Source: Alloascoidea africana (Eukaryota > Ascomycota > Alloascoideomycetes > Alloascoideales > Alloascoideaceae). From it: 64,000 bases of DNA. The notes below the pieces were generated by a model, which saw nothing but the letters and a program-made list of their open reading frames with translations, had not been told where the DNA came from and did no database searches. The translations under genes were made by a program, and so were the position numbers. Below, in pieces: positions 1 through 64,000 of the stretch. The stretch is taken from contig JAKTTT010000011.1 in the NCBI GenBank assembly GCA_030581615.1, positions 124,001 through 188,000 of the forward strand, in the 5' to 3' direction. Position 1 is the first letter of the stretch, and the number at the start of each line of letters is the position of its first letter.

Positions 1-942
1 CCCATCTGTAACTCCTCCAGGCGCACTAACTCTTGGACTTCCCTTGACCAAGCCATGCGAGTTAGTGGCATAAGAATCTCGTCTTCTGTCTGGAGAAACC
101 AAGTCCCCAAAGCCATCGGTAGGTAGATGAGGTGAACCATCCACACGTTTCGCATCAGAATCGCCAACATATTCCACACTATTCATGCTCGTGTTAGCGT
201 GAGAAGCCACGCTTCCAGTTCTTTGCCTCTTGATAATTTGTGACCTTTGCTCCTCGCTCATTTCGCTTGGTGGGGAAACTTCAACAACGGGATCGCTCAG
301 CAGTTCTCTAAGCGAAACAACCTGGGGAATAGTCCTCTTCAAAAACTTCAAGTTCTCATCCTCTTCAACGCAGGAGGCCAAGTCTCGATAATTTAACGTT
401 CGTCGGTTTTCGGGGTTTGTCTTTTTCATTGATTCTGTTGTAAAATGCTTGATGAAAAGCTCAGCTGCCACTGCAACAGACAGTATGGCAGAGTCAGAGG
501 CAGAGATAAAATCGGTGTGTGAGTTCATAATCTTCTTTACACGCGGCAACGATAGAGAAACAGAGGTATTTCCATGTACTGATGAAGATCCTTCTCTACC
601 ATCGTTTTGATTTGTCTTTTCATGCACCCCATTTCCGTTAGTGGTCGTAACTGATGGACTGCTCACAGCGATGGGTCCATGCTCAGCACTTGAAAGGTTA
701 AATTCACGAGCAGTAGTTGGTGAACTCATTTGCCCTTGCGGAATTGCTCCTGCTTCAAATATTGTACTGGTTGTTGGTCCCGTAGCTGAACCTGGAATAC
801 CTGTTTTAAACTTGCCCTGCTTTACCACGCTATCAGATCGTGGCGTTTTGGGCGACGTTATGTCTGATGCAATTTTCCGCTCCGGACTCTTTTCCAAGAG
901 TCTTGTGTCTTCATCCTCATCGATATCCATTGGCTTTACCAT
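1..942 (-). CDS. DPB3: DNA polymerase epsilon subunit Dpb3-like, histone fold (3' part outside window)
   Basis: The minus-strand frame is open from an ATG at 942 to the left edge (314 codons, no stop), so the C-terminus is missing. Residues about 128-206 form a CBF/NF-Y-type histone fold: the LPRVKKIM start, the AVAAELFIKHF helix, and the SCVEEDENLKFL third helix. This order matches Dpb3 of the polymerase epsilon holoenzyme, which pairs with Dpb4 to bind DNA at the fork and help silent-chromatin inheritance. A disordered N-terminal 125 residues and a Ser/Pro-rich C-terminal extension of at least 100 residues are longer than in the S. cerevisiae protein. The CHRAC/ISW2 histone-fold relative Dls1 is the main alternative. 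No in-frame ATG lies just upstream; an ATG 13 bases upstream is out of frame. Confidence 0.8.
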   Translation of the reverse strand, partial: MVKPMDIDEDEDTRLLEKSPERKIASDITSPKTPRSDSVVKQGKFKTGIPGSATGPTTSTIFEAGAIPQGQMSSPTTAREFNLSSAEHGPIAVSSPSVTTTNGNGVHEKTNQNDGREGSSSVHGNTSVSLSLPRVKKIMNSHTDFISASDSAILSVAVAAELFIKHFTTESMKKTNPENRRTLNYRDLASCVEEDENLKFLKRTIPQVVSLRELLSDPVVEVSPPSEMSEEQRSQIIKRQRTGSVASHANTSMNSVEYVGDSDAKRVDGSPHLPTDGFGDLVSPDRRRDSYATNSHGLVKGSPRVSAPGGVTDG

Positions 943-1230
943 TCTGCGTAACCATATAATGTAAAAGGGAAAAATACAGACTGAGAAGAATTACGCACAC
1001 TCCCAAGTTTTGCTTTCAGGATGAGCGAAACATCCAAACATCATAATACTAAATGTATTTACACGAATAACATGCGCTATATATACCAAGTTATATAAAC
1101 AAGACAAGAGGAAGATTGTTGAAAAAAAAAATGAAAGTGGTCATAATGTGAAAAAAATTAATAAAAAAGTTACAAAATCATTGTGCTTTCAAAATGAACT
1201 ACATCGACAATTCTAGTCATAAAATGTGGA

Positions 1231-4200
1231 TCAGTTAGAGCTTGAACTTGAACTTGAGCTATCAATAGCTGTCCATTTTAGAGGTTCTTGACTTGCGCTT
1301 TCCTTATCCTTATCGTCCTTCGAGTCGCTACCAAATAGAATATCTTTTGACGAAGTTGCAGGGGTTAGAGGACTTGAAATATTCACTGGAATGAAAGTCT
1401 TGGGCATTGAAACTCTTGAGAATCGGCTTCTGAGTCTCTGAGATAGGACAAACATGTCAATATGACTAGTAAGAGAAAATCTTCGGATGCAAGATATGTA
1501 ATGTCTAGCATCAAGTTGAATATCCAAGGGATCTTGAGTGTGACACCCAGGAGACATGCTTAGTCTGATTGAGTGTCTTTTGCCTCCTGTTTCAGCGTCT
1601 TCTGATTCATAAAGCTCAAAAACTATTTGCGAAAGGTAGTCCAATTCTGGGAGGGCATTTCTTGCAATTTTCATTGGAATACGCGACTCGTAAATCACAT
1701 TCAATAATGTGTAAATGTGTGATTCCTTGGTAAAATACATTATCGTCGAAGCTGCTTTCTGTTCCTTCATGTTGGTAATGTCTTGCAAAATTTGTTTTGC
1801 CAAAGGCAAGCTTGTAAGAAGGCCAATGTCAAGTTTTTCCGCATCCTCAATGCCATACTCTTGAGGACAAACAAAATCGAAAAGCACCTTTGCCAATCTA
1901 TATAGTTCACGCAATTTTCGAAGTGTTGGGGCATCAAAGGGAGAGCCACCCCGAATATCTTTGGCATTCACATTTGCGTGTCTATAATCTTTCAGCTTTG
2001 AGGAATTGTTAAGTACCCAACCCAGAGACCCAGCAGATGATCCAGAAGACGATAGCTCAAAATTATTCATTGCAAGCAAGTTGATTGGATACTGATCAAT
2101 TAGCCCCGGTAGCACAGCAGCATCCAGGATTTCTTCATCACTTTCAAATGTAGCGTCAGTAGCAAATATTTCTGTGAGAAATTTTCTGTTATGAAGGGCG
2201 TCATGCTTCATTGTATCGTAAAGCTCAGAGATCTTGGAAGGGTCTACTTTCTCCAAGCATGAAAACTCGGAAAACAGTTTATCCCATCTCTCCTTAAACA
2301 GAGCTGGATCCTCTCCACAGCACCAGTTAGACTGCAGCTCACTGACTTCTTTGACCTCAAAATTGTGCTCCACAACTCTATGCAAAAAGTTCATTAATTC
2401 GACCACTCTTTTGATAACAAAGTATGGTTCTGGCATTTTAGGTGGCCATGCAAACTGGCTTGGTGCTTCGGTGCCCTGTCTTAACAGAGGTTTTAGCTTC
2501 TTCTTGACCTTGTCCATCAAATCCTTGGCAGCATTACTGTCATCAAGCAAATCTTTGCGAACATGAAGAAAATCGTCTGGCACAGATTCTTGGCCCAAGA
2601 ACGCTCTTGTCCAAAGTTTTGCAGAGGCAATAACACGACGTTCAGAAGACGTAAACACTTTAACATCATCCAGGCCATCTTTATTAAGTAACAGCATGTC
2701 TTGACGCATTTGAATACCGAGATCGGTTGCCTGGTACATGGCAGAATGTGTAGGCTCACCACCCCACTTGATTATCAGTTGTACCTTCTCAACTTCTTTT
2801 GTAGTATCCTTAAGCTTCAATACAGGCTTCAGCTGAACCTTTGTTCCCGGAAAGTCCATCTTCTTCTCCAATGCCATTGCTAGTTGTGCCAATTTTGCAG
2901 GCTCTTCTGCATTTTGCGCCTCTGCTAGTCGTACAGTAGCAAGAACAACTTTGAGATCATTCTTGTCACGAATGATGACCTCTTCCATATGCCCATTTAA
3001 TAAATTGATAAACAAAGGACTCTTGAACGAAAATTTGAACTTTTGTTTTGGAGTTCGGTCGGCATGTCGAACAACATTGACTTGCCCTTTGAATACCCAT
3101 TTCTGACCCTTTTCTTCCGGTACAACTGGAGGTTCCAGCTTTCTCTGTTCATCTCTATCAACTTTGGCTTTCTTAAAGGTTTCGGAGAGGATCTTGGCAC
3201 AGTTATCGTAGTACTCTTGATTGTCTTTTACAAATGAGAATCCGTTCACATCAATTACAAAGCTCTGCCCGTTTACTCTCAACAAGTCGAATCCACAGAC
3301 CGTTTGGCCAAAAGTTCTTGCTACTCTTCTTGCCATAGTTTTTTCATCTTCTGCTAGCAGTGTAATGTACCTCACTTCTTTTCCATGTGTGTTTCGCCTG
3401 ACAATCCCATCAACAACAGGAGACTTGCGTGTCTCTGCATGGCAGTATGACAGGCCCACGGTATAGGCCTTGACATCTTCAAAGTTGTCTGTATTCATAA
3501 ACTGTTCATAAATATATGAACCGTTCATTCTTGGCGTAGAAATTGCAGGATCAAATTCACTAGATTTGTTGCCAACTTTGCGGAAAAGACGCCGGCCACC
3601 ACCACCATTTGCTTTTGGGTAGTAAATGTAAACATTGTGATCCTCTCCATCTACCGGCTTCTCAACAAATGGCTTTTTGAGAATTTTTCCTTCAACACAC
3701 AGAGTGTCCTCATCTATCATCTCCCATTTAGGTTCAGAAATAGGCTTAACGGTAATACCTCGTTCCAGAAGCTTCTTGCGCATAGCGTCATCAACCCTTG
3801 GACCGCCATCCCTGGAGATCTCCAGCCTGGTGGGCGTTGGCACCTTGTTGACCTCAAGGAGTTGGAGAACCAATCTGCGATCCCAGAGGACCTTCTGCAT
3901 GACAAGATCATTCAGTAAGTACGGCTTCCGCAAATTTGCGTACGCTATTGCCTTGTCCAGTGGGAAGCCGCGCGAGAAAAAACTGATCAAAAAGTCACAG
4001 GTCGGCCAGTTTTCGATTGCTAGAGTCAAATAGAATTTTGTCAGTCACATTTGCATTTGAGACAAGTCATTGGCCTTTTCCTTTGTGAGAGTATCCCTAC
4101 TCGTCCACTTCGAGCTGGATGGGATAGGCTTGATCTTCATCAACCAAAAAAGTGAAGCCAGAGCAAAAATTTCCTACCTTCGTCAAGAATAACCTTGTCG

Positions 4201-4547
4201 CCAAAAATTATTGTTTCAAACTCTCCATGCTCAATAAGTCTGCTCAGAATATGTCTCATGGGCTTGCTCAGGACCTTTGCGTCCATTGCGCAAACGCCAA
4301 TCTTTCCAATTTTCGGGCGGGAAGGTTGGCTTGAAGCTGAACTAACATGAGACTTTATGCTCGCACTGGATCCGTTTGCATGTAATAAAGGGGACTTGTC
4401 GAGGGTCTGTTTGAAAAAGGATGCCCCAGATGAGCTTCTCGGAGAAGAGGAGTACGACGCCGGCGAATCGAGTGGTTCCGGGAAGGGTCCGCTTCCGTTA
4501 CTGGCTCCATTCCCATGTTGGGCGCTTGAGGTTGGACTAGATGTCAT
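1231..4547 (-). CDS. VIP1: Inositol hexakisphosphate / diphosphoinositol pentakisphosphate kinase Vip1/Asp1
   Basis: Two exons, 4547-4178 and 4019-1231, joined across a 158-bp intron (donor GTAGGA, acceptor GACTCTAG). The junction restores the family run [15 protein letters not shown]; product 1052 aa, typical for the family. It is bifunctional: an N-terminal ATP-grasp kinase phosphorylates IP6/IP7 at position 1, and a C-terminal histidine-acid-phosphatase-like domain removes phosphates. Visible marks are IGVCAMDAK at the domain start, the ATP-grasp [10 protein letters not shown] near residue 377, and [10 protein letters not shown] near residue 441. The first ~85 residues are Ser/Pro-rich. 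In yeasts the products feed the phosphate (PHO) response; Asp1 also affects microtubules and dimorphism. The acidic/Ser tail ends in a run of serines. The exon 2 frame alone would give a false 932-aa start, so the spliced model is preferred. Confidence 0.95.
4020..4177 (-). other. VIP1 intron
   Basis: Minus-strand GT at 4177-4176 and AG at 4021-4020. The branch-like CTGAC lies about 25 bases before the acceptor. Phase 1; removing it fuses two parts of the conserved Vip1 kinase N-terminal domain. Confidence 0.9.
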
Positions 4548-4692
4548 GATCAGTGATATATGTATGAGCGATATGAATGCTATATATACAGAAGGGATAA
4601 AAAGAAAGAAAAAGAGTGGGAAGTAAAAAAGTATGCAACAGATCTAAGTAAAGATTGAGTACAGAAGCAAAAGCAAAAAAATAGTAGGCACG

Positions 4693-4728
4693 TTTTATAA
4701 ACCAAAACGGAATAATTTGTGTCACGTG
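4693..4728 (-). promoter_or_regulatory. VIP1 promoter: TATA box plus CACGTG
   Basis: On the minus strand TATAAAA lies at 4699-4693, about 150 bp upstream of the VIP1 ATG. A CACGTG palindrome (TCACGTGC context) at 4723-4728 sits about 24 bp further upstream. CACGTG is the core bound by Pho4 and Cbf1 family bHLH factors. Which factor acts here is unknown. Confidence 0.5.
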
Positions 4729-5057
4729 CCCAGATAAGCGGCATTGCAAAAAAACGGTCAAAGAGATGCTGACAGCTTTCTTAATAAGCTGGTGTTTTAG
4801 TTAGAATCGCGGCGAACATGTGCTGAAGTCTGGAAATCTTGTTGATAAGATTTGAAGGCATTTCACCCTCTAGAAATTCGTGATTCATGCTCCTTAGTCA
4901 ATAATCACACTGCGGCATGACTGTGCGCTGTAACAGGCATGGCGACTGGAACGAAGGAGATGAGATATTGCTCAGTCTACCTTTATTCCGTGGCTCTTAT
5001 TATCTTCTCAAACGGCTCAGGTCTTCGTCTCGCCAGAACCTTTCACCGTTCCGTCCA
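4729..5057. other. Intergenic, VIP1 upstream / DPH3 3' flank
   Basis: No supported gene. A 197-codon plus-strand ORF starting at 4917 runs antisense through DPH3 and is judged spurious. Confidence 0.6.
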
Positions 5058-5267
5058 TCACTGGTCTTCATACTCTTTGAGATCATCTGGATCAAAAATG
5101 ACTTGGATCATAAGAGAACAGCTAGGGCAAACTGCAACTTCTTCTCCGTCAATCAAATCATCAAGTCCAATTTGAAACTTATCTCCACATGGGCAGGGAT
5201 ATGTAAAGAGCCGCATATCCGGATCATATGTCATGTCCTCTATTTCAATCTGATCGTAATAAGACAT
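5058..5267 (-). CDS. DPH3: Diphthamide biosynthesis protein 3 / Kti11, CSL zinc finger
   Basis: A 69-aa protein starting MSYYDQIEIED, with the CSL zinc-finger cysteines in TYPCPCGD and AVCPSCS (two CxC/CxxC-type pairs), which bind Fe or Zn. Dph3 is the electron donor for the Dph1-Dph2 radical step of diphthamide synthesis on eEF2. It also serves Elongator-dependent tRNA wobble modification (as Kti11). The start is placed at the second in-frame ATG (5267) because family proteins begin MSxYDxIEIEDM; an upstream ATG at 5288 would add seven residues. The C-terminus (DDLKEYEDQ) is short compared with the 82-aa yeast protein but complete through the fold. The gene is divergent from the hydrolase gene at 5588, and the shared 320-bp region holds a CACGTG at 5352-5357. 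Confidence 0.93.
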   Translation of the reverse strand: MSYYDQIEIEDMTYDPDMRLFTYPCPCGDKFQIGLDDLIDGEEVAVCPSCSLMIQVIFDPDDLKEYEDQ

Positions 5268-5587
5268 TTTCCATTTGAAAGATGGCAAATCTTTAAAGTA
5301 GAGAAGCCAACCGCTCCCCAGTTAGCAAAAAAAATCTTGAAAATCATTGTCCACGTGACATTTATTAAGCCGGGTAACATATCTCCTCATCTTCCTATAT
5401 TGCTGACTGTATGCTATTATCTGATGGCAGAATGTATGGAACTTGAGGAAATATCGGAGTATTGTTTTTATACAATAAGGCAATTCTCCTTGGCAATACT
5501 TGTTAACTAGAACTTTGCTGATCAAGACCTTATTTTAAAAATAAGCTTAAAAAGTCATCAGCAAAGTAACTGGCAATACTAGTTGCG

Positions 5588-6955
5588 ATGGAACAGACAA
5601 ATATGGCATCTTCTCTAGCCACCAGGGCCGCTGGCAGCTCTTCCGTCCTCAAGGCAAACATGGCAAACGAATCCATAGATACAATACCTATTGTGGAAGA
5701 AGAGAATCCCGATCCTGTTAAAGCAAAGGGCCCAGAAAGAAAATCGCTTACCTATAGAGAATCATTTAAAGTATGGACTACTGGGACTAGTTATGAAGAA
5801 GCAGAGCGTGCTGTCCTAAGTTTGTCTCCTTTTTACCCCCAGTCAGACGGCAAGAGAAAAGCCAGAGTCGAACATGTTGATATCGGGAATAATAGACACA
5901 TTAACGAATTTATGATAGAGCATGTTGCTTCTAGTCAAAGCAACATAAAAAACTTTGATAAGCATTTGGTTGTTCTACACGGGTATGGTGCTTCCCTGGG
6001 GCTGTTTTACCGAAATTTTGATGGACTTTCCTCTGTTCCTGGAATCACTGTACATTTTCTAGATATGTATGGATTTGGGAATTCTTCAAGGCCAAAGTTC
6101 AATGTCAAGGGCAAGACACAATATGAAATAGTAAGCAAAACTGAGAATTGGTTTTTGGAACCGTTAGAGGATTGGCGAAAAGCACGAGGCTTGAACTCTT
6201 TCATTTTAATGGGCCATTCTATGGGCGGTTATCTTGCATGCATTTATGCCCTTCGGTTTCCTGAAAGAGTCGAAAAGTTGATTTTGGTTTCTCCGGTAGG
6301 CGTGGAGCGAACGGCGTATTCAAAAGAGTTAGAAAACGAGCTTGAGATAAACACAAAAAACCTCAAAAAAAGGTCAGCTCCCGGTTCAGAAGAGCAAATT
6401 ATCCCGAAAGAAATGCTTCTAGAGCCAAGTGGTGATGAGAACAAAATTCAAGGCCCTGAGGTTCGGCAACACACGACGATGAGTGGCTTAGTAGAGTTTT
6501 TATGGACAAAGCATTTCAATCCGTTTTCTCTTGTAAGAGCTTGTGGCCCAGTTGGACCACGAATGATTTCGTATTGGTCAGTGCGCCGATTTTCAAAAGT
6601 GCTAATGGAAAGCGAATTCGATATCTTAAATCTCTACTGCTATAAGAATATGACTGGGAAGGGATCTGGAGATTCTGCGATTACTTATTTGCTAGCCCCT
6701 GGGGCAGTTGCAAAGTTCCCGCTGGTCGATCGAATATTAGACCTTCAATGCCCGAGCATTTGGGTATATGGCTCAAACGATTGGATGAGCAGAGATGCCG
6801 GTAAAGAAGCAACTAACTGGATAAATCAGAATCTGCCTGAGGAAAAGAAGGCAAGGCTGGAGATTGTCCAAGATGCGGGTCATCATGTCTATTTGGATAA
6901 CGCCAAAGACTTTGATTCGCTTGTTCTGGAGTTTATGGGGTGTCCTAGAAGCTAG
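5588..6955 (+). CDS. Alpha/beta hydrolase of the CGI-58/ABHD5, Cld1/Ict1/Ecm18 family
   Basis: 455 aa, single exon. The alpha/beta-hydrolase core has the oxyanion-hole LHGYGAS near residue 130, the nucleophile elbow GHSMGG at 209-214 (Ser211), and a C-terminal DAGHHVYLDN that carries both the catalytic His and the HX4D motif of the ABHD4/ABHD5 acyltransferase/phospholipase subfamily. Fungal relatives are Cld1 (mitochondrial cardiolipin deacylase), Ict1 (lysophosphatidate acyltransferase) and Ecm18. The N-terminus (ATRAAGSSS) is Ser/Ala/Arg-bearing and could target mitochondria, but I cannot separate Cld1 from Ict1 function by eye. The first ATG is used; a second at codon 6 is equally plausible. 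Confidence 0.9.
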   Translation: MEQTNMASSLATRAAGSSSVLKANMANESIDTIPIVEEENPDPVKAKGPERKSLTYRESFKVWTTGTSYEEAERAVLSLSPFYPQSDGKRKARVEHVDIGNNRHINEFMIEHVASSQSNIKNFDKHLVVLHGYGASLGLFYRNFDGLSSVPGITVHFLDMYGFGNSSRPKFNVKGKTQYEIVSKTENWFLEPLEDWRKARGLNSFILMGHSMGGYLACIYALRFPERVEKLILVSPVGVERTAYSKELENELEINTKNLKKRSAPGSEEQIIPKEMLLEPSGDENKIQGPEVRQHTTMSGLVEFLWTKHFNPFSLVRACGPVGPRMISYWSVRRFSKVLMESEFDILNLYCYKNMTGKGSGDSAITYLLAPGAVAKFPLVDRILDLQCPSIWVYGSNDWMSRDAGKEATNWINQNLPEEKKARLEIVQDAGHHVYLDNAKDFDSLVLEFMGCPRS

Positions 6956-7305
6956 ACATAGTATTTAGATTGAATCTCGTCTCTCATATTGAATCATAAA
7001 CCAGTTTGATCTGACCCAATGCCAACAGCATTTGCTCTCCTATCTAGGGTTACCCCGCCTTGTACCACCTCGCTACTTCTCCTTCAAGACCATAGGGGTG
7101 ACGACCACAAAAAAGTAATCCAAGGCCAAAGAAAAGGAGCCTACTACCGAAACAGCTAATCAGATTGCCTATCTTTTAGTTGAATTTAGCGATTCATTTG
7201 TCTAGTTCAGTTATTTTTAACGGGAATTGGTTTTTTGGCTTAAAATTTTGATTCCGAAACAAACGAAAACGCACAAATTTACTACTATTGTGAATGACAG
7301 GTGTT
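6956..7305. other. Intergenic between hydrolase and DUF2433 gene
   Basis: Hydrolase 3' flank and the presumed DUF2433 promoter. AT-rich with no supported coding frame. Confidence 0.5.
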
Positions 7306-9626
7306 ATGGCGCCAAGTGCAATTTATGGAGAACAGTCTTTTGTATGTTTTTTATTGTTCCTGATTTGAAGAAGGAATCGGCTATTTTGTTCATTAGTGTT
7401 GGGAAATGTTTACTGTGATTGATGGAACAACTCCATGTCTCGACTGTTTACCCACTGAGACCAACAGATGATGTACAGATCAGAAACTAACACAATCCAT
7501 AGAACGGTGCTCCTCATGTTCTTAAAACTCATGGAATAAGAATTCTATGTATTGCTGAAATCAGAGGTATGCATTTCCACGTTTTCAAGTGAAAAGAAAC
7601 AGGCTATCCTTTGTTGTGGTATCGTGAGCTGTTACTAAGTGCTGTCGGATTCTCTTCATAAAATACAGGCCAGCTTTCAAAGTTGAATAGTCTCGCAAAG
7701 GAGCATAATTCCTCGTGTATCATTCATACAGGAAATTTTGGTTTTCTAGATGAACAAAGTGTGAGTCGTATCAGCGATGTTTACTTGAAGCATATTGCGG
7801 CTTTCTCGACGCTGTTGGACCAGGAGACATCCTTGAAAATTAGAGCCCTTCCAAATCTACGTGAGGAAAAAGAAGAGGACGTGAACAATGATCACGGCTC
7901 AAATTCAGAAGAAACAAGCGAACTCAAACAGTTGCTCCATGGAAAAGTTTTATCTGAATTGCCTGACTTTATATCAGGAGAGAAAGAATTAACAGTTCCT
8001 GTTTATACAATTTATGGCATTGCTGAGGATTCTGTTGTTGTGAATAGATTCAGAAATGGAACCTATAGTATTAAAAATCTTCACATCATTGATGAGACTA
8101 ATATAGAGACCATCACGACTCCGGATGATCTCAGGATTAGTTTGTTTGGGCTGGGTGGAACATGGCTAACCCACAAACTATTTGACCATGGCAGGGGAGA
8201 TTACCAAGAGAACAGCAAAGCAAAGTCTATTGCAGCAGCGGGGAATCCGGGGAATATGTGGATAACCGCTTTGCAAATTGGTCAGTTGATCCAAACAGTA
8301 GAGGCTACATATTCGGATGAAGATGTTCGTATTTTCATTACTCACCCTTCGCCTGCGAGGGAGGGACTGCTGAGTCAGTTGGCTGTGTTTTTAAGGGCTG
8401 ACTATACGATATCCAACAGTCTTCACTTCATATATCCGAGCAGTTATAATGAGTTCAGTATCACACCAAACTTTGATCGATACAAATTGAAACTAAGCGA
8501 TGCTAGAGCTCACTTTGCTGGCATTTGGAGAACTGTGAAACCACAAGTTGTAGGTTTAGTCCAACACGAGCAGCAGCTGAAAAAGCTATTATCACTGGCG
8601 CTAGATGCAATTGACAAAACTCCAACGTTGAACCTAAACTCGATTGAACCGCTTACTTTGGACGACGATTCCCCAGCTTTATCAGCATCGAAGGTGAATC
8701 ATCAGCCACAGCAGTTGGATAACCATTACATTGCATTTCAAAATTTATGGCATTTCAACCTTGGAGATGTCCAGAGTTCTTCGCTACTGCTGAACGTTGC
8801 CGGCGGAAAGTTTAAGATGGAGTTGCACTCTGAAGGGTTTGACTTCAATTTTAGAAAAGATTCAGCTGGAAGCTTTGCCGGCTCTACTACATCAGCTAGT
8901 GCTGTTACCACTGGCACTTCTTCTTCCGGGTCGTCAAATTCTCAACAGCCTCCATCTGGGCCTGCCGCTACATCTGGAGCTTCTGGAAATGGCCAAATAA
9001 CGGTACCGCCGACTAACTACGCTGAGGCAGCAAAATCGAGCATGGGCTCTGGTCACCGTGCTGCACCATCGGCAAGCGCTAGTACTACTTCCAAACTTTC
9101 AGAAATTGGCGATAAGAGATCAGAGTTTAGAAGAAGTTTGGAGATTGAGGGTCCAACCGGGCCAAGACAGCACAAAGATCATTCTTCCGATCGAACGGGA
9201 TCTAGAGATTCTTCCGCTGGACTTTCGACATTCAAGAAATCTGCGCGTCCAGGAGTATGGGTTTCTAATGCGAATAATCTAACTGGTGTTGATGAGACCA
9301 AGCATGAGCAGATCAAGCAATATTTTGATGAGAAAGATCGCACGAACATTGTCGAGGTGGATATCAAGTCTACAAACTCGCTTACGGGTCCTTCTCGCAA
9401 GTTCGCTCTTGTATATTTTAACAATGATGAGAATGCACAGGAAGCATTACGCAGCATCGATATGGTCAAGGCCGAGAAGGCTACTATTTTGGAAGATCGT
9501 GCGAGGCCCAAGATTTCCGGACGTGTTGGCCGTGGAGCAGCTCTTCGTGGTCCTTATTCGTCATCTTCATCCTCCCGAGGTGGTGGTGGAAGAGGTTCAT
9601 ATCGTGGTGGAAAGAGAATGAGCTAA
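7306..9626 (+). CDS. DUF2433 metallophosphatase-like protein with RRM-like and RGG tail
   Basis: Three exons by phase and splice signals: 7306-7341, 7503-7566 and 7669-9626, giving 685 aa. Introns use GTATGT/GTATGC donors, with ACTAACAC and TTACTAAG branch sites. The spliced N-terminus reads RILCIAEIRGQLSKLN then SCIIHTGNFGF, the start of the fungal DUF2433 domain, which resembles a metallophosphoesterase fold. The domain continues through LFGLGGTWLTHKLF and ends near residue 340. A Ser/Thr/Gly/Gln-rich linker follows. Residues about 560-645 look like an RRM-type beta-alpha-beta unit (GVWVSNANNLTG...KFALVYFN), and the tail carries RGGGGRG and SYRGG motifs typical of RNA-binding proteins. The biochemical role of the family is not established. 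The exon 3 frame alone begins at a TTG, showing the ATG is upstream. Confidence 0.82.
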
Positions 9627-10610
9627 GCTTGTCTGAGGCTATGTTTGGATTTTATTTCATGATGTTAGTTCTAATTCTGTAGTACATTTATCGATATATA
9701 TTGGTTTGAGACTTCATTAAAAGAAATGTTTCGCCAAATCAAGATAGTAGAAGATAATAGAATATCCTCAGAGAAAAGGTCAATGGCTGTCTGCGCCGGT
9801 TGCATTCTTTCCATGTTAGATAGGTATCATTAGTATTTTTTTTGTGAACTTTGAGATAGCGTCGGTTTCTACATTCCATTACTTCATTGGTAACGAAGGT
9901 CTCTAATTAGCTTGTAAAGTCTATAAGCAGTCTCCACTCGCTACAGTTCAAGAAAGTACGATGTCTATGTTGGGTTTGGGTAAAGCCTCTAGATAAATGG
10001 TCCCCCATACGAATTGAAGGAGAGCCGGTTATTATTGTTTTTACGATATTGTTTGCTGCGAATTAAGTAGCGCGTCCCTTTTGGTGATTATGTCAAATTC
10101 CTGAGGAGTGTTGAGGCGGTTAGCAGGTTAGGATCAGTCGGTGAGTTTTTCTTGATATTTCCTCATGATACCTTATTGAAGATGTACAGTCGCAACACTA
10201 GAAAAATTGAATGAAATTTAGTTTTTTGTTATAAGTTGGTGTTTGATCTGAGTTTTATCTGGCTTTAATGTTTCAAGTTGAACTTTAGCTGTACTTCTAT
10301 CAATATTTTATTACAAGCATAATACGCGCCAGATTCAACCCCGCCATTCCAAAAGATCAATTGATTAGCTATGGTGGTTGGCTTCTACACAGTCTTTGTT
10401 CGTTACTTGCAATTTGGTTTGATATCATATGTCGTATATTTCAGTCTGAGTAATTTTCAGCACACAAAGCTAAAAGATGTCGCTGACTAACGTCTTATAT
10501 CAGTCTTCTCAGCAAGAAAAAAAAAATTCCTTTGGATAGAAAAAAAAATCCTTCTTCTTCACAACTACCATCATCTATTCCCACTTTTCCACTAGCATCC
10601 CTCAAGCAAG
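9627..10610. other. Intergenic, 984 bp
   Basis: DUF2433 3' flank and NOG1 promoter. Poly-A and pyrimidine tracts lie just before the NOG1 ATG. No coding frame or RNA gene recognised. Confidence 0.5.
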
Positions 10611-12654
10611 ATGCAGCTTACTTGGAAAGATATCCCTCCTGTTCCTACCAGCAATGAGTAAGTTTTACAAGGAATAACAAAATCTAGTACTGTGGACTAA
10701 CGATGAGCTCATCCAGATTGTTGGATATTGTTCTTAACCGAACACAGAGAAAGACTCCTACTGTTATAAGGGCGGGGTTTAAAATTTCTCGAATCAAAGC
10801 GTTTTATATGAGAAAGGTTCGATTCACTGCAGGTATGTACACATCGATATGCTTATACTTCTTCTCTGATATTAACTCTGTTTCTGGTTAGATGGTTTTA
10901 GTGAAAAATTTGAAGAATTGATCAAGGGATTCCCCAACATCAATGATATTCATCCATTCCATCGTGATCTGATGGATACACTTTACGAAAAGAATCATTT
11001 CAAAGTTTCTCTCGGTCAGGTTTCAAAATGCAAAAGTATGATTGAGTCTGTTTCAAGAGATTACGTCCGCTTGTTAAAGTTTGGCCAATCCCTTCTCCAG
11101 TGTAAGCAGTTGAAAAAAGCTGCTCTAGGAAGAATGGCAACTCTTGTAAAAAAATTGAAAGAGCCATTACAGTATTTGGAGCAGGTAAGGCAGCATTTGG
11201 GCAGATTACCTTCTATTGATCCAAACACTCGAACCTTGTTGATCTGTGGCTATCCAAACGTTGGAAAGTCTTCGTTTTTACGCTGTATCACAAGAGCAGA
11301 TGTTGATGTTCAACCATATGCCTTTACCACCAAATCTTTGTATGTTGGACACTTTGATTACAAATACCTTAGATTTCAGGCTATAGACACACCTGGTATT
11401 TTGGATAGGCCCACTGAGGAGATGAACAATATTGAAATGCAATCTATCTATGCGATTGCACACATAAGATCATGTGTGCTCTACTTTATGGATTTATCCG
11501 AGCAGTGTGGGTTCTCTGTTGAAGACCAGGTTAAACTTTTTCACTCTATTAAGCCTCTTTTTGCAAACAAGACTGTGATTGTTGTTATCAACAAGATTGA
11601 TATTATCAGGCCCGAAGACCTTTCCGAGGAAAGACAGGAGCTTCTCAAAACGATCTTGGAGGCAGGAAATGTCGAAATTATGCAACTCTCTTGTCATGAA
11701 GATGAAGGTGTTATGGAGGTCCGTAATAAAGCATGCGAAAAGCTACTAACAGCAAGAATTGAACAAAAATTGAAGGGAACAGCCCGTGTTAATAATGTCA
11801 TGAATAAAATTCACGTTGCTCAACCTGTGCAGCGTGATGACGTCAAAAGAGAGGCTTTCATTCCCTCTGGTGCGCTCTCTCTTCCTAAATATGATGCAAA
11901 CGATCCCAACCGAAGGAAATTGCAAAGGGATGTTGAGGCAGAGAATGGTGGCGCTGGCGTTTACAGTATGAATTTGAAAGAGAATTATATTCTGGACGAC
12001 GAAGAGTGGAGGAATGATGTTATTCCTGAAATTCTGAATGGTAAAAATGTGGCCGACTACATCGACCCCGATATTATGGCAAAGCTAGATGCACTGGAGG
12101 AGGAGGAAGAACGACTAGAACAGGAAGGTTTCTATGACTCGGATAATGACCTGGATGATGAAGAAGAGCTTGAGATAAGTGAAAAAGCGGCCTGGATAAG
12201 GAACAAACAAAAGCTTATAATGAACGAGAACAGGTCCAGAAAGCATCTAAAGAACAGGGCTATTATCCCCAGGAAAGACAAGAAGAAGACTCTTTCAGAG
12301 TTAGAATCACACCTTACAAAGGTAGGATATGACGCTTCCTCATTCAGCGCAATGAGGTCATCTCGTGACAAGAGGAAAGCAAGCTCTCGCGGAGCAGATG
12401 TACTCATGGACGAAGTTGAATCTGCAACGGCTGGGAATGTATCTGGAAAGGTGTCTAGAGTGCAGTCGGATCGACTCAACGACGGTGTTTCTGATGAGAA
12501 GATGCGTGAAAAGACTGCGAAGTTGGTCAAGATTCAACAAAGAGAAAGGAATAGGTTGGCAAGAGTTGGCGAAGCTGATAGGCATGTTGCTGTTACGATG
12601 CCCAAGCATCTGTATTCTGGAAAAAGAAAGCTCGGAAAAACTCAACGTCGTTAA
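10611..12654 (+). CDS. NOG1: Nucleolar GTP-binding protein 1 (60S biogenesis GTPase)
   Basis: Three exons, 10611-10657, 10717-10832 and 10892-12654; 641 aa (S. cerevisiae Nog1 is 647). Splicing yields [12 protein letters not shown], then [19 protein letters not shown], then ADGFSEKF, all near-identical to the family. GTPase motifs are visible: G1 GYPNVGKSS near residue 173, G3 DTPG, G4 NKID. The acidic C-terminal region and the [14 protein letters not shown]-like end are also present. Nog1 joins pre-60S particles in the nucleolus, inserts its C-terminus into the exit tunnel, and leaves with Rlp24 in the cytoplasm. Intron 1 (60 bp) has GTAAGT and GACTAAC; intron 2 (59 bp) has GTATGT and TTAACT. 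Confidence 0.97.
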
Positions 12655-13401
12655 TTGTTCATTATTGTTTTATTTTGGGGCCATTACTTTTGTTCTTTTA
12701 TTTTGCGTTTAGTAAATGTACTCCACAGCTTAGTTCTTATCAAAATAAATTTAAGGGCATTGGAGGCAGTATATATTAGTATAAACGATGTTTTGATCCA
12801 TGGCAAGGATGAAAGCTCTATTTAATTCGAGAACTCTTACTTTCTACTAGTGCTTGTTTGGTCTGTCCTGTCCCCTCTAGCCTTCTTCTGTGTGATGATC
12901 AAACCCTCAGCCTCCAATGCAACTTCATACTTGGAGGCTTATCTGCTACACATCAGAAGGCATCGGCTATTTGCACCCATCGATAAACAGTAAAACGTTT
13001 TATTCTTTTTATTTATATATATTTTCACTATTCTAAATTATCCATTTCCAGCATTGCTTTTCACAAAAGACCAAAACAAAACAAAGAAAAAAAATTACAA
13101 ACTTTTTCAAATTCAAAAATCAAAGAGAGTCGTGAGCAAAATAAACCAGCACAGCGGAATTGCATATGTTTCATACTTTTGATTTTTTTTTATTTGTCCT
13201 TTTTATAAGTGCTTCCAATTTTTTTTTGAACTTATTAACTTTTATCTACCTTTAGGTACTGGCCAAGAATCAAATAAATATTTGATACCGGTCACCTAGA
13301 TTGATGCATTTTTGTTTCTCTAAGAAAAATCATAGTGCTGAAAACTAATACCAAAAATACACGGCATACGTTCAGTCAAAAGCACGTTAACTCATTCGAC
13401 T
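12655..13401. other. Intergenic, convergent 3' ends of NOG1 and the CCCH gene
   Basis: AT-rich, with A/T homopolymer runs. No supported feature. Confidence 0.5.
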
Positions 13402-14913
13402 CTAAGCACGTGTGAAATCTTCTTCCATGTAAAAAGGCGAATCGTCCGTGACAGGTAAGTTCGAACCAACCGAAAAAGCGGAGGCTAGAGTTAAGTTATT
13501 GTTGCCGATAAAACTTCCGTTTTTGTTATTCAACATATAGGAGGGAGAACCGTAAGTCGTGGAAGTGACACTGGATTTGGAATGTGCTTGAGGAAGAAGC
13601 TTTAGATTTGTAGGAGACCTGCATGTCGGGGCTGAAGAGGGAAAAGGAGAGGATAACGACGACGATGAGACTGATGACGAAAAAGAGGAGTTCTGCGTGT
13701 TAAACAAAGCCGAATCAAAAGAAGAATATGACCCTGAATTTTGAGGATGTTGAGGGCCTGAACTGCAAGTGGGGCTAATTTGATTCGAAGTAAAACTGGG
13801 GTTTGCGGTCTGTTGGTCATGACTGAAAGGAAATGGGCGTCCTACTGTTCCTAGCGAGGGAGGGCCCGGTCTATCTGAAAGCTCCATAGGTCTCAGCGAT
13901 GAAAGACTCCAAACGTCTGGAGTCGTCAAGAGAGATGCCCTTGAGGTTCGGCTATCTCTGCGTTTCCGTTCCTGAGGTGTAAGCAGGTCAAATAGTGTAG
14001 ATGGGATTAGCTCTTCTTGCGAATAATAGGAATTCTTGCCCTTAGAATCCTCTTCAAACGTTTCAAAGGCAGTTTCTGTTGGTAATCTGTGTGTCTTTAT
14101 AATATGTCTGCTTGCACTTGGGGTGAAATCCTTGGCGGGATAGTTGTTGTCTATGTTAAACGCATCCCCAGTCAGTTCATTGTTGCCACTAGACAGAGAG
14201 GAGGATAGTCTTGCAGTAGAGGGAGGCCAAACGCCATTAGATCTTGGTGGAGCAAAGACGGTTGAAGACGAGTGGGAAACGGGGGTAATAGGCGAAGTGC
14301 CAATACTCCCGCCAGCATTGCTGCCTCCCATTTTGTACCCGGAAATCGAAGATGACGATGACCTGGAGTGGCTAGAGTGATTTGTAGACAGTGGAGCCAC
14401 GGACATTGATAGCGGCGGCGGGCGATGAGCATCGACAAAGTTGACCATTTTCGCACTATTCCCAAATATCGGAGCAGTGCTGTCTTTCGAGTTCACTACT
14501 GTTCCATCCGGGAGGATATGGGCAAGGGCGCACTTGAGACCAAACTTACAATGGCCCTTCTGGAAGTACTTGCACGGCTTTTGTCCCCACCGCAGCTGAT
14601 CGTCCAGGCTGTGACTGAAAGGGCATGTTTCGCCCGCTTGGCAACAGCCTTGTAGAAAGAACTTGCAAGGCACATGGGAAAGGTCTGATACGAGAAGAAA
14701 GTGGACGAAAATTAGTAAAATAGTTCTGGTAGCTCCAACAACAATTGGCATCGGTCAAACAGATAACAAATGAGAGTATCGCTTACTTTTTGGCTGGCAC
14801 TGGTTCTGATTTTGCGGGCGATGTGTCCGGAACGACATTTGCTGTTGGGGAGCCTGGAAAGGCACATTGCCTGGCAGGCTAATTGGTGGAGGCATAACTT
14901 GCGATCTCATCAT
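13402..14913 (-). CDS. Tandem CCCH zinc-finger protein (Lee1-like)
   Basis: Two exons, 14913-14787 and 14684-13402, with a 102-bp intron (GTAAGC donor, TTACTAAT branch, TATCAG acceptor); 469 aa. The junction gives K-N-LSHVPCKFF. Two CX7CX5CX3H fingers follow directly: CKFFLQGCCQAGETCPFSH and CKYFQKGHCKFGLKCALAH. This is the arrangement of yeast Lee1 and related RNA-binding CCCH proteins. The rest (~350 aa) is Ser/Pro/Asn-rich and probably disordered. Without the intron the frame would start with a hydrophobic false N-terminus read from intron sequence. Role unknown; likely RNA binding or post-transcriptional control. Confidence 0.85.
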
Positions 14914-17108
14914 CTAAAGAAGAAGAAGCCGGCTGCGATAAAGATATGGAAGAGAAAACAAGAGAAGAAAAGAAAAATAAAAAGAAAAAGAAAAACGAGC
15001 TACAGATGGAGAATGCACGATGACGGATGAGGAAATATAGATCAGCAAGAACATTAGAGTGCATAACACCCGTGCGCCCGAGTTTATCCTGCGTTTTGGT
15101 CTCTTTCTGAGAGCTAGAATGCCGATAAGGTTTCCAGCTTGGGGGGTTTTAATCCAGGAGTTTCACCTGGGAGTTCTACAAGGGGTCGAGATGTTCATGG
15201 GATGTGAAGGCTGCTGAGTCCCTACCTGTTACATGGCGCTGGTTTGGCAAAAACAGACGCCCTTTCGCTTCTTGTTTTCGGCTAGATGGGCTAGCTTTCC
15301 TCTTAGCCATGATTGCTAAACTAGAGCAGCCTGGGCTGGGAGTTTGAGAGAAGAAGAAAAGTATTGAACGCAATTTCACGTTATTAAGCTTTTGAAACTG
15401 TATATGTAACCCTCTATCTATCTGGGATGGGACAAATGTTGCAACTTTAATCTAATGAAGCCAAATTAATATGTAAAATGAGTTGGTAACTTATCTTTGA
15501 TACAGAGATGGGAGAATTTACGAGCAACGGATTAAATGCTTTAGATACACGCGTTCTGTCATTCAGACAGCAAGCACATTCCAGATGATGAGGAGCACAA
15601 GAAGGTTACGCAATCGCACAGCTGAATGAGTCCTTCCAACCCGTTTTATCTTGGGACTAAAACAATCTTAATCTTGAAGTGAGCGTTTTTATACCTCGCT
15701 CTCTAGCACTATGAGCATTTCAGGAACGGAATAATCTTTCGGAAGTCTGGGCCCTCAGACACCACAACAAGTCAACGGAACTTGTTCTTGTTGGAGATTT
15801 CCCTATAAGAGCTTTTTGGGGCGCCCATCAAAATAAAAGGCTTGAGCGGAGCTCTACCGTTTTCAGATGATCAAAAGCTTAGCTGAACATTGTACCTGCA
15901 GGCCTTCACGAGCGAAATAACAACCGAATAACTTGGCATCATGGGAACTGCTTAAGAATGTCTGCTACACCCGTTTTTCGCATGAATTAAATATATCTAG
16001 GTCAATAGGTATGCCAGTGGTTTGTTCAGATGATTTGCGATTGAAAAGGGCATTAAATCAGAAGATTGGGAAATGAGTCCACGAAAAAGGTTCTCAACTT
16101 AACTCCTATAGTCCTCTGTGAAAGATAGCTGGAATAAGTGCATAGCTTATTACCATTATTCAGCACTAGCCGCAATCAACCAACTCCAGTGCTATTAATA
16201 AAAATTCGATATTTATAAAGTCTGTTGGTTATTCTCCAACGTTGTACAAGTTTTTGTTTGGTCCTCTTGATCTAAGCAAAGCCTCAATAACTTTGAAACT
16301 AAACTCGAAAGACGTGATTCTCTTTAATGTCACATCTGCGAATAGCACACATTTTCGAATGAGGTCACACAAAACTCCCGAATCTCTTTTCAGCGCAGGG
16401 GAAGGAATATTTAAAACTGTTTCAATTTAACAATTCCTAGAGCAACACTAGAGGCCATCAATAAAACGGTTTTCTGGAATAATGTTGTTAGCTGGCTCTT
16501 TTTCTTTTGTAACATAGGCACAGACGTTGTCTAAGCGCTGAGAATCATCCTTGCTTCAAAAATCAAACTCATGCGCGTCTGTTTGCCTGTTTGCAAAACA
16601 TGTCTGGGCTTCTAAACCACGCTTCTCAATCATCATTCAAGCCAATATGATCCAAAAAGACATGAGGGCTGTCTCATCAAGGATAGTATCTCAGAACTGC
16701 TGAATATGTGTTTCTGATAGGGCTGCGTGGTAGGCTCTTGTGGTGCAGCTCGTCAAGTTGCTAAGGCCATCAAGACACGACGTAAACTACAGAAAAGAGC
16801 CCAGACATACTATTTGAAACAATAGCATCCCTTATTATTTCCTTGATTCGTGATTAAGGGATTAGTTGTCTTTCCGTGCCTCCAGCTTTAATTGGTGACT
16901 CTACCAGCAGCGTCAACACGGCTTACCTGTAAACTTCCAATTTGGGAAGTTTTTGGTGTTTCAGATGGCAGATACATAACAGTTGGAAACAGCCAGTGCC
17001 TATAATATATCTCCCTGTCATTTCCTTTTTCTTCATTCTCATTGTTCACTTTTGAGTTCTTGCCGCTCTTGTTTAATCACTTCTTCAGATTGTCCCTGAC
17101 CTGTAGAC
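14914..17108. other. Intergenic, 2.2 kb
   Basis: Upstream region shared by the divergent CCCH gene and the plus-strand gene at 17109. A pyrimidine-rich tract on the minus strand precedes the CCCH ATG. A TATAATATAT run near 17001 lies about 100 bp before the 17109 ATG. No RNA gene or conserved frame seen; the ORF at 16242-16430 has no recognisable feature. Confidence 0.45.
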
Positions 17109-18527
17109 ATGTCCACAAAAACTATGCTCACTAGTCCAGCAGAGGATGGATCTACCACAGGTAAAGAGGTCCCTGCCGATGACGATACTCAGAAACTTGC
17201 GGGGTTCGAAGAAACTACTCAGAATGATGGAACGAAGGGCAATGAGAATGATGGGATGAAAGGACAGGCCCTTGGATCTAGCTGCTCGGCTTTGACCATA
17301 AGCACAGGGAACGGCACCAACAAGGGGGTGCCAGAGGATACTGAAATGAAAAAAAATTTTGACATTGCGGTTCAATGCATTTCTCCAGGGTTGCCCAAGA
17401 ATATGGCCAGAGAATTAAAGACTGCTATCTTAAAGAGCAGGAGTATTGAAACCCAGCAAAGGAAACTTATAGCCAGCCGAGGAAGACCAACTCCAGATTG
17501 TCAGGATGACATTGGAAATCCTCCTCAGAAAAGAGCGTTTAGAGAACTAGAGATTGATACCAGCGGCACAAAGCCTAGTGAACTGAAAAATGTTGAAATT
17601 AATGTCCAGGGAAGAGAAAAAGATAAAACGTCAGCAACTCTAACACCACTTGGTTATTCTGCTACCAGGTCTAAGAAACGAGTACCCCCTCCCTTGAAAA
17701 TCAAGTCGATTAACTCGGAGACGGGTGGATCAAGGTTTATTTCAGACTCAATTCGGTCTGCCCCTTTGAAGCCTAGCATGGATGCCGAGTCCTATTTTCA
17801 CAACATGTACACATCAAAAGCAAACCGATTTGGAATTTCTAGCAACCCAAGAAGGAATCCCTACGGGTTATACTCGAGGTCAAAATGGGCCGTGCCATTT
17901 CTTGGTGCAAGGAAGAGACTACGACTGATGGCACCCCCAGGAAAGGGTTCACGATACCCAACAAAGTCTGAAATTGCTTCGGAAATAGCTCGTTACAAAA
18001 CAATGCTCAGGGCTAGTGGGTACAACCTGGGGACAATTGGCAAAGAAAATGGTACTGCTTTTGTCCCTCTTTCTGCAAGTTTGAAGCAGATGCCTAATAT
18101 TCAATCACCACATGTGGCTGATATTTTTCCAGATGAGTCTATCAGACTGGCCCCTGTTACATCTCAACCGATATCGGCTAGACAAGAGTGCTTTTCTTTT
18201 AACCTAAAAAGAAAAGGAAAAACAACAACGGACAGAAATAACAAAGACTCGAGCCGACGGTCAACATCTCCAGCTAGCGCCACCACCACCAAAATCCCAG
18301 CTAAACTGTCTCAAAAAACAAGTTCTGCGGAAGAGTCCGATGCTGACCCAAATGACTCTCATGCTGTTTTGCGAACAATAAAAGGACGCGTTTTCTTGGG
18401 AGAAAACTCTTATGATTGGGAACTCCAAAACTCTTCATTCGGAAACGAAAACAAAAAAGAATTCTTACAAATTTGTTCCAGCATCTGGGATAAATATTCT
18501 TCTGATCCTTCAAAATTCTTATCTTAA
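17109..18527 (+). CDS. Uncharacterised, largely disordered basic protein
   Basis: 472 aa, single exon, ATG right after a pyrimidine-rich leader. I do not recognise the family. The sequence is rich in Ser, Lys, Thr and Pro, with many basic patches (TRSKKRVPPPLKIK, GARKRLRL, RRSTSPAS) that suggest a nuclear protein. Two regions look more ordered: residues about 95-120 (NFDIAVQCISPGLPKNMAREL), which could be a helix-rich module, and the last 55 residues (LRTIKGRVFLGENSYDWEL and the following aromatic helix FLQICSSIWDKY). The length and lack of stops make it a confident gene, but function is open. Confidence 0.75.
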   Translation: MSTKTMLTSPAEDGSTTGKEVPADDDTQKLAGFEETTQNDGTKGNENDGMKGQALGSSCSALTISTGNGTNKGVPEDTEMKKNFDIAVQCISPGLPKNMARELKTAILKSRSIETQQRKLIASRGRPTPDCQDDIGNPPQKRAFRELEIDTSGTKPSELKNVEINVQGREKDKTSATLTPLGYSATRSKKRVPPPLKIKSINSETGGSRFISDSIRSAPLKPSMDAESYFHNMYTSKANRFGISSNPRRNPYGLYSRSKWAVPFLGARKRLRLMAPPGKGSRYPTKSEIASEIARYKTMLRASGYNLGTIGKENGTAFVPLSASLKQMPNIQSPHVADIFPDESIRLAPVTSQPISARQECFSFNLKRKGKTTTDRNNKDSSRRSTSPASATTTKIPAKLSQKTSSAEESDADPNDSHAVLRTIKGRVFLGENSYDWELQNSSFGNENKKEFLQICSSIWDKYSSDPSKFLS

Positions 18528-18909
18528 TGTATTAAAAGTTAACTTTTCTTTCAAACTTCAAAAATTTTCAGTCGGATGCTGATGACGAATTTCTTGTAAC
18601 CTCTCGCACCGAAGCATATTGATACATCTTTTGACATGTCCAAAGCACTTCTTGATTTATTTATTGAAGTAGCAATTTATTGTACCATACCATAATGAAT
18701 TCTGATACTTGATAATCACGGTTGAGCTTTCTGCTTAATACTACTATGACTCAATACTGATAAGTAGTCTAATACAAACTTTCATGGCCTAGAAGCAGAT
18801 GAAAAAAAGCTCATGTGTTAATATATACTACAGAAAGGATACATATATATATAAGTTTTATTTATAAAAAAAGGCTTTCTGCAAATACAAAAGCTGCTTA
18901 CTCCAATAT
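18528..18909. other. Intergenic, convergent 3' flanks
   Basis: Very AT-rich spacer between the 17109 gene and FPR3/4, with A-tracts and a TATATATATA run near 18845. No gene. Confidence 0.5.
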
Positions 18910-20151
18910 CTATTTTATATTGACAAGCTTGACATCAAAAGTCAATTCGCTATTAGCTGGAATTCCAGGTAGAGCTTTCTTACCATAGGCCATTGCAGCG
19001 GGGATAACAATTCTTCGCTCACCCTTGACTTTCATGCCAGCAACGCCCACATCCCATCCCTTGATAACCTCACCTTTTCCAAGAGTAAAGTAGAATGGCT
19101 TGCCCTTTGTGTTTGAGTCAAACACCTTACCATTTTTCAACTTGCCAATGTATCTAACACCAACTTTGGAGCCCTTTTTAGCAACTGGACCATCTCCAAC
19201 GGTCTTGTCTTCAATGGCGACGCCTCCTTGTAAAGATTTTGTAGAAGATTCAGCCTCTTCAGACTTTTTTGCTTCTGCCTTCTTGGCTTTCTTGGACACT
19301 TTTTCTTCCGTCTCATCAAGAGCTCTCTTTTTGGAGTCTTTAGATTTTTTAGACTTGCGCTTTTCTTTTTTCTCCTCCTCCTCGTCTTCCTCATTGCCAT
19401 CTTCATCAGCATCACCTCCTTTAATTTCCCTGATCTTGGCCAGAATCTCGTCCTCATCCATTTTATCAATCACTTCGTCCTCATCAGGTGTCAAGTCAAA
19501 CTCATCTTCTTCCTCGTCATCAGAGTTTGCATCATACAGCTCATCATCAGATTCTTGATCAAATGGGTGGAATATATAGTTACCAGTAAGATGAATTGGA
19601 TAAGAACCAGTACAAACCAACAAGACATCTTCTCTTGGGTTAATCACAAGGTCCAAAGTTTGCTGGAACTGAACTTTTGGAGAAAGAGTACAGATGACGT
19701 ACTCGGCAACATTGTCTTCAAGGTCATCATCATCATCATCATCATCTTCGTCATCTTCATCTTCATCATCGTCCTCTTCTTCTTCTTCCTCAACCTTCTT
19801 GGACTTTTTAGATTTTTGCTTAGGTTTAGGCTTCTCTTCTTCCTCCTCTTCATCTTCCTCCTCTTCATCCTCTTCATCGCTGTCTAGGTCAAGATATGGA
19901 GGATTAGCCCTCTTCAAAATCCTCAAAGTGGAAGGCTTTTCGTCATCATCTATAGCATTATCAGGATCGATAGCAGCCAGAGTGATCTTAATAGTGACAG
20001 GATACTCCTCTTCAATTGCTGGTGCTGGGCTATATGGATCCAACCTCAGATTGTATGACGAAAGAGGCAGCATGCTTCCAATTTCTGGAAATTCCTCTCC
20101 GTCGCTGCTGCTGTCATATTCGAGCTCGTGTACATGTTCATGGTCAGACAT
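18910..20151 (-). CDS. FPR3: Nucleolar FKBP-type prolyl isomerase, Fpr3/Fpr4-like
   Basis: 413 aa, single exon. An N-terminal nucleoplasmin-like domain ([21 protein letters not shown] onwards) is followed by two acidic Asp/Glu tracts, Lys-rich linkers, and a C-terminal FKBP domain at about 307-413 ([40 protein letters not shown]). Fpr3/4 act in the nucleolus as histone chaperones and proline isomerases on histone H3/H4 tails. In the family the N-terminal domain usually starts at the position of internal Met27 here. The 26 extra residues ([20 protein letters not shown]) may be real or the start may be Met27 at 20073. The acidic tracts are encoded by GAT/GAA microsatellite-like DNA (19,720-19,880). 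A CACGTG lies at 20285-20290. Confidence 0.93.
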
Positions 20152-20501
20152 TGTGATAAATTAAGATACTCAATAGCAAGTGAGAAGTGGATAAACAGAA
20201 ACAGAGGAAGTGGAAGAGGGAAAAAAATTGAGATGCCCTTTTCAATTTTTCAGTTGGGTGGTTGCTATAACAACAGCTCGACAACACGTGCTTTTTTTGC
20301 ACCATGCTCATGGCATGGCTAAACGCTGTAGGGCTTTCATACTTCACTGGTTATAATGTCTACGAAATCAGATTCAGTAAGATGGATTATTTAAAATAGA
20401 AAATGCTAATATAGAGGACAAATTTTATTAAAACGGTCGTTCACATTTTACTTAGTTCTATTTTATCTTTGATAATTGCAACAAATGCGTGAGTGGGCTC
20501 T
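20152..20501. other. FPR3/4 promoter and RPL6 3' flank
   Basis: On the minus strand a TGAAAAATTG run (RRPE-like, a ribosome-biogenesis promoter motif) lies near 20,250 and CACGTG at 20285-20290. Both are upstream of FPR3/4. No coding frame. Confidence 0.4.
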
Positions 20502-21396
20502 TTAAAAGTGTAAACGGTGCGGTTTATCTCCGTTCTTCAAACTAAAGGAAGAACGAAGGTACTGCTTCAGCAGAGGCGTCCTCTTGATAACTTTCAACAA
20601 AGCCTGGTCAACAGATTTTTGATCTTGGACTCTTTCCGACTTGATTGTCTTCTTTTCCTGCTCATCACCAAAAAACTCTGCTTCTCCAGCAGTAGATTTA
20701 CTCTTCTTCTCACGAGCAAAATAAGCAACATCAAACTTCTCCGTCTCAATGCCATCTACTGAGATCTTTGTGGAGGTTGCAATGACATACCGGGCATTGA
20801 CTCTTTTCAATGGGACACCGTTGATTTTAAATGGGCCAGAAACAAGTAGAGTATTGTCTTCCAACGACTTGAGATAAACCACTCGCTTTCCTCTGAAACG
20901 TCCTGCTAACAAAATAAGAACTGTTCCTGGTTGCAGAGAGGCACGGAGTTTCTGCGGTCGGTTGGCCTTTCTGGTGGTTTTAGGAACTGGGGCATCTTCC
21001 GCGGAATACCACTTGGGTGCCTTTATTGTTGGGATAACCCTCTCGCTGCCATTCTTGGCCTAAACAAATCAGTTTATTAGTAAAAACCGACTACTAGAGA
21101 CGTTTCTGAAGACGGCATCGGCAAGGTAAGCATGCTTCCAATTCTCCAATCCGGGCCACTATAGATAGATTACGTTTGATCAACTGCTGATTTTCGTTCA
21201 CACTTGTTCTAGATGCTTGAGCATCTGTTCATCCAATGTGTTTATGGCGATCGAGTCTCTGTTTGCCGAAATGGGAATAGATTCGAGAATAAGCCAATAC
21301 CACAAACTTTTGAAATTGAAAGCCCCTGCAACTAGTTGCCATATTAGAAACAAATTAGATACATACTCCACCGATCTGCTTCGTTCTGGTGCTCAT
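20502..21396 (-). CDS. RPL6: 60S ribosomal protein eL6
   Basis: Two exons, 21396-21367 (ten codons, [10 protein letters not shown]) and 21059-20502, separated by a 307-bp intron in phase 0; 195 aa. The body is unmistakable: [37 protein letters not shown] (as separate conserved blocks), [12 protein letters not shown] and the end [12 protein letters not shown]. The very short first exon followed by a long intron is the classic arrangement for yeast ribosomal protein genes. eL6 is a structural protein of the large subunit. The intron has a GTATGT donor and a TTTACTAATAAAC branch area. I found no convincing snoRNA boxes inside the intron. Confidence 0.96.
21060..21366 (-). other. RPL6 intron (307 bp)
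   Basis: Donor GTATGT at 21366, branch-like TACTAAT, acceptor GTTTAG at 21060. Among the longest introns in the window. It could host a snoRNA, but I cannot identify C/D or H/ACA boxes. Confidence 0.85.
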
Positions 21397-21549
21397 CTTG
21401 TTGATACTCAATAAGTGATGTTCATGCACTCAATGATTGGTACTCCAAATATCACTGTACTGAAAATTACTCACTAAATTAGTGGACTAAAGATTATCTA
21501 AGGGTAAATATGAGCACATATCTAAACAATGTGACTTGCGTTTCCTCAT

Positions 21550-21647
21550 TTAGGGAAACAAAAAGGGCCTAAAATGATATTAACAACTTGTTCCATAGAG
21601 AAAAGCTAGTGTTTGGAACTAGCGCACCGAACCAGAAATGTTAGGGC
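21550..21647 (-). promoter_or_regulatory. RPL6 promoter: two TTAGGG (CCCTAA) sites
   Basis: TTAGGG occurs on the plus strand at 21550-21555 and 21642-21647, 154 and 246 bp upstream of the RPL6 ATG. TTAGGG is the Tbf1 recognition core, and Tbf1 drives ribosomal protein genes in many yeasts outside the Saccharomyces group. The link here is inferred from motif and position only. Confidence 0.45.
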
Positions 21648-22465
21648 GGTTGAAACTCCCCTGAGTCGTTACTGAACGCTCCAGGCTAACCAGTTAGTTC
21701 ATTAGTGAACCAGCCTTTTTGCTAGCAAGCCAGAGAACGAATCGCGACAAGAACGGAAACCGCAAACCGCTTTCCAGGATCCAGAAAAGGGCCTAAGTAG
21801 AAAATTGTCTGCGATTATTTGGAATGCAGTTCAACCCGTGAAGAATGTTGCAGTTGTAGAACTTTCTTGCTTTTTAACCTCAGCGGTTGCTTTGCCTAAG
21901 CTATTCTCCGCTCAAAGCGAGCCAACGTACTTAAGCTCGTAAACTGGTGTTTTATATATTTACTCGTGTTAAATTTTCTCTCTTTGCGTGCTTTAAAGAT
22001 TTGTGTCTCCCTGGGTGCCGGACCAAGGGGGACAGCATACAGCCGGCATAGCTCTTTTCACCACGCTCACAGACTATGAGGTCTCTGTAAATACGAGAAA
22101 ATTCCAATGATAAGTAGGCAATGAGCAAATCTTGAGCCTAACGGCTGAATTTCCGGTCCGGCACAATCTTTCAGGCTTTCATAGGCTTTGTGGAACAAAA
22201 GAGGCCACCTACGTAATATGCAGAATGAAGGTGTATTTCTGAGCATTCCTATTTGTAATTATTTTTTCACCACTCCTGAATCTTTTTCTTCTCCCTCTCA
22301 AAGGATCACCAACCCTCTGGCGGACCTATTTTCCATCTCCCCAGAGCCCTTTTAATTATCGATATCCAGGATCACAATCCTTCTAACTGTATATATATAG
22401 TATCAATATTAGCTTTCTTGATACTAGTATATACTGGACTTGTGAACTCGAACTAGAATCATCGA
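21648..22465. other. Intergenic, RPL6 / eIF4G divergent region
   Basis: Promoter and long leader of eIF4G. A TATATATATAG run near 22,390 lies about 75 bp upstream of the ATG. No other feature found. Confidence 0.5.
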
Positions 22466-25400
22466 ATGCAACAGAACAACGCCCCTAATGGCCAATCTCA
22501 TAGAAGAGGAGGCCATCAAAACGTAAATCACCGGAACCAATACCAACAGTATCACCAGAATCAGAGAGGCTCCTATAATAACCAGCAATATCCTCAACAG
22601 CCAAATCAGTTTAACCCAAACCTTACAGTAAGTATCGGCTTTCCAGGTGTTGATTAGGTGGCGATGCGCCCCTCGCTATAACACTTGGTTCTCCCTTTTG
22701 CTTGATTCATGTGAAGGCATTTTTGTTTGATTTTTTTCAGCTTCTAACAGAGATTTTCAGTATGTAGTACCAGAGTACGCGGCTTATAGCCCGGGCTATA
22801 TGGCTACACCCTCCTCCTACTATCCAGCCTCATACGGCAGCTATATGAGCGTATATAGTGGTCCAGTTATTCCCCAGATGGAACCCACAGGCTCTCCAGC
22901 AATGTTCTCACCAGCTATAAGTGAAGCTAGTCTACAGCCTCCAGAAATGGTACAGGCTGTTCCAATGGCAATGCCACAAACACCTACTACGATACCAATC
23001 CAAACAGGCCAGTCCCCCAGACCAAGCGGGAGCCGTATCAGTATCAAGAATAAAAAAGGTGAAGCGGTTGTTTTCCAATCCCCAAGGGTTGCCCAAAAAA
23101 CGCCTGTTTTGAAGAATACTTCTCCTTCAAAGACAACCACTCCTTCTACTCCAGTTGTGATATCTACCCCCAGTTCTCCGGCACCAGGTCCATCTACCCC
23201 TGCCGCTGAGAATAAGACCATAGCTTCTTTCAAAGCAAGCGTAGCCAAGGCTGCTGAAGATGCCAAGAGAAAAGCCCAGGAGAAAAAGGAACGGGAAGAG
23301 AAGGAGAAGCAAGAGAAAGAAGCAGAGGAGAAAAGAAAAGAAGAGGAGAAACGAAAAGCAAAGGAAGAGGAGGAGCTTAAAAAACTAGAAGAAGAGAAGC
23401 TTAAGAAAGAAGAAGAAGAGAAACTTAAGAAAGAAGAGGAAGAACGGAAAAGAAAAGAAGAGGAGGAGCGCATAAAAGAGGAGGAGGAGAAATTGCGAAA
23501 GGAAAAGGAAGAAGAGGAGCGCAAAAAGAAGGAAGCTGAAGAGCTTGAGTTGAAGAAGCAGCAAGAGGAAGAATTGAAGGCAACAGATGTCGAGGAAGAG
23601 AGAAAGCGAAAAGATGAAGAGGATCGGAAACGGATTCAAAAACAAGCGACAGATATCGAAAAGAGCATAAATGCGCAAATTGCGGCTGCTCATGCTCATA
23701 CGACGGCTGCTGCTTCTGGTGCTCCAAAACCGGCTCCAAAGACTCCATCTCCTTTAGCAGTCTCTAAGCGTGACTCTATCTCAATTTCTCCCACTACTTC
23801 TGTTTCTAATTTTACTATATCCAAATTTATGGCAAAGGTCAAAGATGCCAAACCAATTGAAGACACATATAGTTTCGAATACCCAGAGAATGTTCGTGGA
23901 CCTGAAAAGAGGCTCTCAGGTAATAAGGTCAGATACGATCCTGGCTTTTTAATGCAATTTTCTGCCCGGATTGATTTCCCCGTCGATGATGAATGGAAAA
24001 GCAAGATTGGAAAGCAACTATCGTTTGAGCCAAAGAAGAATGAGCGAAGTTACTTGGGCCGTAGTGCCTCAAACTATTCTAGGTCTGGTTATCCATTTGG
24101 GGAGGGACCTATTGGTTCTGGAAATGCTGTTTTCCCAGGCAGAAGGCAATTTTCTACAGGTGGCCCTCGAGGTCCACTGAACAGAACAGCGTCTGGTCTC
24201 AATATGCAGGACATGAACTCTAGAGATAACTCCAGGCAAAGTTCAAGAAGAAAAATGGGAGGCAGAGACAGATCACAACGTCAAGGCACAAGAAGAGAAC
24301 AGGAGAGACAAGAAGAAATCTCTAAGCCTCCACCTGCTGATGTCAAGCCTCTTATTCCCTCGAAGAACAGATGGGTTCCTCCTTCTGTCAAGAAAGCAGA
24401 AGCTGCTGCTGCTGCCGCTGCTTCGGGAGCAGCTGCCAACCCTGATGGCGTAGAAACGTTGTCCCCTGAGGATGTTCAACGAAAGGTGAAGTCTCTTTTG
24501 AACAAGATGACCTTGGAAAAGTTCGACAAGATTTCATCCCAGATTATCGAGATATCCAACCAATCCAAATACGAGAAAGATGGTCGTACCCTCCGACAGA
24601 TTTTAGAATTGACTTTCGCTAAGGCTTGTGATGAAGCTCACTGGTCTTCTATGTATGCGCGTTTTTGTGCCGCCATGTTCCAAAAGATTTCTCCAGATAT
24701 TACAGACGACAGCATTAAAGATAAGACTGGCAAACCTGTTACCGGCAGCTTACTTTTCCGAAAATATCTGCTTAACAGGTGTCAAGAGGAGTATGAGAAA
24801 GGATGGAGGGTTGATCTTCCTAAGAATGAGGATGGTTCTGTGATGGAGGCAGAAGTCATGAGTGATGAGTATTACAAAGCTGCTGCTGCTAAGAGAAGAG
24901 GGCTTGGTCTAGTGAAGTTCATCGGTGAACTATACATTTTGGGACTCTTGACCGAAAAGGTCATTGTTTCTTGTATTATTGATTTGTCCAAACCAGAGGA
25001 TCCTTCAGAAGAAATTTTGGAGAGTTTATGTCAGCTGCTTACCACTGTCGGTGGCAAATTGCAGGCTGGCACTCCATCAGGGAAAGACAAGGGCAAATTT
25101 GCATTGGACGAAGTGTTTTCACGTCTTGATATTGTGCTGAAGAATGACGAAATCTCTTCAAGGATAAGGTTTATGATTATGGATGTTAAAGATATGAGAG
25201 CAGCTGACTGGGTCAGTAAGGACGCAGATAAGGGACCCAAGACTTTGGCTGAAATTCAAGCTGAAGCTGAAGCTCAAACAGTAGCGGAGGATCGTGCTAG
25301 AATGGAAAAGCAGCAGCGACGGGGAATGCATCACGTTTTGAGTGATAGAGCAGGTAGCAGAGGAGGTGGTCGAAATTTCTCCGAGTCTCGCGCTAATAGT

Positions 25401-25721
25401 GCAAAGTTTCCCACCCAACCTATTCAAATCAAACAAGTTCGAAATCCTGATAGTTTAAGCAATGCCTTGGGACCTAAGAACAATTTTGGAGCACGAAGAG
25501 GTGGCATAGGTATCAATCGAAATGGAAGCGACTCTCCCAATAGCCCTAGCGGTCTTTCATCAAGGGAAAATTCAAGAAGCTTCTCAAAGTCGCATTCAAG
25601 AGTAGGTTCAGTTTCAAGTGTGTCGGGTGCCAGTGGAGGCTTAAAGCCAAGTCAGTCGCAAAAGAACATGTTTGCGGTTTTGCATAATGCCGAAGATGAT
25701 CACGACGATAAGAAAGAGTAA
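22466..25721 (+). CDS. TIF4631: Translation initiation factor eIF4G
   Basis: Two exons, 22466-22627 and 22761-25721; 1040 aa. The 133-bp intron has GTAAGT and TTCTAACAG then TTTTCAG. The N-terminus is Gln/Asn-rich (RNA-binding/Pab1 region in the family). A long Glu/Lys helical stretch covers about residues 210-340. The eIF4E-binding motif YDPGFLMQF is at about 446-454, and the MIF4G HEAT domain spans about 622-868 (LSPEDVQRKVKSLLNKM, FAKACDEAHWSSMYARFC, LVKFIGELYILGLL). Arg/Gly/Ser-rich segments flank it. eIF4G scaffolds eIF4E, eIF4A and Pab1 on capped mRNA. The Glu/Lys block is coded by purine-only repeats at 23,270-23,600, which create long false ORFs on the other strand. Confidence 0.97.
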
Positions 25722-28369
25722 GGCAAGATTTCTGCCATCGTAAACTTTGCCCTATAAAGTCACTAGATCTAAGAGTTACTAAGAGTTACTGAGTGGATCA
25801 ATAGACCGATCACTATGACAAAGCTTCTCGTGTAAGAAAGAGAGATTCATTGCTGGATAATTTGAGGTTCAATTGAACAACAGAAAGAAACTCAATTATA
25901 AAAAGGAACAAAAAACCTCGCTGATTGTTTGACTTGTTTATTTGCATTGCATGTTGAGACTTAGACTTATGCTCTCCTGCCCAGCTCGAGTTTATAGTGT
26001 AGGAGATAAGAACGAGAGAGATGGATATTTGTTGGTAACTCTTGGTTTTTGTTTAGCTGTTTGTTACTATATTAACTTTTTGCCTTTGATCCATTCCCAT
26101 GAATCACATATTTCTTATTGCCAAGTATCTTTGCTAATAATATATTGTATCGGTGTCAAACCAGCAGACTAAGATAGTTAGTATTGTAATCTACAGTCGT
26201 GCAATGGGGGAAAACGCGGAACATGCTTCATCTGGTATTGGATCATTTCCAGTTGTCTCAAGACTTGGTAAGGGTTACTATTAACTAGTGGGATCATTGG
26301 TGAACCCCTGCCACTTGTAGAAAGTATTTGTGAAGGTTTTGTTTGGAAGCACCCAACTTGTGAGTGTTAGTTTCATATTATAATCCTACAATCAAACATG
26401 CTCATCCGAAGCAAAAGTTTAGGCTGAAGATATAACTTTCATCTTAGGTGTTCTCACATTTAAAGCATGACTATTTGTTTAGAATTATTATCCACGCTTT
26501 CTTATTGTTATATATATGCGCTCGATCCTGTTTACGGTTTGTGTTGGATTATCTTTTAGACTACTGCTCTTTCTACCCAGCTACCACGACTTAAATCAGG
26601 TAAAGCACTCCCAGTTAAAATAAACTATCTTGAAGAACGTATATAGATAAAAATGGATGGTTTTAAAATACAACGTGCAAACGGTTGGCTTTCTAATGCC
26701 CATTGCCATTCAATCTTTTGTACATTTCCGAAATGTCCTGGCTTCCCGCAAGTACCATATCACAGAATAACTATTTAGTCCGCTTTTACTGTCTGACAAA
26801 CTGCCTCGTTTCTTCAATAATTTGCTTATTTGCCTTTCTCCCTCCCAAAGAGATTCCCTTTAGTGGCGCACAGGTGACAGTGCAAATCGGGAGAGCCAGC
26901 GTAAAACTTAACCTTGGATCTAGTTTGATAGTCTGGAAAACAAGTAACAGATTGGCTTTTGTTGTTTTAGGAGACATGTTACATGGAATAAGGTATTTGA
27001 TTTTGAAAGGAGAAGGTTAGGAAGCCAACCGTTCAGGTGGTACGTACGTTAGTCTTGAACAAAGACATTTCTTGATTTCAAGATATATGCTTTTACACGG
27101 TAAATGTTAGAAAATGTAGCGATAAAAGTAATGATTGAAAGGGTAAATCACATAAAAGAAGGTAAGAAATCACCGATGTTCTCTTTCGTCTCAATCCCCG
27201 ACTTCCAAGCATCGGCCTTTTGCTCTACTACATTCATGCACATCAGATGTTGATGCCTCTTCCTCCGTGAAAACTCTTGGAATTCCATTTCATCCAAGTC
27301 TTAGTTGGATTTCAGTCCCGGAAAATCTTGATAATCCACAATCCTGCCAAATGGCCTTTTCAAATTTGAGCTCCAATGTACTGACTCATAATCTACAACA
27401 GTTTAATCTTGAACTCATAGGCATTTAGTCAGTTAGAAACTAGTACCACACTTTACAACTCACTTCTACTGGTATTCTAGATTCCATTCAAATCCCAGCC
27501 ATACTTCCCTTCAATGCTCTTTGCATACCTCCTGCTCCATCTCTTATTTTGCCCTGGCCTTTTCAGCTAAAACAGTAACAGTTTCTTTTGCTACTTGCAT
27601 ACCTGGTAATCATTAGTCTTTTGACCGACCAATCCATGCCACATAGTTCAAATCATAGAAAGTAATCACAGTTGCTTTTCCTAGAGGCCCGGGCCCGCCT
27701 ATTGCTCTGTAATTTTCCAGTTTGATTTTTATTGGAGGTGTTAATTGCTAAGGCAATCAAATACTGGCTGTCTGTATTAGTTGTTATTTTCTTCTCGGAT
27801 AGTACTGATAGTATTGCTCGTGAATCTTTAGTCCTGTTGGTCAAGCGTCGGACTTCGACGTAGCAACTTCATCGTTTGTTCCCATTTGGGACGGGGGGAA
27901 GGAAGATGTTGCTAGAAATCTCTATCCAAACTTCCATTGCAATTTTTTTCTGAAATTATTTTTTCTCGTATTTCGTAATTAGCAAACGAACCTCCAGCTC
28001 AATGCCAAATTTGCTACTAATGCCCCAAGAAACTGCACAGCGCTTGTCATTGTTGGGTTTACTCTTGTAGATTCAAAAGTTATAGAAAGAGTTCTAAACG
28101 ATCAAAAGTTAAGGAGCTAGCATCGGGGTTTTTTCGTTTGATTTGTTTCAGCCGCACGCACTTTATTCAACAATACAAAAGTGATACCACTACTCGAAAC
28201 CCGAACTTCAGTCCAACCTGTTTCCGTATATTAGGTATGGATTGCTCGACAGGGTCCTATCCTAATATATGATTATGCTTAACGAACGTCAGACAGAATT
28301 ATGTTGGTGATTAACTTTAAAAAGTGAAGCAAAGGTCAGTTTCGCAGGTGTGCTTGCCACTATAAAAGT
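25722..28369. other. Gene-poor intergenic stretch, 2.6 kb
   Basis: No supported gene. A 10-bp tandem duplication (AAGAGTTACT twice) lies at 25771-25790, in the eIF4G 3' flank. A plus-strand frame to 27020 (ATG about 26733) codes about 95 residues with hydrophobic patches but no recognisable family. Confidence 0.4.
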
Positions 28370-28615
28370 CTAACTTGTCGTTAAATTAGCTATCTGTAAG
28401 TATACTCTAAGATCGCGAGGTTCAATGATCCGGCAATCAATCAAGTCAGAGGTCTTTTCTCTGTCCATTGTGAATTGTGTGTGAAGGTTTTTCAAACATG
28501 CATAAAAATAATCCGAAAGTTTCTTGCCTTCCAGCAAACTCAATCGTACGTATAGATGCCTGAATTTTCCTGGTGAAGCAACCGACCCTTTTATCTTCCT
28601 ATAAGAATAACTCAT
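28370..28615 (-). CDS. Hypothetical small protein (doubtful)
   Basis: An 81-codon ATG-to-stop frame in a gene-poor region. The sequence has an unusual run of aliphatic and aromatic residues (KFRHLYVRLSLLEGKKLSDYF) and ends VYLQIANLTTS. The alternation of strands and helices faintly recalls the small Pop5/Rpp14/Pop8 RNase P/MRP subunit fold, but this is a guess from pattern only. A GTATAC near the 3' end might be a splice donor, so the C-terminus is uncertain. Could be chance ORF. Confidence 0.3.
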   Translation of the reverse strand: MSYSYRKIKGSVASPGKFRHLYVRLSLLEGKKLSDYFYACLKNLHTQFTMDREKTSDLIDCRIIEPRDLRVYLQIANLTTS

Positions 28616-29944
28616 TGCTGTCTGTATTCATTTAGAAAATGCGAAAAAAATTTGTCTAAGCTCCGCGGAGGTGTTGCCAGTAAAGGGTAATATCAAGAGG
28701 TGTAATTTTTAGTATATAGGCTGTTTTTCACATTTACTACCTGAAATAGTCAATCTTGCCTTGTTTTATTGATAAAGAAACTGAGCATGGTAGAGCCATC
28801 GGACGTTATCCTGCTCAATTTGACTGAACAGCCATTTATGAGTATAGCGCAATTATGCAAAGACACGCAATATGTCCCGGACCCTTGCAATCGTTGTCGG
28901 CCTCTCTAGACGCATTTTTCTTGTTTAACAGAAACATGCTTAATGAACCCTACGCTTCTGAGCTCTCTTAATTCAATGCCAAACAAATTTACACGAGCAA
29001 ATTTTTTTGTGAAACTCATACTGACTTGTTTATATACTTTCAAGTCGTAAAAATTACATCTCAAGTCTCATCACCAGGAAGATATAAGGTTTTCACATAT
29101 TCGTTATATTAACCCTTTGGGGAGTTCCAATTAAGGGAAACATGGATTAACAATCGGCTAATTGACAGCCATGAAGCAGACCATAGTAATTTAGTTAAGA
29201 AACATCAATTAACAGACTGACGCAACATGTTCAATTCTGTGTTCGACCTCTCTACGAGAACAAGAAACTCCTTCTGAAGCAATTATCCAAGTGGAAGAGT
29301 AACCCTCTAATTCCTAGTTATTATCGAACCGCCTCCTTATGTTGAAGACTTTTTTCAAAGTGAAAAAAAAAGACTGAAGCCTTTATGTCTTGCTGGCATA
29401 TGCATGCCTTCCAATCGCTTCTACAGAAAGCATGAATTGGAAAAACTTACACGATACACTTAACCTAATTCCAACACTCCTACTGGAACTTAGCAATCAT
29501 GCCAGGGGAAGCAATTCCCCTCAAAATTTTCTCCTAACATTCGTTTTTTTAGTGTAGCAATGCTTCATTGAGGGAACATTGGCTGGTTGGTCTAGTGACT
29601 ACGACTTCCTGGCAGGATGTTTCCAGTGTGCACCAACAAAAGCTGGTTGTGCTCACCAGAAACTGCCCACAAATGACCAACCACTAAGAGTCCTGTACTA
29701 CCACGAATGAACATGTTAGATAAATATGACCATAATATAAAAAGAAATTTAAATAAGTTGAGGAAAATCATTGCTTTAACTTCAGCACCCCAACAGGAAT
29801 AGAAAACTTCAAAGCCATTAAAGACACGGTGCAACAAATAAAAACCCAAAGTTGCCGTGAAACTCCAAAATGCAATAGAATAAAGAAATAATAAATAGAT
29901 AGCGAAACAATAAAATCAGGTATTTGTAAAAAAGCAACAAGGCT
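28616..29944. other. Intergenic, 1.3 kb, HMG-gene 3' flank
   Basis: AT-rich. Around 29581-29610 about 30 bases resemble the 5' half of a tRNA (A-box-like GTCTAGTGACTACGAC) but no T-arm follows. No gene called. Confidence 0.4.
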
Positions 29945-31414
29945 TTAGCTTTTTTTAGCTTTCTTTTTTTGAGGACTATACTTGTAGTCAGGATATAAAA
30001 GTTGGTGAATCTTCTTCTCCTGGGTTGAAAATTCCGAAAATTTCTCTTGCACACTTTTTTCTTCAGTTCTCCACATGATACCAATGACTTGAGAAATATT
30101 TTGATGATTAATACGTTGGAAAACAGAATTGTTAGTCGCATTGATGATTGGTTCATGTTTCGATCTTCCACGACCTTTTTTTCTAGGTTTAAGTCCTTGT
30201 CTATGTCGTTCAAGATCTTGAGGATCAAGTACAGAATTGCCGTCACACATCTGTTGAAGAAGTTCAGCTTCTCTTCCATCAAGAATGCCTTTTTCTAGGG
30301 CAAGAGCCAGGGTGTAGCAATTTGCTGCTTTTGTTTGTACCTTTCTGTAGAGCATGAAGGAGTTCAAAGGCCTTTTGATATAGTTTTTACCTTTGCTCTT
30401 GTGCTTCCTCGATTTTTTTCTGTAGTAATCCATCAAGGCCTGAAAGCGTGCTCCTTTTTCCATTTTCAAGTCTTGAAAGTTTGTTCTTGTAGTAGGCGCT
30501 TCGGTGTTGACATAAGATGAGCAGACCTTAAGTTTGCACTCACCATTTTCCAACTTAAGACAGGTTGTAACTCCATTCTTGCGACAGACTTTTTCAGAGG
30601 GTTCCAGAGAAAATATTTGCAAAACAGTTTCTAAAGTCTGTTTATCGATCTGCTTCTCAGCAGCAAGGCGTCTGATCTCTGCTAATCTCTTTCCGGATAG
30701 ACTTGAGATACCAATCCAACTAAAAGAGTCTCTGTATGGTATTTCTATCACGGTTCCTGGTGCTGTGGTTGGAATTTGGGCCGTGATAAGTGCATAATGC
30801 CGGCTGGGATATCCTTCTGGATTGGGAAGCTGTGGGGGTGGAAGCTGAAGTGTGCCTAGTTGTGGTGGAGGAAAATCATCGGGTTCATCCCTCTTACGTT
30901 TCAATGATGGAAGGAAAGTTTCTGACATAGCCCTGGCGTTGCGGGCTACCTGACTAGAGTCTTGAGGAAAGCCATTTCCGAAGGATGTTTGTTGTTGATG
31001 ATCATGGATGAACCCACCATTGTCGTTAACAATGTTGAAGCTATTGTTCTGCTGATTTTCCAAGGTTCCCATCTCTTGATACTGGTTGGTAAGGGTTGCA
31101 GAAAGAATGAAAGGGGACTGATTATCAGTATCATTTTCTCTGGTTTCGTTATAACACCACAGACCAGAGTTGAAACTGTCATTAGTCTCAGAGGCCGAAG
31201 TAAACGTCACAGGTTCTTGCCGATTGTACGTCATGTTATAGTTTTCACCAAACGGCTCCTTATCGAGTTCTTTGTAATGTCCATTTGTCACGGTGCTTGA
31301 TTCGGGTTGATTAAAATTCATCATGAAGGGACGAACGCTCCCATCTTCTTCGTCTTCCAAGAGGGGTTTGAAATCGAACATTGAATTGTAGTCCATAGTT
31401 GGATGTGCACTCAT
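29945..31414 (-). CDS. HMG-box transcription factor, mating-type (MATA_HMG) class, with split HMG box
   Basis: 489 aa, single exon. The C-terminal HMG box begins at about residue 345 with IKRPLNSFMLYRK (helix 1) and resumes at about 436 with NHQNISQVIGIMWR, ending PDYKYSPQKKKAKKS. The YPDYKYSP(R/Q)(R/K)K ending is typical of mating-type and Ste11-class HMG proteins that bind AACAAAG-like sites. Between the two parts lie about 70 extra residues (359-428; DNA 30131-30340) rich in Leu/Glu then basic residues. Residues about 205-300 form a second conserved-looking region (SFSWIGISSLSGKRLAEIRRL, FSLEPSEKVCRKNG). The N-terminal 200 residues are Asn/Gln/Ser-rich and acidic, like an activation domain. 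Whether this is the MAT locus gene or a Ste11-like regulator is undecided: SLA2 and APN2, usual MAT neighbours, are absent from the window. Confidence 0.85.
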   Translation of the reverse strand: MSAHPTMDYNSMFDFKPLLEDEEDGSVRPFMMNFNQPESSTVTNGHYKELDKEPFGENYNMTYNRQEPVTFTSASETNDSFNSGLWCYNETRENDTDNQSPFILSATLTNQYQEMGTLENQQNNSFNIVNDNGGFIHDHQQQTSFGNGFPQDSSQVARNARAMSETFLPSLKRKRDEPDDFPPPQLGTLQLPPPQLPNPEGYPSRHYALITAQIPTTAPGTVIEIPYRDSFSWIGISSLSGKRLAEIRRLAAEKQIDKQTLETVLQIFSLEPSEKVCRKNGVTTCLKLENGECKLKVCSSYVNTEAPTTRTNFQDLKMEKGARFQALMDYYRKKSRKHKSKGKNYIKRPLNSFMLYRKVQTKAANCYTLALALEKGILDGREAELLQQMCDGNSVLDPQDLERHRQGLKPRKKGRGRSKHEPIINATNNSVFQRINHQNISQVIGIMWRTEEKSVQEKFSEFSTQEKKIHQLLYPDYKYSPQKKKAKKS

Positions 31415-31905
31415 GAGAATACTACTACTGTGCTGTTTTTTTATTACTATAAGAGGATAAAATTCAAAGATTTTAAGAGAGTATTAGACTTTGTAAATGA
31501 AATAGAAGCAGATAAGGATAACGATTGATAACACAATGGGCAAGTGGGGAAGAGCCCCCTTTTATAAATTGTCGGTGTTGTTTTGCTTCAAAGAATATGG
31601 GGAAATAATGTTCAAACAAAATATAGCATACTCTACGGATTAATGCATTTGCGAAATAATTACCAGTCTTCAGAAAGGTATATGCTTGCTGGGAGTTTTC
31701 ATGTAACTGAGAGCTTCTTGAAGAAATGTGGCACATTATGCCCTTTGCTGTTGTGTTCTGCTCTAGTATGCGACTCCATCTCGATGCTCATATCTGCAGA
31801 AGAAGGTTAACTGCAACTTCTAGATTTTTCCCCAACAGCCATTATCTGCTTATAGTCGCTGGTTCAAGCTATTATCACGCCACAAAAGCAAATGAAAAGA
31901 CCGAG
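31415..31905. other. Intergenic between HMG gene and small membrane-protein gene
   Basis: Promoter of the HMG gene. No further coding frame supported. Confidence 0.45.
31555..31566 (-). promoter_or_regulatory. HMG-gene TATA box with adjacent AGGGG element
   Basis: Minus-strand TATAAAAGGGGG about 150 bp upstream of the HMG-gene ATG. AGGGG is the stress-response element core (Msn2/Msn4 type). Function inferred from position. Confidence 0.45.
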
Positions 31906-32184
31906 CTATGGTCTTGTTAATCCCAGCATTATTTTTTCTGTTTTTATGCCCTGATTTCCCCAGGATTTGTTGATTGAGGCAGTTCCGTTTTCAATATAGT
32001 GATTTGAACCACTACGCAACAATATTATGGCCAATAGAGCAGTTAAAACAATCCATAGTAACGTACTGCGTGAACCATTTCTGATTCCTTCCCGACTATA
32101 TTGTCTTAGTTTAAGGTCTTTCTGCTTAGTATCTTTATGCTTCTTCTCGCGTTCTCTGCGAGGAGTAAAGTCAGTGGTATGCAT
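31906..32184 (-). CDS. Small predicted tail-anchored or single-pass membrane protein
   Basis: 92 aa from the ATG at 32184. A strongly charged N-terminal half (TPRREREKKHKDTKQKDLKLR) precedes one clear membrane segment (STLLWIVLTALLAIILL, residues about 42-58), then a short polar tail with an N-glycosylation sequon (NGT). The layout recalls RAMP4/Ysy6-type ER proteins, but I see no sequence match that I trust. The open frame continues upstream only via non-ATG codons and a pyrimidine tract, so the ATG at 32184 is the natural start. Same strand as the HMG gene and the secreted-protein gene on its other side. Confidence 0.55.
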   Translation of the reverse strand: MHTTDFTPRREREKKHKDTKQKDLKLRQYSREGIRNGSRSTLLWIVLTALLAIILLRSGSNHYIENGTASINKSWGNQGIKTEKIMLGLTRP

Positions 32185-35100
32185 TGACAGAGTCTGTGCA
32201 AGCAATGGTAACTTGTGAAAAAAAAAAACAGCAAGAAACAGATAGAACATATATTGGCCCTAATCAAAACTCGAAACTGCAGAAAACATAATTGCGAATT
32301 GCTCTAGTTTAAAAGAGTTTGGTTGTTGCATTTTTCTCCCAATATGAAGGTACAATCATAGTATGCTGGAAAAAATTAGAACACCTTCATAGCATAGACT
32401 TATCTATCTACTACTGTATTCTAAAAAAGAGATCATTCACTTTCGAACCAGAGTACTGGGGATGTTCTTTGGCATTTTCCTGTTAAGAAAAATACTTTGA
32501 ACTATAGAAGAAAGGGGTTTGATCCTTACCAGTTGAAAATGCCATCAACATTTTCTGGGGATAAACTTGACCATAATCAAGCAAGTATTACGACTGAGCC
32601 ACGAGAAAAACATAGAAATAAGAAAAAGCAGAGATAATCTGATTTTTTTGGAGGGGGTTATAGTTCGTCGAAAGTCTAAAATTGCTCATCTCCGCCAACG
32701 TCAAACATGTCGCATCAGATTTATATCAATATCTAATATGTGTACCTCTCCACCTATATTTATTCATTTTTCTGAAAACTCAAACAGTCCTGCACCACAA
32801 GTAGGAATTGAGTAAGAGAGCGGAGAGGTTCACTCTAAACTAAAATGCTTATGGGAATAATATGCCAAACCAAGCTGTCACCTCCCAGTGATCTAAAGTG
32901 GTTTTGTTATCATCATTGGTATTCTAATTGATTAAGATCGGAAGACTTGATAAAACTTATGATCTAGATCTGTGCCAATATTAGGGTCGGCAACTAAATA
33001 CGTAATTTTTGCTGCTGCCTTAATTTCATTCTTCTTATCGAAGTTTGCGGACCTAGCGCTTCCTCCTATACTCAAGGATGGGAGCGGTTATTTATCACTA
33101 TCACCGTCATCATCTTGGCCATCTTATAATAGGAATGTCAGCCAACGAAATCAGTCCGAACAGTAATTAGTTAATCTAGATATCAAGCAAGCTTAAACAT
33201 ATGAGTTGAAGGCATTGATTTCCTAAGTAATGGTACAAAAATGTAGCTCATTAGCTGTGAGATAATGGCTAAGTAAGCGCTTAAAATTGCGATGCTGATG
33301 AAGCCCGGATTCTGCGTACGCAAACTACATAAACGGAAATAATGTCCCAAAACGGAACCAATGAAGGCTCATGTCCAACGTTCACAGATTTATGGATCAA
33401 TTCTTGATTTCTGGTAGCTACATACTGTAAAGCTCATTTGTTTTGAGTTGAACCTGAAATGTATAGACTTCTGATGTAAGCGTTTCATCTTAGTCCATTG
33501 GGTGTCGCTGTTCCCAGCTATTCAATTGCAAGATTGGATAGTGAACTCCCTTACTTTGGTGTTAATAATCAATGAAGCAATAGATTAAAAAATACAGAGA
33601 AGGCAAATCAGCGCTTTGGGAAAAATTTGTTTTTTAACATGCTACCAAACAAGATTATCAATATATGGTTAGACACTTGTTATGCTTCGTCTGGTTTTGC
33701 TGAAAATAATGATTAACTTTCTTTGCTCTACAAATACTGCAGTTCTTTCAATAGTCAGACCTATCTTCTATTTTCCTCGTATGCCTTGAAATGAATGATA
33801 GATTTTGTATGGATTCCAGTGATATCAATTAGCAATTGTGATGATTCAAAAATATGGTTAGTCAAATCAGAAGACTTCATGATAAGAACACAGCTATTTA
33901 GAAAACACACATTTTTACGATACATATTCCACTCTATAGACTGTGTATCTATTGATAAAGGAAAGTGTATCATCCATCAGCTCAAGTCTACAGTGGAGAG
34001 GCTGGAGACACCGAGGCAGGAGAAACCATCTCAATAGTCACTGAAACTCTTAAACTTCTGGACGAAATTGTGGAAGTGGCCGAAAAGTAATTTTTACGAC
34101 AAAAGAGGGCAAAAGGAGAAGACCAATAATTGTTTTAGATCTAGCAAGGGTAAACTAAACCTTTTGCCATCAAACAGCTGTTAACCCCCCGGTTATAACT
34201 TGTAAAATATGACCGGTCAAGGAGTTTTTTCTGTTGGAATTTTATCTTGGACTTTTGCAAAATCCAATAAAGATGAATGAAGATGTTAAAAAACTACTTC
34301 ATGGTGTGTGACGTAAGAACGGACGGTGTCACAGAACGGAAAGAGTGATCTAATACATTCCTATATCCATCTTATGCCACGTAACATGTCTCCTAAAACA
34401 ACAGATATCAATCTTTCACTCGCTGTATAGGGTATCAAACAATACCCAAAGTTAAGCGCTCTAAAGGCTTCCCGAATCTACTCTGTCATGGGAGCCGCAA
34501 TTCACACCAGAATTTTATAGGTCTAAATGGTCAAGGAAAGCCAACAACCAATTTGAAGAAATCAACTCCAGAAAAAGGGTGGGCTTTAGTTAAGTTCTTT
34601 TCAGCCTCTCTGATTGAGGTTTGTATCTCCGGCTTTCTGTTGTTGAGAATGAGGCTAATCTCCTACTAGAATCGGGAGGTAATTGGTATAAGAGTGTAAA
34701 TTCCCGTATTCTTGGGCTATCAAGTGCCCTGTAGATGGATGAGCTGATGACACAACTGATATTGAGAGGAAACAGCACTTTGATAAACATGCAGCTGGCC
34801 TAGCAAAGGAAAATATCTAAGACAGTGTTTGAGGACCAGCAGATGTCGATTCATCTCTTTCATACCAAACATATTGCCTAAAGCTTTTTTTCCAAATCGG
34901 TATATATTAAAGATGGAATTGTCCGACATCTTAGGTGCCTTCCAACGCCAATAAATACCTCTATTAACCAGGTACTAGAAGTTCGGCATCTGATGGATCA
35001 GGCAATCTTATTGGGTAAGTCCTCTCAATAGTTTCCTTTCAGAAACCTTCTCCATGTATGACGATTTAAGCCATTTAATACAAATATGGAATACAAAGCC

Positions 35101-35953
35101 ACACTTGCTAAAAGGTTTTTGAAAATATTCTTAATTTTTCACTCGTTGGCTTCTCAGGAATCAAGGAAATTCATTGGAGTATGCTTACTGAGACAACTCC
35201 AGGGAAACGGGCAACTAGAAGCAAATAGTTCTCACACTTGCAATTGCACTGGGGTTTTCTTTGTTCTTGATTTTTTTGCTTTCTGCCAAAATAGCAAATT
35301 GAGAATCGGAATAGAATATATAAAACTTGTTCCCCTCAATCCTAAAATAGTGAGGTTTTGTTTTTCGTTTTCACACTTACAAAGAAGGTCGATCGAGTGA
35401 ATGTAATCTGAATATACTTGTTGTTAGGGCACTCATCCCTTGGCGTCTTAATGACTTTGGTGCTACTCTGGTTTTGACAATCACAGGGTTATAGAGACTG
35501 TAATGTGTAAAGATAAATCCTACTATTCTAATGCGCTTCCCTAGAAGAATACAAAACTGAGCGGATTACTTTTTAACCAAAAGTGCTAGTTTTGGCGCTG
35601 TGGTAATGTAAATCTTCCAACCTTTATATTCCAAGAAATTCTGATAGTCAAGAAATATCAAGCCCACTGGACTAATACCGTTGCTGACTTCGTTTTTTTC
35701 CGATATACAGTATGTGATTCAATCAAGTTTTTGGAATGTGCATCTACAACCAAAGTTGAATACCAAAAGTATTGAGTAAGGTTTTTTGAACAAATTATAC
35801 AATTAGAGGGATACTTAGTTTTAAAGGCGTTTTGGCCAGCCTGAAACGCTATTTTGACCTTGATCAGAGCATAATAATTAATAAATGTTACAATCTTGAG
35901 TGATTTAGAGACAATCCAAGTCTCGCAACAAGTTTTCCTTTTTGCCTTCTTTT
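32185..35953. other. Gene-poor intergenic stretch, 3.8 kb
   Basis: AT-rich with only short unrelated ORFs (e.g. 32567-32815, 33795-34037, 35658-35963), none with recognisable features. No tRNA, repeat array or transposon ends recognised. Confidence 0.45.
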
Positions 35954-36349
35954 TTATTCGCATGGGCTAGGAGAAAAGAGTTGAATGCTGATTCCACCAT
36001 CACAAGTAGTATCCCATCCAATGTAATAAGTTTCATTGCCCCTCGGACAAGCAATGGCCTTTCCCTCGTTATTCAGTTTCAAAATAGGCCCTTCGAAGGC
36101 CCAAGTTGAAACAGGCAAACTGCTTAATTGTGTCATGTCGTCTCCTCCAATTACAAGATAGCCATACGTAGCCCAGAGCGACCCATCATGGTCTATGTGT
36201 CCATTGAATGCTTCGCCATCACCAATTCCTAACCCAGTTCCTGTTAACGTGATTTGCTGCTGGTTTATAGATGAACCAGAACGAATTGCATATAAGCTGA
36301 AAGCTGAAGACACTGCAGAAAAGGCAAGAACCGAAATACCAAATTTCAT
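35954..36349 (-). CDS. Small secreted, cell-wall-type protein
   Basis: 131 aa from the ATG at 36349. The N-terminus is a good signal peptide (MKFGISVLAFSAVSSAFS). The mature part opens LYAIRSGSSINQQQI, which recalls the FxALRSGSPIHLQ opening of Aspergillus PhiA-like fungal wall proteins. It contains NETYYIGWDTTCDGG, with two cysteines (ACPRG and TTCDG) plus a C-terminal PCE. No GPI tail is seen. An upstream ATG at 36406 would bury the signal peptide, so it is rejected. Likely a secreted surface or wall component; family assignment is tentative. Confidence 0.7.
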   Translation of the reverse strand: MKFGISVLAFSAVSSAFSLYAIRSGSSINQQQITLTGTGLGIGDGEAFNGHIDHDGSLWATYGYLVIGGDDMTQLSSLPVSTWAFEGPILKLNNEGKAIACPRGNETYYIGWDTTCDGGISIQLFSPSPCE

Positions 36350-37851
36350 TTTTAGAGTTTGAGATCGAAAATAATAGGCACTAAAACTTGAGTGGCCAAA
36401 TTTCAAAAGAGAATTGAATGTTGATTATTTGGATAAAACGGGATTCTGGTTCCTTTAAGTAGTTTGCTTTTTAGATATTTGCAAGGTTTATAAACGTTAT
36501 TACGGAATTAGCGAAAAGAGCAAATCTATTTATTGATGGTTTTCACATTCCAAGTTCTATTAATATCAAAACCTGTTTCTTAGGGTCCGGATAATTAGAT
36601 CCCTTAAGCAAGTCTGTGATAAGACAGTATTATATTTTGTTCTTGCTAAAGTGGAGCTGTGTTTTGCTAGCAATTATAATTTCAAAAACCACCTATCAAT
36701 TGTTATCGCTTCTTCGATTATTATATTACAAGATGGCTTTATATTATCGAGCATTACATGCTCAAACAAACATGCTCAATGGTAAACACAGATGACCTCT
36801 GAATTGAACAACATGAGATCTTTTATTTACTTTGTTAAAAGATATTCTATTAGACGAAAGTATAATGATTGTTTTTTTAGATGCATTGAGCACTTGTCGT
36901 GAATCTTTTAAGCATTTTCATAAAATGATCCGAGGTTCCGTTACCTTTCAGATATGCGTGAGTGGCGTTGTATAATGGAATTTTGATACAGAGACGTTTA
37001 TTTTTAGTTGCCACCGTATTTTTACAGTGACAAGTAATTATTGGTTTTATTTCATCTAAAGAATGGAAGATAATTAAGACGGGGTCATTTCAACTCATCG
37101 ATTACAAATATTTTGTATTATACCACAAAGAAAATAACTAGATTGTAATGAAACCACAAAACAAACAATTAACTGATTCACTCTGAATTGACCACCAGAA
37201 ATACTTGAGACATTTTGGGAGACGTATTACTGTTGAAGTCTCCCTATTTTACCCCTGTAATGCCTGTTTCCCATGACCAGTGGTTTCCAAACTAAGCTGA
37301 ACTTAGCTTTTCATACTATGAAGTCTGGTATAAAACACAACATCTTACAGCATCTCAAAGTATTATTGCCAATTCCTTGATCGGCTAGAATTCAGGCTCA
37401 AGACCCCGTTGATTGTAGTACCTCTTAACATTATATGGCTTTTGAGGCCTTGGACACTTAATTGGCCTTTGGCGAGTTTAACAGGTCAATTTCAACAGTT
37501 TCGATGACGCCCTATTTTGCGTTTAACACTGAAAAACAGGGTTGAAGGTTGGGGAAAAGCAGGGTTTGCTCTCTCAAATACTGCCAACTTCTCTAGATAA
37601 AACCCAGCTCTATATTAAACGTAACCAATCAACAACAAAATACTGATAACCACATTTGTTTTCTTTTTAAATACCAAACAATTTTCATTTTGGGTGGTTA
37701 TCTGCAATTTTGACTAGAGTAGATGGGATATGCATATTGGGACCACGTGACATGTAATCCCCAAATGGAAGGTCAAAAACAGAAAGTCCAAGTGGAATGT
37801 AGTGGTACGAAACAGTGAGGTAACCATTCTTTTCCACCTAGGCACCACCAA
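36350..37851. other. Intergenic, 1.5 kb, divergent promoters
   Basis: Shared upstream region of the secreted-protein gene and RAX1. A CACGTG (CCACGTGAC) lies at 37744-37749, 103 bp before the RAX1 ATG. Possible 5'-UTR splice acceptor CACCTAG just before the RAX1 start. Nothing else recognised. Confidence 0.45.
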
Positions 37852-39618
37852 ATGGGCTCCAAGAAGAGCACACAAGCTCGTCTTTCGAGGCTCCCAACGC
37901 TTTTTGAAGTACTGAACAGGAAGACCGAGGCTCCAGTGGATCTATGGTCTTTCTACTTGTTCATGAGAGATGAACAAAAAAGCATCGATTATCTTGATTT
38001 TTGGATTGATGTAATTCAACACCTGTCATTGTGCCGTTACTATGTAAGGAGGCTTAAGCAATCCATCCTGCTTACCGAGCAACAAGAGCGTATCAGGTCA
38101 GGGGGAGGAGACGGAGGCTCCATGCTAACTATCACGGGAGGAAAAAGTGGAGCAGCTGGAGAAGGGAAAAGTAACACTTCGAGTGTGCTTTTGGACGCGC
38201 TGATCCAAGGAGGTGTACTTGATGAGCGTGATACACATAGACTTAGCTCTTTGCTAAGGGGAGAAGAGCTTAATGCGTTAGACCCGAAAGTTTTATCTCG
38301 GATCTCACACCTTGCCGATAAATTAAGTAAAGAACGAGAATCTGGCTACAATCCTAATGCTCATTTTTCAACATTTAGCGCTGTCTCGTCTGTCTATCCT
38401 GAAAAGATTTATGACAGATATGCCAGCTCGGTAGGATCTCCTAAACGAGAGAGGATTTACGACAACTATAGCAGTGACGAGGAGAACTATCTAGAGGATG
38501 CAAATACCCGAGTGTCTGAAAACGTTACGAGAATTACTTCACAATCCGGAACTTTACAAGACTGGAAAAAGCCACGAAACAAAGAAGCGAAACCTCTTTT
38601 AGATAATAGGACTAAAACTGGGATAAGCGCCAACATGGAAGAAGTGGAATTGGAACCAGCAGCTACTTTAGTCTCATCAAATTCTAGACGACAACCAAGT
38701 TATTCAACTTCAGTGCCCCTGCCTGAAGACACCCCAACTCATACACGAACCAGATCTAAATCCACCAATACCAATGCAGTCAGCATCATTAACGAAGATA
38801 AAATAAATAATTATGCTCCAATGTCGATAGAAATGCTGGAAGAGCTTTTCCCACAATTACAACAGGCAACAGGCAGCAGCTTTGTTTCACGACAGGATAT
38901 CAGGGATTCCTCGAGAAGATTACTGGTAACATACTTTATCCCCGGTGCAGAGCGTGAATTAATAATTCCAGCACAGATCATTCAAAAAGTAAGGCATGCT
39001 GTTGAAGTGGAGGGTAGAGACGACCCTGAAGTATTTGAAGATGTTAGAGAGTATGTCTTTCAAATAATGGAGCAGGACTATTTCCCTGCATTTCTACAGT
39101 ATAAAGCTATGGGAAATTTGACCCCTCAAGATGCATTTATCAGACTTGTTTTTGGTTTGATTTGTATTTGGGCTGGGTTTTGGCTAGGTTTTGTATTCAT
39201 ATTTTTGGACTGGCAACCACAGAAGATGCGGGCTACCGTATTAATACCGTTTGCGGTTGGTATTTATTACCTTGTTGCCTCTATTTACAGGTTAGATCCA
39301 GTAATGTGCTGGTTGGGTTATAGTGAAACCATTGGTTATGCATCTGAGGACGACTTGGAAGTTTCGATGCCATTCACAGACAAGGGAATTCCAGACGTAT
39401 TTGAAGAATCAAATGGAAGGTTTGGAAGAAGCAAGAGAAGGAACAGGCAAGTGGGTAGATCTTGTTGTTATCCATTCAACAAGTTTATGGTTCCTATTAA
39501 AGAGCCATATATCCATATGTTGTTGCTTCGGAGGAGCTTTTTTGTAACCTTTTTGGTGACCTTCATAACGGCCGGGTTGACAGTAGTGTTTGTGTTTGTG
39601 CCTGGTAAGAGATTATAA
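37852..39618 (+). CDS. RAX1: Bud-site selection protein Rax1 (RGS-like, multi-pass)
   Basis: 588 aa, single exon. It opens LSRLPTLFEVLNRKTEAPVDL and SYLFMRDE-like text typical of Rax1, and an RGS-like region follows in two parts interrupted by a low-complexity Ser/Gly insert. Later come FPQLQQATGSSFV and the helix HAVEVEGRDDPEVFEDVREYVFQIME. Three membrane segments lie at about 432-452, 465-482 and 563-583. Rax1 with Rax2 marks cell poles for bipolar budding in yeast; in filamentous fungi it is also a candidate RGS regulator. The first ATG is used. S. cerevisiae Rax1 is 435 aa, so this protein has larger linkers. Confidence 0.88.
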   Translation: MGSKKSTQARLSRLPTLFEVLNRKTEAPVDLWSFYLFMRDEQKSIDYLDFWIDVIQHLSLCRYYVRRLKQSILLTEQQERIRSGGGDGGSMLTITGGKSGAAGEGKSNTSSVLLDALIQGGVLDERDTHRLSSLLRGEELNALDPKVLSRISHLADKLSKERESGYNPNAHFSTFSAVSSVYPEKIYDRYASSVGSPKRERIYDNYSSDEENYLEDANTRVSENVTRITSQSGTLQDWKKPRNKEAKPLLDNRTKTGISANMEEVELEPAATLVSSNSRRQPSYSTSVPLPEDTPTHTRTRSKSTNTNAVSIINEDKINNYAPMSIEMLEELFPQLQQATGSSFVSRQDIRDSSRRLLVTYFIPGAERELIIPAQIIQKVRHAVEVEGRDDPEVFEDVREYVFQIMEQDYFPAFLQYKAMGNLTPQDAFIRLVFGLICIWAGFWLGFVFIFLDWQPQKMRATVLIPFAVGIYYLVASIYRLDPVMCWLGYSETIGYASEDDLEVSMPFTDKGIPDVFEESNGRFGRSKRRNRQVGRSCCYPFNKFMVPIKEPYIHMLLLRRSFFVTFLVTFITAGLTVVFVFVPGKRL

Positions 39619-40619
39619 AGGGACATTCTGTTTGCTTTTCTAGTTTTCTTCTCTTTTGGTTTTTGTGTTTTCATTTCTATTGAAAAAGCCTGACTTTGTT
39701 TACTATTTACCATTCATTTGATTTTCAAACATGCATCCCCAATTGTTTTGAATTGGAAGGGAAGAACCTAAAAGAATTGGAGTCAAAGGAATGGAAAACA
39801 ATATAGATGTCTTTGTTGATTTTTTTTTTTGCTTTTGTGTATATTCACTTCGATAATATTTCTCTTCATTTTAGAATTTTCTTCGTCGGTCTATTTTCGC
39901 ACCATTAAAAATTTGTAATTGCCTAATTTATAATCTAAATAAATAAAGAAAGGGAAAGCTCTACAATAAATACTTAATTCTGACGAAAAGACATTTATTT
40001 TCAAATATGACCTAGTGAGGAAGCCATTCATGAATAGTACAAGAAAACTGGATCATTTACAAAGTTCAATGTGGATGTGCAAGGGCAATTATCGTCCAGT
40101 CAAAGAAAAATAAAGTAACCAATCGGTACTCCAAAAGGGTTGATTTAGGTTTAAACTCTACGAGAATTAAGGACCCTGATTCTCAACGATTCATGTATGC
40201 TCTCTTTTCCTATTCTTCCATATAGAATTGATGAAGGGTAAAATAAAAGGACCGAGTCAATGCTTGTATACCATCTAGGAAAAGTCTTGAAAAGAACTTC
40301 TTCTCATTTAGCATCAACCCTGACAGTTTCCCCAGTAAAATCATATCAGATAGATTCTTATTAGTTTAAGACATAATTGTTCTTACACTTTGAACTCCAT
40401 AACTACACAAAAATAATAGTCGATAATTAATCAACAATAATAAAAAAAAGGAAAAGATAGTAAAAAGAAATCATAATAAAGAAGCGTTTCACATAATTGA
40501 ATCTGTTCATACATACAGCCCATACCAAACAAATCAAGTCAAATTCCAATAAATACACACCACAGAGGCGTTTTTCTTTTTCCTTCTCAGTAAAAAAGAA
40601 ATTAGATTTTTTCTTATTT
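39619..40619. other. Intergenic, convergent 3' ends of RAX1 and ELL
   Basis: A 1.0-kb AT-rich spacer with T-tracts (39,818 region) and A-tracts (40,441 region). No gene seen. Confidence 0.5.
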
Positions 40620-42104
40620 TCATCTTGCTTTAGTTTTCATCTCATCCAAATACGATTGATATTCCCACAACTGCTTCTTCCAAGCGAGAAGTTTATGGTG
40701 TAATTGAACAAGCTCTTCGACATTTTCTCTCTTATATTGTGAGTCTTTCACATTTGATTTTTGATCACCATCATTCGATAAATAACCATCGACTGCCTCA
40801 GCTTCTTTTGTTCGTTGTCGAAGACTTAGCTTCTCATGGAGAGCAACATATTTACCATAAGCAAATTTAAACTGTTCAGCAATGCCAAACATATCCCGAT
40901 GAGTTCTTAGAGGTAACCTACCGGCGGGTTTTATGTCCGTGTCTGAGTTTACCAGATTTCCGTTTCTGGCTTTGATTCTTTTATGATGCATGCTTGTTGT
41001 TGTTGTTGCAGAATGTGGTGAAGGTGCAGATGAAGTTGGAGTGGATGAGGGTGAGGGTAAAGAGGAAGATGTTGATATTCCAGGAGATCCATTCTTGCTT
41101 CTACGTCTGGTGTGGCTTTTTCTTGATTGAGCTTTTGTGATGCTTTTACTTGCTGTCATTTTTGGCGTTGGGGTTTCAAAATCATCATCCTCAGAAGAAG
41201 AAGTGTAGTCATAAGACACCAATGTCCGTCGTTTCTTTCGTCTTGTATGATTATGATCTGCTTTCTGTTTCAATGACTTTATCTTTAAAATTACATACAC
41301 ACTGGGTGTAGTTCTGTTCCTATCCTCAGTAGCGTTTTCCGAATTCCGTTTCGAAATGTTCTTACGCCACGGATGGTTCCTCTCAAGGTTTAGTCTATCA
41401 TAAGCGGATTTTGCGTTTTCAATCACTTTCTTTCTCTCAGAATCAGTATACTGCCACCCCCATATTTTCAAATCCTTAAAGTACGTGTCCTGGAGTTTGT
41501 AAGTCATTGTGGTACTTCCAATGCCACGATCCACCATTTCGTTTTTCTTGTCTGATGTGGAATTCGAGGTTCCATACTCTTTCAACACTTTTAGAACGTC
41601 TTCAACCGCTCGCTTAGCACTTTTTGAAATCGACTCTGCTGTATTTGGCCCTAGAGCAAGTAAGTGCATGACCTCATTTCTCAAGAGCGGTTGAGTTTCA
41701 GATTTCGATAACAGGGACTGATTTGGCTTTGCATCCACCTCTTTGCGTAACATTCCACCATCAATTGCAGGCACCAGCGCTTGCGCGACTGACCCAAGAG
41801 GCTTGCATGTCGGAGCTGAGCTGGTTGAGACTTGTTGGTATAGGACTGTATAGGCGTCTTCTACAGTTGCACGCAGTGGAAATGAGTTTGCTCCAATTCG
41901 GATAGACTACAATTAAAATTGTTAACATTAAGCGTCAGATGGCCTAAAGCGGTGGGCGCTACTCACGAGGCCATCATCGTCCACGACCAGGGACACGGGC
42001 ACGGAGGGGTCCGCGGCCAGAGCCTGCTGCAGCGAGGGCAGCAGCCTCATCAGACACGCTGGGGGCTGCCGCGAGACCGCAGCCGGTGGAGCTATCTCGA
42101 TCAT
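40620..42104 (-). CDS. RNA polymerase II elongation factor ELL
   Basis: Two exons, 42104-41967 and 41906-40620, with a 60-bp phase-0 intron (GTGAGT, GTTAACAA branch area, TTGTAG); 474 aa. The N-terminal ELL domain is visible: SIRIGANSFPL, MHLLALGPNTAESI, then YKLQDTYFKDLKIWGWQYTD. The C-terminal occludin/ELL helix bundle covers about the last 90 residues (FKFAYGKYVALHEKL, ELVQLHHKLLAWKKQLWEYQ). The middle is Ser/Thr/Pro-rich and basic. ELL stimulates elongation; in fission yeast Ell1 works with Eaf1 and Ebp1. Exon 1 is about 70% GC with CTG/GCC/GCG codons, while exon 2 is AT-rich, part of a GC island that also covers the end of the CK2 gene. Confidence 0.87.
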
Positions 42105-42172
42105 TTTGCGAGGGTGAGACAGAAAGATGGAGGAGCACCTGCCCTCCCAGGCAACAACAACACAAAAACAGG

Positions 42173-42189
42173 CACGTGCCTCTCACGTG
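42173..42189. promoter_or_regulatory. Two CACGTG boxes in the 89-bp ELL promoter
   Basis: CACGTG at 42173-42178 and 42184-42189, 11 bp (one helical turn) apart, inside the only 89 bp between the CK2 stop codon and the ELL ATG. Cbf1/Pho4/Tye7-type bHLH sites by consensus. Confidence 0.5.
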
Positions 42190-42193
42190 CCGC

Positions 42194-43382
42194 TCACGCG
42201 TCGCAGATGTACGGGTGTTTGAGTGCCTCGGCGGCTGTCAGGCGTGCGGCGTGGTCGAAGCGAAGCAGCCTGTCCACGAAGTCCACGGCCTCGGGAGTCG
42301 CGAGCGCGCGGTTCTCGTCGTTCACGAACCGGCTCCACGGCCGCCGGATGTACGTGCCCAGCACGTTGTCGTACTCCAAGCCCAGGTCGATGCGGTACTT
42401 GGAGAGATAGCGGTGGAGGCCCTCGGTGCCCAGAACCTTTGCGATCTTGATGAGCTGGTCTGTGTTGGAGGCGCCCCTGAAAAAGGGCTCTTTCTTGAAA
42501 ATGATGGCCGCGACTATGGCCCCGGTGGACCAGAGATCCAGAGAGTAGTCGTACTGCTGAAAGTTGACCAATAGTTCGGGCGCTTTGTGATATCGGGAAG
42601 CGACGCGGACGTTATAGTCGAGTCCAACATGGTAAAACTCGGCAAGCCCCCAGTCGATCAACCTCAATTGCTTACTCTCTGGGTCGATCATTATGTTTTG
42701 CGGTTTTACGTCCCTATGCATTATGCCCATTGAGTGGCTAAAGTCTAGTGCAAGTAGCAACTGCCGGATATAGTACTGAACATCAGCAATCGTAAACTTG
42801 GGATAGAGGATTCGAAAATCGACATTATTGACATGCTCGTAGATGAATGAAGGCATCTTGCTCTGTGACGTTTCCCCCAATGTTAGTCCTGAACAGCCGA
42901 GATACCAAACAGGTATATCTGGGGATCAAAAAAATGACATACCTGGGGATCTCGGACCACATCAAGCAGAGCAATTACGTTTGGACCGCCACTCAGATTC
43001 TGAAGAACCTTGACCTCTCTCAGAATTTTTTTCTTTCTGACAGGCTTCAAAACCTTAATGGCACAGAGAGATTGCGATGGGAGATTTATGCCTTCAAAAA
43101 CTTCGGAATATTTGCCTCTGCCGAGCTTTGAGATAATCTCATAGTTTGATATTTCCCCCCACTCAATCGAACAGTTGTCTAAAAATGGAAAACAAAATTA
43201 AAGGGTCAGGACGTACATCTTTTTAGATGATGATGATGATGAGATGCAACTGATCATGTCCGATTATTGAAAAAGGATAACATACCATAGTCCCAGTAAC
43301 TTTGCGGTCTTTTAGATAGTGCATCGGCATAGATCCGTGCAATGGATACAATATCTTCGCTTTCACTTGGTATGTTAGACAT
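42194..43382 (-). CDS. CKA2: Casein kinase 2 catalytic subunit (alpha), divergent, Cka2-like
   Basis: Three exons, 43382-43286, 43178-42943 and 42862-42194; 333 aa. Introns are 107 and 80 bp, both with GTATGT donors; the second has GGACTAAC. Kinase marks: [19 protein letters not shown], the basic [12 protein letters not shown] of CK2, HRDVKPQN, the CK2-specific DWG in place of DFG, and [12 protein letters not shown]. Closest in wording to yeast Cka2 ([15 protein letters not shown]). Odd: the almost invariant CK2 sequence FKGPELL reads HKAPELL here, a return to the general kinase APE. CK2 is a constitutive kinase with nuclear and cytoplasmic targets. The 3' half of the gene is about 70% GC, whereas the 5' half is about 43%. 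Divergent from SLD7 (260 bp between ATGs). Confidence 0.93.
43226..43241 (+). repeat. GAT trinucleotide run in CK2 intron 1
   Basis: Five GAT units inside the first intron of the CK2 gene. Simple-sequence repeat; no coding effect. Confidence 0.6.
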
Positions 43383-43642
43383 TTGATAGTTAACTGAGCT
43401 CAACCAACACTTTGCCAGGAAATGAGATGAGGGAGGAGGACCAAACCACCAGCTTACAGTCGTAGTGTGGATGTTTAGTTTATACTGAGAAAACCCATCT
43501 GGATCAAGCAAGGAATCGAACCAAAATCACACCTGCGAACCTCTAGAAGCACCGCATATGACAAAGCAAGGCTTATATCATAACTGTACTTGTTCCATCG
43601 ATTTTCCTTCGGATTTTGAAAAGCCGGAACTATCCCAGGGTT

Positions 43643-44902
43643 ATGATGCACTTAGAGGTGAGAACCCAAACACAAAAAAAGGTCGTCTAACCTCCTTAAT
43701 AGCCCTCGCTGACCAGAAATATAGATCTCCAACTGTGGTCCCGTGTGAAAAGTCACCCCTTTCTGCGTTGTGATGTCAAGTGTAAAGCAATTAGTTTTGT
43801 TGATCCTGCCCGTGTTCCATTATGGGCTATATCTGGTGGGTCAATAAAAGTGTACGTATCCTCGAAAATCAAAGATTTCTTGCTTTTAAAAACGGGAAAC
43901 TGACTCTATTTTTGATAGGTTCACTTCAAATTCAATAACTGAAATGTTTTTCCAACAAATATTACGAATGTCTTGTGTATGTGTGCTTAAAGACACTTTC
44001 AACTCTTCATTTGCTAATATGCAAACGGTTTTCTTGTTTAGGTTTACAATAGTCTAATGGCGAGTTTTGGACTGTTTGTTCATATCGAAGAACAAACAAT
44101 GTCTACAGTATCTGAATCAAAAGAAAGAGAAAAAGAACAGGGGACCACAGTTCCGTATTTCCTCTTCTACATTGAAATTGTCAGTACGAATAGCACCAGC
44201 AATTATAACTCCAGCGAAGCAGAAATGTGCAATCCACAGGTATACTGTGTACCTATATCGATATCGGGGGCACTATCAAACATTTTTGTTCTCAAATCTG
44301 AGACAAGTAGGGAAGAGGATGCACCAGTTGGCGCTTTTGTAGTTAATGGAGACACAAAACGCGACCTGGATGCTCAAGAAAACGAGAAAAAGAACAAGAA
44401 TGGGGTTGCTTCGGGGCATGGTTCGGGATTGAAACAAGGCTCATATTCTTCTCTATCTATATTAAATCCTAGAAAAAAAATCAAATCGGGGAAGAATTCA
44501 GAACAAACATTACCAGAATTCCCAACTTCTCACTCGAAATCACTAACTCCCACCTCTTTTATTCATGAAGAGGACAGCCCCGAGGTCACAGAACCAAAAA
44601 CTGATACAAACTCCCCTTCTATTTCGAATCCTAATTTTAATTGCAATACAGACAAACAGGAGCCAAACCGCACAAAGCTGGCACTACAAAGAGTTGTTCT
44701 ATCAGAACTGAGGCTACGAGGAATTTCAAAAACCCATCCTGAGTATAAAGAACTCTACCACCACACTTTTAAAGCCGCGCAGTTTGCACTCAGAAATTAT
44801 CCTGATACTGGCAATTCCACAATGGTTAACATTGCAAATATTCAGGATAAGGTAGAGCAGATTCTCTCTATATTCTTGGAATCTCCGGGTAACCCATCTT
44901 GA
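43643..44902 (+). CDS. SLD7: DNA replication initiation protein Sld7-like (MTBP/Sld7 C-terminal domain)
   Basis: Four exons by phase: 43643-43657 (MMHLE), 43703-43851, 43919-43976 and 44042-44902; 360 aa. Introns of 45, 67 and 65 bp have GTGAGA/GTACGT/GTATGT donors and GTCTAAC, AACTGAC and TGCTAAT branch areas. Splicing rebuilds VDPARVPLWAISGGSIKVF-TSNSITEMFFQQIL, the Sld7 N-terminal domain wording. The C-terminal domain, about residues 283-355, reads LSELRLRGISKTHPEYKELY then FKAAQFALRNYP. Sld7 binds Sld3 and controls origin firing. The middle is disordered and Lys/Ser-rich. The first-exon choice rests on phase and a short ATG-ATG stretch and is the least certain part. Confidence 0.78.
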
Positions 44903-44968
44903 TGGAAACCCCCCAAAACCACACACGCTGCTAGGGCCAATTTGGACTAGACAAAAAACAACACTGGC

Positions 44969-45316
44969 ATGTCTTCAACAAGACCTAAAACTCCACAACC
45001 GGATGCTTCAAAACTGTCTGGAGGCGGTCCTGGGGAGGCTACTACTCCATTGTTCCAACCGCAGCTTGAATTCCCTAATCATCTACCGCTTATAGAGATG
45101 ATCAACTCGATCAGCGAAGCACTCAAAGAACTGGGTGAAACTCACTCAACGTTTCGAAAACAACAGACTGGGCATTATCAAACGGGTTTGGCGCTGAAAC
45201 ATTTTTGTGAAGATTTGGAAGGTGGATTGAATAAATGGTGGGCCTCAAGTCAGGACCAGGAGTCTACGGGGCCAACCAGTGCTGCAGAGTCCACAAACCT
45301 TGGTAAGAAGAGTTGA
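44969..45316 (+). CDS. Uncharacterised small protein directly downstream of SLD7
   Basis: 115 aa. The N-terminal 35 residues are Pro/Gly/Ser-rich (TRPKTPQPDASKLSGG). A predicted helical core follows at about 37-92 (LPLIEMINSISEALKELGETH, GLALKHFCEDLEGGLNKWW), then a Ser-rich tail. The helix pattern suggests a small coiled-coil subunit of a complex, but I do not recognise the family. Its ATG lies only 66 bp after the SLD7 stop, so it is either driven by a promoter inside SLD7 or co-transcribed. Confidence 0.6.
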   Translation: MSSTRPKTPQPDASKLSGGGPGEATTPLFQPQLEFPNHLPLIEMINSISEALKELGETHSTFRKQQTGHYQTGLALKHFCEDLEGGLNKWWASSQDQESTGPTSAAESTNLGKKS

Positions 45317-45886
45317 GCTCTTCGTGTTTTGGCTTTATCATTATTATACACAACTTTTCTATTCATGTATTTTAAGATCCATTGATCCTTTTGTTTTTTA
45401 TTATTATGAATGTTATCACTACACAGTGAACAAAAATTCCTGTCAAGTTGCATGATCATGATGGTTCTTTCTACCTTTACATAGGTACACTGCCATGTCT
45501 ACATATTCGTTTTTAAAGAATCATTTCTTGTTCTTCTAACCGTAAGGGTAAAAAAAAAAGTACTGTATAAACAAACAAGACAAAAAATAAAAACAAAAGA
45601 TGAAAACGTATGCCGTCTTCACAACAAAAGAATCAACTATATCTTTTTTTCTTTTTTGGATTTGACTCCATCTTCTGTTGTGAACACAATTCTTTGCGTT
45701 TTGCGTTAGTGCTTTTTGATCGCGCTCTCCCTCTATCTCTCTCCTGTGCTCCCTTAGTTACACCTTTGGGTTCTTCCTCGTCGAATGCATTACCTTTTTT
45801 TTCTTTGAAAACAAAAAAAAACCTTTCTGGGTTCATCCCCCCTTTCCTTTTACCTCTTTGTTGCTCCAACGCCTAAACTTTTGAGT
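45317..45886. other. Intergenic, 3' flanks of the small gene and CYT1
   Basis: A/T-rich with A-tract (45,550) and T-tract runs. Convergent; no gene. Confidence 0.5.
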
Positions 45887-46918
45887 CTAGTTTTTTGGAG
45901 GGTTAAAGATGATTTTTCTATTCTTCAACGGTGTCCACTTGAACTTCTTTACATAGACTGAGAGGAGATAAAGAGCAGACAGGACAATGACGACTTTTAA
46001 GCCAGCCTTCTTACGATCATCGTGCTCGGGCTCAGCGGCCCAGTTCAAAAAAGTGGTGACATCCTTGGCCATTTGCGATGTCGTTGCAGGTGTGCCGTCT
46101 TCATACTCAACAAGGTCATCGAAGAGAACACGACCCATAGCAATGGACCCACCGGGGAAGTAAGGGTTGTAGTTGGCGCCCGCTGGCAAAACTACACCTG
46201 CTGGAGGTTCTTCAGGGTAGCCCGTGAGCAAAGCAAAGATGTAGTCACAAGCGCCATGTCTGGCCTTGACGATAAGGGACAGATCCGGAGGAAGAGCACC
46301 CTGGTTCGCGGACCTTGCCGCTTGCTCATTTGCATACGGGCCTGGTATGTAATCAGCAAGTTTCCCAGGTCTTTTTCTGGGGTTTCCCTCGTCGTCGGGC
46401 TCGTCATCGTACTCAAATTCTTCGGCAAAGGCCCTCACCTCGCTGTTTGTATGTGAGACACCAACCAGTGTACGCCAGGCCACACGATTGATGGAATGGC
46501 AGGCTGCACAGACTTCTCTGTAGACCTGGTATCCTCTACGGATAGAGGCATGGTCAAAAGTGGAAAACATGCCTATAAAGTACCAACATTAGATTAGTCC
46601 ACAAAATTCATCAAAAAAATCAAAAAAATTGTAGCCTTCTTCAAAGCTTTCAGTTCTTGCTTCAAAAAACTTACCATTGTGACTCCAGTTGTAAGCTGGA
46701 GGATGTAGTCCATGCTCCGAGGGGAACATGGCTTCGGCCTGGGTTCCATAGGAATAGGCATAGTAAGAAACAGCAGAACCAAAGACTACGGATCCGGCAA
46801 TCAGCTTCTTTGTTGATTGCGGTAGCCCGTTTACTCTTTTAGCAGCCGTTGATGTTGAAAAAGCCTTTGCAGAAGATGCTATCCGGCTAAAAGCAGTGCG
46901 GGTTGGTCCAGATGCCAT
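45887..46918 (-). CDS. CYT1: Cytochrome c1, complex III heme subunit
   Basis: Two exons, 46918-46675 and 46572-45887, with a 102-bp phase-1 intron (GTAAGT, TCTAATG, TTATAG); 309 aa, the same length as S. cerevisiae Cyt1. The splice rebuilds YNWSHNG-MFSTFDHASIRRG. The N-terminus is a bipartite mitochondrial presequence (Arg/Ser/Ala-rich, then the hydrophobic KKLIAGSVVFGSAVSYYAY). Heme is bound covalently at CAACH. LPPDLSLI, YPEEPP and PYFPGGSIAM (the Met ligand region) follow. A C-terminal membrane anchor (VVIVLSALYLLSVYV) precedes the matrix tail KNRKIIFNPPKN. It passes electrons from the Rieske protein to cytochrome c. Confidence 0.97.
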
Positions 46919-47394
46919 TTTTGATGAAGATGAAGTTGTTGATGATTCCTCGTGCGAGTAGACGTCTATGTGAGCCGTTTGAAAAATATGATGGGTCGGC
47001 AGCTAACGGAAGATATTAAAGAGTCCCGTTCGAGTGTGCGAGCTGGAAGAACCAATTGGACCGGGCTTGGGAAGAAGATTTGTGAAGGGCCTTGTACTTT
47101 TTTTTGCGCTTGGACAAAATCCAGCTTGAGGGAGACAGTATTTTCTAACTAGGCTTTGGGAGAACGCGAGTGTAATGATCCTGCGCTGATTGGCTGCGCG
47201 GACTCCGGGTATTTCCCGCGCGTAAACCTGAGCACGGCTCTGTAGCACCCGAAAATGAGAGTGGAAAGTCCGGGTTATCTCTTTTGCTGTTGCTAAACTG
47301 TACAGAACCAACTATATATACTCAAACTACTTGTGAATGATGAATGAACAGATATAAGATAAAAATGAATAGACGAATGCTTGTTCGGACCGCC
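46919..47394. other. CYT1 promoter / DRE2 3' flank
   Basis: Tandem minus-strand spacer, 476 bp, moderately GC-rich with CCCGCGCG near 47,215. A TATATATA run lies near 47,313. No gene. Confidence 0.5.
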
Positions 47395-48612
47395 TCAGAG
47401 GTCGTCCATTCCGCTTCCGAGAGCGCTGATGCTAACAATTTCTCCTGGCTTGAACGGAGGCAGCCCAATGTATGGACATCCATCACACCGGAAGGCATCG
47501 CCTAGAGCACAGCTTCCACAAGAGCCAGTTTTGCCTGGGACCGTAAAGTCAATCTCCGCCGTGTCTTCCATGTCCAACTTTACAACAGACGTGTTGGAGG
47601 TCGGGACGGCTTCTGCACCGATGCCGCTATCATTGAAGTCCGTGGCTGATAGCAAGTCCAGAAGTTGGTTTTGACTGTTGATTTGTGTCTCTTCCTCCTC
47701 CTGCTCCTGCTCTTTCAGTCCACAGGTACAATCTTTACAGGCTTTCCTCCTCTTCTTCTTACCACTTGCATCATCTAGTTCCATCTCCGTCCTGCATTTC
47801 TCGGGAATCTGGATTGCTTGTGATAGTAGATCATCTTTGCCTTGGCCCATCAGCTCGTTTTCGTCGATCAGGCCATCCTCCTGCTCATCATACTCTTCTT
47901 CAAAAAATGTAAGCTTCGTATTGACTACTTTTGTCTTGGGCTCGATATCTGAAATCTCCTCGTCCTCTTCGGAACCAAAGTCTGATGCGTTGGTCAACGA
48001 AAGAGACCAGGTGGAGGATGAAACGGGTCGGTGTGAGATGGATGGAGACGATGCAGTTGAACTTGTTGCTGTGGATGAAGGTGTTGTTGTTGTGATAATT
48101 GTAGAAACTAGATTTATCGGAAGCTTTTGATTTTGGTCCTGTTCATTCTTCCTCTTGAAAGTCGGTAATTTGCTGACTCTACTGTGGGGTTTGCTCTTCC
48201 TCTCGAGCTTCACCAAGGGCACAGAAGCGACAGACTCCTCTGGCCTGATCCATTCATTGGCGTTCTTTCCCGTGAGAAACCCGGCCATTATGCCATCCAC
48301 TATCTGTCCTGGAGACACGCCACTGATCCGAGCGCCTGGCTTTAGACTCCTCATCAGACTGCTCAACAATGCCTTAGGCAAATCCTCGCCGCCAAGCGTT
48401 AGGCCAGCCTCCGAGAGATACTCGATGTGGCTATACGAGCTTTCGGGAAGCAAGATGATTCCTTGGGTCAGTCTGTCGAGAACCTGGTGCGATATCTTTG
48501 CATCGGGGAATTGTTGTGTCAGTTTAGTCATACCGCTCTCCACCACCTGTGGTAAGGACACCACAGATGGGTGGAGTAGCAGGAGAACACTCTGGGATGG
48601 GAATGTCATCAT
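47395..48612 (-). CDS. DRE2: Cytosolic Fe-S cluster assembly protein Dre2 (anamorsin/CIAPIN1)
   Basis: 405 aa from the ATG at 48612; the frame is open further upstream but only with non-ATG codons. An N-terminal methyltransferase-like domain ([11 protein letters not shown] to about residue 135) and a Ser-rich linker lead to the C-terminal Fe-S region. The CIAPIN1 motif [10 protein letters not shown] is present, as is the twin CX2CX7CX2C motif [15 protein letters not shown], followed by [11 protein letters not shown]. Dre2 takes electrons from Tah18 to feed cytosolic and nuclear Fe-S protein assembly. Odd: the first cysteine of the [2Fe-2S] motif is 18 residues before the second (CX18CX2CXC), longer than the roughly 8-11 residue spacing I know in yeast and human. 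A CACGTG lies at 48799-48804. Confidence 0.94.
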
Positions 48613-51600
48613 GATTCGTTTTCTTCCTTGGAACACGGCCACCAACAAGACAATATTATAAAAAAGGCCTACACAAGATCTTTCTCTCTTCCAACGGTCT
48701 GTTCGTGTGCGTCCAGTCCCAGGGTGTTGTGAGAAGGAATGATGAGACTGCGCGGGAAGAGAGAAGAAAAAGAAGTCTGGATGATGACCAATACAGCGCA
48801 CGTGATCGTTTGATTTTTTTTTTTAGCTTTTTGACTCTTGCTTTTTTTGCCTTTCGCTGGTTGGACACGGGCTATTTTTGCCCAATCGAGGCAAAATGGG
48901 ACGTCTGAGCAGATACGAAGAGCCGGAGTGTGACGCGAACGGTGATCGTTCAATAGATCGATAGTCGTGGTATTAGTGGTATCTCTCTTAAGTGTGAGTT
49001 TCCGTCTATTTGTACCGCACGCCGATCGCTTGCGGCACACGATGCCGATAACGGTGTGTTTTCTACTTTGGACATCGAAGTCTAGTGGTGAGCACAAGAA
49101 AGCATAAAGGATCAGGAAGAGATGATAAAACTAGTCGATTTTGTTCTTGGCGATTACGAAAATGGTCAGCACAGTAGCAAATATGAAATGGGTAGAGAAT
49201 TGAGGCTTTGTCTTTTGTGCAATATCCGCAGCGAGCTTTTATGTGTTGATTTGTGACCAGAAGAGTAGGCCCGCGTAATGTCGGGTTTTTCGTTGAATAT
49301 TAAGGCACTTGAGAATTCCATCAAAGTTGAAATGAAGTATTAGAGAGATGCATTATACAACGTAGCACTTTGAACCCTCATTAACTGTGATAAGGCTTTC
49401 ACTTATCCGCACGAATTTGTCACAAAGACTTCTAGATTTTCTAGACATTCTATTCAAGTTACCTCCAGCCTGTACAGTGAAGATAAGTTGCAGATTTAAA
49501 TATAAAGAGCTTTTTTTGACGAAGAATTGATCCAACAGCAACCTCTCCATCTCTCTGTTCAGATCAACTCTCGATGCTGATTTGACTTACTTACAGTCAA
49601 TATAGCCAGTAAAAACATCTCGAAACATCTTCCTTTATCTTTCAGTATTAGCTTTGGCCTGGAGTATTTATGGCGTAGAAGCGTTTGCCAAGACCTCGAA
49701 GTTTCATCGAAATCTGCGTGTCAGGTCTGGTATCAAGTTCAAAACAAGCACTGTCAAAAAGATTTCATCGGGATACAAAGAACAAAACAGCCATCGTCAT
49801 CTATATGTCATGCAGGACTACTGACTCTGTCCTCCATCTAGCCGCGCAGAATCAATTTTAAAAATTATCCTGAGAGTAATATGTCGAAGCAAATAAAACG
49901 GATTTTCTTTTTGATAATCGGAAGAGAAAATCTCGATCTTTAATGGCAAAAGATTGGGAATCTCCCAAACATTAACCCTTGCATGGAGTTTCATCCCCTT
50001 TTTTAGGATCAAATCATTATTCCCTATCTAAAGATTTTTATACTATCTCCTCGTGATTGGAATATCCGAGTTGGTCCATACAAATGCGGATACTGACTCT
50101 ACATCAGTTGATAAACATGATCCGAGCTTCTGACTTTACACAGCCAGCATGGAAGACTTTAGAAATTGATCTATGGTGGAACTCAGGAATGTTTAACGAG
50201 ATGCTGGTTGTAAATGATGCCTCCGTCGTTCAACAAAGAAAGGGAATTGTTCGAGGTTTGGGCCATGATTGTAATTCCTATATTGTCTTACTTAAAACTA
50301 CCGAAGGAAAAACCTGAAAACCGTTACAGGATGCAAGACCCCAACTAATGCCAATTAAACGTCACAGATTGAGCATCAATTGAGCCATATAGTGTCTTGG
50401 ATTCTCTTGGCTGTACCTCATCTAAGCTGACAACACGTCTGGCTTTAGAAAAGATTGACGAAATAAAATCCTATAGAAACTTCACGAGATGCAACCGTTT
50501 CATTTGGTTCAAACGCATATATGCATGCTGGAGTTGGTATTGGACATACTTGCATGCAACCAGTTGTTTTTACTATTTGCTCCATAAGCCAAAAAGTTAG
50601 AATTATCTATTGACTCTGATAATCGCTATTGGCGTCTTCCACATACGCCAATGCGTGGGTTTCAAAATCATAAAGAGACAACAGCAACAGCAACAGCGAC
50701 AGAGATTGTCAGAGCAACTCCAACAATTATGGTACAGCTTCCCAGTTCTTACCTCATTTCATTGTTGTTCTAGAACTTGTAGTCTCTGCTGGTGGATTTT
50801 GATGAGGAACAAAAATGATAGTTTTGTAAGTCAAACCCCATTTCTTGCAAATGATCAATTATTTTATGATCCCGTTCAAATCCAGGCAATCTTTGTGAAA
50901 GTTAAGTAGACCCCATTGTACAAAGCTTTCTTTTTAGTTAGGCAACAGGCATTGCAATGAGTTGAAAAACATGGAAATCATTAGGGATATTAAAAGATGA
51001 AGAGATGACCAAGGATTACAAGCATTTAGAGTACAGAAGTTTTCAGACCAAGGCAGCAAAAGAAAATGCGAGAAGTACGGAGGTCAGGAGAGGTATGCAT
51101 AGATAAAACACAATCTTTTGGATAAAAAATAGGCATCCATCTGTTAGGACTCGGGTGATATACACACCAGGTAAGCTCAGTCTATGGCTACATATGTAAA
51201 TTGTGTAGAATCCATAGAGGATGGAATCCATTTTTGAACTTCTAAAAGCTTACACTTCATTCCATGCACTCTAGCTAAATAGTCTCAGTGCAGGTTTCAG
51301 CAGCTTCCAAAAGCTCATCGATATTGATTCATTCCCAACGAATATCATATCTTCTAGATAAACTAAATGCAAGAAAGTCGATACCACTGGTATATTTATT
51401 ACTCCTAAATACATCAAGTATTTGTAGAAAACCAAACTCTTAGGCGCCAAAAAAAAGTGATGCGGCTGAACATGGACTATTAAGTTTGCCAGGCTTAAAA
51501 AGACGAGATGCAAGAGGGAAAAACACCAAAAATGTAGAATAGAGCAAGTACATCCATTGTAGAAAAGCAAAAGTCTCACTAAGTGTTTGTGTTTGGCAAC

Positions 51601-52345
51601 CTCTGAACGCGATTTTTGGAGATCACAACGAGTGGTCTGTGTTGTATGGCTTCATTTTATCTACCAATCCTCCATCCAAATGAAATCGTAAAGCCAATGC
51701 CAATAAACAGGACACAAAAACATGACCTAAAATAGACAAAATTAGAAAAAACCCAGTCGATCCCAATAAATATGAACAAATTTAGATGTAGTTTCAAATC
51801 ATTGAATGTACATATACCAACTTGACCACCACCATATATTTAAAAGTAGCAGCAGTATTGAATTCAAATAGACTTTTTGTGGTGATAGTGGTCTCCTTCA
51901 TAATCATAGTCTGGGATTACCCGGAGCAAGTCTCAGCCAAGACCTTACACCTTGCTTGAGCATCACAAGAAAACTGGCGTACGAGTGTTTCAATGGTGTA
52001 TACAGTCCAAAGCTATGTTTACATGATGATTTGTTGCCTGTTGTGGTATCGAGTGGTTTTATTTCTGTAAATCTTTGTTCTGAAAAAAAAACCATAATCA
52101 GTGAAAGAAAAGTTTAAGAAAGAACGGTAGTTAACTTGTCTCTATTCAGAAGTTTTAACGAAACATCATAACCTTAATTCTTTGTGGAACTATTCACAAC
52201 AAAGACTTTGATGGAAGTCAATATTTTAGAAGAATCAGACATAGATGTCTAGGAAAACTATTAAAAATGAACATGGGCTTTAAAAAGGGCGCTTTTATAT
52301 TTTACTGAATATTTCAATCTATTCTCTTACCATCATCACTACAAA
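48613..52345. other. Gene-poor intergenic stretch, 3.7 kb
   Basis: DRE2 promoter, then AT-rich DNA with only short ORFs (49353-49550, 50057-50317, 50610-50909, 51271-51579, 51904-52095). A CAACAG-type trinucleotide run at about 50681-50700 codes a short Gln run in one of them. On the minus strand near 52,080-51,860 an exon-like piece ending DYDYEGDHYHHKKSI can be made with splice signals, but support is weak. Confidence 0.4.
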
Positions 52346-52609
52346 ATGCTAAAACACATGCCACGAATGCTCCTTTTCAGAGGAGGCATTGTAACTTTTG
52401 TGGTCTCTGCTCATCTAGGTGCCTTGAAACTAGCATCATTAACAAATACATTAATGCCTCCAGCATCAGTTGAGACCCAGGGGGAAAATGTGGGGAATGA
52501 GAAAGTCGACCTTGATGTTGCACTCACCTCGAGACCTGTGAAGCCATCCAACTCTCGCACCACGATAACGGACGAATTAAACATGTTGGCAGCATTCTAC
52601 ATGGGCTAG
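52346..52609 (+). CDS. Hypothetical small protein with hydrophobic N-terminus
   Basis: 87 aa, ATG-to-stop in a gene-poor region. The first ~35 residues are hydrophobic/basic (PRMLLFRGGIVTFVVSAHLG), compatible with a membrane segment or mitochondrial targeting. The rest is polar (SVETQGENVGNEKVDLD) and ends TDELNMLAAFYMG. A TATATT element and a pyrimidine-rich leader precede the ATG. No family recognised; a chance ORF is possible. Confidence 0.4.
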   Translation: MLKHMPRMLLFRGGIVTFVVSAHLGALKLASLTNTLMPPASVETQGENVGNEKVDLDVALTSRPVKPSNSRTTITDELNMLAAFYMG

Positions 52610-55458
52610 CTCTTTAAACTGAACTTGTGTGTTATATTTATCAATTGCAATTAGAAATACAGAATAAGAAGATCACATATGTTTCGGACACTTATAATTG
52701 TTTTAAAACTATATTAATGATTGAGATTGGCCTATATATGTTTGAATAAAGTGTGAATTGGATGGAGCAATAGTCTCCATAAAAAATTTGTATAATTCCC
52801 TTGTATAAATGATCTTAGCTGCCACAAACCATGGCCTATACAATGGTTAAATTGCGTTGGTTATATTAGAAAAGAAACATCGCTGTATAACCTTCCTTGA
52901 AAGCAATTTTTTCAATCACATTGTGTGATACAAGAGAATAATTGTCGCTTAGAATCACATGACTTTTTGGAAGACAAAAATGTGGGCATTTGTCTCTTTG
53001 ATAAAACACTACTCGACATTGTAATACTAAAATTGCAGTTGGGCATTTATTTGGAAACTAACTTCCATCACATGAACACCTTTGTAAATGAAGAAAGCAT
53101 TTAACCCTTAACAATGTGTGAAATTACTTCCAAAACCGTCACATTAATGAAACAGTCTTGAGAAAGGACATGAAAACGGCCTTTTTTTAGAACTTGGATG
53201 TTTTGCCATTTGTGTTTATTAACCAAGATTAAATCAAACTTCATGTATCCAGATGTTTCTTGCGCTACTCGTATCGACTTAGACTGGCGGCAACAATACC
53301 TTCGTTTTATTGTTTTCTTATGAGCTAGTAACTTCTAAGATTTTCTAGAAGTCCGATCGACAAGAATGATAAGCTCCAAAAGGAAGCGCTAGGACACAAA
53401 CTCTTATCTATGTATCTAGTCTTACTGACACTGCCTGAATGATATGGCAAAGCAATAAAACAGTGTGTCACCGGAAAGTTAGTACATCCTATCACGGATA
53501 ACAGAAAAATAGATAGAGGTGAAGTATGGGATCACGAAAAGCCTAGCAAAGGGGAAGAGCCGAACATCTGAGAACAGAGACAAACCAAGAACGAAAAAAT
53601 ACATCATCTCTTTTTCACGCTCAGCCTGTCACACGTACAGTATTTGCTGGTTTGTATCAGAATTATCGCATTTTCCGTTGCGCTATCCATAGTGTGTCAC
53701 AAGACCCAAATAATGTATCAATCGAGAACTCTTCTATTTCCAAAGTTATCATGATTAGATAAAAAATCGAACAGTCTCTAAGAATCATTGTCGAGGTTCT
53801 TTTATCTTTTACCTCGCTATTTTTATGTCAATAGGCTTTTGCGTGGAAAATGCTGTAGAGAAATCTACAAGTTTGCACGGGTATATTCCTTGCATTTTTT
53901 GTCACAAGGTTGAAATAGTTCTTTACTTGAAATTCTGGTTTGTATATTGTATTCCTTGACGACGCTAGAACTTCAATCGATTCCACAATGAGTTGTAATT
54001 TGGATTTTGCTGTCTTTGTTGGTAGCAGTGACTTATCGTTCCTCGGTGTTCAATTGTAGCCGGGAACGGTTCACACACACATGTAGACACAGTTTTTCTT
54101 GCGCATTATTTGTGAAAGTTTTTAGCAGAGATTTTTTATTTTAGTGTTTTAGGGTAGTACGGAACAACCGAGATAAGCAGATGAAAAAATAAAAAGGAAA
54201 ACGATCTGCTTTTTAACCAACTGTACTGAACATTTAATGCTGGTGTACAGCAAGGCAAGAAGAAATTTTACTGGTGTTGGCGAATCTCAAGTACACACCT
54301 TTATTGAAACTAAACTCCAATTAAGTTTGACCCTCTTTCGTTTTTTTTTTGGTTCTTATCACTATATTTCTAACTCTGATTGAAGTATAATAGAAGGAGA
54401 AGAGCCGAACAGGGATTGAGTTTAGGCTTTGAAATGTAGTGCCAGGGAGGAGAAAGAAGATTAGGCAACAAAAGCTTTTATGAGCAGTTTCAATTCTCTC
54501 GCACCAACACGAAGAATAATCAGGAAGGAAACCAGCAATGCAAAGTACATAATGGAGCATAGTTCAGGAAACGGTTTAGCAACATGCTAGGAAACAAAAG
54601 ATGGCGCTACAGCGAAGGCTCGCAGTTTTGAAATTGGCGGGTCGGATCGGATCCGGGGTTCGCACTAAAGTCATTGACCTACAAAGCGAAATACAGGTAC
54701 GATCTGGCGCCATTTCTGGAGGTATGGACAAAGCTGGCGAAAAATCTTCCAAGGCGTCTGTTTTTTTTTGCAATCTTGGTAAAATTCAACGTGTTTTGGA
54801 CGATCGAGTGCCAGCACGCAAATATGCGCTGCGTGGGAGAATTCGCAGACACAGATATGCTTTTCCAAATTAGCTTACACCCAGCAAACCTTTTTTCCCC
54901 CTTTCCCTTATATTTTGGCCTTTTGGATTGGCTCGTCTTGGATCAAGAGAAGAGGAGAAAAGCGGATTGGTTGTTGAGCGGCGGCGGTGGTGGGTCTGTT
55001 TTATACTTTTTTTTTTCCCAAGTATATAGTCGTAGACTCCTTAAAGTGGTATCAGGCATGGGTTTCACGCTCGCCTAACAATTCCAAATCAGAGCTCCTA
55101 TAAATAGGCAGCTTACTAGGTTTTTTGTGTTTGACTTTGACATGCTGCTTTTTGCACAGAACCAGAACAAGGTTTAAAGCCAACAAAAAACTGTAAAAGC
55201 ATAGATACAGATCTGTTAAAAAATGAGAAGCGTGTGTTCAAGGGACAAAACCTATATTTTCTATCCGTTCTACATCGCTTGCCCGTAGTAGGCACATAGA
55301 GACTCATATTAGTTTTGTAGCAGAAAGAGACCAAAATATAACAAAAATAAAGTGCAACAATTCAAGGACCATTAAGATACATTTCATTGGAGGTATTCAA
55401 AGATGAGAGTAAAAGACAAAAAGGGGAAAGGTGAAACGAAATGCTAACATTTTTTTTT
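52610..55458. other. Gene-poor intergenic stretch, 2.8 kb
   Basis: AT-rich. The plus-strand frame at 54601-54873 (MALQRRLAVLKLAGRIG...) has a GTACGA donor-like site after codon 32 but no convincing second exon. Nothing else recognised. Confidence 0.4.
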
Positions 55459-56904
55459 TTAATTCTTATCTTCTCTCCAGTCACCTTTAAACGTGTGTAA
55501 AATGTAAGCCATCCTGTGGGTTTCCTCTTTGCCTCCATTAAAACCAGGACTGAAGGAAGTGAGAGGCAACACCAGCATGTCGCCGATGAGCACCACGTTT
55601 TCATTTTTGGTAAAGCTCTGCCATCCAATCTCATGCTCGTCATCTACCGTGTTTTTATCGTTCATGCCGTTTGTGGCCATTGCTGGAGGCGAGAGACCGA
55701 ATACTACCTGTTTCTTAGGAATGCCTGTGCTGGGGTCCTTGTTTGCTCTTACTACGCGGTTCATGTAGGTGAACATGGCATCGGTGTATTTACCAGGGCC
55801 TGTCCAGCTGAGAACAACCTGGTTGAACTGGCCCTGGTCTCGTGAAAGCAGGTCTCTAGAGATCTTGTCTTCTTTCTCGGTCAGAGAGCCTTCGATGAAC
55901 TCGGTCTCGCCCTGGGTCTGGGTCTCTTCCTGTTTCTGATCCCTGGTCTGCGGCGTAGCAGAGTTGGAATTAGCGTTTAAGCTTTTCTGCAGAGAAACTC
56001 GTTCCATCTGAGTAGCCGCCGGGGTGTCGCCCTCGATCTCATAAATCTCAAAGGTCCGCTCGACGATGGAGGCAATCAACTCGACAAAGGCAGGATGGCC
56101 CTTCTTCGAAATGTACCCCCAGTTGCAGAACTGGACTCGGCGGGCGAAAAACTGGACCCAGTCCGGATCGTCTCTATCTGCCTCCATGCCGATTGTGATG
56201 CCCATTTCGTTCACCATGCCGTAGATTGTATCGTGGAAGGGGAGCCATTCCTCGAAAGGCTTGAGTCTGGCGGTGTCTGTGTCGGCATACACGCCTCCTT
56301 TGGCCACGATGTGCAGATACTTGAACATGTCTGCTCTCAAGATCTGCTTGGGGAAAAGGTTGTAGGCACGGACTACCTCAGGAACAGTTTTAAAAGTTTC
56401 TCTTACCCATTCGTTGTATTCCTCGTTTTCGAATAAGCTGTAGGTGTAGTTTGAGCCGTTTTCTTCCCAGGTTTTCATCAGCCCGATCCTATTGTCATCC
56501 TCTTTCAGGTTTTTGCTTTTGATCATCTGGGTCACCGTTTTGGGAACAGGGGCGTTCTTGTCATAAGGGAAATGTTGAGCAATTCTTTTCCGCAAATCAA
56601 TACCAAACTTTGCTCGTCTTGCCTTTAACTTGGCCTCTTCTTGAGCTTTGGCCATTTCAACAGCTGTTAGTTTTGTGTCTGCAGCACCTGTTTCACCAGA
56701 ATGGCCCGAAGACAGGCTATCGAGACGGATTTCGGCAGTAGAAGACGACAATAGGTACTCCTCGGAGGACAGACTTGAAGCACCGGGGACATAACTGCGA
56801 AGGCCAGGTTTAGAAAACAGAATAGAGGTGTTGAAGATGGAAACCAGGATCAGGAGAAGAAGACCTGCTGTTGCAATCTTCTTCAGAACATAGGGTGATA
56901 TCAT
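55459..56904 (-). CDS. OCH1: Och1/Hoc1-family alpha-1,6-mannosyltransferase (GT32)
   Basis: 481 aa type II membrane protein. One N-terminal anchor (LKKIATAGLLLLILVSIF, residues about 7-25) and a Glu/Ala/Lys-rich stem precede the catalytic domain from about residue 118 (VPKTVTQMIKS). The DXD motif is in GGVYADTDT (about 204-211), and NLFPKQILRADMFKYL lies before it, both typical of GT32. Och1 adds the first alpha-1,6-mannose that starts the outer chain of N-glycans in the cis-Golgi; Hoc1 is a paralogue in the M-Pol II complex. A low-complexity Gln/Thr/Glu insert (about 325-350) interrupts the domain. Och1 versus Hoc1 cannot be settled by eye. Confidence 0.88.
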   Translation of the reverse strand: MISPYVLKKIATAGLLLLILVSIFNTSILFSKPGLRSYVPGASSLSSEEYLLSSSTAEIRLDSLSSGHSGETGAADTKLTAVEMAKAQEEAKLKARRAKFGIDLRKRIAQHFPYDKNAPVPKTVTQMIKSKNLKEDDNRIGLMKTWEENGSNYTYSLFENEEYNEWVRETFKTVPEVVRAYNLFPKQILRADMFKYLHIVAKGGVYADTDTARLKPFEEWLPFHDTIYGMVNEMGITIGMEADRDDPDWVQFFARRVQFCNWGYISKKGHPAFVELIASIVERTFEIYEIEGDTPAATQMERVSLQKSLNANSNSATPQTRDQKQEETQTQGETEFIEGSLTEKEDKISRDLLSRDQGQFNQVVLSWTGPGKYTDAMFTYMNRVVRANKDPSTGIPKKQVVFGLSPPAMATNGMNDKNTVDDEHEIGWQSFTKNENVVLIGDMLVLPLTSFSPGFNGGKEETHRMAYILHTFKGDWREDKN

Positions 56905-57126
56905 CGGGGAACGAGAAAGAAGTAAGACAAAAAAAGATGCGAGGAACGAAAGAGGGCGTTTGAGAATAAGATAGGGGACGAAAGAAGAGAAGCGAAGGTG
57001 TTTTATTTGAAGAGAGGGAAAAGAAACACTGGGAAGGAGAGAATTCGCACAAATACGAAGCGAGCAAACGCTGATTAAGATTGCAAGGGTCCTGTTCTAA
57101 ACTATATATAGTAAAGTGCGCGCAAA

Positions 57127-57132
57127 CACGTG
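57127..57132. promoter_or_regulatory. CACGTG upstream of OCH1
   Basis: CACGTG palindrome 223 bp upstream of the OCH1 ATG, in the 244-bp spacer after the BUD22 stop, at the edge of a GC-rich island. Confidence 0.35.
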
Positions 57133-57148
57133 TCTCCGTGCACTTTTG

Positions 57149-58915
57149 CTACTCGAAAAGCACTTTTTTGCCCGCGAATGCCGCACCCGCCTGCCGCTTG
57201 CGGGCCTCCCACGACGGGTGCAGACCCGCTTTCTCGTCTGCCTGGTCTGCTCCAAAGGGTCTTTTATAATGACCGAAGTTCTCGCGGTTGGTGTGATGGC
57301 TTGGTTGACGATCCGTCTGGCGATTTGGTGGATAGCCTGGACGACGGTCTGTTTGATATCCTGACTGACGATCTGTATGACGATTGGCCTGATACCCTCC
57401 TTGACGGTTTGCGTGATAACCTCCTTGACGTCCTGTCTGTCTGCTCATCTGTCTACTCGCCTGGCGCTGTTCACGGGCCTCGCGGGCCTTTCGCAGATGG
57501 TTCGCATTGTCCCTGTACTTTGCTTCCCAGATCTTGCGACGGGCTCGCTGGCCTGGGCGGTTCTTGCGGTCGTCCTCTTCTTGCTGAGCGGCTGCTTCTT
57601 CGCGGTCGACTTCGCGCTGGGCCTCTTTGGAGAGAGCAGGCACAAATCCACTGGCCAGCGCGGGCAGAAGTGCTCTTCTCGTTCGCTCTTTCTTCTCCTT
57701 CCGCGCTCTCCTGGTCCGGGCTTCTTCCTCTTCCTCTTCCTCTTCTACATCATCATCAGAGTCATCAGAGCCATTATCATCACCATCAGAGTCATAGTCC
57801 TCGGAGTCAAACTGGAAAAAATCGTCTGTGGCCGCACCGCTGCGTTCCCCATCCCTGTTCTCAGACTTGTGTCCGGCCTTCCCCCTTCTCGTCCCAGACG
57901 TGCCCAAAATGTCTTCCTCACTGTCCTGCTCGGCCTCGGAGTCGGACGCAAACACAGCTACCTCGTTAAACTTGGAAAAATCTTCTTCCACAAACTCGTC
58001 ATAGTCCGCACTATTATAACCTTCTTCATTGGCATCTGCCTCCTCATCCTCTTCATCATCATCATCCAAAACGTTGCTGTCGTCACTCTCTGATCCACTA
58101 TCCTGCTGCTCTTCCACAGTACTCTTATCCATGTCCTTATTATCCTTACCTCTATCTCTCTTACTCTTCTTGCTGACTTCTTGTAACCCAGCAGCCACCC
58201 GAATGCTCTCAACTGTGCCATTGAGACACTCCTTCGACTCTGCAGTATTCAGCAACGTAGACGCGGTGTTTTTACCCACATCCGAAAGCTGCTTGTAATA
58301 AACCGAAGGGTTTAAAAGATTTCCATCGCTTTTGTCCTCATGTGCTTTTTGCACCCACTCTGGAATGCACCGTGGAGGTTGATTCCGGCTTTCTCCCGTC
58401 GTCAAAATCTTGGTATAGATCAGTTTGACAAGTCGTTGTTTTGCCAACACTTCGAGATCCAGCTCCTTAAGCTGCTCCAGCTCTTTCTCCAATTTTGCCT
58501 TTTCCTTTGCATTACCGCCCGACTTTAGTTTCTGCTTAACCCGATTTATCTGTGTCGGTTTAGCCTTTTTCAAAACCCGTCTTAACTGAACCAGCCAATA
58601 ATGAATTTTCTTCTCAACCAGTTGTAACCGAATCTCTTGCATTTCTTTTTCTACCTCTTGTATACTAACCTGTTCTTTCTCAGAACTCTGTGCATCCTCG
58701 CTCTCAAGAATGTATTTGGTCTGGACAAACTTTGTAGTGATCAAATCCTGTTTTGAACTCTTCTTATCATGCTCATCCCCATCATTATTATCCTCATTCT
58801 CATTCTCATTTTCATTCTCACTCTTCTTTAATCTTTCAAGCTTCTGCTTCTTCGCCTCTAGAATGTCCAACTGTAAAAGGAGATTATCCTTTTTGGATCC
58901 CTTTTTAACTGCCAT
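57149..58915 (-). CDS. BUD22: Ribosome biogenesis protein Bud22 (SRFBP1-like)
   Basis: 588 aa, single exon. N-terminal coiled-coil segments (residues 10-30 and 90-150) fit the family. An acidic Asp/Glu middle with serines (about 255-385) follows, then RPGQRARRKIWEAKY near 445 and the hallmark end LHPSWEARKR to FAGKKVLFE. Bud22 is a nucleolar factor for 18S rRNA maturation. Between RKAREAREQ and the end lies a family-atypical insert of imperfect repeats, RQGGYxxN with RQTDR spacers (about residues 480-540; DNA near 57,290-57,460). The 3' end is about 73% GC by count of 57181-57240, much higher than the 5' end. Divergent from TAD3 with 142 bp between ATGs. Confidence 0.88.
   Translation of the reverse strand: MAVKKGSKKDNLLLQLDILEAKKQKLERLKKSENENENENEDNNDGDEHDKKSSKQDLITTKFVQTKYILESEDAQSSEKEQVSIQEVEKEMQEIRLQLVEKKIHYWLVQLRRVLKKAKPTQINRVKQKLKSGGNAKEKAKLEKELEQLKELDLEVLAKQRLVKLIYTKILTTGESRNQPPRCIPEWVQKAHEDKSDGNLLNPSVYYKQLSDVGKNTASTLLNTAESKECLNGTVESIRVAAGLQEVSKKSKRDRGKDNKDMDKSTVEEQQDSGSESDDSNVLDDDDEEDEEADANEEGYNSADYDEFVEEDFSKFNEVAVFASDSEAEQDSEEDILGTSGTRRGKAGHKSENRDGERSGAATDDFFQFDSEDYDSDGDDNGSDDSDDDVEEEEEEEEARTRRARKEKKERTRRALLPALASGFVPALSKEAQREVDREEAAAQQEEDDRKNRPGQRARRKIWEAKYRDNANHLRKAREAREQRQASRQMSRQTGRQGGYHANRQGGYQANRHTDRQSGYQTDRRPGYPPNRQTDRQPSHHTNRENFGHYKRPFGADQADEKAGLHPSWEARKRQAGAAFAGKKVLFE
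57290..57460 (-). repeat. Coding tandem repeat in BUD22
   Basis: Imperfect in-frame repeats coding R-Q-G/S-G-Y-x-x-N/D units of 8 or 12 residues, at least five copies. Both DNA and protein show the periodicity. Confidence 0.7.
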
Positions 58916-58992
58916 TGGGTATTAATGCTATCTTTCTCCCACTCCACAACCACCACTTTTTTTTTCTTTTCAGTCCGGTGTCCGGGTTACCC

Positions 58993-59015
58993 CATCGCAT
59001 TTTCAAAAATCATAA
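58993..59015 (-). promoter_or_regulatory. PAC-like and RRPE-like elements upstream of BUD22
   Basis: On the minus strand TTTTTGAAAAT is followed directly by GCGATG, about 80-100 bp upstream of the BUD22 ATG. This resembles the RRPE (TGAAAATTTTT) plus PAC (GCGATGAG) pair of yeast ribosome-biogenesis promoters. The shared region also serves TAD3. Confidence 0.45.
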
Positions 59016-59057
59016 TAGTTGTGGTTGAAAAAAACTGTAAAAGATTACTGATCCAGA

Positions 59058-60441
59058 ATGACCAAGATCGTTCATCATGCGACAGGGAATATAGTAGAGG
59101 ACTGTTTGCTTGAGATAAATCCCGAGTTCCAAAGGCACGGACTCGAGTTTGGTGCGTAAATACCCTAACCTCCACAAAAAGAGCGATAAAGAGGCAGCAC
59201 TAACACACCCATGTAGTTGATGTTTGGACCACGGTGATTCCAGCCAAAGACTCTGCAAAATATCTCTCGTATGCTACTTTTGTTTCTTGGTTTTGGCCAC
59301 TTCACCACGTTACGGTACTAATTCGGCCGTTGCGCGGATCATCTTTTAAGGTATATAAAATCAAACAGCCCACTGGGTCCACCAGATTCTAATGACCTTT
59401 CCCATATTCGAAAACTGGTCAAGGAGAAACCCAAACAAGCACAAGATTCAGAATCAGCCACTGTGTTTCTCCATCTTGTACTCTGTTCCGTATCATGTGT
59501 CCCCATATTACAAGACCTGCGAAAATGGCTTGAACCACTTGACTCATCAAAACTGGAATTCACAATAAAATCTGTACCGCTATATCCCCCTAAAACTAAA
59601 CAGGAATCATACGAATGGTCTGAAAAATACTGGCCTATAATGTGGAGGGGAAATCCAACTTTACAACATCTGATGAAGACTAAAGTTGACATTACGCAAA
59701 TTAGAACCCATTTGCAAAAACTTGCCAAATTATCGCTTGTCCATGAACAGAACGCAAACGCAAACGAAAACGCATCGGATGAGGTATATATCTTGCGTTT
59801 TTTTTGTTTTTTTTTACATGTGCTTTTGTAAGATATGTGTTTCCCACTAACGCACGCAATCGAGCTTAAACAGTTGCCTATCTATACAATGATTGTGGAT
59901 CCGAAAACAAACAGCATCTTGGCATGCTCCGGAGACAAAAGAAGAGATAGGAATCCATTGCATCACAGTATCCTAAACTGCATTGAAACAATTGCAGAAG
60001 CTGAGTTGAAAAGAAGAGAAACGTGTACCGGTATGTTTTATTCTTAAAAGCTAAAACTTCTTGCCTATTTATTGCAATCAGAAAACACAGCGGATTGGCA
60101 CTATCTACTTATCTCTAACGCCTTCTCCCAAAAAACACGCAGATAATGACAAAGACCAAAAAGAAGATGCAGAAGTGGATAAAAACTATCTCTGTTATAA
60201 TCTCCACGTGTATACGACCCACGAGCCCTGTCCCATGTGTGCCATGGCCCTTGTGCACTCACGCGTCGCCCGTCTTGTCTACATAAAGACACAAGAGTTG
60301 ACAGGCGGAATCGAGCATGGAAGTGGCTTTGGATACGGGATACACTCCCATAAGCATTTGAATTGGCGATATGAGGCTTTCAAATGGGTAGGCGATGATG
60401 AAATCAAGGTAGCGCATGTATCTGAACTCATCAACGTGTAA
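59058..60441 (+). CDS. TAD3: tRNA-specific adenosine-34 deaminase subunit Tad3 (non-catalytic)
   Basis: Four exons: 59058-59155, 59351-59783, 59865-60030 and 60143-60441; 331 aa (yeast Tad3 322). Donors are GTAAAT, GTATAT and GTATGT; branch areas are TACTAAT, ACTAACG and CTCTAACG. Exon 1 gives GNIVEDCLLEI, like yeast Tad3's N-terminus; exon 2 has KYWPIMWRGNP; exon 3 has HHSILNCIETIAEAEL; exon 4 has the zinc motif HEPCPMCAMALVHSR. The HAE of active deaminases is HSI here, so the proton-shuttling Glu is absent, as expected for Tad3, which supports the catalytic Tad2 to make inosine-34. The exon 1/2 junction could also be placed at GTGCGT with an acceptor 47 bp later (CCACCAG); the model given aligns better. 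Confidence 0.88.
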
Positions 60442-60495
60442 ACATACAATAGATCAAGATTCTATTGTTGTTATTATGTCCCAAGGACCACCAAA

Positions 60496-61106
60496 TCATG
60501 AAGAAGACGAAGGCTCGAGTTTCTGCTCCAAAACTTTGACAATTTGCTCTGCTTCTATAATAGCCGATACATCTTCATGGCGGCCGTATCGAAGATCACT
60601 AAGACTTTCAACCTCTTCTTTTGTCCTTAAAATTTGCGAATCGCACTGTTTCGCCATCATCTCATTACTTTTCTCCAACTTTTCAGTAAGACTCTCGATG
60701 AGCTCTATCGTTGTGGATAGTTGTGAATGACGTGCAGAGTTGGTCACAAACTTCTATATAGAACAATGTTAGAGGTTAATAAAGCAACCTTATGAAAAAC
60801 CGAACAGGTACTCACGCTTCGAACACTTTTACCCCGTGCCTGAGCTTTTTGCACTTTTTGTAATGAAGCAGGCTTGTTCAGATCCTCCACAGCGCGATTC
60901 ACTGCTTGAGAAACACGCTTTACTCGGCCCTTGCGCTGGTGGACCATACCGTTGTAGATCTGCCTTGCAGTCATCTGGTCGTTCTTCGGCTTGAAAAGAG
61001 CCATAAACTCTGCTTGAGTAATGACATCTTTCAAAGATGACTTTCCCGTGAGAAACGCGTCCAAAAGGTCTCGCTCCGACATATTTATGGTTTCCTTCGT
61101 TATCAT
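60496..61106 (-). CDS. Inner kinetochore protein Nkp2/Cnl2-like
   Basis: Two exons, 61106-60816 and 60753-60496, with a 62-bp phase-0 intron (GTGAGT, CTCTAACA, TATATAG); 182 aa. The N-terminal 70 residues (SERDLLDAFLTGKSSLKDVI, EFMALFKPKND, YNGMVHQRKGRV) follow the Cnl2/Nkp2 family pattern of a short helix, an LxxFxxLF-type turn, and a dimerising helix. The rest is helical (TTIELIESLTEKLEKSNEMM). Nkp2/Cnl2 belongs to the constitutive centromere-associated (Ctf19/COMA-linked) network. The assignment rests on pattern, so it is moderate. The start may be the first ATG or the ninth codon (MSERD). Divergent from NFS1 with 142 bp between ATGs; convergent with TAD3 (54 bp between stops). Confidence 0.65.
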
Positions 61107-61248
61107 TCCTCGCTCTTCTTACACAATCTCCGTGCCCAGGTGTACGCGCTCTTAGCGTAACACACAGCACGATGCTCCGTTCTCGCTCTTCAGTTGCAAC
61201 AAAATTTGTTTTCTTCTCCACATTAGTTTTACCTACTCACCTTTAAAC

Positions 61249-63006
61249 ATGATAACATTGCGATCTAGGATACCAATGCATTCGGCACTGAGGTTCGGTC
61301 CATCTTCCACTAGGATTTCAACTGCGATTGCAAAGGCAGAAGGACCGAGAAAGGTTTTGCAAAGAGGTTTCAAGTCGGCACAAGCTTTGCGATTGTCCGG
61401 TTCTGAACACTTGAACGCCACCACTGCGCCGGAGAAGAAAGAACAGGTATTTGAACAACTTAGCAGTTTATCCGAGAGAAGAATGCCTTCTCCCCCAGCC
61501 GGATCTCCCATCTCGTTGAGCGTTCCGCATGTTCCAGGCCAGGGCAACCGACCGATATACCTGGACATGCAAGCAACAACTCCGACAGATCCACGGGTAT
61601 TGGACGTTATGCTCCAGTTCTACACCGGATTATACGGGAATCCACATTCGAGAACCCACGCTTATGGTTGGGAGACAGACAAGGCCGTTGAGGAGGCCCG
61701 CGACCATGTGGCATCGGTTATTGGTGCAGATCCAAAGGAAATCATTTTTACCTCGGGCGCAACGGAGTCCAACAACCTTTGTCTCAAGGGTGTCCCCCGT
61801 TTCTACAAGAACCGCAAGAACCACGTAATAACGACACAGATTGAGCACAAGTGTGTTTTGGATTCGTGCCGGCATTTGCAAGATGAAGGATTCGAGGTCA
61901 CGTATCTGCCTGTCGATTCAAATGGCCGTATATCACTGGAAGAATTGGAAAAGGCCATTCGACCAACAACTGCACTTGTTTCAATCATGGCAGTGAACAA
62001 CGAAATCGGGGTTTTACAACCGCTTGAAGAGATTGGTAAACTGTGCCGTTCCAAAAAAGTTTTTTTCCACACGGATGCTGCACAGGGTTTTGGAAAAATA
62101 CCCATCGATGTTAACAAGTGTAATATTGATATGATGAGTATTTCGGGTCACAAGATTTATGGTCCAAAGGGCATTGGTGCTTGTTTTGTACGAAGACGGC
62201 CTCGTGTTAGATTGGAACCGCTTATTAATGGTGGAGGACAAGAACGAGGACTGCGAAGTGGGACTTTGGCGGCTCCACTTGTGGCTGGATTCGGAGAAGC
62301 TTGTCGATTGGCAGTACAAGAGATGGAGGTAAGTTTTAACAATCATTTTGCAATTCTTTTTTTTTTTTGGAAATGCTCTTGCAATGAATATGCTTTGGTG
62401 ATGATTAAAACATTACATGCGTTATCGTTCAGTACTTGTCCAAACACTGCTCTTTGAGTGTTTGGGTCTGATGAGAAAAAATGCAGGGGACTGAAAAGCA
62501 TCATCAATGCCCGAGAATTTGTGATTTATCTAATTTTATTCTCATTCTGGAAAAACGGATACTAACAAAGAATATTGCTGTAGTATGACTCCAAACACGT
62601 TACACGTCTATCCAAAAAGCTTGCTGATGGATTACTGGCGATGGAACATACAACAAGAAACGGTGATCCTATCCATACTTATCCAGGATGTGTGAACGTT
62701 TCGTTTGCCTACGTTGAAGGCGAATCTTTGATCATGGCGCTGAATGACATTGCACTCAGTTCTGGATCTGCTTGTACCTCTGCATCGCTAGAGCCTTCCT
62801 ACGTGCTAAGAGCACTAGGTGCGGATGACGCTCTTGCACACTCCTCGATCCGATTTGGAATCGGAAGGTTCACAACGGAAGAAGAGGTTGATTACGTATT
62901 GGATGCGATAACGAAGCGTGTAACCCATCTTCGAGAAATGTCGCCACTTTGGGAAATGGTTCAAGAAGGCATTGATTTGAACTCGATCGAGTGGTCTGGA
63001 CATTAA
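61249..63006 (+). CDS. NFS1: Mitochondrial cysteine desulfurase Nfs1
   Basis: Two exons, 61249-62328 and 62584-63006, with a 255-bp phase-0 intron (GTAAGT, ATACTAAC, GCTGTAG); 500 aa. An Arg/Ser/Ala-rich presequence (about 60 residues) precedes the class V aminotransferase domain: [44 protein letters not shown], and the PLP lysine in [10 protein letters not shown]. The flexible loop with the persulfide cysteine is [21 protein letters not shown]-like, and the Isu-binding end is EWSGH. Nfs1 takes sulfur from cysteine for Fe-S cluster assembly with Isd11 and for tRNA thiolation. The conserved Leu in the MALND block is coded by CTG, showing standard decoding. Confidence 0.97.
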
Positions 63007-63721
63007 TCACATTCCACAAGTATTCTTTTCATCTATAACAATTTTGATTTTTTCCTCTATGCTACTCTCACCACCATGAATTGGCTTTTGTGTTATCAAC
63101 TATTACTATTGGCTGCACTCTTAAACTTTTTTTTTTTATTTTTTTTTCAATCTACCACCCCACATTCTTTCGTTTTGTGCCTTGTGAGCTGCTTTTCATA
63201 CTATACATACCATCACTATACTATATATAAATAGAGAAAGAGGAGAAAGACAAAGAGAGAAATCTGGGTCTTGAAGGAGCATTGTTGTTTTACAAGAGAA
63301 GAAGAGAAAGTGTGTATAATTTATCATGATTTTGAGTAATTTTTTTAGAAGTAGTTGATCCAATCTTTTTTTTATACCGTCGTCATCATTACTTTTTCTT
63401 CTCTTTGCCACTTGCTCAAAATCATAAACTTGGAGAAGAGCATTCGCTAGTTATAGTTTTTAATTCTAATCCCGTTGATATGATATGAATGACATGGGAC
63501 ACTAATACAGTGTGTCTTAGATAGGCATCCACACTCCGTATCGAACACAATTACAGTTTGGATGGGAACTACAAACAATTAATGCCTACTGACGGGGAAT
63601 ATGCCAAAATTTGATTTTGTATTGAGCTTAAAAAAAGAAGAAAATAAAAAATGCACCGTTAAAACCACACTCATGTTCTAAGAAAAAATCACCATCCTTA
63701 TCATATTCATATCGTATCAAA
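63007..63721. other. Intergenic, convergent 3' ends of NFS1 and kinase
   Basis: AT-rich, with long T-tracts at 63,127-63,150 and 63,365. No gene. Confidence 0.5.
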
Positions 63722-64000
63722 TCAGTAGCCATGATCTCCAGCATCGCATACTTTAATACCTCTACCCCATTCACTCTTCAAAATCTGCTTCCCAGTGATT
63801 CTTCTCTGTGGCACAGGATCCAGAATTGAATATATAACATTGCGGCATTTTGCACGACGCAATCTTTCAATAGGCTCATATCCATTTTCACTCTTGCGGC
63901 CTTGTAAATACATACGGTAAAACTCGTCCTCTTTGGGAATCGCAACGTTCCATAATTGTCTTCCTGTACGCATTGCCATGTAGATCACACCACAGGACCA
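63722..64000 (-). CDS. Ser/Thr protein kinase, Hal4(Sat4)/Hal5/Npr1 family (C-terminal part only)
   Basis: The right edge cuts the gene; only the last 92 codons are present. The kinase C-lobe reads WSCGVIYMAMRTGRQLWNVA, PKEDEFYRMYL, GYEPIERLRRAKCRNVIY, SILDPVPQRRITG and ends SEWGRGIKVCDAGDHGY. The wording IYMAMRTGRQLW and the CRNVIYxILDPxPxRRITG block are characteristic of the fungal halotolerance/nutrient-permease kinases (Sat4, Hal5, Hrk1, Npr1). These control plasma-membrane transporters such as Trk1/Trk2. Which paralogue it is cannot be told from this fragment. Confidence 0.85.
   Translation of the reverse strand, partial: WSCGVIYMAMRTGRQLWNVAIPKEDEFYRMYLQGRKSENGYEPIERLRRAKCRNVIYSILDPVPQRRITGKQILKSEWGRGIKVCDAGDHGY

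Follow-up and report, generated by a model that had tools for sequence, protein, structure and literature searches.

The HMG-box gene

The analysed window (64,000 nt, C11:124001-188000 of the Alloascoidea africana genome assembly) carries on its reverse strand an uninterrupted reading frame for a protein with a split HMG box, which is preceded by a conserved upstream region (Table 1). The frame had been reported as open throughout, and this was confirmed: there is no stop among its 489 codons, including the 231 nt that encode residues 359–435, a span that stayed open in 34 of 5000 base shuffles. CTG was read as leucine, which is reasonable here because, where the cytochrome c1 gene aligns with a PDB chain, each of its three CTG codons meets a leucine of that chain. 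Cytochrome c1 scored 458, 454 and 437 bits against chains that we take to be those of S. cerevisiae, Candida and Yarrowia, respectively, the last bearing a YALI label.

Pfam HMG_box is the sole match above cut-off in the protein (31.4 bits versus a cut-off of 25.4), with its best stretch at residues 435–478 and profile positions 26–69; a second, weaker HMG_box stretch was counted at E ≤1. In phmmer comparisons with SOX-5, SOX-9 and LEF-1, helix 1 was aligned separately from the rest of the box, and in the case of SOX-5 residues 342–361 fell on chain positions 1–20 and residues 431–485 on positions 26–80. HMG boxes of SOX, SRY, LEF or capicua type accounted for 24 of the 25 PDB sequences listed. 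Eight of the nine members of the family described below match HMG_box at E ≤0.1, and a tree of box cores separates this family from two NHP6-like boxes. The motif, the Pfam match and the PDB relatives thus support the class named in the preliminary description, and the gene is predicted to encode a sequence-specific transcription factor of the fungal MATA/Ste11 class. Two AlphaFold models computed from the single sequence of the window protein were too poor (pLDDT 38.5 and 48.6) to serve in a fold search.

Table 1. Features of the split-box gene, in window coordinates. The pN/pS values (C11 versus its closest copy, C7) are ratios of proportions and not exact rates, because synonymous sites are near saturation.
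Feature	Residues	Position	Strand	pN/pS	Evidence or remark
MATA/Ste11-type HMG-box frame, uninterrupted	1–489	29945..31414	−		489 aa, TAA stop; Pfam HMG_box E 2.5e-7
Conserved upstream region	230–300	30515..30727	−	0.14	Family alignment
HMG helix 1 motif KRPLNSFMLYRK	347–358	30341..30376	−	0.05	phmmer to SOX-5; family alignment
First part of enlarged connection, conserved (VQTKAANCYTLALALEKGIL)	359–378	30281..30340	−	0.08	A370 identical in 9/9
Donor-like GTACAA (codons Val-Gln)		30335..30340	−		In 2/9 copies; judged coincidence
Variable middle of connection	379–418	30161..30280	−	0.47	Mean pairwise identity 0.15 in family
Connection end adjoining helix 2 (..HEPIINATNNSVFQRI)	419–435	30110..30160	−	0.05	
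Branch-like GACTAAC (codons Ala-Thr-Asn)		30131..30137	−		C14 keeps the residues, writes ACAAAC; judged coincidence
HMG helices 2-3	436–482	29969..30109	−	0.14	Pfam, phmmer, family alignment

Enlarged connection from helix 1 to helix 2

As a rule, HMG boxes are short and hardly vary in length. Here, 81 residues lie between K358 of helix 1 (..FMLYRK358) and I440 of helix 2, versus 17 in three HMG proteins of the same genome (on contigs C41, C1 and C40) that we take to be RFG1/ROX1-like. The SOX-5 alignment places 69 residues where SOX-5 has 5, and both comparisons yield 64 extra residues; counted up to N436, the connection comprises 77 residues. The enlargement reported in the preliminary description is therefore real, but its figures (about 20 residues as the normal spacing, and residues 359–428 as the inserted segment) were near the mark but inexact. 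As a control, in each of the five HMG boxes of the genome with the highest Pfam scores, the matched residues and the profile stretch are of the same length; among the lower-scoring ones, two run 5 residues longer than the profile stretch and one 3 residues shorter. By its Pfam match the gene is a predicted HMG-box protein, yet one that lies outside the usual helix 1-helix 2 spacing.

The sharp gap in length between split and canonical boxes might suggest that another gene was the source of the insert, captured as an independent domain. However, a genome search with its 77 residues alone matched family members only (five places, C11 included) and revealed no source in the same genome. Moreover, no Pfam match above cut-off covers the insert (a weak P4Ha_N match at residues 319–365 is below its own cut-off), and capture is considered very unlikely. 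An amphipathic continuation of helix 1 is retained as conjecture, the helical-moment test of residues 349–376 having been negative, with values at least equal in 3801 of 5000 shuffles.

Ste11 has a KRPLNSFMLYR-type helix 1 and a YKY-type end, and in its N-terminal box helices 1 and 2 are joined by a short connection. The window gene shares the helix 1 motif, the YKY-type end and the predicted sequence-specific MATA class, but differs in its 64 extra residues, the C-terminal position of its box, its conserved upstream region and its many paralogues. The RFG1/ROX1-like proteins likewise have a MATA-class box, theirs ending in PDYRYQPRR. Unlike the window gene, they have a canonical connection and fall on a separate branch, and the helix 1 coding sequence of each has a predicted intron, located between RPRN and AFIL.

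A family of split boxes in the same genome

A tblastn search of the genome (23.18 Mb in 138 contigs) revealed nine further loci at E <1e-13 (on contigs C7, C101, C54, C46, C14, C102, C133, C82 and C19) and a fragment on C71; the RFG1/ROX1-like boxes matched more weakly. The closest copy is that on C7, with 66% identity over 438 residues. The frame is intact at nine loci, C11 included; it is broken in the C133 and C71 copies, and the family counts exclude both. All nine intact members have an enlarged connection, with helix 1-helix 2 spacings of 43–82 residues versus 17 in the three RFG1/ROX1-like boxes. This corresponds to 26–65 extra residues: 64 in C11 and C7, 65 in C101, 60 in C54, 63 in C46, 58 in C14, 46 in C102 and C82, and 26 in C19. 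The frames of C54 and C102 stop early in helix 3. In the family alignment, residues 419–435 have a similar counterpart in C14, whereas in C19, C82 and C102 this stretch is either short or dissimilar. The presence of the enlarged connection in 9/9 intact members supports the proposal of a real lineage-specific module. The preliminary description had named, as a finding that would speak against its own reading, close relatives sharing the loop as an ordinary family feature, and such sharing is indeed found, among paralogues of the same genome.

The upstream region, at approximately residues 230–300, is also conserved in the family, with W233, R243 and A251 invariant; neither a Pfam scan of the nine members nor a PDB profile search gave it a name. 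NCBIfam returned no match for the three family members tested, and neither the viral collection viral_contigs nor the prokaryote collection genome_contigs yielded any relatives. In the tree of box cores, which was computed from 60 columns and omits the connection, a branch with 86/100 support separates the nine split members from the three RFG1/ROX1-like boxes. This topology, in which 7 of the 11 inner branches are open, fits a single origin of the enlarged connection but falls short of proof.

C7 also harbors a second copy of a CCCH zinc-finger gene (window 13402-14751), approximately 11 kb from the C7 paralogue and in the opposite relative orientation compared with the window. Because this gene too is duplicated near the C7 paralogue, the C11/C7 pair may have resulted from a block duplication and a later rearrangement. 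The contig ends of C102 and C133 are 89% identical over 1197 nt (the frame of the C133 copy being broken), and represent either diverged alleles or a recent duplicate. With regard to a subtelomeric expansion, 20 contig ends inspected by eye, 110 nt each, displayed no obvious telomere repeat. Contig C1 ends in AGATCGGAAGAGCACA, presumably an Illumina adapter and hence an assembly artefact. A whole-genome hybrid was also considered and rejected: the eIF4G-like and NOG1-like genes, neighbours of an RGS-domain gene, have no second full copy, whereas the RGS-domain gene has four. The latter gene (window 37852-39618), which we take to be RAX1-like, has its further copies at C4:81676, C27:199817 and C10:60380, with 54–60% identity.

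Selection on the connection

In the C11/C7 pair, purifying selection acts on both ends of the insert, which are constrained like the helices, while the middle is far more variable (Table 1). A low ratio was also found for the first part of the connection between C19 and C82 (pN/pS 0.06). Outside the closest pair, the values for residues 359–378 and 419–435, respectively, were 0.49 and 0.43 for C11-C101, 0.18 and 0.59 for C7-C101, 0.63 and 0.40 for C11-C14, and 1.18 and 0.77 for C54-C46. Constraint has thus either been partly lost in these pairs or is masked by alignment and saturation. Positive selection in C54/C46 was considered, pN exceeding pS in some segments of the family alignment, and was dropped after a pairwise bootstrap in which the pN-pS intervals included zero in all segments except helix 1, which is constrained. 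In the pairwise alignment of these two genes, pN was 0.52 and pS 0.48 over the whole insert, and helices 2-3 showed no significant pN-pS difference.

These data bear on whether the insert is a loop without function, relaxed in sequence and tolerated at a turn exposed to solvent. Such a loop would account for the variable middle and the variable length of the insert, for pN close to pS in C54/C46 and for the weak constraint in several distant pairs. Nevertheless, it is rather unlikely given the strong conservation of both ends between C11 and C7 and of the first part between C19 and C82, together with an alanine (A370) retained in every intact member.

Splice-like signals

The GTACAA and GACTAAC sequences at the two ends of the insert are present as previously described, and the nearby CTCAAG acceptor is indeed out of phase (253 nt). 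It had been suggested from these signals that the insert may be a captured or exonised intron. The alternative considered here is an intron, or one exonised not long ago, that is spliced out of some transcripts. The AAG|GTACAA and GACTAAC pair speaks for it; in C7, moreover, a 240-nt span from GTACAA to CAG is in phase and has an ACTAAC approximately 32 nt upstream, and introns are inferred inside helix 1 in three other HMG genes of the genome. However, the acceptor CAG of C7 reads CAA in C11, and with the C7 span excised, NHQ too would be lost and the helices would have no connection. GTACAA is confined to C11 and C7, the other seven copies having TTCCAA, ATGCAA, ATGCAA, TTTGTG, TATCTT, TATCAA and TTCCAG at that position. 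At the branch-like site, C14 retains Asn-Ala-Thr-Asn-Asn without the branch consensus. In C11 no in-phase AG occurs within 112 nt past this site; the nearest, at 113 nt, lies within the coding sequence of helices 2-3, and its use would delete helix 2. The sole in-phase donor/acceptor pair inside the C11 insert spans 90 nt and lacks a branch site.

Four introns inferred from frames in the window, in the cytochrome c1 gene and in genes that we take to be NFS1 (which also fits Pfam Aminotran_5) and a kinase, start with GTAAGT or GTATGT; in three of them a CTAAC or CTAAT is located close to the 3' end. No in-phase donor and acceptor of this type were found for the insert. The rarity of the donor among the copies, the codon changes at the branch-like site and the lack of a suitable in-phase AG, together with the purifying selection on the insert ends in C11/C7, make an intron extremely unlikely, and this explanation was discarded. 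The occurrence of the insert throughout the intact sister genes points instead to an inherited family feature and not to a leftover intron. With this correction, gene predictors should not splice the segment out.

Relation to the mating-type locus

Contig C31 has matches to MAT-alpha1 (C31:200552) and, approximately 6 kb away, to I_LWEQ (SLA2-type; C31:206997). This region (C31:200552-207443) is likely the mating-type locus, and its content suggests an alpha idiomorph in this strain. No member of the split-box family was found on C31 by tblastn, and the window gene is on C11, not beside the SLA2-type gene; its mating-type class is therefore a matter of sequence and not of location. MAT-alpha1 proteins (PF04769) resemble the family in having a derived HMG box in mating regulators. 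However, only one of the nine members shows a PF04769 match, and a weak one (0.0061), while the alpha1 match of the genome is a separate gene on C31.

Autoregulation through Ste11 TR-boxes was also considered and set aside for want of a clear excess upstream of the members. With one mismatch allowed, the TR-box motif, which we take to be the Ste11 site, was found 0 times upstream of the C11 gene and 4 times over the nine members versus 1.7 expected, one of the nine upstream regions being only 153 nt long. Separately, a 319-aa frame at 1150-2106 (+) of locus L007 (C40:11459-12103) encodes tandem HMG boxes (three by Pfam, four by eye) with a possible mitochondrial leader, and is perhaps an unusual multi-box mtHMG protein.

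According to the passages of PMC3730723 examined, in which the word insertion does not occur, S. pombe Ste11 and its orthologues PaHMG5 and FMF-1 belong to the MATA_HMG subfamily, and most MATA_HMG proteins act in sexual processes, ROX1 being one of the few that do not. From its MATA class, a role of the window gene in sexual or developmental regulation may be proposed. None of the titles listed by the literature searches names such an HMG-box insert. Specialists of this yeast group may know it.

Interpretation

The window gene most probably belongs to an expanded MATA/Ste11-type HMG family whose common ancestor already had the enlarged helix 1-helix 2 connection, a reading drawn from sequence comparison to which we assign a probability of roughly 0.8. 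Under this reading, the insert would be translated in the main transcript, its ends would extend helix 1 and shape the path into helix 2, and its variable, probably flexible middle would be looped out of the box. The three helices would still form the usual L-shaped minor-groove binder, and the extra module, placed at the tip between helices 1 and 2, could tune bending or contact a partner. A bolder version holds that these are lineage-specific factors with a rebuilt box, in which the enlarged module and the upstream region form a new composite DNA- or partner-binding unit, and that the family multiplied and diverged quickly as sexual or hyphal regulators; we regard this version as possible but doubtful.

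The turnover of the paralogues suggests regulators with specialised roles, perhaps, to judge from the class of the proteins, in mating, meiosis or filamentous growth. With 26–65 extra residues inside an HMG box and with conservation of both insert ends between its two closest members, the family is a natural test of how far this fold stretches, and it could be used to test whether the turn between helix 1 and helix 2 serves to tune bending or to recruit partners.
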